This document shows, in pieces, positions 1 through 64,000 of a DNA stretch of 64,000 nt. A program made the position numbers and the translations under genes. The notes under the pieces are model-generated. The model made no database searches and was not told the origin of the DNA. It saw nothing but the letters and a program-made list of their open reading frames with translations. Location of the stretch: assembly GCF_923079645.1 (NCBI RefSeq), contig NZ_CAKLPY010000001.1:1508001-1572000 (forward strand). Direction: 5' to 3'. The DNA comes from Emticicia aquatica (lineage in GTDB: Bacteria; Bacteroidota; Bacteroidia; Cytophagales; Spirosomataceae). The number at the start of each line of letters is the position of its first letter. Position 1 is the stretch's first letter.

Positions 1-1722
1 ATCTTCACCGATAAAGTTTTCAAATTCATCTGGTGAAATTTCACCTAATCCTTTAAAACGAGTAATTTCTGGTTTCGGTGATAGCTTATTAATTGCATTT
101 ATTCTCTCTTCGTCAGAATAACAATAAATGGTTTCTTTCTTATTTCTAACCCTAAAAAGCGGTGTTTCTAAAATATATAAATGACCTTCACGTACTAAAT
201 CTGGGAAAAATTGCAAGAAAAAAGTCAATAATAACAAACGGATGTGCATTCCATCAACGTCTGCATCTGTTGCTACAATAATTTTATTATAACGCAAATC
301 GTCCAAGCCATTTTCTATGTTGAGGGCGTGTTGTAGCAAGTTAAACTCTTCATTTTCATAAACGATTTTTTTTGTTAATCCAAAACTATTCAATGGTTTA
401 CCACGAAGACTAAAAACTGCCTGCAATTCTGGATTTCTTGCTTTGGTAATCGAACCACTTGCTGAGTCTCCTTCAGTGATAAACATTACTGTATCGAACC
501 GTTTTTCATTTTTTTCATCATCTAAATGAAAACGACAATCTCTCAATTTTTTGTTATGTAAATTTGCTTTTTTAGCTCTTTCATTAGCTAATTTTCTAAC
601 ACCAGCTAGTTCTTTTCTCTCTCTTTCTGACTGTTCAATTCTTTTCTTTATGGCTTCTTTTACTGCCACATTCATGTGAAGGTAATTATCTAGTTTTTCC
701 TTCAAAAAATCACTGATAAATGTACGGACAGTCGGCGAGTTTGGTTCGGGTGAAATGGTAGCTGAACCTAATTTTGTCTTAGTTTGAGACTCAAAAACTG
801 GTTCTTGTACACGAATTGAAATGGCGGCAATAACAGATTGACGAATATCTTCAGGCGAATAATCTTTGTTAAAATGTTCGCGAATCGTACGAACTAAAGC
901 TTCCTTAAAACCTGAAAGATGAGTTCCACCTTGCGTGGTGTTTTGGCCGTTGACGAAAGAATAATATTCTTCGCCGTATTGATTGCCGTGTGAAAGTGCA
1001 ACTTCAATATCTTCACCTTTTAAATGAATAATTGGATAACGAAGCGAGTCTTCATCGGTCTTTCTTCTTAACAAATCTAAAAGACCATTTTGGGAAATAT
1101 ACTTTTGTTTGTTAAAAACAATTGTCATTCCTGCATTAAGGTAGCAATAATTCCAAATCATTGCTTCAACGAACTGCGGAATATAATGGTAATTTTTAAA
1201 AACTGTTGGGTCAGGTTCAAACAAAACTAGCGTTCCATTTTTTTGCTCAGAATCTATTATTTCAGATTCATTTGTCAATTCTCCTTTATTAAACTCCGCC
1301 CATTTTGATTTACCCTCTCTAAAAGCATGCACTTTAAAATAAGAAGATAGTGCATTGACAGCTTTTGTACCAACTCCATTCAATCCGACAGCTTTTTGAA
1401 ATGCTTTGCTGTCGTATTTTGCACCTGTATTAATTTTTGAAACTACATCAACAACCTTTCCCAGTGGAATTCCTCGACCATAATCTCTTACTTCTACCCT
1501 ACCTTCATCCAATTTAATTTCAATTGACTTTCCATAACCCATTGCATATTCATCAATACAATTATCCATAACTTCTTTTAGAAGAACATAGATTCCATCA
1601 TCGGCAGCCGAACCATCGCCAAGCTTCCCAATGTACATTCCAGGGCGTAAACGAATGTGTTCTTTCCAATCGAGAGACCGAATACTGTCTTCATTGTAGG
1701 TTGCTTCTTTAATCTCAGCCAT
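1..1722 (-). CDS. parE: DNA topoisomerase IV subunit B (partial, 3' end off window)
   Basis: ATPase subunit of a type IIA topoisomerase, which separates and relaxes replicated chromosomes with subunit A. The visible 574 codons start at ATG 1722 ([12 protein letters not shown]) and run off the left edge. The GHKL ATPase fold is seen in the order [17 protein letters not shown] (Bergerat N box), DYGRGIP and [14 protein letters not shown]. The transducer domain follows, and then the TOPRIM signature [16 protein letters not shown] and [10 protein letters not shown]. The EGDSASGS variant and the overall spacing fit Bacteroidota ParE better than GyrB, but this choice rests on family memory. It is divergent from the polysaccharide cluster across about 180 bp. 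Type II topoisomerase B subunit is near certain; ParE versus GyrB is likely. Confidence 0.9.
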
Positions 1723-1737
1723 TTTTAATAATAATAT

Positions 1738-1780
1738 TTTGTATTTTAGATTTTTATTAATTTACTTTGTATTTCAAAGT
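1738..1780. promoter_or_regulatory. Candidate overlapping divergent promoters/operator
   Basis: Between parE and the exporter gene, a TTTG (1738-1741) lies 20 nt before TTACTTTG (1762-1769), close to the Bacteroidota -33/-7 pattern (TTTG, TAnnTTTG). The -7-like element is one arm of an inverted repeat, ACTTTG (1764-1769), TATTT, CAAAGT (1775-1780), so the mirror ACTTTG also faces parE. It may be an operator or two overlapping promoters. This is inference from motifs only. Confidence 0.3.
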
Positions 1781-1903
1781 TCTTTTTAATACATACTTAG
1801 CATGAAACAGCAACAAAATAAAAAAACTTGCTTTACTTTGCATAACTTTTCGCAACGCTGCAAGAGTAAATCCAAAAGCTTTTTGACAAATAACGTTATT
1901 GAT

Positions 1904-4381
1904 ATGAAATTAAGCAAGAATAGTTTTTCACAATTTTTTTTCAAATTTACGCTTTTTATACTGATTCTAAGCAAATCTTTTGGACAAAATCCAGTTGCTA
2001 CTCCTACTGGTCCAACCACAACACCAGCTACAATTCCAGGTAACCTCCCGATTGGCATTCCTACAAATGCAAATGCTAATCAACCTAAAGCCAATATGCC
2101 TTTACCAGCAAAAAATCGGGCTTTAAACAATAATGACCCAAATGCTGCAAGAAATGTAGTTGGCAACGTAACCGACCAAAGAGCCATTACAAAAGAAGAC
2201 TCGCTCAGAATGATTCGTGAAGAAGAAGCGAATCAAGACGCTGCCAAAGTTACTTTACGCAGAAGAATTTTTGGCTATAATCTTTTTAACACTGTAAAGT
2301 TTGACCCAACTCCTGCTATTAACATAGCCACTCCGAGCAATTATGTTTTAGGACCAAATGATCAATTAATAATCGACATTTATGGGTATGCACAAGCTAT
2401 GTATAAACCAATTGTATCGCCTGATGGATATATTACCATCGAACGCGTTGGTTTAATATATGTTGCCGGCTCTACAATTGAACAAGCAAAAGAAAAAATC
2501 AAAAATCGTCTCTCAAAAATATATGTTGGATTAAATCCATTTTCAGGATTTCCTGCGAATACTTTTTGTAATATTTCTTTGGGAAATATCAGAAGTATAA
2601 AAGTAACAATTACTGGTGAAGTAATTGCCCCAGGAACATACACACTTTCATCATTATCAACTACACTCAATGCACTTTATGCTTGCGGTGGACCAAACGA
2701 AATTGGCACTTATCGTAAAATACATGTGATTAGAAACAATCAAATTATTTCAACATTTGATTTATATGAGTTACTAATTAATGGTTTTGCTAAAAACAAT
2801 ATAATTTTACAAGACCAAGATGTAATTCAAGTTCTTCCATATTCTGCAAGAATTGCTGTACAAGGAAATACAAAAAGAAATGGTTTATTTGAATTATTAG
2901 AAGATGAAAAGCTTAATAAAGTAATAGAATTTGCAGGCGGATTTAATGCTTATGCTTATCGTCACCGAATTAAAATTCACCGAAATACTTCAAGAGAAAG
3001 AAAAATCTTGGATGTGATGGAAACCCAATTTAATAATTTTGGTGTTCAATCAGGTGATTCAGTTGTGATTGAAAGAGTGATTGAAAGATATGAAAACATG
3101 GTTACGATTAATGGCTCTATTTTTCGTCCAGGAGAATATTCTTTAGAATCAAATCAGACACTTACGCAATTAATTACATCGGCAGAAGGTTTAAAAGGAG
3201 AAGCTTTGGTTGGTCGTGTCTCGGTTATCAGAACCAGAGAAGATATGATTGTAGAAAATATTTCAGTCAATTTAGAGGATATTTTAAAAGGAAAAGCTCC
3301 AGATTTAGTATTAAAGAGAGAAGATATTATTACAATCCCATCTATTTTTGATTTAACCGAACCAGCTTACGTTAGAATTCAAGGAGCAATCAACAATCCC
3401 GAAGGTGTGGATGGTATTGAAATACCATTTCTAAGAAATATGACAATTGAAGATGTTTTAGTAAACGTTGGAGGTTTATCAGAATCAGCATCACTCGCTC
3501 GAGTTGAAGTAGTTAGAAGAAAAAGAAATGTTGACCCAACCTCTGCCAATGCACAAATTTCGGATACATATAATTTTGATATTAACTCTAATTTGAGTGT
3601 TGAACAAACTGGAAAGAAATTCGTTTTATTCCCTTTTGATGAAATTTTTATTAGAAAATCTCCTAATTATGTCAAACAAACATTCGTTGAGATTCAAGGA
3701 GAAGTAATTTTTCCTTCAATTTATGGTATAAAAAGTAAAACCGAGAAAATTTCTGACTTAATCCAACGTGCAGGAGGACTTTCACCACAAGCGTATTTGG
3801 AAGGTGCTACATTAGTTCGACAAATTCAGCTTAGTGAAATCGAACTAACACAAAGACAAAAAGCGATTTCAGAAATAACTAATAGCGTAAAAGGAAACCA
3901 AACGGTACAGGTTGAAGAAGTAAATGCGAAAACTATTTCTTCAATTGGCATTGATTTAACAAAAATTATGCAAAACCCAGGCTCTGTTGAAGATATGATT
4001 TTGCAAGATGGTGATATTATCCGAATCCCAAAAAGATTAGAAACTGTGCGAGTACAAGGAGAAGTTTTGTATCCTACCACTGTTAAATATTTGGATGATA
4101 AAGGTTTTATTAACTACATTTCAAGTGCTGGTGGATTTACTAAAAAATCTTTAAAAAGTAAGTCTTACATTTTATATGCAAACGGTTCTGTTGACCGAAC
4201 ACGTAAATTTTTATTTGTGAATTTATATCCCAAAGTTGCTCCTGGTTCTGAGATTATTATTCCTCAAAAAACAGCAACAGCTCAACAACAATTGGCTCAA
4301 GCTCAAGCATTATTTGCTACTGTGGCTGGCACCATTACAACTTTGTTAAGTATATTTACCATATTTAGACTTTCAAAATAA
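1904..4381 (+). CDS. SLBB-domain polysaccharide export protein (Wza-like)
   Basis: Outer-membrane/periplasmic exporter for surface polysaccharide. An in-frame ATG exists at 1802, but ATG 1904 is preferred: it gives a standard signal peptide (MKLSKNSFSQ, then a hydrophobic stretch ending SKSFGQ) and an 825-residue protein. A Pro/Thr/Asn-rich linker follows. The polysaccharide export domain lies at about residues 140-215 (NYVLGPNDQLIIDIYG, PDGYITIERVG). Several SLBB-type repeats follow (VTITGEVIAPGTYTL, VTINGSIFRPGEYSL, VEIQGEVIFPSIYGI, VRVQGEVLYPTTVKY). A hydrophobic C-terminal segment (TVAGTITTLLSIFTIF) may anchor it. At more than twice the length of E. coli Wza (about 380 residues), it is of the long multi-SLBB type common in Bacteroidota. 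First gene of a same-strand cluster with the Wzz-like and ABC export genes, so a role in glycan export is well supported. Confidence 0.88.
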   Translation: MKLSKNSFSQFFFKFTLFILILSKSFGQNPVATPTGPTTTPATIPGNLPIGIPTNANANQPKANMPLPAKNRALNNNDPNAARNVVGNVTDQRAITKEDSLRMIREEEANQDAAKVTLRRRIFGYNLFNTVKFDPTPAINIATPSNYVLGPNDQLIIDIYGYAQAMYKPIVSPDGYITIERVGLIYVAGSTIEQAKEKIKNRLSKIYVGLNPFSGFPANTFCNISLGNIRSIKVTITGEVIAPGTYTLSSLSTTLNALYACGGPNEIGTYRKIHVIRNNQIISTFDLYELLINGFAKNNIILQDQDVIQVLPYSARIAVQGNTKRNGLFELLEDEKLNKVIEFAGGFNAYAYRHRIKIHRNTSRERKILDVMETQFNNFGVQSGDSVVIERVIERYENMVTINGSIFRPGEYSLESNQTLTQLITSAEGLKGEALVGRVSVIRTREDMIVENISVNLEDILKGKAPDLVLKREDIITIPSIFDLTEPAYVRIQGAINNPEGVDGIEIPFLRNMTIEDVLVNVGGLSESASLARVEVVRRKRNVDPTSANAQISDTYNFDINSNLSVEQTGKKFVLFPFDEIFIRKSPNYVKQTFVEIQGEVIFPSIYGIKSKTEKISDLIQRAGGLSPQAYLEGATLVRQIQLSEIELTQRQKAISEITNSVKGNQTVQVEEVNAKTISSIGIDLTKIMQNPGSVEDMILQDGDIIRIPKRLETVRVQGEVLYPTTVKYLDDKGFINYISSAGGFTKKSLKSKSYILYANGSVDRTRKFLFVNLYPKVAPGSEIIIPQKTATAQQQLAQAQALFATVAGTITTLLSIFTIFRLSK

Positions 4382-4420
4382 ACAAGTCGATACACTAGCT
4401 TTCAATTGATTTAAGATAAA

Positions 4421-5518
4421 ATGGCAGAATTTCAAACCATACAAGAAGAGCAAATTAGTACCAAAGATTTGTTTAAAAAGATAATTGGTATTTTTAAGCT
4501 TATAGGTAATGAATGGAGATTATTATTAATAAGTATCGCTTTAGGCACTTTATTGAGTATTATTCTTGATGTAAAAGAACTAAAAGATACTGAATACACA
4601 GGTGAAATTCAGTTTAACTTAGAGTCTGGTGGTGGCGGGCAAGCTGGATTTGGCGGATTAGGTGGGCTAGCAAATGCCTTCGGAATGGGTGGCATGGGCG
4701 GTGCTACTTCAAATGACTTGTTTAGCGGTGGAAACTTTGGCTTACTTGTCGCTTCAAAAGCTCTTTACGAAAAAGCATTGATGAAAGAGGTAATTGTTGG
4801 TGGCAAGAAAACTTTGTTTATAAATTTATACAAAGACAGCAGTGATATTGCTAAAAAAGAATGGGGAGGAGATTTGCTTCACGAACCAAATTTTAAAGCA
4901 ATTGCCTATAAATTTAAACAAAAAAAACCAATCGATTTCACAAAAGAAGAAAATGTTATTTTGGCAACAATTTTTGAGAAATTACTTGCCCAAACACAGT
5001 TACAACCATTAGATAAAATGGGGTCTATTATGATTTTGTCGGCAACTACCAATAGTGAATTGCTCACAAAAGTATGGTTAGAAACTTTATTAAAGTCATT
5101 AGAGGAGTTTTATGTCGAGGTTAGAACTAGAAAAACTAGAGAAATTTACGACATACAAATGATTCGATTAAAAGAACTTGAAGGTAAGTTAAGTTCGACA
5201 GATAGACAATTAGCTAACGCTACTTTTCAGAGTATTAATGCCGTTGACCCAACAGCACCAATGAGAACTCAGCAACTAAATAGAAGCAATAATTATATTT
5301 CCACTCAATACTATAATCAATTGGCAGCCGTTGAACAATTAAAAATGGCTCTTATCAATCAAACACCATTGTTTACTGTTTTACAACCAGTAAGATTGCC
5401 ACTTTTACAGAAAAATTATACAGTTGGTGGAAATACAAAAACAGGGGCTTTTTTAGGCTTCTTCCTATGTTTAGTATTTATTATTGTTAGAAAATCATAT
5501 CAAGAACTGATGAGCTAA
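4421..5518 (+). CDS. Wzz-like polysaccharide chain-length/co-polymerase protein
   Basis: Inner-membrane protein of the Wzz/GumC type, expected to work with the SLBB exporter to set glycan length or couple export. 365 residues. TM1 is near residues 34-50 (WRLLLISIALGTLLSIIL) and TM2 near 340-357 (GAFLGFFLCLVFIIV), with a large periplasmic part between that includes a helical stretch (IYDIQMIRLKELEGKL) and a Pro-rich segment before TM2. A Gly-rich insert occurs at about residues 70-105 (GGGGQAGFGGLGGLANAFGM). There is no BY-kinase domain, so phosphorylation control is not encoded here. It starts 39 bp after the exporter gene and is followed 51 bp later by the ABC permease, suggesting one transcription unit. 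Confidence 0.8.
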   Translation: MAEFQTIQEEQISTKDLFKKIIGIFKLIGNEWRLLLISIALGTLLSIILDVKELKDTEYTGEIQFNLESGGGGQAGFGGLGGLANAFGMGGMGGATSNDLFSGGNFGLLVASKALYEKALMKEVIVGGKKTLFINLYKDSSDIAKKEWGGDLLHEPNFKAIAYKFKQKKPIDFTKEENVILATIFEKLLAQTQLQPLDKMGSIMILSATTNSELLTKVWLETLLKSLEEFYVEVRTRKTREIYDIQMIRLKELEGKLSSTDRQLANATFQSINAVDPTAPMRTQQLNRSNNYISTQYYNQLAAVEQLKMALINQTPLFTVLQPVRLPLLQKNYTVGGNTKTGAFLGFFLCLVFIIVRKSYQELMS

Positions 5519-5569
5519 ATTCAGAGTTTGATATTAAAAAAATCACTCCCCAAATAAGGGGTTTTATCA

Positions 5570-6403
5570 ATGGAAAAGGGCAACGAAATTATTATAAAAG
5601 CTGGTAAATCAGCATTACATTATTGGCGTGAGGTTTGGAGACAAAGAGAGTTATTTTGGATTCTAGGCAAAAGAGATGTAATGGTTAGGTATAAGCAAAC
5701 TGTGCTTGGTGTTGCATGGGGTGTTATTCGTCCATTACTCACAGCATTAGTTATGGTTTTTGCTTTTGGCAAAATTGCTAAACTTGAGCAAGGTTCTACT
5801 ATTCCTTATATGTTGGTTGTTATTCCAGGAGTTATTATTTGGTTATTCTTTTCTCAATGTCTTTCACAAATTAGTAATAGCATTGTTGGAAATGGAAATT
5901 TGGTTTCAAAAGTGTATTTCCCAAGAATAATAATACCTTTTAGCTCACTGCTTGTCGGATTACTCGATGCTCTTATAGCCTTCGCAATGTTTTTTGTATT
6001 TTGCATATACTACCAGTTTTTACCTAATTGGCACATCATATTCGCTCCAATATTTTTATTTTTAGCTTATTTAGGTGCATTTGGAGCTGGCCTATTTGCG
6101 TCAGTTTTAAACGTAAAATACCGTGATGTAGCTCAAATCATACCATTTATTGTCCAATTTGGGTATTTTATTTCACCAGTTGCTTATTCTAGCGAAAGAG
6201 TAAAAGACGAATGGTGGTATCCAATTTATAATCTAAATCCTGTAGCTGGAACAATTGATGGACTAAGATGGTGTTTATTAGGTGATTATTCTCAGTTTAA
6301 TTGGCAAAGTTTTTTTCCAATGCTCGTTTTTGTGATGGTTTCAGTACTTATTTCAATTTGGTTTTTCCGCAAAAATGAGAATTCATTTGTTGACCATATT
6401 TGA
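5570..6403 (+). CDS. ABC-2 type polysaccharide export permease (Wzm-like)
   Basis: Membrane subunit of the ABC transporter that moves a lipid-linked polysaccharide across the inner membrane. 277 residues, usual for the family. The N-terminal amphipathic region YWREVWRQRELFWILGKRDV precedes six predicted hydrophobic segments, beginning with LTALVMVFAFGKIA and ending with MLVFVMVSVLISIWFF. The family motif around the second helix is visible (YMLVVIPGVIIWLFFSQ), as is the NPVAGTIDGLRWCLLG segment before the last helix. The ATPase subunit follows after 120 bp. Whether the substrate is an O-antigen-like chain or a capsule cannot be read from this protein. Confidence 0.9.
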   Translation: MEKGNEIIIKAGKSALHYWREVWRQRELFWILGKRDVMVRYKQTVLGVAWGVIRPLLTALVMVFAFGKIAKLEQGSTIPYMLVVIPGVIIWLFFSQCLSQISNSIVGNGNLVSKVYFPRIIIPFSSLLVGLLDALIAFAMFFVFCIYYQFLPNWHIIFAPIFLFLAYLGAFGAGLFASVLNVKYRDVAQIIPFIVQFGYFISPVAYSSERVKDEWWYPIYNLNPVAGTIDGLRWCLLGDYSQFNWQSFFPMLVFVMVSVLISIWFFRKNENSFVDHI

Positions 6404-6460
6404 TATTAAATAAATATTGAATCTATGATTTTTATTAGATTTAGTATCGCTCTGATTTAC

Positions 6461-6511
6461 TATTTTTGCAATTAACTTCTACTATTAAAAGCCTAATTTA
6501 AAGGCTTTTAA
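6461..6511 (+). promoter_or_regulatory. TAnnTTTG element and hairpin before the export ATPase gene
   Basis: TATTTTTG at 6461-6468 matches the Bacteroidota -7 element. Downstream, TTAAAAGCCT (6485-6494) pairs with AGGCTTTTAA (6502-6511) around a 7-nt loop, ending 12 nt before the ATG at 6524. There is no U-run after the stem (it is followed by AAAAC), so it is not a normal terminator. It may be a leader structure of a second promoter, separating ATPase from permease expression. No convincing -33 element was found. Confidence 0.3.
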
Positions 6512-6523
6512 AAAACAATATAA

Positions 6524-7768
6524 ATGAAAGCAATTTCAATAGAAAATATTTCAAAAAAATACATTCTTAGTCACAAAAAGAAAAAATATCAAAACCTGAA
6601 AGAAAGTGTTTCTGGTTTTTTTGAAGAACTTTTTACCAACAAAGATGAAGAAGAAACAAAAGAAGTTTTCTGGGCTTTACGAAATGTAAGTTTCGATATT
6701 GAACAAGGAGACAGAATTGGAATTGTTGGTGCAAACGGTGCAGGGAAGTCAACTTTACTGAAAATTTTAAGCCGAATTACAGAACCGACGCACGGTGAAG
6801 TAAAGGTAAATGGACGGATGGCTAGTCTCTTAGAAGTGGGTACAGGATTTCATCCAGAACTTACTGGTAGAGAAAATATCTTTCTTAATGGAGCAATTCT
6901 TGGAATGCGACAAAATGAAATAAGAAGTCAATTTGATGAAATTGTAGATTTTGCAGGTATTGAAAAATTTCTTGATACTCCTGTAAAACGTTATTCATCA
7001 GGAATGTATGTACGTTTAGGATTTGCAATTGCAGCTCATTTAGAACCAGAAATTTTGATTGTTGATGAGGTTTTAGCTGTTGGGGACTCTGAATTTCAAA
7101 AGAAATGTCTAGGTAAAATGAAAGATGTTTCAAGCAGTGGACGAACTATTTTGTTTGTTAGTCATAATGTAACCGCAGTTCAAGGATTATGTAATAAAGC
7201 AGCTTTTCTTCAAAAAGGGAAGTTGGTTAAATATGGAGAAGTTGGAGACGTACTACATGATTACATGGCAAGTATTTCTAAATTTCAACTCCAACAACAT
7301 TGGGATACACCAGAGGTAGCCCCAGGAAATGACCAAGTTAGAATTAAAAATATTGAAGTTGTTCCAGATTTTGTTAATGGAGGTAAAAATATTGATGTTC
7401 GAACTCCATTAAAAGTGAATTTTGAGTTTTGGAATATGCACGCATCTGCTCACCTAAATTTGAGTATGTTTTTGTATAACATGACAGGTGAATGTGTTTT
7501 TAACGTTGGAAGTCAAGCAAAAACCTTTTCAAACGGTTTGGTGAAAGGCGTACTCGAAATTCCAGGCAATTTTCTAAATGATGGTTCATATTACATTTCA
7601 GTTATGATTGTGAAAGATACTGCCGACCCAATTTTCTTTATGGAAGAAGCCATCAGTTTTGACGTTGCAGATTACCGAGAAGGAACTAATTGGTATGGAA
7701 AATGGCCTGGTGCGGTTCGTCCAATAAATATTCCGATTCAAACTTGGAAAGTTGATGGATTGCTTTAA
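6524..7768 (+). CDS. Polysaccharide ABC transporter ATPase with C-terminal glycan-binding domain (Wzt-like)
   Basis: Cytoplasmic ATPase partner of the upstream permease. 414 residues. Walker A GANGAGKST lies at about residues 70-78, the signature region is YSSGMYVRLGFAI, Walker B is PEILIVDEVLAVGD, and the H-loop is LFVSHN. From about residue 255 a beta-rich extension (VRIKNIEVVPDF, FEFWNMHASAHLNLSMFL, FLNDGSYYISVMIV) matches the Wzt C-terminal domain. In studied Wzt proteins that domain recognises the finished non-reducing end of the glycan before export. Its presence suggests an ABC-dependent pathway in which the chain is completed in the cytoplasm and then exported. Confidence 0.92.
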   Translation: MKAISIENISKKYILSHKKKKYQNLKESVSGFFEELFTNKDEEETKEVFWALRNVSFDIEQGDRIGIVGANGAGKSTLLKILSRITEPTHGEVKVNGRMASLLEVGTGFHPELTGRENIFLNGAILGMRQNEIRSQFDEIVDFAGIEKFLDTPVKRYSSGMYVRLGFAIAAHLEPEILIVDEVLAVGDSEFQKKCLGKMKDVSSSGRTILFVSHNVTAVQGLCNKAAFLQKGKLVKYGEVGDVLHDYMASISKFQLQQHWDTPEVAPGNDQVRIKNIEVVPDFVNGGKNIDVRTPLKVNFEFWNMHASAHLNLSMFLYNMTGECVFNVGSQAKTFSNGLVKGVLEIPGNFLNDGSYYISVMIVKDTADPIFFMEEAISFDVADYREGTNWYGKWPGAVRPINIPIQTWKVDGLL

Positions 7769-7837
7769 ATGCTCTCCAAATGAGTTAAATTTTCATAATT
7801 ATTTTCTAAATTTTCGCCACAAAAGTGGCACGTTCAA

Positions 7838-8917
7838 GTGGCTATAAACGTAACAAAATCTTTTTTACCTCCTATTGAAGAATACCAAGAAATTATTAAG
7901 GGTATTTGGGAAAATACTTGGCTCACAAATAATGGGCCTCTGGTTAGAAAATTAGAAGGTCAACTAAAGGAATATTTAGACGTTGAAAACCTATTATTTG
8001 TAAGTAATGGTACAATTGCTATTCAAATTGCATTAAAAGCACTTAATATAACAGGAGAAATTATTACAACTCCTTTTTCCTACTGTGCAACCACTACGTC
8101 AATTCTTTGGGAAAATCTCCAACCAGTTTTTGTTGACATAGAGCCAAAAACCTACAATATAAATGCCGATTTGATTGAAGTAGCTATCACTGATAAAACT
8201 TCCGCAATTATGGCAACGCATGTTTATGGTCGCCCTTGTGAAGTAGAAAAAATCGAAGCTATAGCACAAAAACATAATTTAAAAGTAATTTATGATGGAG
8301 CTCATTGTTTTGGAGCAACATATAAAGGAAAATCACTTCTTTCATTTGGAGACATTACCACCTGCAGTTTTCATGCAACTAAAGTCTTTCACACAATTGA
8401 AGGCGGAAGCGTGGTCTGTAATAACATTGATTTATTAAAAAAATTAGAGCTTTATAGAAGTTTTGGACATAAAAATGATGACTATTATATGATGGGCATC
8501 AATGCAAAAAACTCTGAATTTCATGCAGCAATGGGGCTTTGTAATTTGCCAAAAGTTGGAAATATCATTGAAAACAGAAAAGTAATTTCTGAAAAATATG
8601 ATTCCTTACTAAATTGGGAGAAATTAGAAAGACCAAGCAATGAAATTGCGGGTTTTACTTATAATTATTCGTATTATCCGATAGTTTTGGCATCAGAAGA
8701 AAAGCTAATCCAAGTAACAGATGCCCTAAAAAAAGAAGAAATTACACCAAGAAGATATTTCTATCCATCACTTAATCAACTCCCCTACTTAGATTTCTAT
8801 AATCCTTGTCCAGTTTCTGAAAGTATCTCATCAAGGGCATTATCTTTGCCTCTTTATTATGATTTATCATTGGATGATGTTGAGAAAATTTCAGCAATTA
8901 TCAATCAAAATCTTTAG
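7838..8917 (+). CDS. DegT/DnrJ/EryC1/StrS-family sugar aminotransferase
   Basis: PLP-dependent enzyme that normally aminates a nucleotide-activated keto sugar to make an amino sugar for a surface glycan. 359 residues. The start is GTG 7838; no in-frame ATG lies nearby and the sequence there (INVTKSFLPPIEEY) matches the usual family N-terminus. Visible features are the substrate-loop LTNNGPLVRKLE, the cofactor region SNGTIAIQIALKAL, the Asp-containing VIYDGAHCFGA, and the Schiff-base lysine in FHATKVFHTIEGG (about K182). A small hairpin, GCCAC-AAAA-GTGGC (7816-7829), lies just upstream. The exact sugar cannot be told from sequence; related enzymes make 3- or 4-amino sugars. Confidence 0.87.
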   Translation: MAINVTKSFLPPIEEYQEIIKGIWENTWLTNNGPLVRKLEGQLKEYLDVENLLFVSNGTIAIQIALKALNITGEIITTPFSYCATTTSILWENLQPVFVDIEPKTYNINADLIEVAITDKTSAIMATHVYGRPCEVEKIEAIAQKHNLKVIYDGAHCFGATYKGKSLLSFGDITTCSFHATKVFHTIEGGSVVCNNIDLLKKLELYRSFGHKNDDYYMMGINAKNSEFHAAMGLCNLPKVGNIIENRKVISEKYDSLLNWEKLERPSNEIAGFTYNYSYYPIVLASEEKLIQVTDALKKEEITPRRYFYPSLNQLPYLDFYNPCPVSESISSRALSLPLYYDLSLDDVEKISAIINQNL

Positions 8918-8941
8918 TTTACCACTAAACATTTATTATCA

Positions 8942-9922
8942 TTGGTTACAGTTTCCATCATAATCGTCAACTATCGTACGCCCGAATTAATTGTTGAATG
9001 TATCAAAACAATCAAACAATTTACGACCAAAGTTGACTACGAAATTATTGTAGTTGACAATGCTTCAAAAGCTGATGATGAAGGATACATTAAGTCTTTA
9101 TTCCCTGCAACCCGCTGGTTATCAATGAATTATAACGCAGGATTTGCTCGTGCTAATAATGCTGGAATGAGAATTGCAAACGGTAAATATTTACTATTGC
9201 TCAATTCAGACACAAAGCTTTATGAAGATGTTATTGATAGATGTGTGGCAAGATTAGAAGCAAGACCAGACGTGATTGCGGGTGGTGCTTACCAAGTTTA
9301 TCCAGATTTAACACCTCGAACGTTTTATCATACATTTACTTTTCGTCGTGATTTTTGGATTGTACCACCTAAATTTCGTAATATTCTAAACTCGCTCATT
9401 CAACAAAAAAAATACCAAGACCCAGAGCAAGTAGATTATATTGCGGCAGCTTTTTTAATGGTTAGAAAAGAAGGTTTTGAAAAAACTGGTGGTTTGGACG
9501 AAGAATTCTTTTTATATGGTGAAGACACAGAATGGGGTTACCGACTAAGCAAATTAGGCAAACTTTTGGTTTTCAAAGATTGCAATATTATTCATGAAGA
9601 ATGGGGAAGTAAACCCGAACGCTACGAAGAAGCACAAAATTATACGTATTTCAATCGTTTTGACCAACAAATACAACTTTCTAACTTAGTCTGGATTAGA
9701 AAACAATATGGTGCATTTCATTTTTTTATGTTAATGCTCCATTATTGGTTTTGGGTTCCAACTTTTTATATGATGAAATTTGTGTCAAATTTGTTAGAAA
9801 AAAAATCACCGTTTGTACAATTAGAAAACCAAAAAAAGTTCGCTCAAACAATAGCAACCTTTTCGAATTATTTTTGGAAAATATTACTAAAAAAAGCTAC
9901 TTTCTATAAATTAAGTAAATAA
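8942..9922 (+). CDS. Glycosyltransferase family 2
   Basis: Inverting GT-A glycosyltransferase that adds a sugar to the growing surface glycan at the cytoplasmic face. 326 residues. TTG 8942 is the only sensible start because it directly precedes the first beta strand VTVSIIIVNYRTPELI. Motifs are VDNASKADD, the DxD-like LLNSDTKL (nucleotide-sugar/metal binding) and the acceptor-side GLDEEFFLYGEDTEWGYRL with the ED pair. The C-terminal third holds aromatic hydrophobic stretches (FHFFMLMLHYWFWVPTFYMM) that may contact the membrane. The family is close to rhamnosyltransferase-type GT2 enzymes, but donor and acceptor are unknown. It lies 24 bp after the aminotransferase and 20 bp before the next transferase. 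Confidence 0.85.
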   Translation: MVTVSIIIVNYRTPELIVECIKTIKQFTTKVDYEIIVVDNASKADDEGYIKSLFPATRWLSMNYNAGFARANNAGMRIANGKYLLLLNSDTKLYEDVIDRCVARLEARPDVIAGGAYQVYPDLTPRTFYHTFTFRRDFWIVPPKFRNILNSLIQQKKYQDPEQVDYIAAAFLMVRKEGFEKTGGLDEEFFLYGEDTEWGYRLSKLGKLLVFKDCNIIHEEWGSKPERYEEAQNYTYFNRFDQQIQLSNLVWIRKQYGAFHFFMLMLHYWFWVPTFYMMKFVSNLLEKKSPFVQLENQKKFAQTIATFSNYFWKILLKKATFYKLSK

Positions 9923-9942
9923 TAATTCTTTCACCATTTGTT

Positions 9943-11049
9943 ATGAGTCAGCGTTTAATTCTATTTATTACACCAACAGGTGGACGAACGGGTTCAGAAA
10001 TGCTGCTTTGGTATTTGCTCAGTCGATTATCTGGCAAAATAAAAACGGCCATTTATAGCCGCCAAAATGGAGAACTTTTCGCAAAAGAATCTACTGCTGA
10101 CTTAACTTTTATCAATAAAAGCAAAAAAGGGTTTATCTATAATATTTATGAAGGAATTTACCATAAAATTTTCAAAATCACTCCCGAAGAACAAAAATTA
10201 ATAACTATTCAGAAAAAAATCAAAGCAGACAGATGGTATATTAATACTTTAACAATGCCTCAATTTGCTAAATTAGCGAAGCGTTTGCGGATTCCTTATG
10301 ATATTCATGTACACGAATTAATTAGTGTTTACGACGAAATCAGGTATGATGATTTTAGGTTTCAATTTGATAATGCCGAAAGAATTATTTGTTGTTCGAG
10401 TATTGTTGAGCAACGAATTAAAGAAATGGGCTATCAAAACACCATTTTACTGCATTCATTCATTGACACAAAAAAAATACAAATCAAGCAGCCTGCTTTA
10501 AAAATTAGAGAAAAACTCAATATTCCAAGTAATGCATTTGTTTGGGTAATGTCAGGGTCGATGAATCTGCGTAAAGGCTATGATTTGGTGATTGATTTGT
10601 TTGAATTTCTACCCAAAAACACCTACATTGCTTGGCTTGGAGCTTGCAAAGAAACAGGTGTTTTGCATTATATTCGTCAAAGAACCAAGCTAGAAAATTT
10701 GAATTTCATTGAAATTGGCGAAAAATCAAAAGAATATTATGACTTTTTGAATATTGCAGATGGATTTTTACTAACTGCCAGAGAAGACCCTTTCCCCTTG
10801 GTAATGATTGAAGCAGCTTATCTTGAAAAACCAATTGTTGGCTTTAATTCAGGCGGGATTTCAGAATTTGTACAAGACGGAATGGGAGGTTTTGTAAATA
10901 GTTTTTATCAGAAAGATTTAGCTGAATTGATGGTAAAAGTTCAAAACAAAACCATAGAAGTTGATAAAAATGCCCTAAAAAATCGAGCTTTAACTTTCGA
11001 TATTCAAACACAGATTTGTAAATGGGATAATATTTTTGAAGTAAAATAA
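9943..11049 (+). CDS. Glycosyltransferase family 4 (GT-B)
   Basis: Retaining GT-B transferase for the surface glycan. 368 residues from ATG 9943. The N-terminal Rossmann half starts RLILFITPTGGRTGSEMLLW. The C-terminal donor-binding half shows VWVMSGSMNLRKGYDLVIDL and the family E-x7-E motif in EDPFPLVMIEAAYLEKPIVGF. It shares that motif and overall layout with the transferase at 11698, so the two are probably paralogues acting on neighbouring linkages. gmhA is between them, 42 bp downstream. Confidence 0.85.
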   Translation: MSQRLILFITPTGGRTGSEMLLWYLLSRLSGKIKTAIYSRQNGELFAKESTADLTFINKSKKGFIYNIYEGIYHKIFKITPEEQKLITIQKKIKADRWYINTLTMPQFAKLAKRLRIPYDIHVHELISVYDEIRYDDFRFQFDNAERIICCSSIVEQRIKEMGYQNTILLHSFIDTKKIQIKQPALKIREKLNIPSNAFVWVMSGSMNLRKGYDLVIDLFEFLPKNTYIAWLGACKETGVLHYIRQRTKLENLNFIEIGEKSKEYYDFLNIADGFLLTAREDPFPLVMIEAAYLEKPIVGFNSGGISEFVQDGMGGFVNSFYQKDLAELMVKVQNKTIEVDKNALKNRALTFDIQTQICKWDNIFEVK

Positions 11050-11091
11050 CTTCCTAAGTTTACCCAAAATTGGCAAACTTTATATCAAGAT

Positions 11092-11670
11092 ATGAATAAT
11101 TACAACAGCATTTTAGTAGAACTTCAGGAGGCACAAAAAGTGTTAAATGATTTCATTTCGTCTTCAGAAAATATTGAAAAAATTGAGAAAGCTGCCGAAT
11201 TAATGGCAAATGCACTCAAAACTGGCAATAAAATTATCTCATGCGGCAATGGTGGTTCACATTGTGATGCGATGCACTTTGCAGAAGAACTTTCAGGGCG
11301 TTATCGTGAAAATAGAAAAGCATTGGCTGCCATAGCCATTTCTGACCCAAGTCACATTTCCTGCACTGGGAATGACTATGGTTTCGATTATATTTTTTCA
11401 AGATTTATTGAAGGATTAGGCAATTCTGGCGATGTTTTATTAGGAATCAGCACCAGTGGAAATTCTAAAAATATTATTAACGCAACCCTTGCAGCCCGTG
11501 AAAAAGGGATGAAAGTTGTCATTTTTTCTGGAAAAGATGGTGGTAAATTAGCAGGAATGGCAGATGTAGAAATAAGAGTTCCTCACTTTGGATATGCTGA
11601 TAGAATTCAAGAAATTCATATTAAAGTCATACACATCTTGATTATGTTGATAGAAAAAAAGGTTTTGTAA
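11092..11670 (+). CDS. gmhA: D-sedoheptulose-7-phosphate isomerase (SIS domain)
   Basis: Converts sedoheptulose 7-phosphate to D-glycero-D-manno-heptose 7-phosphate, the first step toward nucleotide-activated heptose. 192 residues, the family length. SIS-domain signatures are [35 protein letters not shown] and [14 protein letters not shown], with a C-terminal metal/substrate-site helix carrying HIKVIHILI. The residues fit GmhA rather than DiaA or a generic SIS protein. It sits between two GT4 genes, so heptose or a heptose derivative is probably part of this glycan. The later enzymes (GmhB, HldE/HddA, HddC) are not in the window. Confidence 0.9.
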
Positions 11671-11697
11671 AATTAGTGTTCCCAATAATTTGAGCCA

Positions 11698-12870
11698 ATG
11701 AAAATACTATTCATTAGTCACGATGCTAACCGAGCTGGAGCTCAATTGTTTTTGTTGAATATCATGAAATATCTTCAACAAAAAGGATTTGAGATGCATT
11801 TACTTTTGCTTGGAAATGGTAGTTTAGAACAAGCATTTAGGTCAATTTGCAATGTCCAAAAATTTCCAACACAGGAATTCAACCCTAATCAAAGCATTTA
11901 TAAGAAAACATTTTCTAAAATTGTAGGGAATAAAGCGAAGAATGATGAACAAAAAAATAAAATTTTGTCCTCATTACAAACCAAAAATTTTGATTTGATC
12001 TATGCCAATACAATTGCGACTGCTTGGGTTTTGCCTGAGCTTTTAAATTTTGTTGCTGCACCTATTTTTTCACATATTCATGAACTTGAATTTTCGATTC
12101 AACTTTATTCTAAAAAAGAAGACCGAGAATTTCTTTTCGAGAAATCGAGTAAAATCATTGCTTGCTCAAACGCAGTTTCAGAAAATATCAACACAAACCA
12201 TCAAGTTCCAATATCCAAAATCGATATTATTCATTCATTTGTAGATAACGAAAATGTTCTTTTAAGATGCTTAAGTACTGATAATGAGGCAATTAAGCAA
12301 AAATACAATTTACCATCAAGTTCATTTTTAATCGGTGGTTGTGGCAATGCTGAATGGCGTAAAGGAATTGACATTTTCATTCAAGTAGCCAATCAAATTA
12401 CTAATTCTAGTAACGAAAATTGTCATTTTGTTTGGATTGGTGTAAAAAAAGAAGGTGAATATTACGAACAAATTTCCTACGATATAGAAAAAATTGGACT
12501 TAAAAATAAAGTTACTTTCATCGAACCAACGCCAGATGCCATTGAACTCATTTCTTGTTTAGATATTTTTACAATCGTTTCTCGAGAAGACCCATTTCCA
12601 TTGGTTATGTTGGAAGCTGCTTTGGCTCAAAAAACAATGATTGGATTTGAAAACACAGGTGGATGTTCGGAATTTATTGAAGAAGATGCTGGAATACTTA
12701 TTCCATATCTAAATACACAATTAATGGCAGGTAATATCATTAAATTATTCAAAAATCAATCTTTTGCCAAACAACTTGGCCAAAAAGCGAAAGAAAAGGT
12801 TTTGAAAAAATATAGTTTTGCAAATTCAATTATTAAAATTGAAGAGCTTTTAAAAAGTTTTTCGGTCTAA
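11698..12870 (+). CDS. Glycosyltransferase family 4 (GT-B)
   Basis: GT-B transferase, 390 residues, starting ATG 11698 (MKILFISHDANRAGAQLFLL). The C-terminal half carries IGGCGNAEWRKGIDIFIQVA and the donor-site motif EDPFPLVMLEAALAQKTMIGF, nearly the same as in the transferase at 9943. It lies 27 bp after gmhA and 12 bp before the next gene, so it is part of the same run. Sugar specificity is unknown; proximity to gmhA makes a heptosyl donor possible, which is inference only. Confidence 0.85.
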   Translation: MKILFISHDANRAGAQLFLLNIMKYLQQKGFEMHLLLLGNGSLEQAFRSICNVQKFPTQEFNPNQSIYKKTFSKIVGNKAKNDEQKNKILSSLQTKNFDLIYANTIATAWVLPELLNFVAAPIFSHIHELEFSIQLYSKKEDREFLFEKSSKIIACSNAVSENINTNHQVPISKIDIIHSFVDNENVLLRCLSTDNEAIKQKYNLPSSSFLIGGCGNAEWRKGIDIFIQVANQITNSSNENCHFVWIGVKKEGEYYEQISYDIEKIGLKNKVTFIEPTPDAIELISCLDIFTIVSREDPFPLVMLEAALAQKTMIGFENTGGCSEFIEEDAGILIPYLNTQLMAGNIIKLFKNQSFAKQLGQKAKEKVLKKYSFANSIIKIEELLKSFSV

Positions 12871-12882
12871 ATTTCATTTAAT

Positions 12883-13866
12883 ATGACACTTGTTTTCACG
12901 ATTTGTTCAGTCAACTATTTAGCTCAAGCACATACATTTGGAGATTCATTAAAAACACTAAATCCTGAATTTGAGTTTGTAATTGGTTTAGTGGATAAAT
13001 TGGAAACAAAATCAATTGATAAAACAAAACTTCCTTGCTACACGCTTTTGGAAGTTGACAAAATAAATATACCTGATTTTGAAGAAATGTGTGACAGGTA
13101 TAATATTACCGAACTAAATACAGCCGTAAAACCTTATTATTTCGATTATTTTTTAAAAAATAGACCAGAAATTACAAATATTATCTATTTCGACCCAGAT
13201 ATAATTATATTTGATAAACTCACACATTTGCAAGATAACTTAGAAAAATACAATATTGTCGTTACACCGCATATAACAACCCCATACAACGACAATTTGT
13301 GGCAAAGTGAAGAAGATTTGATAAATACTGGCATTTATAACTTTGGATTTGTTGGTTTAAAACGCTCTGTCGAAGCCCAAAAAATGATAAAATGGTGGTG
13401 CGAAAAGCTTCACAATGAATGTAAAATCGACTTGTGCAATGGACTTTTTGTTGACCAGCATTGGGCTGAATTTTTCCCCGTTTATTTTGATAAAGTATTT
13501 ATTGATAAGCATTTAGGAAATAATGTTGCCTATTGGAATCTTCACGAAAGATTTTGTTCTTTTGAAAAAAATCAATGGCTAATAAATAAAACTCAACCTT
13601 TACAGTTTTTCCATTATAGTGGCTATTTAATTGCTAAACCAAACGAAGTATCAAAATACCAAAATCGAATAAATTTTGAAGAAAGGGTTGATATTATTCC
13701 TCTTTTTGAACTTTATAAAAATCGTTTATTAGCAAATAATGAACTTTATTGGAAAAACTTTAAATGTGATTATATCAAACCACCAAAAATAACACGTTTT
13801 GTAAGAGTACGAAAATATGCAAAACTTCCATTAGAAAAATTAGCTTCATTGATTGAGTCGTTATGA
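12883..13866 (+). CDS. GT-A fold glycosyltransferase (GT8-like), DPD motif present
   Basis: 327-residue protein that resembles nucleotide-diphospho-sugar transferases of the GT8-like type. It begins TLVFTICSVNYLAQAHTFGDSL, typical of the first strand and helix. A DxD motif is present as D104-P-D106 in IIYFDPDIIIF. Further conserved blocks are NTGIYNFGFVGLKRS and LCNGLFVDQHWAEFFPVYF, and a His in FFHYSGYL near the C-terminus may be the third metal ligand, as in GT8 enzymes. Its stop overlaps the next start (ATGA at 13863-13866), implying translational coupling. A diverged paralogue lies at 15135. Confidence 0.72.
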   Translation: MTLVFTICSVNYLAQAHTFGDSLKTLNPEFEFVIGLVDKLETKSIDKTKLPCYTLLEVDKINIPDFEEMCDRYNITELNTAVKPYYFDYFLKNRPEITNIIYFDPDIIIFDKLTHLQDNLEKYNIVVTPHITTPYNDNLWQSEEDLINTGIYNFGFVGLKRSVEAQKMIKWWCEKLHNECKIDLCNGLFVDQHWAEFFPVYFDKVFIDKHLGNNVAYWNLHERFCSFEKNQWLINKTQPLQFFHYSGYLIAKPNEVSKYQNRINFEERVDIIPLFELYKNRLLANNELYWKNFKCDYIKPPKITRFVRVRKYAKLPLEKLASLIESL

Positions 13867-15083
13867 AAATTGCAATTTGGCACAATCTTCCAAGTGGTGG
13901 CGGAAGCAGGGCATTAAATTATCATCTGAATGGTTTACACCAACGCAGCCATCAAATAGAAATTTGGAGTAATTCTCCTGATGCTGACGGTTTTATGTCA
14001 ATTCCATCTGATGTAAAAGTACATAAAATCCCTTTCAATAGAACCGAAAAACTCCCATTCAAAGACAAAATCAAGTCCTTTTTCTTTGAAAAAGACCAAA
14101 ATATCTTAGCAATGGAAGAACATTGTAAAAGATGTGCTGATGAAATAAACCAAGGAAATTTTGATGTTTTATTTGCGAATAGTTGCTTTTTTTATGCAGT
14201 TCCTTTCATTGCAAAATATGTAAAAATTCCTAAAGTTTTATACCTCGGTGAACCATTTCGTTTTTTTTATGAATCACTTCCTCGCATCGTTTGGGAAGCC
14301 CAACAAGGAGCAAAAGGTAAACTTTTTCGAAGAAGTTATTGGCTGCCATTTATAAAAGATTTATGGATTGAAAGGAAAAATCGGGTACAATTAAGAGAAG
14401 AAAGACTTAATTATGAGTCTTTTGACAAAGTTTTGGTCAATTCAATTTATTCTGCTGAAAGCTGCTTAAAAGCTTATGGTTCACCAGCTGAAGTTTGTTA
14501 TTTAGGCATCGATTCGACGATTTTTAAAGAAAATTCAATTTCAACTTCTGATTATGTAATTGGTTTAGGGAATTTTTATATCAATAAAAATCCCAAGTTA
14601 GCCATTGAATCAATTGCAAAAATGACAACAAAAAAACCTAAATTAATATGGGTTGCTAATATGTCGGATAAGAATTATGTCTCAGAAATGAGCTCTTTAG
14701 CCCATAATTTAGATGTAGAATTAGAAATCAAAACAATGGTATCTGACAAAGATTTGGTAAATCTTTTATCAAATGCCTTATGTATGATTTACACATCTCA
14801 ACTTGAACCATTCGGATTTGCTCCACTAGAAGCCAATGCCTGCGGAACACCAGTGATTGCCTTGCAAGAAGGTGGCGTAAAAGAAACAATTATCCCAAAT
14901 AAAAATGGGTTTTTGAGTGACAGAAACCCAAAGAAAATTGCCAATTATTTGGATATTTTGACCCAAAACAAGGATTTAAGGCAAGAAATGGGTAATTTTG
15001 CAGCAAGTTACGTTCGGCAAGAATGGACATTAGAAAAATGTACTGACAATATTGAAAATGCACTCAAAAGTGTTTTAAAATAA
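13863..15083 (+). CDS. Glycosyltransferase family 4 (GT-B)
   Basis: GT-B transferase, 406 residues. It begins MKIAIWHNLPSGGGSRALNYH, a nucleotide-sugar transferase N-terminus with a Gly-rich loop. The donor-binding half shows VIGLGNFYINKNPKLAIESIA and the E-x7-E motif in SQLEPFGFAPLEANACGTPVI, followed by ALQEGGVKETI. The ATGA overlap with the preceding gene suggests coupled translation. Function in the glycan is inferred from context; the linkage is unknown. Confidence 0.85.
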   Translation: MKIAIWHNLPSGGGSRALNYHLNGLHQRSHQIEIWSNSPDADGFMSIPSDVKVHKIPFNRTEKLPFKDKIKSFFFEKDQNILAMEEHCKRCADEINQGNFDVLFANSCFFYAVPFIAKYVKIPKVLYLGEPFRFFYESLPRIVWEAQQGAKGKLFRRSYWLPFIKDLWIERKNRVQLREERLNYESFDKVLVNSIYSAESCLKAYGSPAEVCYLGIDSTIFKENSISTSDYVIGLGNFYINKNPKLAIESIAKMTTKKPKLIWVANMSDKNYVSEMSSLAHNLDVELEIKTMVSDKDLVNLLSNALCMIYTSQLEPFGFAPLEANACGTPVIALQEGGVKETIIPNKNGFLSDRNPKKIANYLDILTQNKDLRQEMGNFAASYVRQEWTLEKCTDNIENALKSVLK

Positions 15084-15134
15084 GTATTATTTCTCAAAAA
15101 ATTATTTTAGAAAATCATTTTACATTTTACAAAA

Positions 15135-16040
15135 TTGCCATCACTACCACTCATATTTACAGTTTGCCATATCAATCAATTGGCAAATGCTTTTGTTTTG
15201 GGAGATTCTATCAAGAAACACCACCCTGATTATCAATTCTTTATAGGATTAGTCGATAGCAAAAAGAATATTCCCGCTAAGATAAATTCTCCATATCCAA
15301 TCATTGATATTGAAGAATTAAATCTTGATGGGTTTGCCGAAATGAGTAGAAAATATACTTGGGATGAGCTTTCAGCAGATTGTAAGCCTTTTTTTGCTCA
15401 ATATTTTTTAGAAAAAAATAAAAATAAAATAATTTATTTCGATTGTACTTCAATTATTTATCAACCCATTTCGTTTTTATCAGAAATACTTGATAATCAA
15501 TCAATTATATTAGTTCCTCAGCTTTTACATGCGGGTGTTCATCCTGATGAAAAACAAATTCTAAACACGGGTATATTCCATTCTGGATTTTTTGCCCTTA
15601 AACATTCAACTGAAGTTGTTAGTTTTTTAAATTGGTGGAAAGAAAATACCAAAACTAAGGGTTTCCATGATTTGTGTAAAGGACTAAATGCTGACCAACT
15701 TTGGCTTGAACATGTGCCAGCTATGTTTGAAAAGGTATCAATATTGAAAGAAGAAGGAATCAATATTGGATATTGGAATTTATCAGAAAGAAATATTTAT
15801 TCTGATGAAAATAAAACTTTAATTGATGAAAAAAAGGTGATTTCTGTCAATTTTAAAGGTTTGAAATACTGGAAATCATACAAGAATTTAATTGAACAAT
15901 ATCAAGATACATTATTGAAAACGGTTAAGCCAAGTTATGGTATTCCAAACCCAAAAGACAAAACTTTTCAAAAAAATATTGCTAAAAATATTCGAGCTAT
16001 CAATTATATTTTTGATTGGTTTCTTGATAAAATTTCTTAA
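15135..16040 (+). CDS. Diverged GT-A-like glycosyltransferase lacking the DxD motif
   Basis: 301-residue paralogue of the protein at 12883. The start is TTG 15135, directly before SLPLIFTVCHINQLANAFVL. It keeps the shared blocks (FVLGDSIKKHHPDYQFFIGL, NTGIFHSGFFALKHS, LNADQLWLEHVPAMFEK, IGYWNLSERN). The metal-binding DPD of the paralogue has become D103-C-T105 (IIYFDCTSIIY), and the C-terminal HYSG block is absent (VNFKGLKYWKSY). The enzyme may use another mechanism, act as a partner of its paralogue, or be inactive. Last gene of the first glycan cluster; no clear terminator follows. Confidence 0.68.
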   Translation: MPSLPLIFTVCHINQLANAFVLGDSIKKHHPDYQFFIGLVDSKKNIPAKINSPYPIIDIEELNLDGFAEMSRKYTWDELSADCKPFFAQYFLEKNKNKIIYFDCTSIIYQPISFLSEILDNQSIILVPQLLHAGVHPDEKQILNTGIFHSGFFALKHSTEVVSFLNWWKENTKTKGFHDLCKGLNADQLWLEHVPAMFEKVSILKEEGINIGYWNLSERNIYSDENKTLIDEKKVISVNFKGLKYWKSYKNLIEQYQDTLLKTVKPSYGIPNPKDKTFQKNIAKNIRAINYIFDWFLDKIS

Positions 16041-16106
16041 TAAAATTCAATAATTTGCATATTTAAAACAATATTAATTAAAATCACTAACCCAAAAAAC
16101 CTTTTA

Positions 16107-16145
16107 CCTTCGCTTAACTAAAATTTTAACTTAAATTTGCGAAGG
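16107..16145 (+). promoter_or_regulatory. Inverted repeat around a TAnnTTTG element before the STAS gene
   Basis: CCTTCGC (16107-16113) and GCGAAGG (16139-16145) form a perfect 7-bp inverted repeat spaced by 25 nt. TAAATTTG (16132-16139), a match to the -7 element, sits at the right arm, 25 nt before the ATG at 16165. The arms may be a repressor site or a leader stem. No good -33 TTTG is at the expected distance. Confidence 0.28.
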
Positions 16146-16164
16146 AATAAAAAAAGATAATACC

Positions 16165-16587
16165 ATGACGCATTCAGTTGAAAAAACCGAACACTACGCA
16201 CTAATTCAATTAGATGAAAATAAATTCGATAAGTCAATTACTGCCGAATTTGAAAAATTAGTCGTTGTACTTTACCGTGAAGGCTTTACTAATATGGTCG
16301 TTGATTTTTCTAAAGTTATTGAAATTGATGACTCAGGACTTTCTCTTTTAAGAAAAGCCACAAAAGTTTGTAGAACCGAGCAAGGACTATTTATCGTTTG
16401 TACGAAAGATGATGATATTTTGGATTTAATTGATTCTGAAAAAATCCCTGAAATCGTTCTTTTACCAACAGTCGATGAAGGAATTGATGCCGTATTTATG
16501 AATGATTTAGAAAACGATTTTCGTGAAGAAAGTGATGATGAATTCGATTTAGGCGAAGAAAATGGCTTTACAGAAGGTAAATTTTAA
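16165..16587 (+). CDS. STAS-domain protein (anti-sigma-factor-antagonist-like)
   Basis: 140-residue cytoplasmic protein with a SpoIIAA-like STAS fold over residues 5-108: YALIQLDENKFDKSI, TNMVVDFSKVIEIDDSGLSLL, GLFIVCTKDDDILDLI. The usual phosphorylatable Ser is present (S57 in DDSGLS), so partner-switching control by a serine kinase and phosphatase is possible. The tail from about residue 115 is very acidic (NDLENDFREESDDEFDLGEE). No kinase, phosphatase or sigma factor lies beside it. In Bacteroidota such short STAS proteins often precede rnz, and rnz does follow here after a hairpin. Confidence 0.82.
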   Translation: MTHSVEKTEHYALIQLDENKFDKSITAEFEKLVVVLYREGFTNMVVDFSKVIEIDDSGLSLLRKATKVCRTEQGLFIVCTKDDDILDLIDSEKIPEIVLLPTVDEGIDAVFMNDLENDFREESDDEFDLGEENGFTEGKF

Positions 16588-16600
16588 AAAATATTTTGCG

Positions 16601-16634
16601 TTAAAAAGAGGATTTTAATCAATCCTCTTTTTAA
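16601..16634 (+). terminator. Intrinsic terminator or attenuator between STAS gene and rnz
   Basis: TTAAAAAGAGGATT (16601-16614) pairs with AATCCTCTTTTTAA (16621-16634) around the loop TTAATC, giving a 14-bp stem ending in a T-run. It starts 13 nt after the STAS stop codon and ends 18 nt before the rnz start, so it may act as a partial terminator. Confidence 0.75.
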
Positions 16635-16652
16635 TAATTAGGCTTCTCAATT

Positions 16653-17564
16653 ATGACTTTCGATTTTCTTGTTTTAGGTACTGGGTCAGCTACCCCTGTT
16701 ATCAACCGCAATCCATCAGCTTTTTTATTATCAATCGAAAACGAATCATTCTTGATTGATTGTGGCGAAGGCACGCAATACCAATTACTCGAATATAAAG
16801 TAAAATCTTCTAGAATTAGACATATTTTTATCAGTCATCTTCATGGAGACCACTATTTTGGTTTGATTGGCTTACTTTCAAGTTGGAATATGAACCAACG
16901 GAAAGAAGATGTAACGATTTTTGCACCACGAGGTTTAGACGAAATTTTAACCACTCAATTCAAGCATTCTGATACAAGATTAAATTTTAAAATTATTTTT
17001 ATTGAAACCAATACAGAAAATGCCTATCATTTAATTGATACAAACTTGGTCGAAGTCTCTACAATTCCGCTACATCATCGAATTCCCTGCTGTGGTTTTT
17101 TGTTTCGCTCTAAAGCATCTAAACGCAAAATTGTTCCTGAAAAATTGCCACAAAATTTCCCTATCCCCTATCTAAAAATGCTAAAAGATGGCTTAGATAT
17201 TTTTGATGAATTGAGTGGCATAACTTACCTTAATAAAGACTTTACTATAGAAGGTGGTTCTTCTAAATCGTTTGCGTATTGTTCAGATACAGCTTATAAC
17301 GAACTAAAAATTAGTCAGTTAAGTAACATTGACGCCATTTATCATGAGGCTACTTTTACAGAATCAGAACTAAAAAGAGCTGAACAGACCAATCATTCGA
17401 CAGCACAACAAGCGGCTACAATCGCACAAAAAATTAATGCAAAAAAATTAATTATCGGACATTACTCATCTCGCTACAAGTCACTTGAACTTCATATTAA
17501 AGAAGCTCAAAGTGTTTTTGAAAATACATTTTTAGCTGAAGAAGGAAAAATCTTCAAAATCTAA
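16653..17564 (+). CDS. rnz: Ribonuclease Z
   Basis: Metallo-beta-lactamase-fold endonuclease that trims the 3' end of tRNA precursors. 303 residues, the usual short-form length. The zinc motif HxHxDH is present in SHLHGDHYFGLIGL (about residues 63-71), with further ligands in PLHHRIPCCGFLF, YCSDTAY and KLIIGHYSSRY. The N-terminal FLVLGTGSATPVINRNPSAF is the classic RNase Z start. It stands alone between the STAS gene and the sulfur operon. Confidence 0.95.
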   Translation: MTFDFLVLGTGSATPVINRNPSAFLLSIENESFLIDCGEGTQYQLLEYKVKSSRIRHIFISHLHGDHYFGLIGLLSSWNMNQRKEDVTIFAPRGLDEILTTQFKHSDTRLNFKIIFIETNTENAYHLIDTNLVEVSTIPLHHRIPCCGFLFRSKASKRKIVPEKLPQNFPIPYLKMLKDGLDIFDELSGITYLNKDFTIEGGSSKSFAYCSDTAYNELKISQLSNIDAIYHEATFTESELKRAEQTNHSTAQQAATIAQKINAKKLIIGHYSSRYKSLELHIKEAQSVFENTFLAEEGKIFKI

Positions 17565-17666
17565 TTTTTCAATCTTCACGGATATTAGATATTTTCTCAC
17601 ATAGCTATTTATACATATTTTTGATTAAATTGTACTTATCGAATATTCTCAAAAAAAACTTCCCAT

Positions 17667-17702
17667 TAAGTCTATAATTATCATAGACTTACTCTATATT
17701 TG
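17667..17702 (+). promoter_or_regulatory. 25-bp palindrome over a TATATTTG promoter of the sulfur operon
   Basis: TAAGTCTAT (17667-17675) and ATAGACTTA (17683-17691) are perfect inverted arms around AATTATC; the whole 25-bp palindrome has one mismatched pair. TATATTTG, an exact -7 element, follows at 17695-17702, 24 nt before the ATG at 17727. The palindrome covers where the -33 element should be, which suits a repressor or activator site controlling sulfate assimilation. The regulator is unknown. Confidence 0.6.
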
Positions 17703-17726
17703 TAATGTAAAACCATCATTATAGAT

Positions 17727-19811
17727 ATGCAAAGTTTTCGGACAGAGTTAGAAAATCCTTTAGTCGAAAAAGACATTATAGATTTAGAGCGAAAAATCAG
17801 ATTGTTTCGTGAAGGAAAAATCCATGAAGAAAAGTTCCGTAGTTTGAGACTCGCCCGTGGCGTTTATGGACAACGTCAACAAGGTGTTCAAATGGTTAGA
17901 ATCAAATTACCTTATGGCAAAATGACGCTTAATCAATGGAAGCGAATCGCTGATATTTCTGATGAATATTCGACTGGAAATCTACATTTCACTACTCGCC
18001 AGGATGTACAAATTCACTTCGTAAGTTTAGAAAGAACACCTGAATTGTGGTCCAAACTAGAAGAAGAAAGTATCACTCTCCGTGAAGCTTGTGGAAATAC
18101 AGTTAGAAATATTACTGCTTCTCCAACTGCAGGCATTGACCCAAATGAGCCATTCGATGTAACACCTTATGTTCATGCTACATTTGAATATTTTCTTCGC
18201 AACCCAGTTTGTCAAGAAATGGGTCGAAAATTCAAGATGTCATTTTCAAGTACCGACGAAGATACCGCTCTCAGTTATATGCACGATTTGGGTTTTATCC
18301 CAAAAATTCAAAACGGAAAACGTGGTTTCAAAATCATGTTGGGTGGCGGATTAGGAGCTCAACCTCAATTAGCTTATTTAGCTTATGAGTTTTTAGAAGA
18401 AGATTTAATTATTCCTTTTGTTGAAGCTGTTTTACGAGTTTTTGATCGTCACGGTGAAAGAAATTCACGTCATAAAGCACGTCTCAAATTCTTAATTGCC
18501 AAAATCGGATTTGATACATTCATGAATTTGGTTGAAGAAGAAAAACTTTCACTAAAAGTAAAGACTTTCAAAGTAAATACAGAAAAATTTGCATTAGAAG
18601 CAGGTATAGAAAATTCAATAATTGATAACTCTTCTAAATCTGAATTATACAATAATTGGTTCAAAACCAATGTTTTTGCTCAGAAACAAACTGGTTATTA
18701 TGGTGTATTTGTTAGGGTTCCATTAGGAAACATTTCGAGTACAGTTTCAAGAGCTTTGATAGAAAAACTTTCGGGTTTTGTGGCTGATGATGTACGAGTT
18801 ACTGTTAATCAAGGTTTATTACTTCGCTTTGTAAAAGCAGAAAACCTTAGCTATATCTTCGATTTGTTATCAACATATAATTTGGCTGCTCCAGGTGCAA
18901 ATAGCATTGTAAATATAACAGCTTGCCCAGGAACTGATACTTGTAATTTAGCGATTTCAGATAGTACAAGTATTACGCTCGAATTGGAAAAAGTTTTGAA
19001 AGAAGACTTCCCAGAATTGATTGAAGAAAACAATATGCAAATCAAGATTTCTGGTTGTATGAATGCTTGTGGGCAACACAGCATGGCTCACATTGGTTTT
19101 CATGGAAGTTCTCTAAAATCAGCAGGAAAAGTTCTTCCTGCATTACAAGTTTTGTTAGGTGGTGGTACTGTTGGTAATGGAACTGGTCGAATTGCAGATA
19201 AAGTAATCAAAATTCCTAGCAAAAGAGGGCCTCAATTGCTAAGAGTTCTGTTAAACGATTATGAATCGAATGGAATTGAAGGAGAATATTTTAATGATTA
19301 TTACGACCGTCAAGGAGAAAAATATTTCTACGCATTATTGAAACCTTTAGCTGATTTAACAACATTAGTTGATACAGATTTTGTTGATTGGGGACGAGAT
19401 GAAATTTTCCAAACTGAAATTGGTGTTGGTGAATGTGCCAGTGTAATCATTGATTTAGTGGCAACACTTTTCTACGAATCTGAAGAAAAAATTGCTTGGG
19501 CAAAAGAAGCTGCTGATGAAAGTCGTTGGGCGGATGCCATTTATTATGCTTACCAATCGCAAGTAAATACAGCAAAAGCACTTTTATTAGATAAAAACGT
19601 AAGTTGCAGTACACAAAATGGTATTATCACCGAATTTGACAAACATTTTGTTGACGAATTTGGAGGTAATTTTAAAACCCAAGTTTTGCAGATAAATCAA
19701 AATGAACCGAGTCAAACTTTTGCGGTTGATTATATCACAGCTTCAGAAGATTTCTTGAAACAAGCAATGATTGTTCGTGAATCGTTAAAAAAAGAATTTG
19801 AAATTGCTTAA
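17727..19811 (+). CDS. Assimilatory nitrite/sulfite reductase with C-terminal HEPN-like domain
   Basis: Reduces sulfite to sulfide (or nitrite to ammonia) with a siroheme-[4Fe-4S] centre; the gene context favours sulfite. 694 residues. The ferredoxin-like half domain appears in GVYGQRQQGVQMVRIKLPYG, siroheme-binding region I in NLHFTTRQDVQIHFV, and the cluster cysteines in TACPGTDTCNLA (about residues 398-406) and SGCMNACGQHSMAHIGF (about 440-446). From about residue 550 an all-helical tail (VGECASVIIDLVATLFY, WADAIYYAYQSQVNTAKALL) is not part of classical reductases and resembles a HEPN domain. There is no flavoprotein CysJ next door, so the electron donor is probably ferredoxin. First gene of the sulfur operon. 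Confidence 0.85.
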   Translation: MQSFRTELENPLVEKDIIDLERKIRLFREGKIHEEKFRSLRLARGVYGQRQQGVQMVRIKLPYGKMTLNQWKRIADISDEYSTGNLHFTTRQDVQIHFVSLERTPELWSKLEEESITLREACGNTVRNITASPTAGIDPNEPFDVTPYVHATFEYFLRNPVCQEMGRKFKMSFSSTDEDTALSYMHDLGFIPKIQNGKRGFKIMLGGGLGAQPQLAYLAYEFLEEDLIIPFVEAVLRVFDRHGERNSRHKARLKFLIAKIGFDTFMNLVEEEKLSLKVKTFKVNTEKFALEAGIENSIIDNSSKSELYNNWFKTNVFAQKQTGYYGVFVRVPLGNISSTVSRALIEKLSGFVADDVRVTVNQGLLLRFVKAENLSYIFDLLSTYNLAAPGANSIVNITACPGTDTCNLAISDSTSITLELEKVLKEDFPELIEENNMQIKISGCMNACGQHSMAHIGFHGSSLKSAGKVLPALQVLLGGGTVGNGTGRIADKVIKIPSKRGPQLLRVLLNDYESNGIEGEYFNDYYDRQGEKYFYALLKPLADLTTLVDTDFVDWGRDEIFQTEIGVGECASVIIDLVATLFYESEEKIAWAKEAADESRWADAIYYAYQSQVNTAKALLLDKNVSCSTQNGIITEFDKHFVDEFGGNFKTQVLQINQNEPSQTFAVDYITASEDFLKQAMIVRESLKKEFEIA

Positions 19812-19822
19812 TTATTATAAAA

Positions 19823-20704
19823 ATGAAAAGAATCGCACTTGCATTGAGTGAAAATGTTCAAATGAAATTCATAGCTTATGCTATGATTTTTATGAAAATT
19901 TCGCTTTTAGGAATTCTTGCTTACAGAATTACAACTGGTTTAAACCAATTTAATTTTACTTTCGACACCATTCTTTTATACTATATCGGAATTGGTTTTT
20001 TAGCCCAATTAGTAGATGGAGCTTTAGGAATGGCTTACGGTGCATCGTGTACATCTATGCTTTTGGGCTTAGGTGTACCGCCTGCTTATGCAACAGCAAG
20101 TGTTCATACTGCTGAGGTTTTTACAACAGGCGTATCGGGGCTTTCACACATCTATTTTGGTAATATTGATAAAAAACTATTTTTCAGAATTGTTTTGACG
20201 GGAGTTCTTGGAGCGATGATTGGTGCTTATCTTATTTCTGATGTTTTCGATGGAAAAATGATAAAACCTTATATTTCAATCTATATGATTATTTTGGGTA
20301 GTATCATTATCTCAAAAGCATTCAAAAAACGTCCAGTTGAACCACAAAACAAAAACTTAGGTCTTCTTGGCCTTTTTGGAGGTTTTTTAGATTCAGTTGG
20401 AGGTGGTGGTTGGGGACCATTAGTTACCTCAAATCTTATTAGTAAAGGAAATGCTCCAAAAGAAACCATCGGAACTGTAAATACTGCTGAGTTTTTTGTG
20501 TCATTTTTTAGTACGGGCGTTTTCATGTTGTTTATTGATATTCAAGCATGGCAAGCAATTGCTGGTTTAATCATTGGTGGCGTTTTTGCAGCTCCGCTTG
20601 GTGCTTTTTTGGTTAAACTTTTTCCTCCTAAAACTATTATGATTTCGGTTGGGGTTTTGGTCGTGCTATTAAATATTTGGAACTTGTCGAAAGTTTTGTT
20701 CTGA
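19823..20704 (+). CDS. TauE/SafE-family sulfite/organosulfonate permease
   Basis: Polytopic inner-membrane transporter of the TSUP family, proposed to move sulfite or related anions. 293 residues with about eight hydrophobic segments. The two half-repeats are visible as LAQLVDGALGMAYGASCTSML and GGFLDSVGGGGWGPLVTSNL, together with the conserved HTAEVFTTGVSGLSH and NTAEFFVSFFSTGVF motifs. It starts 11 bp after the sulfite reductase gene. In this position it may export excess sulfite or take up a sulfur anion; the direction is not readable from sequence. Confidence 0.88.
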   Translation: MKRIALALSENVQMKFIAYAMIFMKISLLGILAYRITTGLNQFNFTFDTILLYYIGIGFLAQLVDGALGMAYGASCTSMLLGLGVPPAYATASVHTAEVFTTGVSGLSHIYFGNIDKKLFFRIVLTGVLGAMIGAYLISDVFDGKMIKPYISIYMIILGSIIISKAFKKRPVEPQNKNLGLLGLFGGFLDSVGGGGWGPLVTSNLISKGNAPKETIGTVNTAEFFVSFFSTGVFMLFIDIQAWQAIAGLIIGGVFAAPLGAFLVKLFPPKTIMISVGVLVVLLNIWNLSKVLF

Positions 20705-20722
20705 ATAAAATAAAATTTGACA

Positions 20723-21403
20723 ATGATAGACACTTTAGAAAAATTATCTTTAGCAGAAAGCCTCAGCTTTGTTGCCAATAAATATCAGCCAAAAGTAGTT
20801 TTTTCTACCTCTTTTGGTCAAGAAGACCAAGTAATTACTGATGCTATTTTTACTCAAGATTTAGCAATAAAAATTTTTACACTTGATACTGGTCGTCTTT
20901 TTCAAGAAACTTATGAACTGATAGATAAAACTCGTTCGAAGTATAAAAAAAATATTGAAATATATTTTCCAAACACTGAAAATACACAAAAATTAGTTAC
21001 TCAAAAAGGAGCAAATAGTTTTTACGAATCAGTAGAAAATAGAAAGGAATGCTGTTTTATCAGAAAAATTGAACCCTTAAAAAGAGCTTTGGCAGGAGCT
21101 GAAGTTTGGATTACAGGTTTAAGAGCCGAACAATCTGAAAATCGTAATGATATGAAGATTTGGGAATGGGACGAAGGAAACAAAGTTTGGAAGTTCAATC
21201 CATTGATTCATTGGACTTACGAAGATGTCTTAAACTACATTAAAGAAAATAAAGTTCCTGATAATCCACTTCACCGAAAAGGCTTTGTAAGTATTGGTTG
21301 TTTGCCTTGTACACGAGCAATTGAGCCGCACGAACACCCAAGAGCAGGCCGCTGGTGGTGGGAGGAATCGCAAAAAGAATGTGGTTTACACGCAGCAAAA
21401 TGA
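20723..21403 (+). CDS. cysH: Adenylylsulfate reductase, Fe-S type (CysH family)
   Basis: Reduces adenylylsulfate to sulfite using thioredoxin or glutathione. ATG 20723 is preferred over a TTG six bases upstream; 226 residues. The PP-loop-like VVFSTSFGQEDQVI, LDTGRLFQETYEL and ITGLRAEQSENR are the nucleotide-site blocks. Cysteine pairs RKECCFIRK and GCLPCTRAIEPHEHPRAG bind a [4Fe-4S] cluster, and the C-terminal KECGLH holds the catalytic Cys. The CC...CxxC pattern marks the APS-using type, not the PAPS-only E. coli type, and fits the lack of an APS kinase gene (cysC) in this operon. Confidence 0.92.
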   Translation: MIDTLEKLSLAESLSFVANKYQPKVVFSTSFGQEDQVITDAIFTQDLAIKIFTLDTGRLFQETYELIDKTRSKYKKNIEIYFPNTENTQKLVTQKGANSFYESVENRKECCFIRKIEPLKRALAGAEVWITGLRAEQSENRNDMKIWEWDEGNKVWKFNPLIHWTYEDVLNYIKENKVPDNPLHRKGFVSIGCLPCTRAIEPHEHPRAGRWWWEESQKECGLHAAK

Positions 21404-21551
21404 TATAAAATTATCAATTCTCAAAGTTATTGTGCAATTTTGCCTTTTAATTAGCGGTATGAAATTCGTTTTGTTTTAATTCTTAAAAGATTTTTCAGAA
21501 TAAAACAAAGCGTTTGGTTAAATTATTAAAATCAGATTAATCATTTTATAA

Positions 21552-22487
21552 ATGAGTACGATTTCAGAAAAAACAACGGTTTATCAAGCCAATGACAGTT
21601 CTTTTCCAAGAGAATTGGAAGACGAAGCAATCTATATTTTACGTGAAGTTGCTTCGCAATTTGAAAAACCAGCAATTCTATTTTCGGGTGGAAAAGATTC
21701 AATTACGGTTGTGCGATTAGCTCAAAAAGCTTTCTATCCCGCCAAAATTCCATTTGCCCTTCTTCATGTTGATACAGGTCATAATTTCCCAGAAACGATT
21801 GAATACCGTGACTGGTTGGTCAATAAATTAGGTCTCGAACTTCATGTTCGTTACGTAGAAGATTCAATCAAACAAGGCAAAGTAAAAGAAGAAACAGGAA
21901 AATATGCCAGCAGAAATGCTTCTCAAACTGTAACACTTTTGGATGCAATCGAAGAATTTAAGTTTGATGCCTGTATTGGTGGAGCAAGACGTGATGAAGA
22001 AAAAGCTCGTGCCAAAGAAAGAATTTTCTCAGTAAGAGATGATTTTGGTCAATGGGATGCAAAAAAACAACGTCCTGAGTTATTTGATATGCTCAATGGA
22101 AAAATTGAATTGGGTGAAAATGTAAGGGTTTTCCCAATTTCAAACTGGACTGAATTAGACGTTTGGAATTATATCAAAGAAGAAGAATTAAGGATTCCAT
22201 CAATCTATTTTACGCATGAACGTGATGTTTTTGAACGTGATGGCATGATTTGGGCTGACTCTGAATTTATAAATAAATCAGAAGATGAAATTCCATATAA
22301 AACTCAAGTTCGATTCAGAACAGTTGGAGATATGACTTGTACTGCCGCCGTTGCATCAACTGCTGATAATTTAGACGATGTTATCGGAGAAATTCTTTCC
22401 GCCCAAATTTCTGAACGTGGAGCAAGAATTGATGATAAACGCTCAGAAGCAGCCATGGAAAAACGTAAACAAGCTGGATATTTTTGA
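21552..22487 (+). CDS. cysD: Sulfate adenylyltransferase small subunit
   Basis: Catalytic subunit of ATP sulfurylase, which makes adenylylsulfate from ATP and sulfate; works with CysN. 311 residues from ATG 21552. The PP-loop SGGKDSITVVRLAQKAF, the HVDTGHNFPETIEYRDW block, ACIGGARRDEEKARAKERIF and the C-terminal GDMTCTAAVAS are all family signatures. It lies 148 bp after cysH and 63 bp before cysN on the same strand. Confidence 0.96.
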   Translation: MSTISEKTTVYQANDSSFPRELEDEAIYILREVASQFEKPAILFSGGKDSITVVRLAQKAFYPAKIPFALLHVDTGHNFPETIEYRDWLVNKLGLELHVRYVEDSIKQGKVKEETGKYASRNASQTVTLLDAIEEFKFDACIGGARRDEEKARAKERIFSVRDDFGQWDAKKQRPELFDMLNGKIELGENVRVFPISNWTELDVWNYIKEEELRIPSIYFTHERDVFERDGMIWADSEFINKSEDEIPYKTQVRFRTVGDMTCTAAVASTADNLDDVIGEILSAQISERGARIDDKRSEAAMEKRKQAGYF

Positions 22488-22556
22488 TTTACGTTTGAAT
22501 ATTTTTCCCAATTTCAAATAAAATAAAATCACCTTTCATAAAAAGGTTAAGTGGTT

Positions 22557-23816
22557 ATGGATATATTAAGAATTGCAACAGCAGGTTCGGTAGATGATGG
22601 AAAAAGTACACTCATCGGACGTTTATTGTACGAAACTAATTCAATTACAAAAGATAAAATAGAAGCATTAGAATCTGCATCAAAAAGAAAAGGTCTCGAT
22701 TTTTTAGATTTATCTCTTTTGACAGATGGACTAATTGCTGAGCGTGAACAAGGCATTACGATTGATGTTGCTCACATTTATTTTAGCACACCAAACCGTA
22801 AATATATTATTGCTGATACGCCAGGTCACTTTGAATATACTCGAAATATGGTAACTGGAGCATCAAACACTTCGGTTTCTATTATTTTGATTGATGCTAG
22901 AAATGGTGTTGTCGAACAGACAAAACGTCATTTCTACATTTCATCAATGCTACGAATCAAAAATATTGTAGTTGCTGTCAACAAAATGGATTTGGTTGGA
23001 TATAGCCAAGAACGTTTCAATGAAATCAAAAACGAACTTTTAGCTATTGCTGAACAAGTAAGTTTTGAAGGGCAAGAATTGCAATTTATTCCAATTTCTT
23101 CACTTTATGGTGAAAATCTAGTTCGCAAATCAAGTGAAACTCCTTGGTACGAAGGTGAAACTTTATTAAACACTCTCGAAAATGTTGCTACTCAAAATTC
23201 GGAGTTGAGTGTAAAAAATGCTCGTTTTCCTGTTCAACAAGTGATAAGACCAAAAACTGAAGAATTCCACGATTATCGGGGTTATGCTGGAAAAATTGCC
23301 AGTGGTAGTTTTTTTGTAGGCGATTTAGTAGAAGCTTTACCAAGTGGACAGATAAGTAAAATCAAAACAATTGAAAAATTTGGCACAAAGTTAGAAACTG
23401 GAAAAGCCAAAGAATCAGTTGTTATTACACTTGAAGATAATATTGATGTTAGTAGAGGAAATATGCTTGTAAAGGTTGGCGAACAACCCGAATCACGCAA
23501 AGAAATTGAAGCCAAAATTTGTTGGCTTGATGGACAAATGTTAACTGTAGGTAAAACATATTTACTCCAACACGGAATTAACCGTGTAAAAGCAAAAGTC
23601 ACTAAGGTAAACTCGCTAATTGACATCAAAAACATGTCTTTGAATAACACCCCACCTGCGGATGGAGGCATAAAATTAAACGAGATTGGTTGGATAACTA
23701 TTAAAACCGCTAGTCCTATTTATGCAGACAAATATGAAGAAAATCCTGCGAATGGTTCATTCATTTTGATTGACGAAATGAATAATGGTACAGTAGGTAT
23801 TGGATTTGTAGAATAA
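22557..23816 (+). CDS. cysN: Sulfate adenylyltransferase large subunit (GTPase)
   Basis: GTPase subunit that drives ATP sulfurylase activity of CysD. ATG 22557 is preferred over a GTG two codons upstream; 419 residues. EF-Tu-like G motifs are AGSVDDGKSTLIGRLLY (G1), the EQGITIDVAH switch I, DTPGHFEYTRNMVTG (G3) and NKMDLVG (G4), followed by two beta-barrel domains. There is no C-terminal APS kinase (CysC) domain, consistent with direct reduction of APS by CysH. Last gene of the sulfur operon. Confidence 0.96.
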   Translation: MDILRIATAGSVDDGKSTLIGRLLYETNSITKDKIEALESASKRKGLDFLDLSLLTDGLIAEREQGITIDVAHIYFSTPNRKYIIADTPGHFEYTRNMVTGASNTSVSIILIDARNGVVEQTKRHFYISSMLRIKNIVVAVNKMDLVGYSQERFNEIKNELLAIAEQVSFEGQELQFIPISSLYGENLVRKSSETPWYEGETLLNTLENVATQNSELSVKNARFPVQQVIRPKTEEFHDYRGYAGKIASGSFFVGDLVEALPSGQISKIKTIEKFGTKLETGKAKESVVITLEDNIDVSRGNMLVKVGEQPESRKEIEAKICWLDGQMLTVGKTYLLQHGINRVKAKVTKVNSLIDIKNMSLNNTPPADGGIKLNEIGWITIKTASPIYADKYEENPANGSFILIDEMNNGTVGIGFVE

Positions 23817-23874
23817 TTTTTTTAATTTTAATACCAATACTCATCAACCAAGCTAAATTTATTAGTTTAGGTTA

Positions 23875-23920
23875 GATAAAAAATAGGCGGCTGGTTGGCT
23901 GTCTTTTTTTTTGCCTATTT
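23875..23920 (-). terminator. Possible minus-strand terminator after the GH108-like gene
   Basis: AAATAGGC (23881-23888) and GCCTATTT (23913-23920) pair over a 24-nt loop. Read on the minus strand the stem is followed by a T-run (23880-23875), so it could end transcription coming from 24012-24641. The large loop makes it weak. The rest of 23817-24011 shows only pyrimidine-rich sequence. Confidence 0.35.
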
Positions 23921-24011
23921 AGCCTCTTTTCCCTTCCCTTTTTACAAAGAGAAGGGCAGATTTTCATCAGAGGCGTTTCTGGGAAGAGTTTATCGGGTAT
24001 AAAATCATTGA

Positions 24012-24641
24012 TTACTTAATCTCCTCCACAACATTATGATCTTCTTTTTTCTGTGATTTTGGAATAACTATATAATCTTCGAGCACATTTTCTTCTTCAT
24101 TTCTTTCAGCTTTTTTCATATAAAATGATTTTGCACGACTAAACCAACCTTTATACTTTTTAGCATCTTTCCGAGTTCGATAATAGCGTAATCGATACTC
24201 AACATAAGGATTAACGATATCTTCAGGGTATTCAAAACTATTAGCTACATCAATATCACTTTGAGTTAAGACTCCGTTTTGAGGCACGCCTATGATTTTT
24301 TCAAAAGCAACAATATTTTTATTATCAACACCAACTCCAGCATTTATTAGATGGTCAATTAAAACTTCGGCTACTTCTTGGCTTTTAAACTGATTTCCTA
24401 AAAAACGATTCCAATAGTGATGTCGATGAATGTAAAGTGCTTCTTCTTTTGAGAAAATTTTATCACCCCAAATTGGTTTATGAATGCCGTAACCTTTACC
24501 TTCAAATCTTAAAAGTTTAGGTGCATATTTATTGAATGAAGCTGCTTGATTAACAAAAGTTACGCAAATAAATGATAATATGCTGATTGCCAGCAAAGAA
24601 AGTAAAACCTTTTTGATGTTCATTGATTTTGATTTTTTCAA
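24012..24641 (-). CDS. Secreted GH108-like putative peptidoglycan hydrolase (paralogue 1)
   Basis: 209 residues from ATG 24641; ATG 24623 (MNIKKVLL) is an alternative. An N-terminal hydrophobic segment (VLLSLLAISILSFICVTFV) acts as signal peptide or anchor. The body resembles lysozyme-like family GH108: a Glu-Gly start LLRFEGKGYGIHKPIWGDK, then AEVLIDHLINAGVG and IIGVPQNGVLTQSDID, where family members have a vN-G and a lG-x-x-DG-x-iG block. The usual EGGY...GGxTxxGI loop is shortened so that FEG runs directly into GYGIHKP. The presumed catalytic Glu is kept. The charged tail is Lys/Glu-rich. It is 230 bp from a close paralogue on the same strand. Confidence 0.6.
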   Translation of the reverse strand: MKKSKSMNIKKVLLSLLAISILSFICVTFVNQAASFNKYAPKLLRFEGKGYGIHKPIWGDKIFSKEEALYIHRHHYWNRFLGNQFKSQEVAEVLIDHLINAGVGVDNKNIVAFEKIIGVPQNGVLTQSDIDVANSFEYPEDIVNPYVEYRLRYYRTRKDAKKYKGWFSRAKSFYMKKAERNEEENVLEDYIVIPKSQKKEDHNVVEEIK

Positions 24642-24808
24642 GATAGTATAATTAATTGCAAAAATTATACCGTTAAATAATAAAACTGGGACAAATAAAG
24701 GAGAAGTTTATAATAGGCTTACTTTCAAGAGTTTAGAATTACAACCGAGTGAGTTGCAGAAGTTGCCAATCAACCAATAATTGTTTTGGCAGCATTATTG
24801 TGATAAAA

Positions 24809-24856
24809 AAAATACTATTGAAGCTAGAACGAAGTTCATCACATCAATAGTATTTT
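24809..24856 (-). terminator. Long-loop intrinsic terminator between the two GH108-like genes
   Basis: AAAATACTATTGA (24809-24821) pairs with TCAATAGTATTTT (24844-24856), a 13-bp stem with a 22-nt loop. On the minus strand the stem is followed by further Ts (24808-24805), so it should end transcription from the gene at 24872-25477. The two paralogues therefore seem to be separate transcription units. Confidence 0.6.
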
Positions 24857-24871
24857 AAAATTAATTTTTGA

Positions 24872-25477
24872 TTATTTTTTTACAATAAACTCATCATCAT
24901 TTGTCTTTTCTTGCAAATTAGTTTTGATAAGTATTTGCGGTAAAATCAAATGATTTGCCAAGAAATTCCCTTCTTCATCAGTAATCATAAAGCTTTTTGC
25001 TCTTTTGGACCATCCTGAATTTTTAGTAAAATTTTTCCTTGTCGTGTAAAAATAAAGTCGATAATTGACGAAAGGATTGATGATTTGCTCAGGAAATACA
25101 AAAGCGTTTGCAACTTTAATATCGGCTAGTGATAAAAAACCATCTTGCTTAACGCCAATGATTGCCTCAAAAGCCCTTATGTGAACAGACTCTTTACCTT
25201 CCCCAGCATTAATAAGTTGGTCAATTAAAACCTCAGCAACGCCTTGATTTGTGAAGTTTGAAGCATGATATTTGTCCCAATAATGCTTTTTATAAATAGT
25301 GAATGCGTCGTTTTTTGAGAAATTTTTGTCACCCCAAATAGGCTTGTGAATACCGAATCCGATGCCTTCAAATTTTATAAGTTTTGGAAAGTATTTTTCG
25401 AAAGAAGCAGCTTGTAAAAACTGAATGGAAATAGAAAGTAGAAGTGTTAAAAGAACTTTGTTTTTGTTAACTATCAT
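24872..25477 (-). CDS. Secreted GH108-like putative peptidoglycan hydrolase (paralogue 2)
   Basis: 201 residues from ATG 25477; the in-frame region upstream (to 25501) lacks a signal-like start, while MIVNKNKVLLTLLLSISIQFLQA is a good signal peptide. It aligns by eye with the downstream paralogue throughout: FEKYFPKLIKFEGIGFGIHKP, IWGDKNFSKNDAFTIYKKHYW, AEVLIDQLINAGEG, IIGVKQDGFLSLADI, NPFVNYRLYFYTTRK. The FEG Glu and the block preceding the peptidoglycan-binding-like repeat are kept. Function is inferred as cell-wall degradation or remodelling; no enzyme test can be read from sequence. Confidence 0.6.
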   Translation of the reverse strand: MIVNKNKVLLTLLLSISIQFLQAASFEKYFPKLIKFEGIGFGIHKPIWGDKNFSKNDAFTIYKKHYWDKYHASNFTNQGVAEVLIDQLINAGEGKESVHIRAFEAIIGVKQDGFLSLADIKVANAFVFPEQIINPFVNYRLYFYTTRKNFTKNSGWSKRAKSFMITDEEGNFLANHLILPQILIKTNLQEKTNDDEFIVKK

Positions 25478-25501
25478 GTAAAGTATTACGATGTTGAACA
25501 C

Positions 25502-26008
25502 AAATTAAAATATAAAATATTGATTATCAATACATTATCGCAATAATTTATTAAACGGCAAGCAAATCTCTTACAATAATTATATAAATTCTTTAATGAA
25601 GAAAATTTAGTTACTTCTCAAAAGTATAAAAAATGTATTTCAAAGCGATTACGCACAAATAGCATATTTCACTGATAATCTTATTCAAATAATAGATAAT
25701 TCAATGGTAATAAATACTTATAAATAGTAATTAATATGTCGTGTCACGTTGTATTTTTCTTATAATATTTGTTGTTAAAACAAGTATTTTTTATCAAAGA
25801 AAGAAAATTTGGTTTAAAAGTTGTTATGCCAAATTAATTTGGTATTATATTGCAATGTATTTATCATATTCCCATCTATATCTCTTCGTATCAGAAGATT
25901 ATTGGGATACTATAAATCATTAAAATTACAACAAAATCACTCTCGGACGGCGTTTCGTTGGACGGCATTCCGTTAGGTACAATTTCAAATCACTATTATA
26001 TTTGTACG
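25502..26008. other. Intergenic region between GH108-like gene and gltB
   Basis: About 500 bp of very AT-rich DNA between divergent genes. A perfect 15-bp palindrome TATTGATTATCAATA (25518-25532) lies 41-55 bp upstream of the minus-strand start and may be an operator. A 60-codon reading frame at 25741-25923 has no recognisable features and no credible start context, so it is not called. The right end holds the gltB promoter region described separately. No RNA gene is recognised. Confidence 0.5.
25945..26004 (+). promoter_or_regulatory. Tandem 15-bp direct repeat and TATATTTG promoter of gltB
   Basis: GGACGGCGTTTCGTT (25945-25959) and GGACGGCATTCCGTT (25960-25974) are adjacent copies differing at two positions and are far more GC-rich than the surroundings. 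TATATTTG, an exact -7 element, lies at 25997-26004, only 4 nt before the gltB ATG, with TTAG at the -33 distance. The repeats look like two helically phased binding sites for a regulator. The message would be nearly leaderless. Confidence 0.5.
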
Positions 26009-29000
26009 ATGACTGAAACTGAACAGGTTACAGAGCAACAACAAGGTTTATATCGCTCAGAATTTGAGCATGATGCTTGTGGAATTGGCTTTAGAGCTCA
26101 TTTGAAAGGACGCAAGTCGCACGGAATTGTTGCCGATGCTATTAAAATGCTCGAACGCATGGACCACCGTGGTGCATGTGGATGCGACCCAAATACTGGG
26201 GATGGAGCAGGTATTTTACTCCAAATCCCACATGAGTTTTTCTTGGATGAATGTATCAAATTAGGCTTTCATCTACCTGCTGTTGGTGAATATGGCGTTG
26301 GTATGATTTTCTTCCCAATGGATAAAACCGAAAGAGAAGAATGTCGCTCAATCTTAAACCGAAAAATTGAAAAATTAGGTTTAGAATTACTTGGCTACCG
26401 TGTTGTTGATACAAAAGGTGATATTTTAGGCGAAGGCTCTGCATCAGTTGAGCCAAATGTTGAACAAGTTTTCATCAAACGCCCTGTTGACATTACCGAA
26501 GAAATAGACTTTGAAAGAAAATTATATATACTCCGTCAGTATGCCTCAAGAGTAATTAGAGAATCTGTTTCAGGTGCGAAAGAACACTTCTATTTCTCTT
26601 CGCTTTCGTGCAGAACAATCTCTTACAAAGGTCAATTGACTACGGAGCAATTGAAATATTATTTCCCTGATTTATCAAATAAATCAGTAACATCTGCTTT
26701 TGCAGTTATTCACTCTCGTTTCTCAACCAACACTTTCCCTTCTTGGAAATTGGCTCAACCATTCCGTTTTATTGCTCATAATGGTGAAATCAATACGGTT
26801 AAAGGTAATGTAAATTGGATTCGTGCTGGAGAAAAATCATTCGTTTCTGATTTCTTCACTAAAGAAGAAATGGATTTAGTTCTTCCTATTTGTGATGCAG
26901 GTAATTCAGATTCGGCCCAATTGGATAACGTAATCGAATTGCTTTATCTTTCTGGACGTTCTTTACCACACGTGATGATGATGCTCGTTCCCGAAGCTTG
27001 GGATGGCAATGAAGCGATGGATGAACAAAGAAAAGCATTTTATGAATACCATGCCGCCATTATGGAGCCATGGGATGGTCCTGCTTCAATTTCGTTTACG
27101 GATGGAAAAATGGTTGGTGCAACTTTGGATAGAAATGGTTTGCGACCTTCTCGTTATTGGGTTTTGAATGATGACACCGTTATCATGGCTTCTGAAGCGG
27201 GAGTTTTAGATATTGACCAAGAGAAAGTTGTTTCAAAAGGACGTTTACAACCTGGAAAAATGTTTGTTGTGGACATGGAACAAGGTCGTATTATTCCTGA
27301 TGAAGAAGTAAAAGCTGATATTTGTTCACGTCAACCTTATCAAGAATGGTTGGATGAAAACAAAATTAAAACTGAAGAACTTCCAAAATCCATTCGTCCT
27401 TACCAACATTATAGCGAAGATACTTTATTGAAACGTCAAATTACATTTGGCTACACTTCAGAAGATTTACGCATGATTTTGGCTCCAATGGCTCAATCGG
27501 GTATGGAAGCTATTGGTTCAATGGGAGTTGATACTCCGTTAGCGATTCTGTCAGACCAAAGCCAACATTTATCGTATTACTTCAAACAATTATTTGCACA
27601 AGTAACGAACCCACCGATAGACTCTATCCGTGAGCGTTCAATCATGTCATTAATTTCTTTTGTTGGTTCAAACGAAAATATATTAACAGAAACTCCAAGC
27701 CACTGCCGTTTGGTTCAATTAGACCAACCAGTATTGACAATTGAAGAATTTGATAAACTTCGTTTTGTTGATTATAAAGGCTTCCAAGGCAAAACAATCA
27801 ATACTTATTTCAATTCAAGAAGTAATGATATTGGTAAGGCTTTAGAATTTGGCTTGGAACGTATTTGTAGATATGCAGAAGATGCAATTGAAGATGGATT
27901 TGAGATATTAATTCTTTCTGACCGTGCCATTGATACTGACCACGCTCCGATTCCATCACTTTTGGCAACAGCGGCCATTCATCATCATTTAATCAGAAAA
28001 GGTATTCGTGGAAAAGCGGGTATTTTGGTTGAAGCGGGTGATATTTGGGAAACACATCATTTTGCAACCTTAATTGGTTATGGTGCGTCAGGAATTTGCC
28101 CTTATATGGCATTTGAGACTTTATCTTGGATGAATAAAAAAGGCTTAATTGAAGGCGAATTCGACGATTATACCTTAAATAAAAATTATATTAAAGCCGT
28201 TGATAAAGAATTGTTAAAGATTTTCTCGAAAATGGGGATTTCAACACTTCAATCTTATCAAGGAGCTCAAATATTTGAATGTATTGGCTTAAACAAACAA
28301 GTAATTGATAAATACTTCTCTGGAACTATTTCACGAATTGGCGGCATGGGCTTGGCTGAAATTGCAAAAGAAGCTTATGTTAGACATCGTGTAGCTTTCC
28401 CAGAAGTTCCACAAGAATCTGTAAAAAGACTTGAAGTTGGTGGAGTTTATCAATGGAAACAACGTGGAGAACGTCACATGTTTAATCCACAATCAATTCA
28501 TTTACTCCAACAATCAGGCAGAGTTGGTGAAAAAGATTTAGACAAAGGCTATCAAATATTCAAGCAATATTCAAAATTAATTAATGAACAAAGCAAAGAT
28601 GCGATTACGCTTCGTGGCTTACTTCGCTTCAAAAAAGGAAATTCAATTCCTTTAGAAGAAGTTGAACCTATCGAAAGCATCTTTAAACGTTTTGCTACTG
28701 GTGCCATGTCATTTGGCTCTATTTCCTGGGAAGCACATACAACTCTGGCTATTGCCATGAACCGTATTGGTGGTCGCTCGAATTCGGGAGAAGGTGGTGA
28801 AGATGAAGTTCGTTACGAATTAGACAAAAACGGAGACAATTTAAGTTCTTCAATCAAACAAGTAGCTTCTGGTCGTTTCGGTGTAACAAGTCATTATTTG
28901 ACGAATGCCAAAGAACTACAAATCAAAATGGCTCAAGGAGCAAAACCTGGTGAAGGTGGACAACTTCCTGGACATAAAGTTGATGACTGGATTGGTAGAG

Positions 29001-30580
29001 TACGCCATAGTACACCAGGTGTTGGCTTGATTTCGCCTCCGCCTCACCATGATATTTATTCGATTGAAGATTTAGCACAATTAATTTATGATTTGAAAAA
29101 CTCAAATCGTGATGCTAGAATTTCAGTAAAATTAGTGTCTGAAGCGGGTGTTGGTACTGTTGCCGCAGGGGTAGCAAAAGCACATGCTGACGTAGTTTTA
29201 ATTGCTGGCCATGATGGAGGAACTGGAGCATCTCCCCTCTCTTCAATCCGACACGCAGGTTTGCCTTGGGAATTAGGTTTGGCTGAAGCACATCAAACTT
29301 TAGTAAAAAACAAATTACGTGGAAGAATTACAGTTCAAGCAGATGGACAGTTGCGTACAGGTAGAGATATTGCCATAGCGGCGTTACTTGGTGCAGAAGA
29401 ATTTGGTGTAGCAACGGCAGCCTTAGTAGCTGTGGGATGTATTATGATGCGTAAATGCCATTTGAATACTTGCCCAGTTGGTGTTGCCACTCAAAATAAA
29501 GAATTACGTGCAATGTTCAGTGGTAAACCAGAACATGTAGTTAATATGTTTACTTATTTAGCAATGGAACTTCGTGAAATCATGGCCGAATTAGGTTTCC
29601 GTACGATTAACGAAATGGTTGGACAATCGCAATTTCTTGAAAAACGTGATGATTTGACGCATTGGAAATACAAAAAAATCGATTTATCAGGAATTCTTTT
29701 CAAAGAACCAACTACTTTGGATGTAGCTCAGTTCAAACAAGAAGAACAAGACCACGGTATTTCACAAGTATTGGATTGGAAAATGATGAGCGATGCTCAA
29801 CCTGCCATCCAAAATAAAAAAGAAGTTGAAGCTAGTTATGTAGTAAATAACTTAAATCGCTCAATTGGAGCCATGACTTCTAATGAAATTTCTAAAGTTT
29901 ATAATGGAGAAGGGTTGCCGTATGGAACAATTCATTATAAATATAGAGGAACTGCAGGTCAATCATTTGGGGCATTTTCTACTAAAGGTTTAAAACTTGA
30001 ACTTGAAGGTGATTCAAACGATTATTTTGGCAAAGGCCTTTGTGGAGCTGAATTGATTGTTTATCCTGATAGAAAGGCAACTTTCAAAGCCGAAGAAAAT
30101 ATGATTATTGGAAACGTAGCATTTTATGGTGCAACTTCTGGTGAGGCTTACATCAACGGTATGGCTGGCGAGCGTTTCTGTGTAAGAAATTCGGGAGCAA
30201 AAGTTGTTGTTGAAGGAATCGGCGACCATGGTTTAGAATACATGACAGGTGGATTAGCTATTATACTGGGTGAAACAGGTAGAAACTTTGCTGCTGGTAT
30301 GAGTGGTGGTATTGCGTTCGTTTATAACCCTAACAATACTTTTGAAGCTAAATGCAACAAAGAAATGGTTGGTTTAGAAAAAGTTGATAGCGATGACGCT
30401 GCAATGTTAAAATCATTCATCGAGAAGCACTTACAAGTAACTAAGAGTGAAGTTGCTAGCAGAATTTTGGCAGATTTTGATGCACAAGTACATAAATTTG
30501 TTAAAGTATTCCCGACTGATTACAAACGAGTTTTACTTGAAAGAAAGAAAAAAGCCGAAGCTGAAAAAGTTTTAGCATAA
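26009..30580 (+). CDS. gltB: Glutamate synthase large subunit
   Basis: Makes two glutamates from glutamine and 2-oxoglutarate; pairs with GltD. The reading frame opens at TTG 25958, but ATG 26009 is preferred because it puts the usual short propeptide (MTETEQ...SEFEHDA) before the nucleophile C24 in HDACGIGF; 1,523 residues. In order: class II glutamine amidotransferase (IHSRFSTNTFPSW, AHNGEINT), central domain, FMN-binding synthase domain (GGRSNSGEGGED, GHDGGTGASPLSS), [3Fe-4S] cluster cysteines in CIMMRKCHLNTCPVG (about residues 1143-1157), and the C-terminal GXGXG beta-helix (YRGTAGQSFGAF, GMSGGIAFVY). gltD follows 51 bp later. Confidence 0.96.
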   Translation: MTETEQVTEQQQGLYRSEFEHDACGIGFRAHLKGRKSHGIVADAIKMLERMDHRGACGCDPNTGDGAGILLQIPHEFFLDECIKLGFHLPAVGEYGVGMIFFPMDKTEREECRSILNRKIEKLGLELLGYRVVDTKGDILGEGSASVEPNVEQVFIKRPVDITEEIDFERKLYILRQYASRVIRESVSGAKEHFYFSSLSCRTISYKGQLTTEQLKYYFPDLSNKSVTSAFAVIHSRFSTNTFPSWKLAQPFRFIAHNGEINTVKGNVNWIRAGEKSFVSDFFTKEEMDLVLPICDAGNSDSAQLDNVIELLYLSGRSLPHVMMMLVPEAWDGNEAMDEQRKAFYEYHAAIMEPWDGPASISFTDGKMVGATLDRNGLRPSRYWVLNDDTVIMASEAGVLDIDQEKVVSKGRLQPGKMFVVDMEQGRIIPDEEVKADICSRQPYQEWLDENKIKTEELPKSIRPYQHYSEDTLLKRQITFGYTSEDLRMILAPMAQSGMEAIGSMGVDTPLAILSDQSQHLSYYFKQLFAQVTNPPIDSIRERSIMSLISFVGSNENILTETPSHCRLVQLDQPVLTIEEFDKLRFVDYKGFQGKTINTYFNSRSNDIGKALEFGLERICRYAEDAIEDGFEILILSDRAIDTDHAPIPSLLATAAIHHHLIRKGIRGKAGILVEAGDIWETHHFATLIGYGASGICPYMAFETLSWMNKKGLIEGEFDDYTLNKNYIKAVDKELLKIFSKMGISTLQSYQGAQIFECIGLNKQVIDKYFSGTISRIGGMGLAEIAKEAYVRHRVAFPEVPQESVKRLEVGGVYQWKQRGERHMFNPQSIHLLQQSGRVGEKDLDKGYQIFKQYSKLINEQSKDAITLRGLLRFKKGNSIPLEEVEPIESIFKRFATGAMSFGSISWEAHTTLAIAMNRIGGRSNSGEGGEDEVRYELDKNGDNLSSSIKQVASGRFGVTSHYLTNAKELQIKMAQGAKPGEGGQLPGHKVDDWIGRVRHSTPGVGLISPPPHHDIYSIEDLAQLIYDLKNSNRDARISVKLVSEAGVGTVAAGVAKAHADVVLIAGHDGGTGASPLSSIRHAGLPWELGLAEAHQTLVKNKLRGRITVQADGQLRTGRDIAIAALLGAEEFGVATAALVAVGCIMMRKCHLNTCPVGVATQNKELRAMFSGKPEHVVNMFTYLAMELREIMAELGFRTINEMVGQSQFLEKRDDLTHWKYKKIDLSGILFKEPTTLDVAQFKQEEQDHGISQVLDWKMMSDAQPAIQNKKEVEASYVVNNLNRSIGAMTSNEISKVYNGEGLPYGTIHYKYRGTAGQSFGAFSTKGLKLELEGDSNDYFGKGLCGAELIVYPDRKATFKAEENMIIGNVAFYGATSGEAYINGMAGERFCVRNSGAKVVVEGIGDHGLEYMTGGLAIILGETGRNFAAGMSGGIAFVYNPNNTFEAKCNKEMVGLEKVDSDDAAMLKSFIEKHLQVTKSEVASRILADFDAQVHKFVKVFPTDYKRVLLERKKKAEAEKVLA

Positions 30581-30631
30581 ACCTTTTAGTCTTAATCATT
30601 TTAAAGAAATACACAAAATCACAATATAACA

Positions 30632-32137
30632 ATGGGAAAACCAACTGGTTTCTTAGAATTTCAAAGAGAATTAGCAGCCAAAAGAAATGTTGATGAACGT
30701 CGTTTGGACTATAATGAAGTTGAAATGCCGGCAAATGACGATAATTCTCGTAAACAAGCCGCTCGTTGCATGGACTGTGGCGTACCATTTTGTCATAATG
30801 GATGTCCATTAGGCAATATTATACCAGAATTTAATGATGCAGTTTGGGAACAAAACTGGGAATATGCCTATCAAATATTGAGTTCTACTAATAATTTTCC
30901 TGAATTTACGGGTAGAATTTGCCCAGCACCTTGTGAATCTGCTTGTGTTTTGGGTATCAATAAACCGCCCGTTGCTATCGAATATATTGAAAAATCAATC
31001 ATTGAAAGAGCGTACGCCAACGGTTGGGTCAAACCTAATATTCCTAAAAAACGCACTGGCAAAAAAGTTGCCGTTGTTGGTTCTGGCCCAGCAGGAATGG
31101 CTGCAGCAGTTCAATTGAACAAAGCAGGTCATTTAGTCACTGTTTTTGAACGTGCTGACGAAATTGGCGGTTTGGTTCGTTACGGTATTCCTGACTTTAA
31201 GCTAGATAAATCTGTCGTTCGTCGCCGAGTAGAAGTGATGAAAGAAGAAGGAATTACATTTATTACTAATGCAAATGTTGGTGTAAATGTAAAATCTAAC
31301 GATTTAATGAGAGACTTTGATGCAATTGTACTCTCAGGAGGTTCGACTGTACCTCGTATGATTGACATTAAAGGCAAAGAATTGAAAGGAATTTATCCTG
31401 CAATGGAATTTTTGAGTCAACAAAACAAGCGAGTTGCTGGTATTGATAGAGTGAATGACCACCGTGGTGAAGCTTATCAAAATGGAGAAATTTTTGCAAC
31501 GGATAAAAATGTAGTAGTGATTGGTGGTGGCGACACGGGTTCTGATTGCGTTGGAACGTCAAACCGTCACAAAGCAAAAACTATCATTCAAGTTGAAGTA
31601 ATGCCAGAACCAAGTATTGATGATAAAAAACAACCTTTTTATCAGGTTCGTGCGGAGTCAACTCCTTGGCCAAATTGGCCTCTAACTAAGCGAACTTCTA
31701 CTTCACATGAAGAAGGTTGCGAACGTTTATTCAGCATAAACGTAAAAGAATTTATTGGTGATGCTGATGGACATTTGAAAGGGATTTTAATCTCAGAAAG
31801 TGCAACATTCAATGGTAGTAAAGTTGAAATGAATGAGCGTGAAATTCCTTGCGAATTAGCTTTAATTGCAGCAGGTTTCTTGAATCCTCAACAAGATTTA
31901 TTGAATCAATTAGAGATTGAAGTGGACGAACGTAAAAATGTAAAAGCTCCAAATTATCAAACTTCAAACCCAAAAGTTTTTGCAGCGGGCGATATGCGTC
32001 GTGGACAATCTTTGGTAGTTTGGGCTATTTCAGAAGGTCGTGAATGTGCTCGAAAGGTTGATGAATTCTTAATGGGTGAAACACTTTTAGAAGCCAAATC
32101 AGTATCAATGATTTCACCTGCTTATGTTTCGGTCTAA
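30632..32137 (+). CDS. gltD: Glutamate synthase small subunit
   Basis: Passes electrons from NAD(P)H through FAD and two [4Fe-4S] clusters to GltB. 501 residues. The N-terminal cluster region shows CMDCGVPFCHNGCPLGNIIP and GRICPAPCESACVLG. The FAD-binding Rossmann fold starts KVAVVGSGPAGMAAA and the NAD(P)H site is VVVIGGGDTGSDCVG; the second FAD block is KVFAAGDMRRGQSLVVWA. It is in operon with gltB and is followed by a strong terminator. Confidence 0.97.
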   Translation: MGKPTGFLEFQRELAAKRNVDERRLDYNEVEMPANDDNSRKQAARCMDCGVPFCHNGCPLGNIIPEFNDAVWEQNWEYAYQILSSTNNFPEFTGRICPAPCESACVLGINKPPVAIEYIEKSIIERAYANGWVKPNIPKKRTGKKVAVVGSGPAGMAAAVQLNKAGHLVTVFERADEIGGLVRYGIPDFKLDKSVVRRRVEVMKEEGITFITNANVGVNVKSNDLMRDFDAIVLSGGSTVPRMIDIKGKELKGIYPAMEFLSQQNKRVAGIDRVNDHRGEAYQNGEIFATDKNVVVIGGGDTGSDCVGTSNRHKAKTIIQVEVMPEPSIDDKKQPFYQVRAESTPWPNWPLTKRTSTSHEEGCERLFSINVKEFIGDADGHLKGILISESATFNGSKVEMNEREIPCELALIAAGFLNPQQDLLNQLEIEVDERKNVKAPNYQTSNPKVFAAGDMRRGQSLVVWAISEGRECARKVDEFLMGETLLEAKSVSMISPAYVSV

Positions 32138-32158
32138 TTGAAATAAAATAGTAGTATT

Positions 32159-32195
32159 AAAAAAGCCATTCTTGAAATTTAAGAATGGCTTTTTT
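32159..32195 (+). terminator. Strong intrinsic terminator after gltBD
   Basis: AAAAAAGCCATTCTT (32159-32173) pairs perfectly with AAGAATGGCTTTTTT (32181-32195) around a 7-nt loop, ending in a T-run. The next reading frame opens inside this stem (32185), which argues for the downstream ATG at 32248 as the true start of that gene. Confidence 0.9.
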
Positions 32196-32247
32196 ATTTA
32201 GAAAATGTTTAACTTTGATTAATAAATATTCAATCCTCTTACAAATC

Positions 32248-34581
32248 ATGAAAAAAATCATTTTCCTCCTACTTTGGAGTTCAATTCTATTTGCTCAAAA
32301 ATCAAATTCACTTCCCCGTAGCACTCCAGAAGCCGAAGGCGTTTCTTCAGAAGGAATTATTAATTTTCTGAATGCCGCATCAAAAAGTAAACACGAGTTT
32401 CATAGTTTTATGTTAATTAGACATGGAAAAGTCGTTGCCGAAACTTGGTGGAATCCATACCGAAATGACTTGAAACATACGATGTATTCTGTAAGTAAAA
32501 GTTTTACAGCTACCGCAATTGGATTTGCAGTTGCAGAAAAAAAACTTTTTGTTGAAGACAAAGTTATTTCATTTTTTCCTAATGATTTACCTATAAATGT
32601 CAGTCCTTATTTAGCCGATTTAAAAATTAAAGATTTGCTGAGTATGAGTGTTGGGCATGCCAAAGAAAATATTGCGATGATAGGTTCTGACAATTGGGTA
32701 AAAGAATTTTTAAATACTCCAATTGTTAACCAACCAGGAACAAAGTTTTTGTACAATTCGCCAGCAACTTATACACTCTCGGCAATTATTCAAAAAGTAA
32801 CAGGTCAAAAAGTAATAGATTACCTAAAACCCAGACTTTTCACCCCTCTTGGAATTGATGGGATTGATTGGGAAATTGACCCAAAAGGTATTAACACTGG
32901 TGGTTGGGGATTAAGACTTAAAACTGAAGATATGGCGAAGTTTGGCCAGTTATTTTTACAAAAAGGTATGTGGAAAGGGAAGCAAATTTTACCTGCTTCA
33001 TGGGTTGATGAAGCTACAAGCACAAAAATTATGCAAAACCCAAATGCATCTCAAGCAGTTAAAGATTCGAGTGATTGGCTTCAAGGTTATTGTTACCAAA
33101 TGTGGCGTTCCCGAAACAATGGATTTAGGGCTGATGGTGCAAATGGACAATTTATCATCGTTTTACCTGACCAAGATGCTGTGATTGTTACCACTGCCGA
33201 ATCTACCGATATGCAATCAGAGTTTAATTTGATTTGGAAACATATTTTACCTGCATTAACCCAAAAAAAACTACAAGCAAATCCAAATACTTTAGCAAAA
33301 TTGAAAGAACTAACTACCTCCTTAGCTCTACCAATTTCACCTAAAAATAATATTTCTACACTTGAAAGTAGTATTTCTGGCAAGAATTATGGCATTATTT
33401 CTAACAACAAAACTATTGAAAATGTAAGTTTTGAGTTCAAAAACGATATTTGTCAACTTTCACTAAAAACAGATTCGGTTATTCATACAATTCCATTCGG
33501 AAATGGGTCTTGGGAAACAAGTGAAACAACTAAATTCGGTCCATATTTAGTTGCAGCGGCAAAGGCCAATCGAGTTGGGTTGCAGCCGTTCAAAGTTGCA
33601 GGCAGCTATCATTGGAAAGATGAAAAAACATTAGAACTCACACTTCGATATATCGAAAGTCCACATACAGAGACAATTGTATGTAATTTTGAAGAAGATA
33701 AAATAAGCATTGATTTTCAAAATATCTTCAATAAAAATTCAAAAAGAGAAATCCTAAAAGGAGTTTTAAGTAATATATCGCCAAATTCACCTAAATTAAT
33801 CATCAGAGGAGATGATATGGGTTATTCACATTCTGGTAATGAGGCATTAATAAAATGTTTTAAAGAAGGAATTCAAACTTCAATAGAAATAATTGTTCCG
33901 TCGCCATGGTTTCCTGAAGCAGTAAAAATGTTGGAACAAAATCCAAAAACTGATGTAGGGTTACATTTTGCCATTACAAGTGAATGGGACAATGTTAAAT
34001 GGCGACCATTGACTGATTGTTCAAGTCTCAGAAATGCAGATGGTTATTTTTATCCGATGCTTTTTCACAACAATAATTATCCAAATCAAGCAATAATGGA
34101 TAATAATTGGAAAATTGATGATATTGAAAAAGAGTTGAAAGCTCAAATCGAAATGGCATTGAAATATATTCCTCGCTTGAGTCATATTTCGGGACATATG
34201 GGCAGCACAGCTTTTGCCCCAGAAGTAAAGGAAATGGCCCGCAAAGTAGCGAAAAAGTATAACTTAAAAATGGTAGATGTAGAATCAGTAAAAGATAATA
34301 ATATTAATTATGTTGGTTTTGATTTCAAAAATAAAACAACGGATGAAAGAATTCAAGGGTTCATTTCGATGCTAGATAAACTTGAAGCGGGCAAAAATTA
34401 TGTTTTTGTAGAACACCCAGGCTTAGATAATGAAGAATTAAGAGCAATCTATCATATTGGATATGAAGATGTTGCAAAAGGGCGACAAGACGTAACAAAT
34501 ATTTTTACAAGTGAAAAAGTTAAAGAAGCAATTATTAAAAGAGGCATAAAACTAGTAAGTTATAAAGATTTATTGAATTAA
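32248..34581 (+). CDS. Secreted serine beta-lactamase-like hydrolase fused to YdjC/ChbG-like deacetylase
   Basis: 777 residues from ATG 32248, which gives a signal peptide (MKKIIFLLLWSSILFAQ); the frame extends upstream only into a terminator. Residues about 20-360 form a class C beta-lactamase/DD-peptidase-like domain: SxxK as S81-V-S-K84 (MYSVSKSFTATAIGF), Y169-N-S (FLYNSPATYTLSAII) and a GANGQ block for the third motif. Residues about 360-510 form a beta-rich linker domain. Residues about 515-777 resemble YdjC/ChbG deacetylases: IIRGDDMGYSHSGNE with the metal DD, TDVGLHFAI and SHISGHMGS with metal His. Each half is recognisable; the pairing is unusual. Substrate unknown: perhaps an acylated or N-acetylated glycan. 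Confidence 0.8.
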   Translation: MKKIIFLLLWSSILFAQKSNSLPRSTPEAEGVSSEGIINFLNAASKSKHEFHSFMLIRHGKVVAETWWNPYRNDLKHTMYSVSKSFTATAIGFAVAEKKLFVEDKVISFFPNDLPINVSPYLADLKIKDLLSMSVGHAKENIAMIGSDNWVKEFLNTPIVNQPGTKFLYNSPATYTLSAIIQKVTGQKVIDYLKPRLFTPLGIDGIDWEIDPKGINTGGWGLRLKTEDMAKFGQLFLQKGMWKGKQILPASWVDEATSTKIMQNPNASQAVKDSSDWLQGYCYQMWRSRNNGFRADGANGQFIIVLPDQDAVIVTTAESTDMQSEFNLIWKHILPALTQKKLQANPNTLAKLKELTTSLALPISPKNNISTLESSISGKNYGIISNNKTIENVSFEFKNDICQLSLKTDSVIHTIPFGNGSWETSETTKFGPYLVAAAKANRVGLQPFKVAGSYHWKDEKTLELTLRYIESPHTETIVCNFEEDKISIDFQNIFNKNSKREILKGVLSNISPNSPKLIIRGDDMGYSHSGNEALIKCFKEGIQTSIEIIVPSPWFPEAVKMLEQNPKTDVGLHFAITSEWDNVKWRPLTDCSSLRNADGYFYPMLFHNNNYPNQAIMDNNWKIDDIEKELKAQIEMALKYIPRLSHISGHMGSTAFAPEVKEMARKVAKKYNLKMVDVESVKDNNINYVGFDFKNKTTDERIQGFISMLDKLEAGKNYVFVEHPGLDNEELRAIYHIGYEDVAKGRQDVTNIFTSEKVKEAIIKRGIKLVSYKDLLN

Positions 34582-34590
34582 ATAAAATGT

Positions 34591-34626
34591 AAAAAGTCCT
34601 TTTCTGAAAATAGAAAAGGACTTTTT
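34591..34626. terminator. Bidirectional terminator between the fusion hydrolase and purC
   Basis: AAAAAGTCCTTTTCT (34591-34605) pairs with AGAAAAGGACTTTTT (34612-34626), loop GAAAAT. It has T-runs on both strands and lies between convergent genes, so it probably serves both. Confidence 0.85.
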
Positions 34627-34690
34627 ATTTTAGTTACTTTCTTCTAAAAAATAAGACAATTAACTCAAGTCACTATTTATTTAGGTATCC

Positions 34691-35668
34691 TCAAATCCCA
34701 AAATAACCCTTTATATTTTGCTCAATTCTTGCAATTACATTTTCATCTGACTGAGCGATAAATTTTTCACCCGAAACATTTTCATAAAGCTCAATGTAAC
34801 GGTTTGAAATTTCTTTCACTTTCTCATCAGTCATTTCTGGCACATTTTGGCCATCTTTTCCTTGAAAATTGTTAGCAATCAACCATTCTCTAACAAATTC
34901 TTTCGATAATTGCTTTTGCGGGAGCCCCGCAGCCAAATTTTCTTCATAGCCTTCTATAAAGAAATATCTTGAAGAATCAGGTGTATGCACTTCATCAATT
35001 AAATAAATTACACCATCTTTTTCTCCAAATTCATATTTTGTATCAACTAAAATTAAACCTCTTTCTGCTGCAATTTCCGTTCCTCTTTGAAACAGAGCCA
35101 ATGCATATTTTTCTAATTGAATGTATTTTTCTACTGAAACTAGGCCTTTAGCAATAATATCTTCTCTAGAAATATCTTCATCATGGCCTTCGTGTGCTTT
35201 GGTGGTAGGAGTAATAATTGGCGTTGAAAATTTATCATTTTCTTTTAGTCCTTCAGGTAAATTTACGCCACAAAGGGTACGTAAGCCACTTTTGTAAGTT
35301 CTCCAAGCATGGCCAACTAAATATCCTCTCACAACCATTTCGACAGGAAATGTTTCGCAACGGACACCAATAGAAACATTTGGGTCTGGTGAAGACAAAA
35401 ACCAGTTTGGTACAATGTCTTTCGTAGCGTTTAAGAATTTAGCAGCAATCTGATTTAAAACTTGTCCTTTGAATGGAATTGGTCGAGGCAATACAACGTC
35501 AAATGCAGAAATACGGTCAGAAGCAATCATTACAACTTTATCACCAAAATCATACACATCACGTACTTTTCCACGATAAAAACCAGTTTGTCCTTCAAAA
35601 TTAAAATTTGTTTCTTTTACTGCTGAGGGCAAAGCACCACCCGATATTTCATTTGCTAATTCTGTCAT
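34691..35668 (-). CDS. purC: Phosphoribosylaminoimidazole-succinocarboxamide synthase
   Basis: Joins aspartate to CAIR in purine synthesis. 325 residues, the longer Bacteroidota/fungal-like form. Signatures are [68 protein letters not shown] and [16 protein letters not shown]. It lies 30 bp downstream of the batC-like gene on the same strand, so it may be co-transcribed although the functions are unrelated. Confidence 0.96.
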
Positions 35669-35698
35669 TATTATATTGAAATTATTTATAAGTCAATT

Positions 35699-36367
35699 TT
35701 ACCAGTCTTTTTCAACCTTTGTTTTATTACTACCTTTATATTTTTGTTGTTGTGAATATTGCAATTCAGTGGCTTTCATGGCTTCTAAAATCTGTAAAGC
35801 TTTCTCTTTACTCATTTTTTGAGGAATCGTTGAATCCAATTCATCTATTTTTTTCTCAGATTTTTCTGTTTCGCCACCATTATTAGCTTGATTTTCGTTC
35901 TGATTATTTTGGTTTGTATTGATTGGTGGTTGATTTTGTGGAACTTTCTTTTTTAGAAGTTCATAATTATATCTCGCAGTTTTGTTCTGATTATCTTTTT
36001 GTAAAGCTTCCTTAAACAAGCCTAAAGCAATAATACTATCTCCACGCATCACATCAATCACTCCTATTTGTATCAAGGCACTTGAAATAATATTTTTATC
36101 ACTTACACGTAATAATTTTTTATATTCAATCAATGCTTTTGTCATATCATTAGCGTTGAAGTATGAATGAGCCAAATTTAATCTTGCTTCTGGCTCAAGA
36201 TTAAAAGAAATTTTAGCCAAATATTCATATTTATTAGCTGCCAAATCATAGTTTTTTTGAGTATATGCTTTTCCTGCTTCAATTTTAAGAATATTTCTTT
36301 GCGTAACATTCGTCAACGAACGTAGGTTTAAAAACAATAAAACAATATAAAAAAACCATGTATTCAT
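35699..36367 (-). CDS. BatC-like tetratricopeptide repeat protein
   Basis: 222 residues with an N-terminal hydrophobic signal/anchor (WFFYIVLLFLNL) and about three TPR units (AGKAYTQKNYDLAANKYEYL, ARLNLAHSYFNANDMTKALI, ALIQIGVIDVMRGDSIIALG). An Asn/Gln-rich low-complexity linker follows (NTNQNNQNENQANNGG), then a Lys/Glu-rich tail. TPR proteins of this type follow batB in the Bacteroidota aerotolerance (Bat) operon and were linked to oxidative stress or envelope integrity in Bacteroides fragilis. It begins 41 bp after the VWA gene. Confidence 0.72.
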   Translation of the reverse strand: MNTWFFYIVLLFLNLRSLTNVTQRNILKIEAGKAYTQKNYDLAANKYEYLAKISFNLEPEARLNLAHSYFNANDMTKALIEYKKLLRVSDKNIISSALIQIGVIDVMRGDSIIALGLFKEALQKDNQNKTARYNYELLKKKVPQNQPPINTNQNNQNENQANNGGETEKSEKKIDELDSTIPQKMSKEKALQILEAMKATELQYSQQQKYKGSNKTKVEKDW

Positions 36368-36408
36368 AAAAAAGTGAATATCAAATATTAAAGAATTAAG
36401 GAAATATT

Positions 36409-37374
36409 CTAAATTTTGATTGTCTTTACTGTAAATAAAATATCTACAACCATCAGAATTAAGGCCAAAATTACAAAATAATAGTACTTGTTGTTAGCAA
36501 CGGTCATTTTGCGAGTGTCAATCCAATTGCTTTCAACTTTGTCAACCTCTTTCAACAAGTCTGCAACTTGATTGACTTGATTTGACAATTGAAAATATTT
36601 ACCGTTCAAACTCTTAGTAAGTTTTTTTAAATAATTTACATCCAATTTTGTTAATACTTCAGCTCCTTTTCGGTCTTTTTTAAAACCAAATCCTTCTCTA
36701 ATTTGGCCGCCTTGAGGTGTCCCAACACCTAAAGTCAAAAGATTAATCTTATTTTTTTTCAATTCAAAAAGTATATTTTGGTCAACATTACCAAAATCTT
36801 CTCCATCAGTTAACAAAACCACTACTTTTACTTTTCTAGGTGAGAGATTACTGCTGGGTTCAAATTTCTTTAGAATCAACTCAAATGCAGCATTCAAATT
36901 TGTCCCATTTTGAATAAAAAGATTAGTATTAAGTTTTTGAATAAAAAGTTTAATCGCATCTCTATCAAATGTTAACGGCGAATGAATGTAAGCATCTGAA
37001 GAAAAAACAATTAAGCCTATTCTATCTGATTTAAGTAAATCAAGATTTTTTATTAATTCAAACTTAGTTTTTTCAATACGAGTTGGCTCAATGTCAATGG
37101 CATTCATCGAATTTGACAAATCCATTACAAAGAAAACATCTTTTCCAGTTGCTTGAGCTTCGATTTCATTTACACCAAAACTTGGTCCCAATAATCCCAA
37201 AATACACAAACTAAGATAAAAAGTTCTTATAAAAAACTTAATAATAACTGAGCGAGCTGTTGTTCCAAGACGACGAGCAATGAGATATAAACGTATAAAG
37301 TAGGTGGCATATACCAACAAAAATATGCCAATGAAGACAAATTCGACTATTGTAAGAGGCTTTATCCAATTCAT
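36409..37374 (-). CDS. BatB-like von Willebrand factor A membrane protein
   Basis: 321 residues from ATG 37374 (MNWIKPLTIVEF); a GTG five codons upstream is less likely. Two N-terminal hydrophobic segments (FVFIGIFLLVYATYFI and LSLCILGLLGPSFGV) precede a VWA domain, and a C-terminal TM (YYYFVILALILMVVDILF) follows. A full MIDAS is present: DLSNS in VFFVMDLSNSMNAID, the Thr in QNGTNLNAAFEL, and the Asp in VVLLTDGEDFG, so metal binding is expected. The layout matches BatA/BatB; with the TPR gene directly downstream, BatB is the better fit. batA is not adjacent, since the neighbour upstream is on the other strand. Confidence 0.78.
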   Translation of the reverse strand: MNWIKPLTIVEFVFIGIFLLVYATYFIRLYLIARRLGTTARSVIIKFFIRTFYLSLCILGLLGPSFGVNEIEAQATGKDVFFVMDLSNSMNAIDIEPTRIEKTKFELIKNLDLLKSDRIGLIVFSSDAYIHSPLTFDRDAIKLFIQKLNTNLFIQNGTNLNAAFELILKKFEPSSNLSPRKVKVVVLLTDGEDFGNVDQNILFELKKNKINLLTLGVGTPQGGQIREGFGFKKDRKGAEVLTKLDVNYLKKLTKSLNGKYFQLSNQVNQVADLLKEVDKVESNWIDTRKMTVANNKYYYFVILALILMVVDILFTVKTIKI

Positions 37375-37389
37375 GCTTAAAATTATCAC

Positions 37390-37707
37390 TGTTTGACGAG
37401 AACCCCAAGTAAAAATTGGCTAATTTTGTGTTTTAAAGTATAAATTCGTTAGTTTCTAGAAAAGAAATGTTGAATTAAAATAATTAAGGCTCTGAGTTTA
37501 GAAATTGCAAGAAACCACAATGCAAATTGCTCTCTTTTAATTCTAAAAGTTAGTATTTCTATCAATCTTTCTAATACCAATGATTTTTGTTAATTTTGTG
37601 CGGAGTATCACATAAATTTTTACCACAAAGAGTCGCTTTTGTGACCAGAACCTCTCAATTTTATCAAAACAATTAACAAAAATATAGTCGTACATTCAGG
37701 CATTTTA
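37390..37707. other. Intergenic region before the second glycan cluster
   Basis: About 320 bp between divergent genes. TAATTTTG occurs at 37421-37428 and 37591-37598, both matches to the -7 element; the second, about 117 bp before the TTG start, is the more likely promoter of the GT-C gene. No clear -33 TTTG is at the expected distance of either. In-frame codons continue from a stop at 37642-37644 to the TTG start without an ATG. No RNA gene recognised. Confidence 0.4.
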
Positions 37708-39144
37708 TTGCTAATTACGCCAATCTTCGGACTTTTTGCATATAATTCTGGTTTTGGCTATGACGCACTTGAATATTTAGTAATTGGTCGTTCGCTCAAT
37801 GATGGCTATAAAATATATGATTTTATTCCTTCAAAATCGTGGCTTTGGTATGTTTACGTACAAAAAGGAATTAATCTACTTGGTGGAGATTTCACCCATT
37901 TTAAAGTAACTTTACTCATTTCACTCCAATTTATCGGAATCGGTTTTTCTTCGTATATAGTTGTTAAAAAACTCACAAATAATTTAAAAACTGCATTTAT
38001 TTCCAGTTTCTTAGCTCTTATTTGTTGTTTTTTCATGGAAATGAATTTTCTTGAGCCAGAAGCTCCAATTTGCATATTAGCTATTTGGTCGCTTTACTTT
38101 CTATCAAGAAATAAAAACCTTACATGGCTTTTAGGAGGAATTTTACTTGGAATAGCCATGACATTCAAAAGTATTGCCATGTTTTACATTGCGGGAGCTG
38201 GTATTTATTTATTGTACGAATGTTTCATTATCCGAAAAAGTAATTTTTGGCAAATAACGCAAAAAGGCACTTTACTTTTGGTTGGTTTTTCTATTCCGTT
38301 ACTATTATCACTTTTATATTTTCACTACTTAAATAGGCTAGAACAACACATTTATTGGTCATATATTTATCCGTTTGGGTCCTATCCAGCACATACTTTA
38401 TTCCTAAAAAAGCTATTAATCAAGACATTTTGGTTTATAATTCTCACAATAATAAGTCTTTTTGCGGCAATTTTTATAAAAAACAAATCAAAATTTTGGC
38501 AAAATCCTGCTTTTGCAATTTCTCTTTTTTTTGGGTTATTTTCTTTGACTTCACTGCTTAAAAGTCAAGCTTCACATTATTTTTATGCGGCTGCTCCTTT
38601 TTTTTCCATAATAATTGCTTTCATTTACACACATTTTAGTGAAATTTTTGCAAAAAAATTGGCAAGAATTTATATTGCTATCGTTGGTTTAGGTGCGTTG
38701 GTTTTAGTAATTACGTTTGTTACTCGACCAGAAGTAATAAAAAGACTACTAAAAATTGAATCTTTCGCAATTGAAAAAACTTATGAAACGACGGTTAACC
38801 GTAATTTAAAGGCAAAAGATAAAACTTTATTGATTGATTTTGGAACTCTATTTTATTTTCATTCACACACTTATCCAAATGTTCCATTTATCAATACCGA
38901 AATGCAAACCAGTGATTATATTAAAAAACACACCGATATTTATCAAAAATCCTTACAAGACAGCTCAGTAAAATTGGTAATTTTTGGTTTTAGAAAAACG
39001 GTAATTGATGATAGTACAAAAATAAACACACCAGAAAATAAAGTTGCTCTTGAAAAATTAAGACAAGAGTTAAACAAAAATTTTATTATGGAAACTGATT
39101 CCATTCTTTACATTAAACTTTGGCACCGAAAGCCAACAAAATAA
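37708..39144 (+). CDS. GT-C-type membrane glycosyltransferase (GT39/GT83-like)
   Basis: Polytopic membrane enzyme expected to transfer a sugar from a polyprenyl-phosphate carrier at the periplasmic face. 478 residues from TTG 37708. The first loop carries the acidic GT-C motif region (SGFGYDALEYLVIGRSLNDG), then SKSWLWYVYVQKG and about nine hydrophobic segments (e.g. LAILAIWSLYFLSR, LLGGILLGIAMTFKSIAMF). The C-terminal periplasmic part is small. The true start is uncertain: the frame stays open for about 20 codons upstream with plausible residues (IKTINKNIVVHSGILL) but no ATG/GTG/TTG. The GT2 gene that may make its donor follows at 39194. Confidence 0.7.
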   Translation: MLITPIFGLFAYNSGFGYDALEYLVIGRSLNDGYKIYDFIPSKSWLWYVYVQKGINLLGGDFTHFKVTLLISLQFIGIGFSSYIVVKKLTNNLKTAFISSFLALICCFFMEMNFLEPEAPICILAIWSLYFLSRNKNLTWLLGGILLGIAMTFKSIAMFYIAGAGIYLLYECFIIRKSNFWQITQKGTLLLVGFSIPLLLSLLYFHYLNRLEQHIYWSYIYPFGSYPAHTLFLKKLLIKTFWFIILTIISLFAAIFIKNKSKFWQNPAFAISLFFGLFSLTSLLKSQASHYFYAAAPFFSIIIAFIYTHFSEIFAKKLARIYIAIVGLGALVLVITFVTRPEVIKRLLKIESFAIEKTYETTVNRNLKAKDKTLLIDFGTLFYFHSHTYPNVPFINTEMQTSDYIKKHTDIYQKSLQDSSVKLVIFGFRKTVIDDSTKINTPENKVALEKLRQELNKNFIMETDSILYIKLWHRKPTK

Positions 39145-39193
39145 TTGTTATTAATATACTCAATTTTTGATTTAGACTTATTATCCTAAAAAC

Positions 39194-39874
39194 ATGCTCC
39201 TTTCTGTACTAATTCCAGCTTATAACGAAGTAAATAATATACAAAATATATTAACTAAGATTGGAGAAATTAATATTCCAAAAGAAATAATTATCGTTGA
39301 CGATGGTTCAACAGATGGCACACGTGAGTTACTGGCAAAACTAAAAAGTGATACAATTAATGTAATTTTACATAAAAAAAATCAGGGTAAAGGCGGAGCA
39401 ATAAAAACAGCAATTTCACATGCAAAAGGTGATATAATTATTATCCAAGACGCTGACTTAGAATATGACCCAAAAGATTATTATAAACTTATTCCGTTGA
39501 TTAAAAGTGGTCAAGAAAAAGTTGTTTATGGCTCAAGATTTCTAAATAAACAAAATAAGCACTCCTATTTTTCTTTCTTCCTTGGTGGCCAGGTTGTAAC
39601 TTGGATAACCAATATATTATACGGTCAAAATCTGACTGATGAACCAACTTGTTACAAAGTTTTTGATGCAAAATTGCTCAAATCTATCAAATTAAATTGT
39701 ACAGGATTTGAATTTTGCCCAGAAGTTACTGCAAAAATTGCTAAATTAGGGTATAAAATCCCAGAAGTACCAATCAATTATTACCCACGTTCGATTAGTG
39801 AAGGCAAAAAAATTAATTGGAAAGATGGCGTAGAAGCGATTTGGGTTTTATTAAAATATAGATTCGTAAATTAG
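39194..39874 (+). CDS. Polyprenyl-phosphate sugar synthase-like glycosyltransferase (GT2)
   Basis: 226-residue soluble GT-A enzyme similar to dolichyl-phosphate mannose/glucose synthases. It starts LLSVLIPAYNEVNNIQNILTK; motifs are IIVDDGSTDGTRELL, KNQGKGGAIKTAI, the DxD DADLEYDPKDY, and the acceptor-side VYGSRFLN and TDEPTCYKVF blocks. There are no C-terminal TM helices, as in DPMS-only forms. Between two polytopic proteins it most likely loads a sugar onto undecaprenyl phosphate for the GT-C enzyme upstream. Confidence 0.88.
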   Translation: MLLSVLIPAYNEVNNIQNILTKIGEINIPKEIIIVDDGSTDGTRELLAKLKSDTINVILHKKNQGKGGAIKTAISHAKGDIIIIQDADLEYDPKDYYKLIPLIKSGQEKVVYGSRFLNKQNKHSYFSFFLGGQVVTWITNILYGQNLTDEPTCYKVFDAKLLKSIKLNCTGFEFCPEVTAKIAKLGYKIPEVPINYYPRSISEGKKINWKDGVEAIWVLLKYRFVN

Positions 39875-39887
39875 GATTTTAAAGAAA

Positions 39888-41387
39888 ATGACAATTAAGC
39901 AATTAAAAATCACAACAGTTTCCTACCTAATTTTACCCAATCTAATATTTGTGGTAACATGGTTAAATCCGCTTTGGGCAACAATTAGTTTGGTGGTTTC
40001 TATCTACTCTTTTTATAGTTTTATTAAACACACAAAGCAATGTTTTGAAGAAAATTCAGCATTAAGATTTGAAATAATGCCCCAAAAAGTAACTCTATAT
40101 TTGGCAATATTTACATTGATTTTGGGTATTTTTTTTAGTTTAGGGAATTTTGGTTTTGGACAATCTTACGATTATTTCAAACATAATACGATTGTTAAAG
40201 AACTCATAGAAAAATCCTTTCCAGTCGTTTATGAAAACGAAACTCGTTATGGAGTTTTGAAAGAACCTGCAATTTTAGGCTATTATATGGCTTATTATTT
40301 ACCAACGGCAATCATCTGTAAGTTTATTGGAGTCGGTTTCGCAAACATTTTATTATTTATTTGGGGTGGAATAGGTATATTCATTTCATTTTGCTGGCTT
40401 TATTTTTTGACGCCCAAAAATTTGAATATTTTACTAGTAATTCTATTGTTTTTATTAGGAGCTACACTTTTCAAACCATATTTATACGCACACTATTTGC
40501 TCAAAAATATTGTTTCGCTACCAATGATTCAGTATTTTATTTGGCCGTCAGGAATATCTTTTAATCTAATAAATATTCATTATTCACCTCAACATTATAT
40601 TGTTACAACGGTTGGGGTATTTTTTGTTTATTATGAATGTTTTATTAGAAAAGACAATCGTTTTGTACTTTTCTTCGTTTCTCTACTGTTGATGTGGTCG
40701 TTTTTGGGAGCATTTAGTGTTGGAATTATTACAGCATTTTTGGTTATTTTCAGGAGATTTAAAAACTTTTTTGGGCCAGAAAATATCATTGGTGGAGGTG
40801 TTATTACCTTTATAATGGCAAGCTATTTTTTAGCACATTTCCAAGATAATCGATATTCTGGATTCATTTGGACATTCGCTGATATTTCGGGGTATCTTTA
40901 TCAAAAACCATTAGTTTCAATCTTAGCTTTGATTGGCTATTGTATTTTCGAAATAGGTGTTTATTTGTTTTTTATGTTTAAAGTATTTTCTCAAAAAAGT
41001 ACAAATAAAGAAAAACTCATTTTGCTATTTTTCTGTGCTGCATATTTTATCATTTCTCCTCTTTATAGAATTGGGTACAATAATGATTTAGCAATGCGAT
41101 TAATTAGTACTATTAAAATTCTTGTTTTTATTTTAGTACTAAGTGCCTATTCCGAAATGCTGACTTCAAAAATTTCTACTAAATTTTTGCGTTTATATAT
41201 GGCTTTTACGATAATATTAGGCATTTTCAGTAGTCTTACTACATTAAAATGGGATAACGTTCCAAACATTGCCAATAGTCCGAATATAAACAAAGCTGAT
41301 ATTCCACAAGAAATTTTTCTACAATATTTTGCTAAGAAAAACTCTTTTTTTGGTAATCATTTAATGAAAGAGGTTAAATCAAAATAA
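39888..41387 (+). CDS. Polytopic membrane protein of unknown function in glycan cluster
   Basis: 499 residues with about eleven hydrophobic segments (LILPNLIFVVTWLNPLW, VTLYLAIFTLILGIFFSLG, ILLVILLFLLGATLF, LFFVSLLLMWSFLGAF, ILVFILVLSAYSEML). A sizeable loop after the third segment (FGFGQSYDYFKHNTIVKELI) carries Asp/Tyr residues in a position like the acidic loop of GT-C enzymes. I do not recognise a named family. It starts 13 bp after the GT2 gene, so a role in glycan assembly or modification is likely. Confidence 0.55.
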   Translation: MTIKQLKITTVSYLILPNLIFVVTWLNPLWATISLVVSIYSFYSFIKHTKQCFEENSALRFEIMPQKVTLYLAIFTLILGIFFSLGNFGFGQSYDYFKHNTIVKELIEKSFPVVYENETRYGVLKEPAILGYYMAYYLPTAIICKFIGVGFANILLFIWGGIGIFISFCWLYFLTPKNLNILLVILLFLLGATLFKPYLYAHYLLKNIVSLPMIQYFIWPSGISFNLINIHYSPQHYIVTTVGVFFVYYECFIRKDNRFVLFFVSLLLMWSFLGAFSVGIITAFLVIFRRFKNFFGPENIIGGGVITFIMASYFLAHFQDNRYSGFIWTFADISGYLYQKPLVSILALIGYCIFEIGVYLFFMFKVFSQKSTNKEKLILLFFCAAYFIISPLYRIGYNNDLAMRLISTIKILVFILVLSAYSEMLTSKISTKFLRLYMAFTIILGIFSSLTTLKWDNVPNIANSPNINKADIPQEIFLQYFAKKNSFFGNHLMKEVKSK

Positions 41388-41569
41388 TTACGAAAATGAG
41401 AAAAACACTAATTTACTATATTTTTCTCATCATTCAAAACTATGTTTTTAGTAAACTTCCTACTAATTTTTTCCCTTTTTGCAATGTATAATTAGAACGT
41501 AATGAAAAATTTTATCAGCTTTATTTGAAAAATAAACAAAAATCAAACACAATTAAACACAACATAAAA

Positions 41570-42190
41570 ATGAATATTAAAAAAACATCTTCGCTTATCA
41601 TCGTTTTATTTGCTTTCTGGTCCTTTACATCAGTAGCTCAAAATGCAAAAAATGATCATTATATAAGTATTTTCCCTCAAGATTCGGTTGATTATTTAGC
41701 AAAGGCATTTAAAAAAGGACATTCAAAAAATGAAATAATTTCGATTCCAAAAGGCCAAAGACCTTTACCATCCAACTATTTAAAATCAAGATATATTAGA
41801 AGGCACTTACGAAGTTTCAGAGCGGGTGCGTCGTTTCTGGTTCCTAAAAACATTTTAGATAGATTTGGCAGAACAATTCTTGGAAGAGAAGATGGGCAAT
41901 TTGTGATGAGTAAAAATGAAATGGATGATTTACTTGCAAAAGCGAATGGGCAACTATCATACATTGAAACCGAATTAGGTATTCCAGCTGGTTATTGGAA
42001 AAATACAGAATTGATAAGAATTGATATTCAAAAACCAAAACGTTTACATATTAGAATCCCATCAGGTAATGAAGCCGGTGCAAACGATTTATGGATTCCA
42101 GGCGGAAAGTTACCAAATGGTTTCTCTGAATCTGTTGTTAATCCTATTCCAAAAGGAAAATATACGGAGACTTTAATAATTTTAAAATGA
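41570..42190 (+). CDS. Secreted protein with polymorphic-toxin-like C-terminal domain
   Basis: 206 residues from ATG 41570; a TTG at 41525 is in frame but lacks a signal peptide. A clear signal peptide (MNIKKTSSLIIVLFAFWSFT, cleavage near SVAQ) is followed by a short N-terminal part and a C-terminal domain from about residue 80. Its end, with GIPAGYWKNTELIRIDI, LHIRIPSGNEAGANDLWIPG, GKLPNGFSESVVNPI and KGKYTETLIILK, resembles C-terminal toxin domains I recall from Rhs-type polymorphic toxins; I cannot give a Pfam name. The stop overlaps the next start (ATGA). Toxin activity is inference; a structural or housekeeping role is possible. Confidence 0.5.
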   Translation: MNIKKTSSLIIVLFAFWSFTSVAQNAKNDHYISIFPQDSVDYLAKAFKKGHSKNEIISIPKGQRPLPSNYLKSRYIRRHLRSFRAGASFLVPKNILDRFGRTILGREDGQFVMSKNEMDDLLAKANGQLSYIETELGIPAGYWKNTELIRIDIQKPKRLHIRIPSGNEAGANDLWIPGGKLPNGFSESVVNPIPKGKYTETLIILK

Positions 42191-42411
42191 AAGAAATTAT
42201 TAATAACCCTTGGAATTTTAGCTTTTTTGAGGAAAATAATCAGTTATTTTTAATAATTGTTTGCGGAAATGTTGGCATTTTTGAATTAAAAATAAAGCTC
42301 ACTAAAAAAGAATGTGAGCTTTATCAAACGACTGGTGTTACGTATATTGAAAATTTAGTGAAAGATATTCAGAATTCTCCTTCAAAATATATCAAAAGGA
42401 ATCTGAACTAA
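42187..42411 (+). CDS. Small protein, candidate immunity partner of the toxin-like protein
   Basis: 74 residues, cytoplasmic (no signal peptide), acidic/basic mixed. The sequence NPWNFSFFEENNQLFLIIVC, GNVGIFELKIKLTKKECELY and TGVTYIENLVKDIQNSPSKY reads as beta strands followed by helices, a layout of many small immunity proteins with a W-x-L/F start and a long C-terminal helix. The 4-bp ATGA overlap couples it to the secreted protein upstream. Short but convincing as a gene by start position, coding composition and context; function is inferred from pairing. Confidence 0.5.
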   Translation: MKEIINNPWNFSFFEENNQLFLIIVCGNVGIFELKIKLTKKECELYQTTGVTYIENLVKDIQNSPSKYIKRNLN

Positions 42412-42417
42412 ATTTTA

Positions 42418-43470
42418 CTACATTTTGAGTTTCAAAATTCGCTGTTCAACCAATTTCCAAGATAAAAACGCCAAAATACTGGTTAAAAAAGTTAATAAAA
42501 CTAAATACCAAATATTTGCTTGAAGCCCAAACGACACCATTATATTCACAATTGGCATGTGATAAATGTAGATACCGTAAGAAATGTCATTTTCATGAAG
42601 TAACTTTTTACTTAAATCAGTAAATGAAAAAGCAAAAGAAAGTGTCAGAAAAGACAAAATTGTATTAGCTAAAACTCCCCAAATACTGATTTGATAAGGC
42701 GTTTCGTAAAATTTAAGCCAAACTTGAAAAATCAAAACGTAAACAACGTAAATAATTAGCCAATAAAAAACTTTATCATTTAAGAATTTAGACAGCCATT
42801 CAAAGTTTTTGTAAATCGCAATTCCTGTTAAGAAAAAATGCAAATAAATTAAAATTGTATTGTTAAAAAGCTTCACATATATTTCTTTTTGCAGAATCAA
42901 CGGACTTGTTTGAATAGCATATTTAATAAGGATTGATAGCAAAAAAATGGCTAGAAGCGATAAATTGACTGCTGCTTTTTTCTTGGAAAGATTGATTAAA
43001 TATAACACAATTGGCAAAACAAAGTAAAATTGCAATTCAACCGCAATACTCCAAAGACTTCCATTTGGATGTCCTGCTCCCCACGTTTTAAGAGACTCAC
43101 TTGCATAAAATTGAAAAAAAGTTATTTGAGCCAAAAGCCAATATACGAAATCTTTTAAATCAGTCACTTTTCCGAAAGAAAACAATAAAATGGCTGTAAA
43201 AAAAGTGCAAACCCAAAGTGCTGGAAAAATTCTAAATGCTCGATTTTTGAAATATTGTTTTAGTCGAAAGTTATTTCTTTCAAGAGAATAACTAATCAAA
43301 AAACCACTTATCGTAAAGAAAATAGGAACTCCAGGGAAGTGATAAATAACTGAAAGAAATCCGAAAAGAGTATTTGAAAGGTCTAAATGCACTGCTCCAT
43401 GCCAAATCAGCACTTGCAAAGCTGCAATTAGTCTAATTAAGTCAAAATTATTATTTCTACTGATTGTCAT
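42418..43470 (-). CDS. Acyltransferase family 3 (glycan O-acyltransferase-like)
   Basis: 350-residue integral membrane protein expected to transfer an acyl group (often acetyl) to a surface sugar. N-terminal FDLIRLIAALQVLIWHGAVH contains the R/H pair usual in this family, and the FPGVPIFFTISGFLISYSLE and RAFRIFPALWVCTFFTAIL blocks follow. About ten hydrophobic segments. SLWSIAVELQFYFVLPIVLY is a strong family motif. Its start overlaps the end of the GT4 gene by 14 bp, so the two are translated together. Convergent with the small immunity-like gene, 6 bp away. Confidence 0.9.
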   Translation of the reverse strand: MTISRNNNFDLIRLIAALQVLIWHGAVHLDLSNTLFGFLSVIYHFPGVPIFFTISGFLISYSLERNNFRLKQYFKNRAFRIFPALWVCTFFTAILLFSFGKVTDLKDFVYWLLAQITFFQFYASESLKTWGAGHPNGSLWSIAVELQFYFVLPIVLYLINLSKKKAAVNLSLLAIFLLSILIKYAIQTSPLILQKEIYVKLFNNTILIYLHFFLTGIAIYKNFEWLSKFLNDKVFYWLIIYVVYVLIFQVWLKFYETPYQISIWGVLANTILSFLTLSFAFSFTDLSKKLLHENDISYGIYIYHMPIVNIMVSFGLQANIWYLVLLTFLTSILAFLSWKLVEQRILKLKM

Positions 43471-44605
43471 AAACTACTTTTTTGAATCCTGCGTACATTT
43501 CTTTAGCTACTTGTTCTGGAGAAAAACGTTTAATAATTTCCTTTGATTTTTGTCCAAAAGGTCTGATTATATCAGGATTATCAATAAATTTATTCAAAAC
43601 TTTGGTTAATTCAGTTATGTTAGATGGATTAAAAGTGTAGCCGTTTTCGTTTTCTAAAACCAAATCAAAAGCAGAACCACATTTATTTGAAACAATTATT
43701 GGCAGTCCTGCCGCCATTGCTTCATTTACAACTAAACCCCACGGTTCTGAATAACTTGGTAAAATAAACACGTCGGCTAATGCTAAAATTTTAGGAACTT
43801 CATACCAAGGTTGGCCTTCAATGAAACAAACTCCTTCTAAATTATTATCCGAAACATATTGTTTCAGTTTATTTTCTTCGCTTCCGTCACCTAAAATTAT
43901 CAATCCCCAATCATCATTTGCCAAAGATTTATAGGCGGCAAGAAGATTATCCAAATTTTTAATTTCAATAAGTCTTCCAACATAAATAAAATTGTATTTT
44001 TTAAGTTTATAGGCTTTTTTGGAGGCCTCTTTTTCAAGCAAAGCTTCGTTAAAAACTCGTTCAACTCGTTCGTTATCAACCGAATTATTGGCTACCAAAA
44101 TATGCTCGGGATTCATTCCAAGTTTACAAATATAATCTGCTGATTTTGTTCCGTAACAAAAAAAACCTTGTGCTTTTGTAACAATAAAACTTTTCATGGC
44201 TTCTCGCCAACCAACATTTGGATTATCGCTTTCTGTAGAATCTGAAGAGATAATGACCTTAATTCCCTTAAAACGGCAATAAAAAAGTACAATATTCATG
44301 GCAGGCTCGTAATACCCTGGTAAATTAATCACATCAGGTTTAAACTTATTTACCCAATAAATTGATTTTTTTACTCGCTGCCAAATAGTTGTATTTTCAT
44401 AAAAATCTTCAAATAAGACTTTTACATTATATTGATGAATACTGTAATCTATACTACCAATTTTTGCTCTTGTGTATTCGTTGAGAGCAGTTTGAAGGAC
44501 TAAAAGTTCATCATTGGGATTTTGATTAACAACTTTTTGAAGTTCTGTGTAAATTTTTGCTTTATAATGTGCCCAGAAAAACTGGTGAATGATGAGCATC
44601 TTCAT
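43457..44605 (-). CDS. Glycosyltransferase family 4 (GT-B)
   Basis: 382 residues from ATG 44605 (MKMLIIHQFFWAHYKAKIYTEL). The donor-binding half shows FIYVGRLIEIKNLDNLLAAY, LGDGSEENKLK and the E-x7-E motif in PSYSEPWGLVVNEAMAAGLP. It is followed by the overlapping acyltransferase gene, so the pair probably adds and acylates a sugar. Sugar unknown. Confidence 0.87.
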   Translation of the reverse strand: MKMLIIHQFFWAHYKAKIYTELQKVVNQNPNDELLVLQTALNEYTRAKIGSIDYSIHQYNVKVLFEDFYENTTIWQRVKKSIYWVNKFKPDVINLPGYYEPAMNIVLFYCRFKGIKVIISSDSTESDNPNVGWREAMKSFIVTKAQGFFCYGTKSADYICKLGMNPEHILVANNSVDNERVERVFNEALLEKEASKKAYKLKKYNFIYVGRLIEIKNLDNLLAAYKSLANDDWGLIILGDGSEENKLKQYVSDNNLEGVCFIEGQPWYEVPKILALADVFILPSYSEPWGLVVNEAMAAGLPIIVSNKCGSAFDLVLENENGYTFNPSNITELTKVLNKFIDNPDIIRPFGQKSKEIIKRFSPEQVAKEMYAGFKKVVYDNQ

Positions 44606-44760
44606 GCTTTTTGTGTTTGTATTATATAAGTTTGGAAAAAATAACCAAAGCCCTTGCTTATATTAATGTGATTTCATAATAGAGCTTCAAAATTAAGAAA
44701 AATTAAGCCGTAAAATGTTAAAAAGTCAAACAATAAACTTTTTTTACCAAATCAGAGAGG

Positions 44761-44768
44761 TATATTTG
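44761..44768 (+). promoter_or_regulatory. TATATTTG promoter element before the ligase-like gene
   Basis: TATATTTG at 44761-44768 is an exact match to the Bacteroidota -7 element, 17 nt before the ATG at 44786. A T-rich stretch (44739-44746) sits where the -33 TTTG would be. The transcript would have a leader of about 10 nt. Confidence 0.55.
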
Positions 44769-44785
44769 CAGAAAAAAGCTTTAAA

Positions 44786-46147
44786 ATGTTTATTTACCTT
44801 GATTGGTTATTTATAAAATTCAATCGTTGCCGCCAAAGTATTGGGCTTAGTTTCTTCTTTGGTGGCCTACCGATAGTTTATTTTTTTCGAGATGGATTAA
44901 AACTTGCTCAAGGAAGTTCAGCTTTTACGGCTGCAATAGCCATTTTGAGTCTTTTAATGGCTTTCCCTACAAATCCTAAAAAACTTTACCAAACCAATTT
45001 GGTTGGTTATTTAATGTGTATTTTCTATGTAACTATTGCACTAACATATTTAGCAGGATACGCTCCAAATAGAGGTTGGTTTACAAATACACCTGTCGAG
45101 GTTGCCAATCAGCTCGTTTTTGTGACAGCTATGTTTATTTTTGCTGGTATTTCTATCAACTCTTTGAAACAGCATTTCCTTTATTTTATGGTGCTTTTTT
45201 GTACATTAGGTGGACTTAGCTTGCTGTACTATATTGCACGAAATCCTGCTTATGTAATTGGAATGAGAGCCGCAATTAGTTTTGGTGATGAAGGCGGTAT
45301 GGCCTCAATGGGAAATCCGCATATTTATGCGAAAAGTGCTTATTTTGGTGTAATTTCAGGTGTAATTTTACTTAGAACTGAAAGAAGAGGATTGTGGAGA
45401 TTGGGACTAATTGGTTCAGTTTTAATTCTACTTTTGGTTGTTGCACTTTGTCAGGCCATGGCAATGGTACTAGTGACTGGTATATTTTTCTTCTTTTATT
45501 TTATTTCAAATATTAAAGCACATGTAATTTATAAAGCACTTAAATGGATATTCGGATGGCAAGGTTTGCTCCTATTTTTTTGTTTAGCGTATGTATCTTT
45601 AAGTATAATCAATAGTACAAAATTTAATGACTATTTTATTCATACTTTCGATTTAATAACAGACAGACTAGGTAAAATTATTACTAGCTTTTTTAGTGGT
45701 GCAGAAAATCCGAAAGTCAAAGCATTAATCGAAGATTCTTCAGCTTCAACACGAGTTACTAATATTACTAATGTTTTTAATGCATTTGAAAAAAATGTTG
45801 AAAATGGAAATTGGTTACAAATATTTTTTGGACATGGATATCAAGATTATTACGTGGATTCTCCATTTATAGAAACATTTCATGATTTAGGTATAATGGG
45901 TTTTAGTATTTTTGCAGTTTTACACATTGTAATTATGCGTTGGGTAGTAAAAGAAGTCTTTAATCCAACTTGTAATTTTACTTTAATGCTTGCCTATTTC
46001 TTTCTAGCAACATTCATCCAAAATTTCACCTTTGGAATGCCCTACGATTATGGACGTTGGTGTGCAATGGCATTTGTAGCAAGATTTGCTTTAAATTATA
46101 AAAAAACACCTATTACTCAAACACAAATCAACCCGATTCAAAATTAA
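44786..46147 (+). CDS. O-antigen ligase/polymerase-like membrane protein (Wzy/WaaL type)
   Basis: 453 residues with about eleven hydrophobic segments (e.g. LVFVTAMFIFAGISI, LGLIGSVLILLLVVALCQAM, GLLLFFCLAYVSLSIIN). The large loop before the last segments has SSASTRVTNITNVFNAFEKN and ending FFGHGYQDYYVDSPFIETFHDLGIMG, the kind of loop with Arg and HD/H residues seen in O-antigen ligases and polymerases. Whether it polymerises or ligates is not decidable. It has its own promoter-like element and is followed by another large membrane protein. Confidence 0.65.
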   Translation: MFIYLDWLFIKFNRCRQSIGLSFFFGGLPIVYFFRDGLKLAQGSSAFTAAIAILSLLMAFPTNPKKLYQTNLVGYLMCIFYVTIALTYLAGYAPNRGWFTNTPVEVANQLVFVTAMFIFAGISINSLKQHFLYFMVLFCTLGGLSLLYYIARNPAYVIGMRAAISFGDEGGMASMGNPHIYAKSAYFGVISGVILLRTERRGLWRLGLIGSVLILLLVVALCQAMAMVLVTGIFFFFYFISNIKAHVIYKALKWIFGWQGLLLFFCLAYVSLSIINSTKFNDYFIHTFDLITDRLGKIITSFFSGAENPKVKALIEDSSASTRVTNITNVFNAFEKNVENGNWLQIFFGHGYQDYYVDSPFIETFHDLGIMGFSIFAVLHIVIMRWVVKEVFNPTCNFTLMLAYFFLATFIQNFTFGMPYDYGRWCAMAFVARFALNYKKTPITQTQINPIQN

Positions 46148-46239
46148 ATTAATCATTCGTTATTTATTAATTGAATCACCCATTAAGTACATTTTTTTGT
46201 ATTTAATGAATTTTTCCACTAACTTTAAAAATAGCAAAA

Positions 46240-48153
46240 ATGGATTTTAATAATCTTGGTTCAAGAGTGTATAACTTATCCAATAAATCTTATAAATATC
46301 TAGGAATATTTATAATTGTTACATTTCAAGTACTTTTTTGCAGCATTGACATAAAAAACTTCAAAGACCCACTCTCTGAAGACTCGGGTACAGATGTTGA
46401 GCAATGGGAAAATATGAGCTATTATGTAGCCAAACATGTCCATTTCCTTCCTTATCCCCAAATAGAACTTACCAATAACGATTATTTTTATCCATACGGA
46501 AATACTCACGCCTTTCAAGGGTGGTTTCTTGAAGGAAACTTTTTCTACGCATTCCTTTATAATAACTTGGGTTATGGCCCATGGCTAAATTATTATTATG
46601 CATTTAGTGTCTTTTTCACAGCTCTTAGTATCTTTTTTTTAGTTGGTTATTTTTGGAATTATCAACGTGCATTGATCGTTGCACTTTTAGTTTCATTTCT
46701 AAATTTCCATGCAATTGATCGATACCCACATCATTTTGCATATGCTATTCATCATTGGACTACAATTAGTATCTTTTTAGATTTTATTATCCTAAAAAAA
46801 ATATCTTACAAAGAAATTATTAGTCTCAGACTTATACTTTTCAAAGTAACAATTATGGCATTGGCCTTAGGTTTAGACTTATCGTATATCCTCGGTTTTG
46901 CTCTCAGCTCCTTTTTCTTTTGTGCAGTTTATTTTTTATTCCTTTCTTTTAAGACTGAAAATCAACGCTATTTTAAAGAACTAGTTGTAGGTTGGAAAAA
47001 TCAAATCAAACAAAAAAACTGGTTGAATTATTTCTTGATTGGTACTTCCCTATTGGCAATTTGGCTTTATGTACCAATTATTCTAGGTATTTTTAAAACA
47101 ATCAGGGCTTTTCATTTTGATAATCCATTTGCTGGCGGACACGCTTGGAGTATGCCAATAAGATTACTTTTTCCTTATTTCCCATTTTTAAATGCTACTT
47201 TCAATCCTCTTCAAGATTTTTTTCATGATATGCCTGAAGGACTAGGTGCTATGAGTCCGGGTTTATTATGTCTCTCAATTGGCTTAGTTGGTTTATGTTA
47301 CTCAAACATTAAGGACAAAAAAATAATGATTCCATTCGGAATATTCTTTGTTCTTTCAGTACTCAATCATCCAATTCTGATGCCTACTTTGCAATGGCTC
47401 CCATGGTGTATGCTTTACAGGATTCCATCTAGGTTTACTATGATAATTCCTCTTTTTTGTAGTTTCATGTTCTTATTAGGCAACTATAAAGAAATAAAGT
47501 TTCAAAAATTACTAACAATTTTTTTAGTAATTTTTGCAATCGGTACACTTGAGATTTTTACTGTATTTAAAGTTAGGTTTAATCGCCCTGCATATTACTA
47601 TGCTGCCTCATTTCGTCCATATATGGATTACGTTAAAAATCAACCCGGCGAAGCGGTTTTAGATTGGCCATTTTGTGTGATTGGTGGCAATGGTGTTGGA
47701 AATACAGAAGGTTTATGCCCAATTTACAACAAAAGTAGCGGCGTACATTCGTTAAAAAGATTCCATCAAAAAAAAGTTGTTGGACATTATTACGGTCGAT
47801 TACATCCTTCACAAATTAAAAGTTTTGTTGATGCAGGTTGGGGAAAAATGTCAGAACCAGATAGTCATATTTGGAATGAATCTACTCAATTAATAAAAAA
47901 CTTAACACCTGAACAATGGGAGTTTTTTACAGATTTTTTTAAATTTAATGACTTTGCAGGAATAAATTTATATATTGATTTAATCCCCAAAACCGAACAG
48001 CAAGAATTTTTTAGAAGATTCGGAAATCCTACTAAAAGTACCGTCGTACCAATTGCAGGAAATGTTGTTTTTATACCAAAACCTAAAAGTTGGTTTGCTT
48101 TGGTGAATTTGCAAAAAGGGAAAAAAATCAAATTTCCTTGTGGTTGTAAATAA
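46240..48153 (+). CDS. Large polytopic membrane protein, GT-C-like
   Basis: 637 residues with an N-terminal TM (YLGIFIIVTFQVLFCSI), a soluble loop with acidic and aromatic residues (LSEDSGTDVEQWENMSYYVA), about eleven further hydrophobic segments up to residue 440, and a C-terminal soluble part of about 190 residues (PGEAVLDWPFCVIGGNGVGN). This layout is that of GT-C enzymes with a periplasmic C-domain; I do not recognise the exact family. It ends with an unusual FPCGCK. Same strand as the ligase-like gene, 92 bp apart. Confidence 0.6.
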   Translation: MDFNNLGSRVYNLSNKSYKYLGIFIIVTFQVLFCSIDIKNFKDPLSEDSGTDVEQWENMSYYVAKHVHFLPYPQIELTNNDYFYPYGNTHAFQGWFLEGNFFYAFLYNNLGYGPWLNYYYAFSVFFTALSIFFLVGYFWNYQRALIVALLVSFLNFHAIDRYPHHFAYAIHHWTTISIFLDFIILKKISYKEIISLRLILFKVTIMALALGLDLSYILGFALSSFFFCAVYFLFLSFKTENQRYFKELVVGWKNQIKQKNWLNYFLIGTSLLAIWLYVPIILGIFKTIRAFHFDNPFAGGHAWSMPIRLLFPYFPFLNATFNPLQDFFHDMPEGLGAMSPGLLCLSIGLVGLCYSNIKDKKIMIPFGIFFVLSVLNHPILMPTLQWLPWCMLYRIPSRFTMIIPLFCSFMFLLGNYKEIKFQKLLTIFLVIFAIGTLEIFTVFKVRFNRPAYYYAASFRPYMDYVKNQPGEAVLDWPFCVIGGNGVGNTEGLCPIYNKSSGVHSLKRFHQKKVVGHYYGRLHPSQIKSFVDAGWGKMSEPDSHIWNESTQLIKNLTPEQWEFFTDFFKFNDFAGINLYIDLIPKTEQQEFFRRFGNPTKSTVVPIAGNVVFIPKPKSWFALVNLQKGKKIKFPCGCK

Positions 48154-48187
48154 AAAAAATTAGCTCCCGCCAAAGGCAGAAGCTAAT
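48152..48187 (-). terminator. Intrinsic terminator after the LysM gene
   Basis: ATTAGCT (48159-48165) pairs with AGCTAAT (48181-48187), with an inner GCC-AAA-GGC stem. Read on the minus strand it is followed by a run of eight Ts (48159-48152). It lies 31 bp past the LysM stop codon. Confidence 0.75.
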
Positions 48188-48217
48188 CTGAGCTATTGAG
48201 TGAATCTATACTATTTA

Positions 48218-50068
48218 CTATCTTTTAATTTTCAGAACAGTACCAACTTTAACAATTGTACTTGATAAATCATTTAAACTCCATAAATCATCAATTGATA
48301 CGTTGTAATTTACTGAAATTCTGAAAAGTGTTTCTCCTTTTTTTACTGTGTGACTTACAAAAACTTCATTTTGATTACTTTTTTCAACAGTAATGCTTTG
48401 TTGTCTTTTCTGATATTCTGCTAACTCATCTTCTGGTTTTAGAGATGAATTCTCTGTTTTATCTTCTAATTTTTTTGGCAAATTTATACTTTTAGATTGC
48501 TCTTTCCTAATTTCTTTAACTAAAGGTGGAGAATTGTTTTCTATTTCTTTTGACAAATCTTTATTTATCAGTAGATCATCATTTTTAACAGACTTTTTTT
48601 GTTGTATTTTTGAATCTTCAATATTTAATTTCGATTCTGACAAAACTTGAGAAGAATCAACAAATACTTTCGTCGGTAAATTTGCCTGTTCAGTTTGCAT
48701 GAAATCCTCAATTTCAGTCAATTCATCAGGCATTTCTATGTACTCTATTGGCTTATTTTTTGGTCTAGTAGTTTGTAACCAAATTATACGACCACGTTGT
48801 AATCTTTGTACAGTTTCAAATCTATTGAATTCAAGTAAATTATCAAGTCTTACTCCATATGTTTGAGAAATATCCCAAAGAGTTTCGCCTTCTCTAACAA
48901 CATGAAATGGAACACTAGCCTTTGAAGCTTTCTTTTGAATATAATAAACTTGACCAACTCTTAGCAGGTCATTTTCTTTCATATCATTATATTCCACAAA
49001 TTTTTCAATAGAAATTCCAGCTTTATATGCCATTGTAACTACAATATCGCACATTTCGGCCTGAATGCCTTCAATATCATTAATCAAATAAAAAACGCCA
49101 CCTTTTACTTTTGTTTTATTAATTTTTTCATCTCGTTTTAAAACTGGAAAACCTAAATCTTTTGTTGGCAAGCCTGTTTTTCTCGATAATTCTGCAAATG
49201 TCCTCACTTCATTGTACCTATTAGTCGGCACAACTACTAAAACATGACATTCGGTGTCTGGCACTTTTTGAACTATTAACCACTGATTGTATTCTTGCAA
49301 TACTTCTGGCTCAACTTTTAAATCTACGGCAATCCGATTGAGAGTTTTTCCAACACTGTATGGATATTCATAGAGGATTTTTGGTTGTGATGGTTTATAT
49401 GCAGGAAATTCTTTTTCAATAGCTATTTTATAAGCTAGAAATTGCAAAATAGCCGTGTAAGCAGGACTATCCAATAAAACAAACGCATTTTCAGCCCATT
49501 TTTTATTGATTTCTAACAAACTAAGAATTTTCTTATCTGAAATATGCGAAAACAAAGTAGAACCCCAGTTTCTATACAAAACTTGGTTCCTTTTCAAACA
49601 CATAGCAGCTCCTTTGGTTGATGCAATTAGATGCTTTCGCTCATCTAATTGTACATTCATCAACAAATCTACATCTTCAGCCTTTTGTTTATCTAGACAC
49701 CAAAAAACACCATTCTCTAAATTGATTGATTTTTCAATTGAAGATTGGTATTTATTATACACAACCAAAAACTTAAAATCGTCAGGAACTCCCTGTTGTT
49801 TTAATATTGGTTCAACAATTGGTAAAAACAATGAAAATTGGTCAAGCTGGTTTTGTATTTGTTGCTTATTTGCTTGAATTGATTTCAATTCAGTTTGAAT
49901 TAGATAACGAGTAACATCATTCAACTGAAAAGTAACATCAGCAAATTTAATTTCATAGGGTATGAGTGGAATGTTTTTTTTTGATGTATGAGCGTAGCTG
50001 TTTTTTACTCCCCAACAAAAAAAAAGGAATACGGAAAGTACAGTATTTAATAAAGCACGTAAGTCCAT
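48218..50068 (-). CDS. LysM protein with degenerate lytic-transglycosylase domain
   Basis: 616 residues from ATG 50068, which opens a signal peptide (MDLRALLNTVLSVFLFFCWG, then NSYAH); ATG starts at 50110 and 50089 are in frame. Residues about 65-210 follow an MltD-like layout: LFLPIVEPILKQQGVPDDFK, then QLDERKHLIASTKGAAMCL and YRNWGSTLFSH. The catalytic Glu expected in a (L-I-E-S)-like motif is absent; the site reads LVVYNKYQSS, so the domain is probably inactive and glycan-binding. LysM-like repeats lie at about 233-280, 388-432 (VREGETLWDISQTYGV) and 570-616 (VKKGETLFRISVNYNV), separated by a long Lys/Glu/Ser-rich linker. A peptidoglycan-binding envelope scaffold is likely. Confidence 0.8.
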   Translation of the reverse strand: MDLRALLNTVLSVFLFFCWGVKNSYAHTSKKNIPLIPYEIKFADVTFQLNDVTRYLIQTELKSIQANKQQIQNQLDQFSLFLPIVEPILKQQGVPDDFKFLVVYNKYQSSIEKSINLENGVFWCLDKQKAEDVDLLMNVQLDERKHLIASTKGAAMCLKRNQVLYRNWGSTLFSHISDKKILSLLEINKKWAENAFVLLDSPAYTAILQFLAYKIAIEKEFPAYKPSQPKILYEYPYSVGKTLNRIAVDLKVEPEVLQEYNQWLIVQKVPDTECHVLVVVPTNRYNEVRTFAELSRKTGLPTKDLGFPVLKRDEKINKTKVKGGVFYLINDIEGIQAEMCDIVVTMAYKAGISIEKFVEYNDMKENDLLRVGQVYYIQKKASKASVPFHVVREGETLWDISQTYGVRLDNLLEFNRFETVQRLQRGRIIWLQTTRPKNKPIEYIEMPDELTEIEDFMQTEQANLPTKVFVDSSQVLSESKLNIEDSKIQQKKSVKNDDLLINKDLSKEIENNSPPLVKEIRKEQSKSINLPKKLEDKTENSSLKPEDELAEYQKRQQSITVEKSNQNEVFVSHTVKKGETLFRISVNYNVSIDDLWSLNDLSSTIVKVGTVLKIKR

Positions 50069-50110
50069 TTTAAGATTCACTAGAACCATTGAGAGGGAGA
50101 TATTTATCAT

Positions 50111-50552
50111 TTATGACAAACATCTCTCTCAATAGTAGATTACCTTTACTTTTTTTTGGGTTTGAGCTTGAACTTTCGTTCGGTACTTGTTATAGAATTA
50201 GGAAAGCTTGTTAACTTTATGTCAAAGATATAATGTGTATTTGTAATTTCCAAATGTAAACTAAATTTTATTTTCATATTTTTCATATTTTTTGTTTTTT
50301 CAAAAATAAATGAAAAATAAACACCTGTAACTTATTGATTATCAGTTATTTAAAATATTTTAATAAATTTTTTATTAAAATAAACAAAGATTTCGAACAA
50401 AAAGCAATATTTTCCCAAAATGATACCTTTTAATAATTTGTACATTTGTAATCCGAAATGAAATTTTATTGAAAGGATACAACAAATAAAATATAAGTAA
50501 AAACACCAATATTTAAGTTCTTTAAATAGCTTCACTATAAATCACAATAAAC
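50111..50552. other. Intergenic region upstream of the LysM gene
   Basis: Very AT-rich gap between two minus-strand genes whose coding ends meet here. It holds a promoter for the LysM gene (50223-50254) and a perfect all-A/T hairpin, TATTTTAATAAA (50356-50367) with TTTATTAAAATA (50371-50382), loop TTT. No open reading frame with credible content and no recognised RNA gene. Confidence 0.5.
50223..50254 (-). promoter_or_regulatory. Promoter of the LysM gene (TTTG / TATCTTTG)
   Basis: On the minus strand TTTG (50254-50251) and TATCTTTG (50230-50223) are separated by 20 nt, matching the Bacteroidota -33/-7 pattern. Transcription would begin near 50217, giving a leader of about 150 nt before ATG 50068, or shorter for the upstream starts. 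Confidence 0.7.
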
Positions 50553-50586
50553 AAAAAAAGCTACCCTTCAAGGTAGCTTTTTTTGT
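50551..50586. terminator. Bidirectional-looking terminator after pgi
   Basis: ACAAAAAAAGCTACC (50551-50565) pairs with GGTAGCTTTTTTTGT (50572-50586), loop CTTCAA. It lies 19 bp past the pgi stop. A T-run follows in the minus direction, the one that pgi needs. Confidence 0.85.
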
Positions 50587-50604
50587 TTATTGCATAATGA
50601 AAGT

Positions 50605-52251
50605 TTATTTCCTCCATTTTTTATATTGATTTATCAAAGCATTTGTTGAACAATCGTGGCTCTCAATAGCTTGACTATCTGTCAATTCAGGATAAATTCT
50701 ATTTGCTAATTGCTTACCTAATTCAACGCCCCATTGGTCAAAACTAAATACATTCCAAATAATTCCTTGTACAAAAATCTTATGTTCATACATAGCAATT
50801 AAACTTCCTAAACTTTTCGGTGTAATTTTTTTCACCAATATAGAGTTGGTAGGTCGATTTCCTTGAAAAACCTTAAAAGGAGCTATTTTCGCCATTTCTT
50901 CTTTAGATTTACCTGTCAATTCCGCTTCAACTTCTTCACGAGTTTTTCCATTCATCAATGCTTCAGTCTGAGCAAAAAAGTTTGAAAGAAGCATTTTATG
51001 GTGTTCGCCAAGAGGATTATGAGAAATTGCTGGAGCAATAAAATCGGCAGGAATTAGTTTTGTACCCTGGTGAATTAATTGGTAAAATGCGTGTTGACCA
51101 TTTGTACCTGGTTCCCCCCAAATAATTGGTCCAGTTTGATAATCAACTTTATTACCATTTCTATCAATATATTTTCCATTTGATTCCATATCTCCCTGCT
51201 GGAAATAGGCCGCAAAACGGTGTAAATATTGGTCATAAGGTAAAATTGCTTGTGATTCCGCACCGTAAAAATTATTATACCAAATTCCTAAAAGTGCTAA
51301 AACAACAGGGATATTTTTTTCAAAAGGCGTAGTTCTGAAATGGTTATCCATTTCGTGAGCTCCAAGTAGCAATTGTTCAAAATTATCAAAGCCAATAGTA
51401 CAAGCAATGGAAAGGCCGATAGCTGACCAAAGGGAATACCTGCCTCCTACCCAATCCCAAAAACCAAACATATTAGCTGGGTCAATACCAAATTTTTCTA
51501 CTAAGTTTTGACTTGTTGAAATGGCCACAAAATGTTTTTTTACAAACTCTTCATTTACAGCACTTTGCAAAAACCAATCACGAGCAGAAAGAGCATTTGT
51601 CATTGTTTCTTGTGTTGTAAATGTTTTTGAAGCGATCATAAACAACGTTGTTTCAGGATTAACTTTTTTCAAAGTCTCTGCAATGTGTGTTCCATCAACA
51701 TTCGATACAAAATGAATATTAATATTCTTCTTTTTGTATGGTTTCAAAGCTTCAGTAACCATTACTGGACCCAAATCAGAGCCACCAATTCCGATATTTA
51801 CAATGTCTGTAATTGATTTATTGGTATACCCTTTCCAAGCTCCCGAAATAACCTTTTCAGAAAACCCTTTCATTTTATTCAATACTTCATTGACATCTGG
51901 CATAACATCTTTGCCGTCAACAATTATTGGTGTATTTGAACGATTTCTTAAAGCCACATGAAGCACGGAACGATTTTCTGTTTGATTAATTTTTTCACCA
52001 ACAAACATTTGTTCAATCGCTCCCGATAAATCACATTCTGCTGCCAATTCAGTTAAGTAACCAATTGTTCGACGGTTGATATTATTTTTAGAATAATCTA
52101 GCAAAATATCATTGAATTTAATCGAAAACTTTTTGAAGCGATTTTTATCTTCAGCAAACAATTCTTTCAAATGTTTTTTGCTGATAGTACGATGATGTGC
52201 TTTTAGCTTTTTGAAAGCGGGTGTTTGGGTAAAATTTGTAGAATTAAGCAT
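50605..52251 (-). CDS. pgi: Glucose-6-phosphate isomerase
   Basis: Interconverts glucose 6-phosphate and fructose 6-phosphate. 548 residues, the usual length of the large form. Family signatures: [56 protein letters not shown], and the active-site block [20 protein letters not shown]. The C-terminal [20 protein letters not shown] block is complete. It lies 61 bp downstream of the GH25 gene on the same strand, with two small palindromes between. Confidence 0.97.
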
Positions 52252-52259
52252 ATTTTCAC

Positions 52260-52320
52260 ACCTTCTTCCCCTAAAGAAGGTTTTTCTTTGGTAAATATTC
52301 TCCCTTTAGGGATTAGGGAG
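52260..52320. repeat. Short palindromic elements between the GH25 and pgi genes
   Basis: ACCTTCTT (52260-52267) and AAGAAGGT (52274-52281) form one hairpin. CTCCCTTTAGGG at 52300-52311 with TTAGGGAG at 52313-52320 forms another CCCTAAA/TTTAGGG palindrome that overlaps the end of the GH25 coding region. They lack good minus-strand T-runs. They may be dispersed palindromic repeats or weak terminators. Confidence 0.35.
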
Positions 52321-53113
52321 TTTTTATACAAATATCATCTAAATGACTTTTTGAAGCAACAAAAACATTGAAATCGACATCTCCATTGATTCCATCGATT
52401 TTGCCATTGGCACTGTGTTGCCAAATCATTAAACGGGCATCATTATACCCTTCTAGCTTTTGGCTATCATAATTTGAAATCCATAATGGATATTCATCTA
52501 AATTACCTTTTATATATTGTTTGTAGATGTGTCCATTGGTATAAATAATTGGTTTTACACCATAATGGTTTTCAATAATATTAATGAAGGTTTTAACATT
52601 ATCAAGGAGATTTGCTCTTACAATTCGGCCTTTTCCTTGAATTTCAAAATCAAGAACTGGAACAAAATCACCATCTCTTAATACAACTGATTCGATAAAG
52701 TTTTGTGCTTGTTCACGAGGATTTCCCCAAGGAACATAAAAATGATACGCTCCACGAATAAGCCCTGCTTTTTTTGATTCAACCCAATTACTTGCAAAAT
52801 CTTCGTCTTTCAAATCTTCACCTTCTGTAGCTTTTATGAAGCAAAAGCTTATTTCAACTTTATCGTCGTCGCTGTGTTTTACCTTTTGCCAATCAATTTC
52901 TTCATTATGATGCGAAACATCAATTCCGTGAATATTATATCTTAAAGGCAATTTGATGCCAAAATTCTCAATATAAGTCCATCTTTGCCCATCGCTCACG
53001 TAAACAGGGTACAAAGTTATCAAGGAAATCACAATCAGAATATATAGTCCACGTAGAGAAAATACTTGATTTGAAATCCTTTTAAAAAGACTTAATTTCT
53101 TTTTCTTTTTCAT
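52313..53113 (-). CDS. GH25 lysozyme, membrane-anchored
   Basis: Glycoside hydrolase family 25 muramidase that cuts peptidoglycan between MurNAc and GlcNAc. 266 residues. A Lys-rich start is followed by a TM anchor (LRGLYILIVISLITLYPVYV), so the enzyme is probably held on the periplasmic side. Catalytic-domain motifs: GIDVSHHNEEIDWQKV with D65, FIKATEGEDLKDEDF, GAYHFYVPWGN, and VLDFEIQG with the D155-x-E157 pair expected for catalysis. The C-terminal IWQHSANGKIDGINGDVDFN is complete. Housekeeping cell-wall remodelling is the simplest role. Confidence 0.92.
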   Translation of the reverse strand: MKKKKKLSLFKRISNQVFSLRGLYILIVISLITLYPVYVSDGQRWTYIENFGIKLPLRYNIHGIDVSHHNEEIDWQKVKHSDDDKVEISFCFIKATEGEDLKDEDFASNWVESKKAGLIRGAYHFYVPWGNPREQAQNFIESVVLRDGDFVPVLDFEIQGKGRIVRANLLDNVKTFINIIENHYGVKPIIYTNGHIYKQYIKGNLDEYPLWISNYDSQKLEGYNDARLMIWQHSANGKIDGINGDVDFNVFVASKSHLDDICIKTP

Positions 53114-53258
53114 TTACTCAGATGCAATAATATATCTAAACAATATAGATTGGATTGCAAATATTGTGCAAAAGTATATAAAAGCCGACAGGATTAAAAT
53201 GATTTATATGATTACTAAATATTTTTAATCATTTATGATCAAAAATAGCGTACAAAGT

Positions 53259-53297
53259 AAAAATCCGTGACACATAAAATACTTATCACGGATTTTT
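53259..53297 (-). terminator. Intrinsic terminator after the peroxiredoxin gene
   Basis: AAAAATCCGTGA (53259-53270) pairs with TCACGGATTTTT (53286-53297), 15-nt loop, ending in a T-run in the minus direction. It starts 27 bp past the stop codon. Confidence 0.8.
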
Positions 53298-53323
53298 CTT
53301 GTACACAAAAACCTCAAGGCAAA

Positions 53324-53959
53324 TTATTTATTTGGTTGAGGAGTATAACGTAAATAGGGTTTTACAATTCTTACACCTTTAGGGAATTTTGCAATGGCAT
53401 CTTCTGTCGAAACTGCTGGTACAACGATTGTATCTTCACCATCTTTCCAATCGGCTGGTGTTGCAACTTGGTAGTTTGAAGTAAGTTGTAATGAATCAAT
53501 TACTCTCAATAATTCGGTAAAATTACGACCAGTTGAGGCTGGATAAGTGAGTGTTAACTTTATTTTTTTATCTGGTCCAATGATAAAAACCGAACGAACC
53601 GTTGCTTTTTCAGAAGCATTTGGATGAATCATATCATACAATGTAGCCACATTTCTATCGCTATCAGCAATGATTGGGAAATTTACAACTACGCCATTTA
53701 CTTCTTCGATATCAGGAACCCATTTGCCATGTGATGCCAAATCATCAACAGAAACTGCAATTACCTTTACACCTCTTTTGGCGAAATCATCTTTTAAAAG
53801 AGCCGTTTTTCCTAATTCTGTTGTACAAACTGGTGTAAAATCGGCTGGATGAGAAAACAACATTCCCCATGAATTTCCTAGCCATTCGTGAAAATTGATT
53901 GTTCCCTGCGTAGTTTCAGCAGTAAAATCAGGTGCGATATCTCCTAATCTGAGTGACAT
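53324..53959 (-). CDS. Peroxiredoxin, 1-Cys (Prx6-type)
   Basis: Reduces hydrogen peroxide and organic peroxides in the cytoplasm. 211 residues, the length of the Prx6 group. The peroxidatic C45 sits in FSHPADFTPVCTTELG; no other Cys occurs in the protein, so it is a 1-Cys enzyme and needs an external reductant. Further blocks: VSVDDLASHGKWVPDIEE, FPIIADSDRNVATLYDMI, VRSVFIIGPDKKIKLTL and NFTELLRVIDSLQLT. A -7-like TACTTTG occurs upstream on the minus strand. Confidence 0.95.
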   Translation of the reverse strand: MSLRLGDIAPDFTAETTQGTINFHEWLGNSWGMLFSHPADFTPVCTTELGKTALLKDDFAKRGVKVIAVSVDDLASHGKWVPDIEEVNGVVVNFPIIADSDRNVATLYDMIHPNASEKATVRSVFIIGPDKKIKLTLTYPASTGRNFTELLRVIDSLQLTSNYQVATPADWKDGEDTIVVPAVSTEDAIAKFPKGVRIVKPYLRYTPQPNK

Positions 53960-54123
53960 ATATTTGTTGAATTATAAGTTTTTAATAAATTAATCTACTA
54001 ACTTTATAGAGAATTGTTTTTTTATAAAAATAGTTCACAAAGTAGCTAAAAAATATTGAATAGATTCATGCGAAAAATCATAAAATCTCTAAAAATAAAT
54101 TTTGATTAAGTCTTCAGATTCTT

Positions 54124-54156
54124 TGTACCAAATCGTTGTAATGTGCTATCTTTGAA
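54124..54156 (+). promoter_or_regulatory. Promoter of the ABC transporter operon (TTTG / TATCTTTG)
   Basis: TTTG at 54124-54127 and TATCTTTG at 54149-54156 are spaced by 21 nt, a full match to the Bacteroidota -33/-7 pattern. Transcription would begin about 10 nt before the ATG at 54172. Confidence 0.7.
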
Positions 54157-54171
54157 ACAAAAACGAATAAA

Positions 54172-54798
54172 ATGCTTGCTTGTTCAGAACTAAGTTTCTC
54201 CTACAATTCACAAAAAACGTTTAATTTCCCTTCATTTAGTTGCGAAAAAGGGCAGACATTGCTCATTTTAGGTAATTCTGGAACAGGAAAAACAACACTT
54301 TTACATTTGTTGGCTTTACTTCTTCAGCCTAAAAGTGGTTCAATACAAATAAAAGAACACGAACTGGCACATTTATCGGCTAAAGAAGCCGCCCAAATGA
54401 GAGCCAATCATTTGGGTATAGTTTACCAAAAATCACATTTTGTCAGTTCGTTAAGTGTTTTAGATAATTTGCTTTTAGCGAATTATCTAGCTGACCAAAA
54501 TCAATCAAAAGAACAAGCATTAAAATTAGCTCAAAATCTTGGATTTGCTGATTTATTAGACAAAAAAACAACCCTTTTAAGTGGTGGGGAACAACAACGT
54601 GTTAGTATTGCACGAGCTTTAATGAATAATCCTGATGTAATTTTGGCTGATGAACCAACATCAAATTTGGATGATGAAAACTGTGAGAAGGTCGTCCAAT
54701 TGCTTGAAAATCAATCAAAAAACATCGGTGCTGCGTTGGTAATCGTTACGCACGACCATAGATTAAAAAATATTAACAAGAACATTATTACGCTGTAA
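54172..54798 (+). CDS. ABC transporter ATPase (LolD/MacB-type)
   Basis: 208-residue cytoplasmic ATPase. Walker A GNSGTGKTT (residues 34-42), Q-loop region LGIVYQKSHF, signature LLSGGEQQRVSIARAL, Walker B VILADEPTSNLD and the switch His in VIVTHDHRL. It starts the operon with the FtsX-type permease 2 bp downstream. Group members extract lipoproteins or drive mechanotransmission rather than classic import; the substrate is unknown here. Confidence 0.9.
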   Translation: MLACSELSFSYNSQKTFNFPSFSCEKGQTLLILGNSGTGKTTLLHLLALLLQPKSGSIQIKEHELAHLSAKEAAQMRANHLGIVYQKSHFVSSLSVLDNLLLANYLADQNQSKEQALKLAQNLGFADLLDKKTTLLSGGEQQRVSIARALMNNPDVILADEPTSNLDDENCEKVVQLLENQSKNIGAALVIVTHDHRLKNINKNIITL

Positions 54799-54800
54799 AA

Positions 54801-56000
54801 ATGCTATTTAAAATAAGTTGGAAAAATATTGTCGATAAAAAACTCAACAGTTTTTTATGTATTTTATTGATGACATTGGGCATCGCAATGATTTCATTAT
54901 TGATGCTCTTAGGAAAACAATTACAAGACAAATTTGCAAAAAATATCAGTGGAATTGACTTAGTTGTTGGAGCAAAGGGCAGTCCGTTACAATTAATTTT
55001 ATCTTCTGTCTATCAAATAGATAACCCAACTGGAAACATTTATTTGGAAGATGTACAAGCAATTGCTCAAAATCCGTTGGTCAAAGAAATGATTCCTCTT
55101 TCAATGGGCGATAATTTTCAAGGATACAGAATTGTTGGAACAAATAAAAAATACTTTGAACATTTTAAAACTCAATTCGAAAGTGGAAAAATGTTTAAAT
55201 CAAATTTAGAAGTTGTGTTGGGCGGACAAACCGCTGCAAATACAAATTTAAAAGTTGGTGACACATTTGCCAGTTCACATGGTTTGGATTCGGAAGGAGA
55301 AAAGCACGCAGAACGAAATTATAAAGTTGTTGGAGTTTTAGAATTCAACAATTCGGTGGTTGATAATTTGATTTTAACAAGTTTAGGAAGTGTTTGGAGT
55401 ATTCACGAAAAACATGCTGAAGGCGAAACACATCCAGAAGAAGACAGTACTGAACGCAAAGAGATTACAAGTGCAATTATAAAGTTTCGCTCGCCAATGG
55501 GTATGATGGCAATGCCACGAAATATTAATCAAAACTCTAAATTACAGGCAGCCGTACCAGCTATCGAAGTGAATCGTTTGTTTGAATTATTGGGTATCGG
55601 TATCGAAGGATTACAGTTTTTGGCAGCCGTAATAATGCTTATTTCAGGTATTAGTGTTTTTGTATCTTTGTATAATTCATTAAAAGAACGTAAATATGAA
55701 ATGGCCTTAATGCTTTCTATGGGAGCAAGTAGAACTCGTTTGTTTTTAATGTTGTTATTAGAAGGAATAATTTTATCTTTTTTAGGATTTGTAGCTGGAA
55801 TATTATTAAGTAGAATAGGCATTTATTTGATTTCAAATGCCTTAAACAAGAAATTTCACATGAATGTAAGTCAATTTGGTTTACAAATAGGCGAAATATA
55901 CTTATTTATTGGTGCATTATTAGTTGGCATTTTAGCGGCTTCAATTCCATCAATTGGCATTTACAGAATCAATATTTCAAAAACTTTAGCAACTGAATAG
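54801..56000 (+). CDS. FtsX/LolE-type ABC permease with His-rich periplasmic insert
   Basis: 399 residues in the MacB/LolE layout: TM1 near residues 18-38 (FLCILLMTLGIAMISLLMLL), a large periplasmic domain, then three C-terminal TMs (FLAAVIMLISGISVFVSLY, FLMLLLEGIILSFLGFVAG, IYLFIGALLVGILAASI). The periplasmic domain has His/Glu-rich segments, SSHGLDSEGEKHAE and IHEKHAEGETHPEEDSTE, which could bind a metal. It follows the ATPase gene by 2 bp and precedes the DUF3299-like gene by 43 bp. Comparable three-gene sets occur in zinc-regulated loci of Vibrio (the zrg group), from memory. Confidence 0.85.
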   Translation: MLFKISWKNIVDKKLNSFLCILLMTLGIAMISLLMLLGKQLQDKFAKNISGIDLVVGAKGSPLQLILSSVYQIDNPTGNIYLEDVQAIAQNPLVKEMIPLSMGDNFQGYRIVGTNKKYFEHFKTQFESGKMFKSNLEVVLGGQTAANTNLKVGDTFASSHGLDSEGEKHAERNYKVVGVLEFNNSVVDNLILTSLGSVWSIHEKHAEGETHPEEDSTERKEITSAIIKFRSPMGMMAMPRNINQNSKLQAAVPAIEVNRLFELLGIGIEGLQFLAAVIMLISGISVFVSLYNSLKERKYEMALMLSMGASRTRLFLMLLLEGIILSFLGFVAGILLSRIGIYLISNALNKKFHMNVSQFGLQIGEIYLFIGALLVGILAASIPSIGIYRINISKTLATE

Positions 56001-56043
56001 TTTATTTTAATTATTATTAAATCATATCATCAACCATAAAACA

Positions 56044-56496
56044 ATGAAAATTATCTCACAAAAAATTATATTAGGCTTAATTGCAGTTTCTTTATTTTCA
56101 TTCACTTTTTTGGATGAACCAACCAAAATCACTTGGGAAACCCTTAGAGATGTAACATTTAAGAAGAAATGGAGTGCGGAAGAATCAATGTTTATCCTCT
56201 ATCCTACTTTTGGGCAGAAAGTTGCCAATCTAAAAGATAAAGAAATTGTTTTAACGGGCTACATGATTCCAGTAGATGTTGATGCAAATGCCTATGTTCT
56301 ATCTGCAAATCCATACAGTTCATGCTTTTTCTGTGGCGGTGCAGGGCCAGAATCGGTTGTTCAAATAAAATTCAAGAAATCAACTAAACGTTTCAATACG
56401 GATGATAGAGTGACAGTAAAAGGAACTTTAAAACTCAATGCGGACGATATTAACGAGCTTAATTATATCTTAGTGAATACTGATTTGGTATTGTAA
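56044..56496 (+). CDS. Secreted DUF3299-like protein
   Basis: 150 residues. A signal peptide (IILGLIAVSLFSFTFLDEP) is followed by the OB-like region typical of DUF3299: WETLRDVTFKKKW, YPTFGQKVANLKDKEIVLTG, YMIPVD, then the Cys pair C94-x-x-C97 in SSCFFCGGAGPESVVQIKF and VTVKGTLKLN. The Cys pair may bind metal or form a disulfide. The family is known to sit next to this ABC transporter type. Likely an accessory protein of the transporter on the outer side of the inner membrane. Confidence 0.8.
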   Translation: MKIISQKIILGLIAVSLFSFTFLDEPTKITWETLRDVTFKKKWSAEESMFILYPTFGQKVANLKDKEIVLTGYMIPVDVDANAYVLSANPYSSCFFCGGAGPESVVQIKFKKSTKRFNTDDRVTVKGTLKLNADDINELNYILVNTDLVL

Positions 56497-56519
56497 TTTC
56501 ATAAAAATGTCATTTATTA

Positions 56520-56550
56520 AAGCGTCTGATAATCGTTCAGACGCTTTTTT
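56520..56550 (+). terminator. Intrinsic terminator after the ABC/DUF3299 operon
   Basis: AAGCGTCTGA (56520-56529) pairs with TCAGACGCTT (56537-56546), loop TAATCGT, followed by a T-run to 56550. It closes the three-gene unit. Confidence 0.9.
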
Positions 56551-56635
56551 ATTGAATAATTATACCCAGCATTTCGTTTGATAAGTAGTATTTTATACTT
56601 TTGGCAAAATCTTGCAATAATTGAATCTAATTAAA

Positions 56636-57181
56636 ATGAAAAAACTACTTTTTGCTTTTACAACTTTATTAACATTAGGAATCTCAACTGACACTTTTGC
56701 ACAATACGACTATAATTGGGCAGTTGGGTTTAGAGTTGGTGAACCTTTAGGTTTTAATGCCCGAAAATATTTCCAAAATGGTGACAAAGCTTTTGATATA
56801 AATATTGGTACTTATGGTTTCATTTATAATCGGGCTCGTAGATATAATGCTGGTGAATATAAAACTGCAGGTTTGATGATTCAAGGTGTTTATCTATGGC
56901 AAAATGAAGTTTTAAGTAAAGATTGGGCACATGTATATTATGGTTTTGGCGGGCAAATTAACAACAGAAGCCATTATGCAGATATACTTATAGGACAAAA
57001 AATTGACCACACAAAAAAAATTGCCTTGGGTCCAACCGGATTAGCGGGTTTTGAATTAAAAATACCTAATCAACCTTTAGGATTTTTTGTTGATGCTGGG
57101 CTGTATGTTGAGGCTCTTCCATCTCCATTTTTTATCAATCCACAAATAAGTGGAGGTTTAAGATTAAACGTAATTAAATAA
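56636..57181 (+). CDS. Small outer-membrane beta-barrel-like protein, hypothetical
   Basis: 181 residues from ATG 56636; a TTG at 56621 is less likely. Clear signal peptide (MKKLLFAFTTLLTLGISTDT, cut near FAQ). The mature part alternates polar and hydrophobic residues in strands (WAVGFRVGEPLGFNARKYF, FDINIGTYGFIY, AGLMIQGVYLWQNEV, HVYYGFGGQIN, LGFFVDAGLYVEAL) and ends ISGGLRLNVIK, all typical of a small beta-barrel. TACTTTTG at 56596-56603, with TTTG at 56577-56580, may be its promoter. I know no specific function. It lies 2 bp before ruvA, a pairing that may be transcriptional only. Confidence 0.7.
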   Translation: MKKLLFAFTTLLTLGISTDTFAQYDYNWAVGFRVGEPLGFNARKYFQNGDKAFDINIGTYGFIYNRARRYNAGEYKTAGLMIQGVYLWQNEVLSKDWAHVYYGFGGQINNRSHYADILIGQKIDHTKKIALGPTGLAGFELKIPNQPLGFFVDAGLYVEALPSPFFINPQISGGLRLNVIK

Positions 57182-57183
57182 AT

Positions 57184-57777
57184 ATGATAGCATATCTCGA
57201 CGGAAAATTAGCTTATAAAGACCCAAGTTACGTCATTATTGATGTAGGAGGTGTTGGCTATCAAGTAAAAATATCTCTACAAACTTACGCAGCTTTGCAC
57301 AATACAGGTGAACGCTGCAAATTGCATACTTTACTTATTATTCGGGAAGATGCTCACACACTATTTGGTTTCCATGATGCCGAAGAAAAAGTTTTATTTG
57401 AAGACTTAACAAGTGTTTCAGGCATTGGACCAAGTATTGCTTTGGTGATGCTTTCATCATTATCGTCAGCAGAAATTAAACAAGCTTTAGTTACTGAAGA
57501 TGTAAAAACTATTCAAAGTATCAAAGGAATTGGTTTAAAAACTGCACAAAGAGCCATCATTGAACTCAAAGATAAGTTGAAAAAAGATAACTTAGCTAGC
57601 GGAGTTACGCCAAGTTCATTTACCCCTGCAAACGCAGTTTTACGGAATGAATCGCTTGCAGCATTGGTCATGTTAGGTATTCCGAGAGCGGCGGCTGAAA
57701 AAAGTATTGATGCGATTTTAAAACGTGAAGGAAACGATATTTCAGTCGAACAATTAATCAAACTAGCACTCCGATAA
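57184..57777 (+). CDS. ruvA: Holliday junction branch migration protein RuvA
   Basis: Binds Holliday junctions and loads RuvB helicase. 197 residues. N-terminal OB-fold (MIAYLDGKLAYKDPSYVIID, VGGVGYQVKISL, LHTLLIIREDAHTLFGFHD), two helix-hairpin-helix motifs (LTSVSGIGPSIALVMLS and IQSIKGIGLKTAQRAIIELK), and the C-terminal domain for RuvB contact (SLAALVMLGIPRAAAEKSID). ruvA just before sprA is a common Bacteroidota order, from memory. Confidence 0.97.
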   Translation: MIAYLDGKLAYKDPSYVIIDVGGVGYQVKISLQTYAALHNTGERCKLHTLLIIREDAHTLFGFHDAEEKVLFEDLTSVSGIGPSIALVMLSSLSSAEIKQALVTEDVKTIQSIKGIGLKTAQRAIIELKDKLKKDNLASGVTPSSFTPANAVLRNESLAALVMLGIPRAAAEKSIDAILKREGNDISVEQLIKLALR

Positions 57778-57872
57778 GCCATTAAATAAAAATCCAGCTG
57801 AATCGAAATTAAAAAAAATAGTTTCAGCGTTATTCATTCAAACCAAAATAAACTTAAAATTGAGGTAAATTT

Positions 57873-57904
57873 CTTGCCAATATAGACTATTGGCAAGGTT
57901 TTGG
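57873..57904 (+). terminator. Hairpin between ruvA and sprA
   Basis: CTTGCCAATA (57873-57882) pairs perfectly with TATTGGCAAG (57888-57897) around TAGAC; GTTTTGG follows. The T-tract is short, so it may be a weak terminator of the ruvA unit or a leader structure of sprA, which begins 44 nt further. Confidence 0.5.
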
Positions 57905-57947
57905 TCGTTAAGGTCATATAATCCTTTTGAAATTTCCTAAAAACTGT

Positions 57948-60900
57948 ATGTTCAGACAGCTATTCCAACTAAATCGTGTTACATTACTATTTCTTTTTTT
58001 CAGCTTTGGATTAATAAATAATAACCCTTTATTTGCCCAAATCCGTAAAAAAAGTGCCCCTATTATTGAAAAAGTCACAACTGATTCGCTAGCGATTCCT
58101 GAAAAAGACACTGTAATTTTTCGTACAGGTACAAAACCAGGTTATCGTTGGCAAGACCGTTATTTGAATCGTTATACGGCAAAACTTCCACAATCTCCAT
58201 TTTACTTAAAAGATTCAAAAAATATAAGCAACGATTTTAAACTCTCTCAAGATGCTAAAGAAATATCTATTAGTGAGAAAGTAGGAAAAAAACTTGATTA
58301 TAGAACTCCCCAAACGCTTTCTTTAAACGAATATTCAAGCATCCAAAATGTAAATGTTCGTAAAAGTATTTTGCGTGATTATGAAAACCTTCAAGATGGA
58401 AAAAGTGCAATTAGCGGTCGAGGTTTGCGTCCCCTTTTAGAGAAAAATCCTGTTGTTGACCGAATTTTTGGAGGAAGTGTGCCTGATTTAAAGCCTAATG
58501 GTTTTGTAACGCTAGATTTTCAATTAATTAAACAGTTTATTGACAATCCATTTTTGCCACTTATTCAAAGAAAACAAACATTATTCAATTTCAATGAACA
58601 AATAAATATCAACTTTAATGGTAAAATTGGTGATAAATTAGGAGTTTTAACAAACCTTGATACAAAAGCAGCTTTTAATTTTGAAAACCAGCTCAAACTT
58701 AATTTCAAAAATCAACCCGAAGATATATTACAAAAAGTAGAGGCAGGAAATATCAGTATGCCTGTTAAAAGTCAATTAATTCCAGGAGTTCAAAACTTGA
58801 TGGGAGTTAAAGCAGCTTTTAAACTCGGAAAACTTGATGTAACAGCAGTTGTTGCCCAACAGCGTTCACGAACAGAATCCATAATCTTAAACAGTGGTTC
58901 ACAAAGTAGAACTTTTGAAATCCGTTGTGATAATTATGATGAAAATAGACACTTCTTTTTAGCACAATTTTTTAGAGATAATTACGAAAAATCGCTTCGA
59001 AATTTACCGCTTGTTCTTTCAGGAGTAAGAGTAACTCGTTTAGAAGTATACGTAACGAATCGTACAAATAGCATTGAAACAATGCGAAATTTGGCGGCAT
59101 TTGCAGATTTAGGCGACAAGAAAAATCCAGATGGGAAATACGGTGCGGTTGATAACAAAGCGACACCACTTTATGACCAACTAAATAATAATCCAGCCTT
59201 TCGTAGAGTTGATACAACAACATCTTCGCTCGCTGGAATAGGACTAAAAAAGGGTATAGACTATGAAATTTTGCGAGGTGCAAAACGTCTTACTGAACGA
59301 GAATTTAAGTTCAATCAAGAATTAGGTTATATTTCCTTAGTAACTCCACTTAGAAATGACGAAATTTTAGCGGTTGCTTACGAATATACTTATAACGGTC
59401 GTACTTTTAAAGTTGGAGAATTGACTGAAGATTATTCTTCTCGTCGTGAAGATGAAGTTATAATGTTGAAACTCATCAAATCATCAACAATTCGTAATCG
59501 AACGAATAGCCCAATGTGGGATTTGATGATGAAAAACATCTACGCTTTGGGAGTACCAGGAGTTGGTAAACAAGGTTTTCAATTACGCATCATTTATAAA
59601 GATGACCGAACAGGAATTGATAACCCAAATTTACAAGATGGCCGAAAACTTCAAAATATTCCACTCATCAGGATAATGAATCTTGACCGATTAAATCCAA
59701 ACAATGATCCTCAATTGCCCGATGGCGATGGAAATTTCGATTTTGTGGAAGACGTTACAATTGATACAAAAATGGGGAAAATGATTTTTCCTGTCCTGGA
59801 ACCATTTGGTTCTCATTTGAATGAAAAATTTGATACCGACGAACAAATTTTGAGAGAAAAATATGTTTTCAACGAACTGTATCGAACCACAATGGCTGAT
59901 GCTCAACAAGTTACAACCAAAAACAAATTTTTTATTCGAGGAAGTTTACAAGCAAGTAATGCATCGGAAATTTCATTGCCACTTGGAGCTTCGGGACAAT
60001 CAGTCAGAATTTTTGCAGGTGGTGTACAATTGCAAGAAGGCATAGATTATACAATTGAGCCTCAATTAGGTAAAATTAAAATCACTAATCAAAGTATCCT
60101 AAATTCATCAAGACAAATTCGTATTGAATGGGAAAAACCTGATTTGTTTAACACACAACGAAGAATCATGCTTGGTACAAGGTTAGATTATAATTTGAGT
60201 AAAGATATTCATATTGGAGCAACTGCCATGTCGTTGCGTGAAAGTACACCAGGTTTTTTGACTAGGGTTGCTATTGGACAAGAGCCTGTTAATAATACAA
60301 TTTTAGGTGTTGATGTGAATTTACGAAAAGATTCACGTTTCTTAACTAGAATGTTAGATGCTCTTCCTTTGATACAAACAAAAGAAATTTCATCCATTCA
60401 ATTAACGGCTGAATATGCAAAGTTGATTCCAGCCGTAAATAATAAAAGAATTGGAGGAAATGCGATGATTGATGATTTTGAAGCTACTCGCAATATCAAT
60501 GATTTAACTCGTCAGCCAACTCGTTGGAGGCCAGCCGCTACACCAGAGAAATTTCAAGGTAGTACAATCAATTACGACTATAATTATCGTAGAGGAAAAA
60601 TTTCAGTTTATACGGTTGACCAAAGTACTTATTTTAGTGGCGGATTTGGTGGTGGAAACGTACTTCCAGAAAGCGTGACAGCCGAAGCAAATAATAATTT
60701 ATACGAAAAAGCATTTACACCAAATCAAATATTTACAGGGCGTTCACTTCCAGCATTTAACTCTTCAATTCCGTTAAATATTCTTGATATTAGCTATTTT
60801 CCTGCTGAAAGGGGGATTTATAATTATAATCCTAATTTGGATGCTGATGGGTATTTAACTAATCCAAAAGATAATTTTGGGGCAATCATGCGTGGCATTA

Positions 60901-63900
60901 CAGCTGATAATGATTTTGAAAATGCGAATACAGAATATTTGACTTTTTGGATGCTAGACCCATTCAAAGATGTTGTGCGTGATGGGTCTCCTAATGGAAA
61001 TAAAAAAAATACTACGGGTGGGAAATTAATGTTTCAATTAGGTGATGTCTCAGAAGATTTTATACCTGATAGCAGAAATAACTTTGAAAATGGACTTTTA
61101 CCTAGTGGAAGTGCGTCGTCTCAGCCAGTTACAACTCGTTGGGGAAAAGCTCCAAGTGTACAATATATTACCGACGCATTTGATAATCAGACAGGTTCGA
61201 GAGAAAAACAAGATGTTGGTTTAGACGGATTGAATAATAATGAAGAAAAATCGTTTCCACATATTCAAAAATACTTAAATGACATTAAAAATAAAGTAAA
61301 ACCTAGTGTTTTTGAACAAATTGAAAAAGACCCTTCTGGAGATGATTTTAAGTTTTTTATAGATTTAGATTATGATGCTCAAAACAAAAATCTTTTACAA
61401 CGTTTTAAAAACTACTTAGGTGTTGAAAATAATTCACCGCAAAATAATACACAATCAAATAATACAGCAACACCAGCCAATTCGGTTACACCTGATAAGG
61501 AAGATGTAAACGCAGATAATACAATTAATGATGTAGAAAGTTTTTACGAATACGAAATTGATTTAAGACCTAATCGTTTGGATGTTGGCAACGGATTTAT
61601 TGTAGATAAAGTAACAGTTCCAGGTACAGAAGCTACTTGGTATCTTTTTAGAGTTCCTGTGAAACAATTCACACGAAAATACGGTGACATAAACGGATTC
61701 AAATCTATTCGTTTCATGCGAACATTATTAACAGACTTTGAACAACCAGTTGTGCTACGTTTTGCCTCATTACAGTTAGAATCTAATCAATACAGAGCTT
61801 ATGATAAAAACCTAAGTAATGCAGGTTTGACTGAAATTCCTGAACCCTATGATGCAAAATTTAAAGTTGGGGTCGTAAGTATTGAGGAAAATGGTTGTTC
61901 GGATAATGGTCAAAACTGCAATGTAAAAGGCGGAAAAACACCTTATGTAGTGCCACCAGGTTTTATAAGAGATCAAGACGTAACTCAACAACAATTTGAT
62001 ATTAAGTTTAACGAACAAGCTATATCACTTGGTGTAACTAATCTTCGTGATGGTGATTCAAGAGCAGTTTTTCGTAATACTCGAATTGATATGTTAAATT
62101 ATAAACGTTTAAAAATGTTTATTCATGCCGAAAATGAATCAAACAATCAAAACGAAGTTGGTGGTGCCTTTATCAGAATCGGGACTGATTTGACAGAAAA
62201 TTACTACGAAATTGAAGTACCTCAACTGAAAATAACACCCAATGGGTCATTGAACGAAACAGAAATTTGGCCGGATGAAAATGCCATTGATGTTGCTTTA
62301 CAAGAATTAGTAGCCTTGAAAGGTGAACGAAATAGAGTTGCAAAAAACGTATCGGTTCTATATTCAAAACAAACCGAAGACAATAAATTTAAAATTTCTG
62401 TGTTAGGAAATCCAGATTTAAGTACTGTTTTAACGATTATGCTTGGTGTTAGAAATCAAAAATCTAATGATGAGTCACCCAATAGTTTTTTGGTTTGGAT
62501 GAATGAACTTCGTGCTTTTGGTTTCGATCAAACTTCGGGTGATGCAGCCCTATTAGCAGCCAATATCAAACTTGCCGATTTGGCCACAGTTACCATTAAT
62601 GGCAATTATAAAGGTTATGGTTTTGGTGGCGTTCAAGATAAAATTTCAGAAAGAGCAAGAGATAATGGAAAAGGAATTGGTATTGCTTCTAACATTGAAC
62701 TTGATAAGTTACTTCCAGAAAAATGGGGTTTAAAAATACCTTTTTTCATTAATTTCGATAAACAAACTGTTGTTCCACATTTTAATCCTCTCGACCCTGA
62801 CATGCCTCTCGAAGTAGCGTTGGCCAATATTACAGACCAAACGCAGAGAGAACGTTATAAAAGATTGGTAATCGATGATAATACAAGACGTGGTTTTAAC
62901 TTCTCAAATGTGAGAAAACTCAAAACGAAAGAAGGAGCAAAATCTCATGCATATGACATTGAAAACTTTTCATTTACCTATGCTCAAAATAATGTAAGTC
63001 GAAGCAATATTTTAATTGATGAGTATGCTTTAAATCAATATCGAGGCGGTTTAACCTATCAATTTCAGCCAAAACAAATCAACTGGGAGCCATTTAAGAC
63101 TAAAAAGTCTCTAGATAGACCTTTTTTATATTGGATTAAAGATTTGAATTTTTCTCCCCTACCAACGGTCGTAGCATTCCGAAGTGATTTTGACAGAAGT
63201 TTCGCTAAAACGCAATTAAGAAACTCAGATTTAACAACTACTGGGATAATTCCGATGTTTGAAAAATACTTTATGATGAATCGTTTCTACGATTTACAAT
63301 GGAACTTGACCAAAAGTATTTTATTGAATTATTCAGCAACCATGAATGCCATCATTGATGAACCACAAGGTGACTTGAATACCAAACAAAAAACTGATTC
63401 ATTATTAACAAATCTTAAAAAGTTAGGTCGTGCCAAAAATTTTAATCAAGAAATGCGATTTACATATCGCTTGCCCTTAGATAAATTCTTTTTATTAGAT
63501 TGGATGACAGCAGATGCTAAATATAATAATACATTTAATTATCAAGCGGTTTCATTCAATATTTTAGACGAATTTAATATTCCGTTTGGGAATACAATTA
63601 GGAATGGCCGAGACCGAGGAGTCAGAGGAAAAATTGATTTCGTAAAATTATACAACAAAGCTAAATACTTACGCTTTGCCAATAGCCCAAATCCAGTAAA
63701 AAAACGTTTCACCCGAAATCCAGGTGATGATGAAAATATTGAAACTTCAACCAGTAATGTTGCGAAAGCATTTACTCGATTACTGATGAGTGTGCGAGGC
63801 ATTGACTATGATTATTCAATCACAGAAACCACAATTTTACCTGGATTTACACCAACCTCAAAGTATTTTGGCTTAGACCCCACTAATTTTAATGCACCTG

Positions 63901-64000
63901 GTCTTGATTTTGTAATGGGTGGGCAAGACCGAAATTTTCAAATAAAAGCAGCAGAAAATGGCTGGCTTTCAAAAACTACAACACAAACCCAGCCTTTTAC
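57948..64000 (+). CDS. sprA: Cell surface protein SprA, type IX secretion translocon (partial, 3' end off window)
   Basis: Very large outer-membrane beta-barrel that forms the type IX secretion channel and supports gliding. Starts ATG 57948 with a signal peptide (LLFLFFSFGLINNNPLFAQ). 2,017 complete codons are visible before the edge; known SprA proteins are about 2,400 residues, so the C-terminus is missing. Recognised SprA blocks are NPVVDRIFGGSVPDLKPNGF, YDENRHFFLAQFFRDNYE, LVLSGVRVTRLEVYVTNR and the later NEFNIPFGNTIRNGRDRGVR-like region. The frame is open without interruption. A hairpin precedes it; no other T9SS gene is in the window. Confidence 0.95.
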   Translation, partial: MFRQLFQLNRVTLLFLFFSFGLINNNPLFAQIRKKSAPIIEKVTTDSLAIPEKDTVIFRTGTKPGYRWQDRYLNRYTAKLPQSPFYLKDSKNISNDFKLSQDAKEISISEKVGKKLDYRTPQTLSLNEYSSIQNVNVRKSILRDYENLQDGKSAISGRGLRPLLEKNPVVDRIFGGSVPDLKPNGFVTLDFQLIKQFIDNPFLPLIQRKQTLFNFNEQININFNGKIGDKLGVLTNLDTKAAFNFENQLKLNFKNQPEDILQKVEAGNISMPVKSQLIPGVQNLMGVKAAFKLGKLDVTAVVAQQRSRTESIILNSGSQSRTFEIRCDNYDENRHFFLAQFFRDNYEKSLRNLPLVLSGVRVTRLEVYVTNRTNSIETMRNLAAFADLGDKKNPDGKYGAVDNKATPLYDQLNNNPAFRRVDTTTSSLAGIGLKKGIDYEILRGAKRLTEREFKFNQELGYISLVTPLRNDEILAVAYEYTYNGRTFKVGELTEDYSSRREDEVIMLKLIKSSTIRNRTNSPMWDLMMKNIYALGVPGVGKQGFQLRIIYKDDRTGIDNPNLQDGRKLQNIPLIRIMNLDRLNPNNDPQLPDGDGNFDFVEDVTIDTKMGKMIFPVLEPFGSHLNEKFDTDEQILREKYVFNELYRTTMADAQQVTTKNKFFIRGSLQASNASEISLPLGASGQSVRIFAGGVQLQEGIDYTIEPQLGKIKITNQSILNSSRQIRIEWEKPDLFNTQRRIMLGTRLDYNLSKDIHIGATAMSLRESTPGFLTRVAIGQEPVNNTILGVDVNLRKDSRFLTRMLDALPLIQTKEISSIQLTAEYAKLIPAVNNKRIGGNAMIDDFEATRNINDLTRQPTRWRPAATPEKFQGSTINYDYNYRRGKISVYTVDQSTYFSGGFGGGNVLPESVTAEANNNLYEKAFTPNQIFTGRSLPAFNSSIPLNILDISYFPAERGIYNYNPNLDADGYLTNPKDNFGAIMRGITADNDFENANTEYLTFWMLDPFKDVVRDGSPNGNKKNTTGGKLMFQLGDVSEDFIPDSRNNFENGLLPSGSASSQPVTTRWGKAPSVQYITDAFDNQTGSREKQDVGLDGLNNNEEKSFPHIQKYLNDIKNKVKPSVFEQIEKDPSGDDFKFFIDLDYDAQNKNLLQRFKNYLGVENNSPQNNTQSNNTATPANSVTPDKEDVNADNTINDVESFYEYEIDLRPNRLDVGNGFIVDKVTVPGTEATWYLFRVPVKQFTRKYGDINGFKSIRFMRTLLTDFEQPVVLRFASLQLESNQYRAYDKNLSNAGLTEIPEPYDAKFKVGVVSIEENGCSDNGQNCNVKGGKTPYVVPPGFIRDQDVTQQQFDIKFNEQAISLGVTNLRDGDSRAVFRNTRIDMLNYKRLKMFIHAENESNNQNEVGGAFIRIGTDLTENYYEIEVPQLKITPNGSLNETEIWPDENAIDVALQELVALKGERNRVAKNVSVLYSKQTEDNKFKISVLGNPDLSTVLTIMLGVRNQKSNDESPNSFLVWMNELRAFGFDQTSGDAALLAANIKLADLATVTINGNYKGYGFGGVQDKISERARDNGKGIGIASNIELDKLLPEKWGLKIPFFINFDKQTVVPHFNPLDPDMPLEVALANITDQTQRERYKRLVIDDNTRRGFNFSNVRKLKTKEGAKSHAYDIENFSFTYAQNNVSRSNILIDEYALNQYRGGLTYQFQPKQINWEPFKTKKSLDRPFLYWIKDLNFSPLPTVVAFRSDFDRSFAKTQLRNSDLTTTGIIPMFEKYFMMNRFYDLQWNLTKSILLNYSATMNAIIDEPQGDLNTKQKTDSLLTNLKKLGRAKNFNQEMRFTYRLPLDKFFLLDWMTADAKYNNTFNYQAVSFNILDEFNIPFGNTIRNGRDRGVRGKIDFVKLYNKAKYLRFANSPNPVKKRFTRNPGDDENIETSTSNVAKAFTRLLMSVRGIDYDYSITETTILPGFTPTSKYFGLDPTNFNAPGLDFVMGGQDRNFQIKAAENGWLSKTTTQTQPF

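Follow-up and report, generated by a model that had tools for sequence, protein, structure and literature searches.

A conserved palindrome before the sulfate assimilation operon of Emticicia and a candidate CymR-like Rrf2 repressor

The Rrf2 family of regulators contains the Fe–S proteins IscR, NsrR and RsrR, which target Fe–S assembly or NO defense, and CymR, the repressor of cysteine metabolism in Bacillus and Staphylococcus. In IscR, the cysteines are spaced C-x5-C-x5-C. The operators of NsrR, IscR and RsrR have two arms flanking a 7-bp center to which no base-specific contacts are made (PMC9338935), and CymR of Bacillus controls cysteine genes and senses cysteine by way of CysK and O-acetylserine (PMC3828012). 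In the literature that we searched, i.e. open-licence papers, we found no published regulator of sulfate assimilation in Bacteroidota.

Here, we consider a palindrome that precedes the sulfate assimilation operon in a window of 64,000 nucleotides from an Emticicia genome (G000:C1:1508001-1572000). We propose, with a probability of roughly 0.74, that this palindrome is the operator of an autoregulated, CymR-like Rrf2 repressor with four invariant cysteines that controls a sulfur/thiol regulon; binding, sign and signal are parts of this proposal that we infer. An Rrf2 repressor of sulfur genes is a known kind of regulator, and what is new to the searched literature is the phylum, the operator and the cysteine signature. 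As the operator and the candidate repressor are both named and a regulon is predicted, the proposal is directly testable.

The palindrome and its conservation before cysI

The palindrome has perfect 9-bp arms around a 7-nt center (TAAGTCTAT AATTATC ATAGACTTA), with a core of TCTAT-N7-ATAGA at 17671-17687, and it can alternatively be paired as a 25-bp dyad about one base, in which 11 of 12 pairs match. Such a 9-7-9 arrangement in a promoter is what is expected of an Rrf2-type operator, i.e. an inverted repeat of ∼23–25 bp with a 7-bp center. On its 3′ side lie TATATTTG and then the start of cysI (Table 1). Judged as a Bacteroidota-type promoter (TAnnTTTG plus a TTG near −33), the sequence has the invariant −7 element, and a TTG is missing where the −33 element is expected. 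The initial annotation had placed the palindrome directly 5′ of an exact −7 element, over the −33 position, and ahead of a five-gene sulfur operon, and this description is borne out: the center of the palindrome is 20 bp 5′ of the center of the −7 box, and the genes read cysI-tauE-cysH-cysD-cysN. The arms are also as perfect as described, but the palindrome is not the largest when all inverted repeats of the window are considered; arms reach 21 bp, and several of the longer repeats carry terminator-like T runs.

Table 1. Positions of the palindrome, the cys operon and the second predicted regulon member within the window
Feature	Position	Strand	Remarks
Operator palindrome, TAAGTCTAT-N7-ATAGACTTA	17667..17691	.	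From sequence and conservation in relatives
TATATTTG, Bacteroidota −7 element (TAnnTTTG)	17695..17702	+	Invariant in 11/11 Emticicia genomes
cysI-like sulfite/nitrite reductase (NIR_SIR)	17727..19811	+	Operon gene 1
TauE/SafE sulfite exporter family	19823..20704	+	
cysH, adenylylsulfate/PAPS reductase	20717..21403	+	
cysD, sulfate adenylyltransferase small subunit	21552..22487	+	
cysN, sulfate adenylyltransferase large subunit	22551..23816	+	
1-Cys-type peroxiredoxin	53324..53959	-	Second predicted member of the regulon
Second operator-like site, TCTACTAACTTTATAGA	53994..54010	.	∼35 bp before the peroxiredoxin gene

As a separate observation, two similar adjacent proteins encoded on the minus strand (24012-24641 and 24872-25501), which by eye look secreted and peptidoglycan-acting (GH108-like), are probably a tandem duplication.

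How unusual is such a palindrome? Inverted repeats with arms of at least 9 bp number 24 in the window as compared to 4–14 in shuffled sequence, and when the 162-bp intergenic region is itself shuffled, a 9-bp-arm repeat is present in 3.8% of shuffles and the 11/12 dyad of 25 bp in 0.33%. With matches at these frequencies, the palindrome taken alone is modestly unusual and the evidence from it is too weak, and thus it is conservation that decides. Within the genome, the exact palindrome occurs once; four further sites come within three mismatches of it, two of them coding and two not before sulfur genes. The pattern RTCTAY-N7-RTAGAY is found at two places genome-wide, one before cysI and one within a reading frame, which together with the single exact copy rules out a dispersed repeat.

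For the comparison of cysI upstream regions, 80 relatives and 10 further Emticicia genomes were used, with records that partly overlap. TCTAY-N7-RTAGA precedes cysI in all 11 Emticicia genomes (7 exact, 4 with the single change RTAGG), and among the other Cytophagales (Arcicella, Flectobacillus, Siphonobacter, Pseudarcicella and others) it is exact at 18 of 19 cysI loci, the exception being one locus with one mismatch (L017). The remaining 415 kb of the same 30 loci hold 0 copies of the motif, and the shuffled expectation is ∼0.02. Mean identity across Emticicia is 0.96 in the half sites, 0.83 in the 7-bp center, 0.58 in the flank and 1.0 in the −7 box. We conclude that the palindrome is a genuine regulatory site in the DNA and that it is conserved. 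The two findings that the initial annotation had named as counting against an operator, i.e. absence of the palindrome before the same operon in close relatives and dispersal through the genome, were accordingly not encountered. In Flavobacteriia and most Sphingobacteriales, the strict motif is mostly absent.

The Rrf2 protein L097 as candidate regulator

Because the Rrf2 family includes CymR, we looked for Rrf2 proteins. The Emticicia genome has two clear Rrf2 genes, L097 (G000:C7:74160-74600, outside the window) and the HypR-like L114 (C1:245805), of which the latter was rejected as the regulator, being not seen across the genus among the matches fetched and scoring far from CymR. L097 belongs to the Rrf2 superfamily (TIGR00738, 112.7 bits; cut-off 73.3). 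Orthologues of L097 are present in 11 of 11 Emticicia genomes, and PF02082 is above its cut-off in all of them. Of 61 genomes from the family, 59 encode a close relative of L097, and the assemblies of the other two are incomplete. Relatives lie within or next to a cys operon in Christiangramia, Tenacibaculum, Gillisia, Algoriphagus, Echinicola, Mucilaginibacter, Daejeonella and Anseongella; the lineages with Rrf2 genes in or beside cys operons are Flavobacteriia, Cyclobacteriaceae and Sphingobacteriaceae. The operator motif itself precedes Rrf2 paralogues in three Emticicia genomes and a relative of L097 at 6 of 29 readable loci (six genomes, four other genera), with no further copies of the motif in the loci of those six relatives. 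A co-occurring Rrf2 regulator, which the initial annotation had advised looking for, was found, and in several genomes the motif also lies ahead of the gene that encodes it; along with conservation and non-dispersal, this pattern in the sequences supports the earlier suggestion of a site for a sulfur regulator.

How does L097 compare with the regulators already characterized? Its nearest solved structures are CymR of Staphylococcus aureus and Bacillus subtilis (best PDB match E 8e-16). If the site belongs to L097, promoter content predicts that it would control sulfur/cysteine genes. The two systems differ in phylum and in promoter type, and whereas CymR has no cysteines in the aligned stretch, the L097 clade has four invariant ones there, spaced C-x8-C-x2-C-x5-C. 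Although these cysteines lie where IscR and NsrR bind their cluster, their spacing departs from the C-x5-C-x5-C ligand pattern of the Fe–S Rrf2 regulators, and the predicted targets of L097 are in sulfate assimilation rather than in Fe–S assembly or NO defense. L097 scores below the cut-offs of both the CymR equivalog NF047409 (80.5 bits vs 195) and the IscR equivalog TIGR02010 (69.8 bits vs 207.55), and we therefore file it under the Rrf2 superfamily only, as a protein that would work like CymR. The C-terminal part of L097 and its relatives shows an invariant CVSLxFYxxCxxCxxExxC-like stretch.

Could the site instead be a sulfur-regulon operator bound by some other factor, either a HypR-like second Rrf2 or an unrelated protein, with the Rrf2 genes being just targets? 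The strict site is absent upstream of the L097 gene in the Emticicia genome studied here and in its Emticicia orthologues, and the exact motif was not found before cys operons with an embedded Rrf2 gene (Tenacibaculum, Christiangramia, Mucilaginibacter, Daejeonella) or near the operon-embedded Rrf2 genes of Flavobacteriia, all of which would suit such an arrangement. Nevertheless, Rrf2 is the regulator that recurs among site-bearing regulator genes (three paralogues within Emticicia, plus orthologues from four other genera), the sole other such regulator seen being one HxlR-like gene in one genome. In addition, the closest solved relatives of L097 regulate cysteine metabolism, and the HypR-like gene was seen in this genome only, among the matches fetched. 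We consider another factor improbable, if still the strongest competitor of L097. The operators of the lineages with embedded Rrf2 genes may have diverged, e.g. ATCCTAGTAAATCCATAGGA before cysI in L072. Similar but shifted dyads, such as ATCCTAGTAAATCCATAGGA and CCTATTAATCTATAGAATTAGTAGAATATG, are observed just before the start codons of flavobacterial and related cys genes (before cysH and cysI in L072 and before cysI in L069 and L061) and could represent the operator of this same regulator in a diverged form.

Promoter geometry and proposed mode of action

In all 11 Emticicia genomes, and also in L030 and L035, the center of the site is exactly 20 bp 5′ of the center of TAnnTTTG; in L013, the distance is 31 bp upstream. 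Twelve other cysI promoters, from Arcicella, Flectobacillus and Siphonobacter, have the site center 17–21 bp downstream of the TAnnTTTG center, and the sites before the Rrf2 genes of other genera are mostly 12–13 bp downstream of a −7 box. With the −7 box taken as centered at −7, the site center is at approximately −27 or +12. The site is thus phased to the promoter, ∼20 bp from TAnnTTTG on either side, as fits the requirement of a steric repressor. Both positions would block polymerase, and the one at approximately +12 would be incompatible with ordinary activation. This geometry bears on the idea that Rrf2 binds as an activator in place of the missing −33 element. The lack of a TTG at that position and the placement of the Emticicia site 20 bp 5′ of the −7 box would suit an activator, but activation is not expected from the 12 cysI sites that would lie over the transcript start or from the autoregulatory sites downstream of the −7 box in other genera, and we regard an activating Rrf2 as distinctly unlikely.

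A role for the palindrome as RNA, i.e. as the terminator of the upstream rnz or as an attenuator or riboswitch hairpin, has even less to recommend it. The palindrome does fold as RNA (−8.2 kcal/mol, z −2.9), but it has no T run, no terminator call and no Rfam match; in Emticicia it would be outside the cysI transcript because it is upstream of the −7 box; and across genera the position of the site follows the −7 box, on either side, making an RNA element scarcely credible. A functionless chance palindrome is just as hard to credit, for the 9-bp-arm repeats that arise in shuffled intergenic regions leave both the conservation before cysI across genera and the content of the regulon unexplained.

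We favor repression by L097, which belongs to a CymR-related clade within the Bacteroidota, and the following molecular picture can be drawn. A homodimer would bind TCTAY-N7-RTAGA, each of its winged helices contacting one arm. At cysI of Emticicia, it would cover the −33 region beside TATATTTG and block RNA polymerase; in other genera, the site would overlie the transcription start. When sulfur is plentiful, Rrf2 would shut off the genes of sulfur uptake and sulfur reduction, and when reduced sulfur is short, it would release the DNA, allowing cysI-tauE-cysH-cysD-cysN to be expressed. Sensing or metal binding would probably fall to the four invariant cysteines. A bolder and more doubtful version, which we put forward tentatively, is that of a phylum-wide repressor in which the four-cysteine Rrf2 senses the pathway product directly, through a metal or Fe–S center (or through reaction with sulfide or persulfide), and acts by way of TCTAY-N7-RTAGA operators, which crossed the −7 element in the course of evolution, to control thiol peroxidases as well as the assimilation of sulfate and the transport of sulfur. 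The crossing of the −7 element by the site between genera represents a clean natural experiment on repression at TAnnTTTG promoters.

Predicted regulon

TCTAY-N7-RTAGA occurs 15 times in the Emticicia genome as compared to 13 for the reversed control pattern. As genome-wide counts show no excess over the reversed pattern, they are not taken as evidence; it is position and gene content that mark the true sites. In this genome, the genes that clearly have a site in front of them and whose partners recur among sister genomes are cysI, the peroxiredoxin gene (Table 1) and a DUF1684 gene. Genus-wide, 46 of the 68 sites that were examined fall between genes, and 37 of those are no more than 250 bp away from the gene that they precede, as compared to 5 of 19 controls, a difference (Fisher p 0.0016) that is indicative, since related genomes are non-independent and only fetched controls were classified. 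Recurrent targets are a YeeE/YedE transporter (four genomes), the peroxiredoxin (five genomes, i.e. this one and four other Emticicia), TauE, redoxins, MetY regions, Rrf2 and DUF1684, along with some genes, e.g. those of YceI and TonB receptors, that have no evident link to sulfur. From this promoter content, the recurrent targets are predicted to form a sulfur/thiol regulon. MetY was dropped as a target in the genome studied here, in which no close MetY orthologue was found.

In other Emticicia (L161, L162, L164, L165, L167), we observed a sulfur island dotted with the operator and containing additional paralogues of Rrf2 as well as MetY, a YeiH-like (Cons_hypoth698) transporter, redoxins and DUF1684. 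The operator also stands before DUF1684 genes in several Emticicia, namely L155 (G000:C1:2224635), L179 and L216, a hint that these uncharacterized proteins take part in sulfur or thiol biology.
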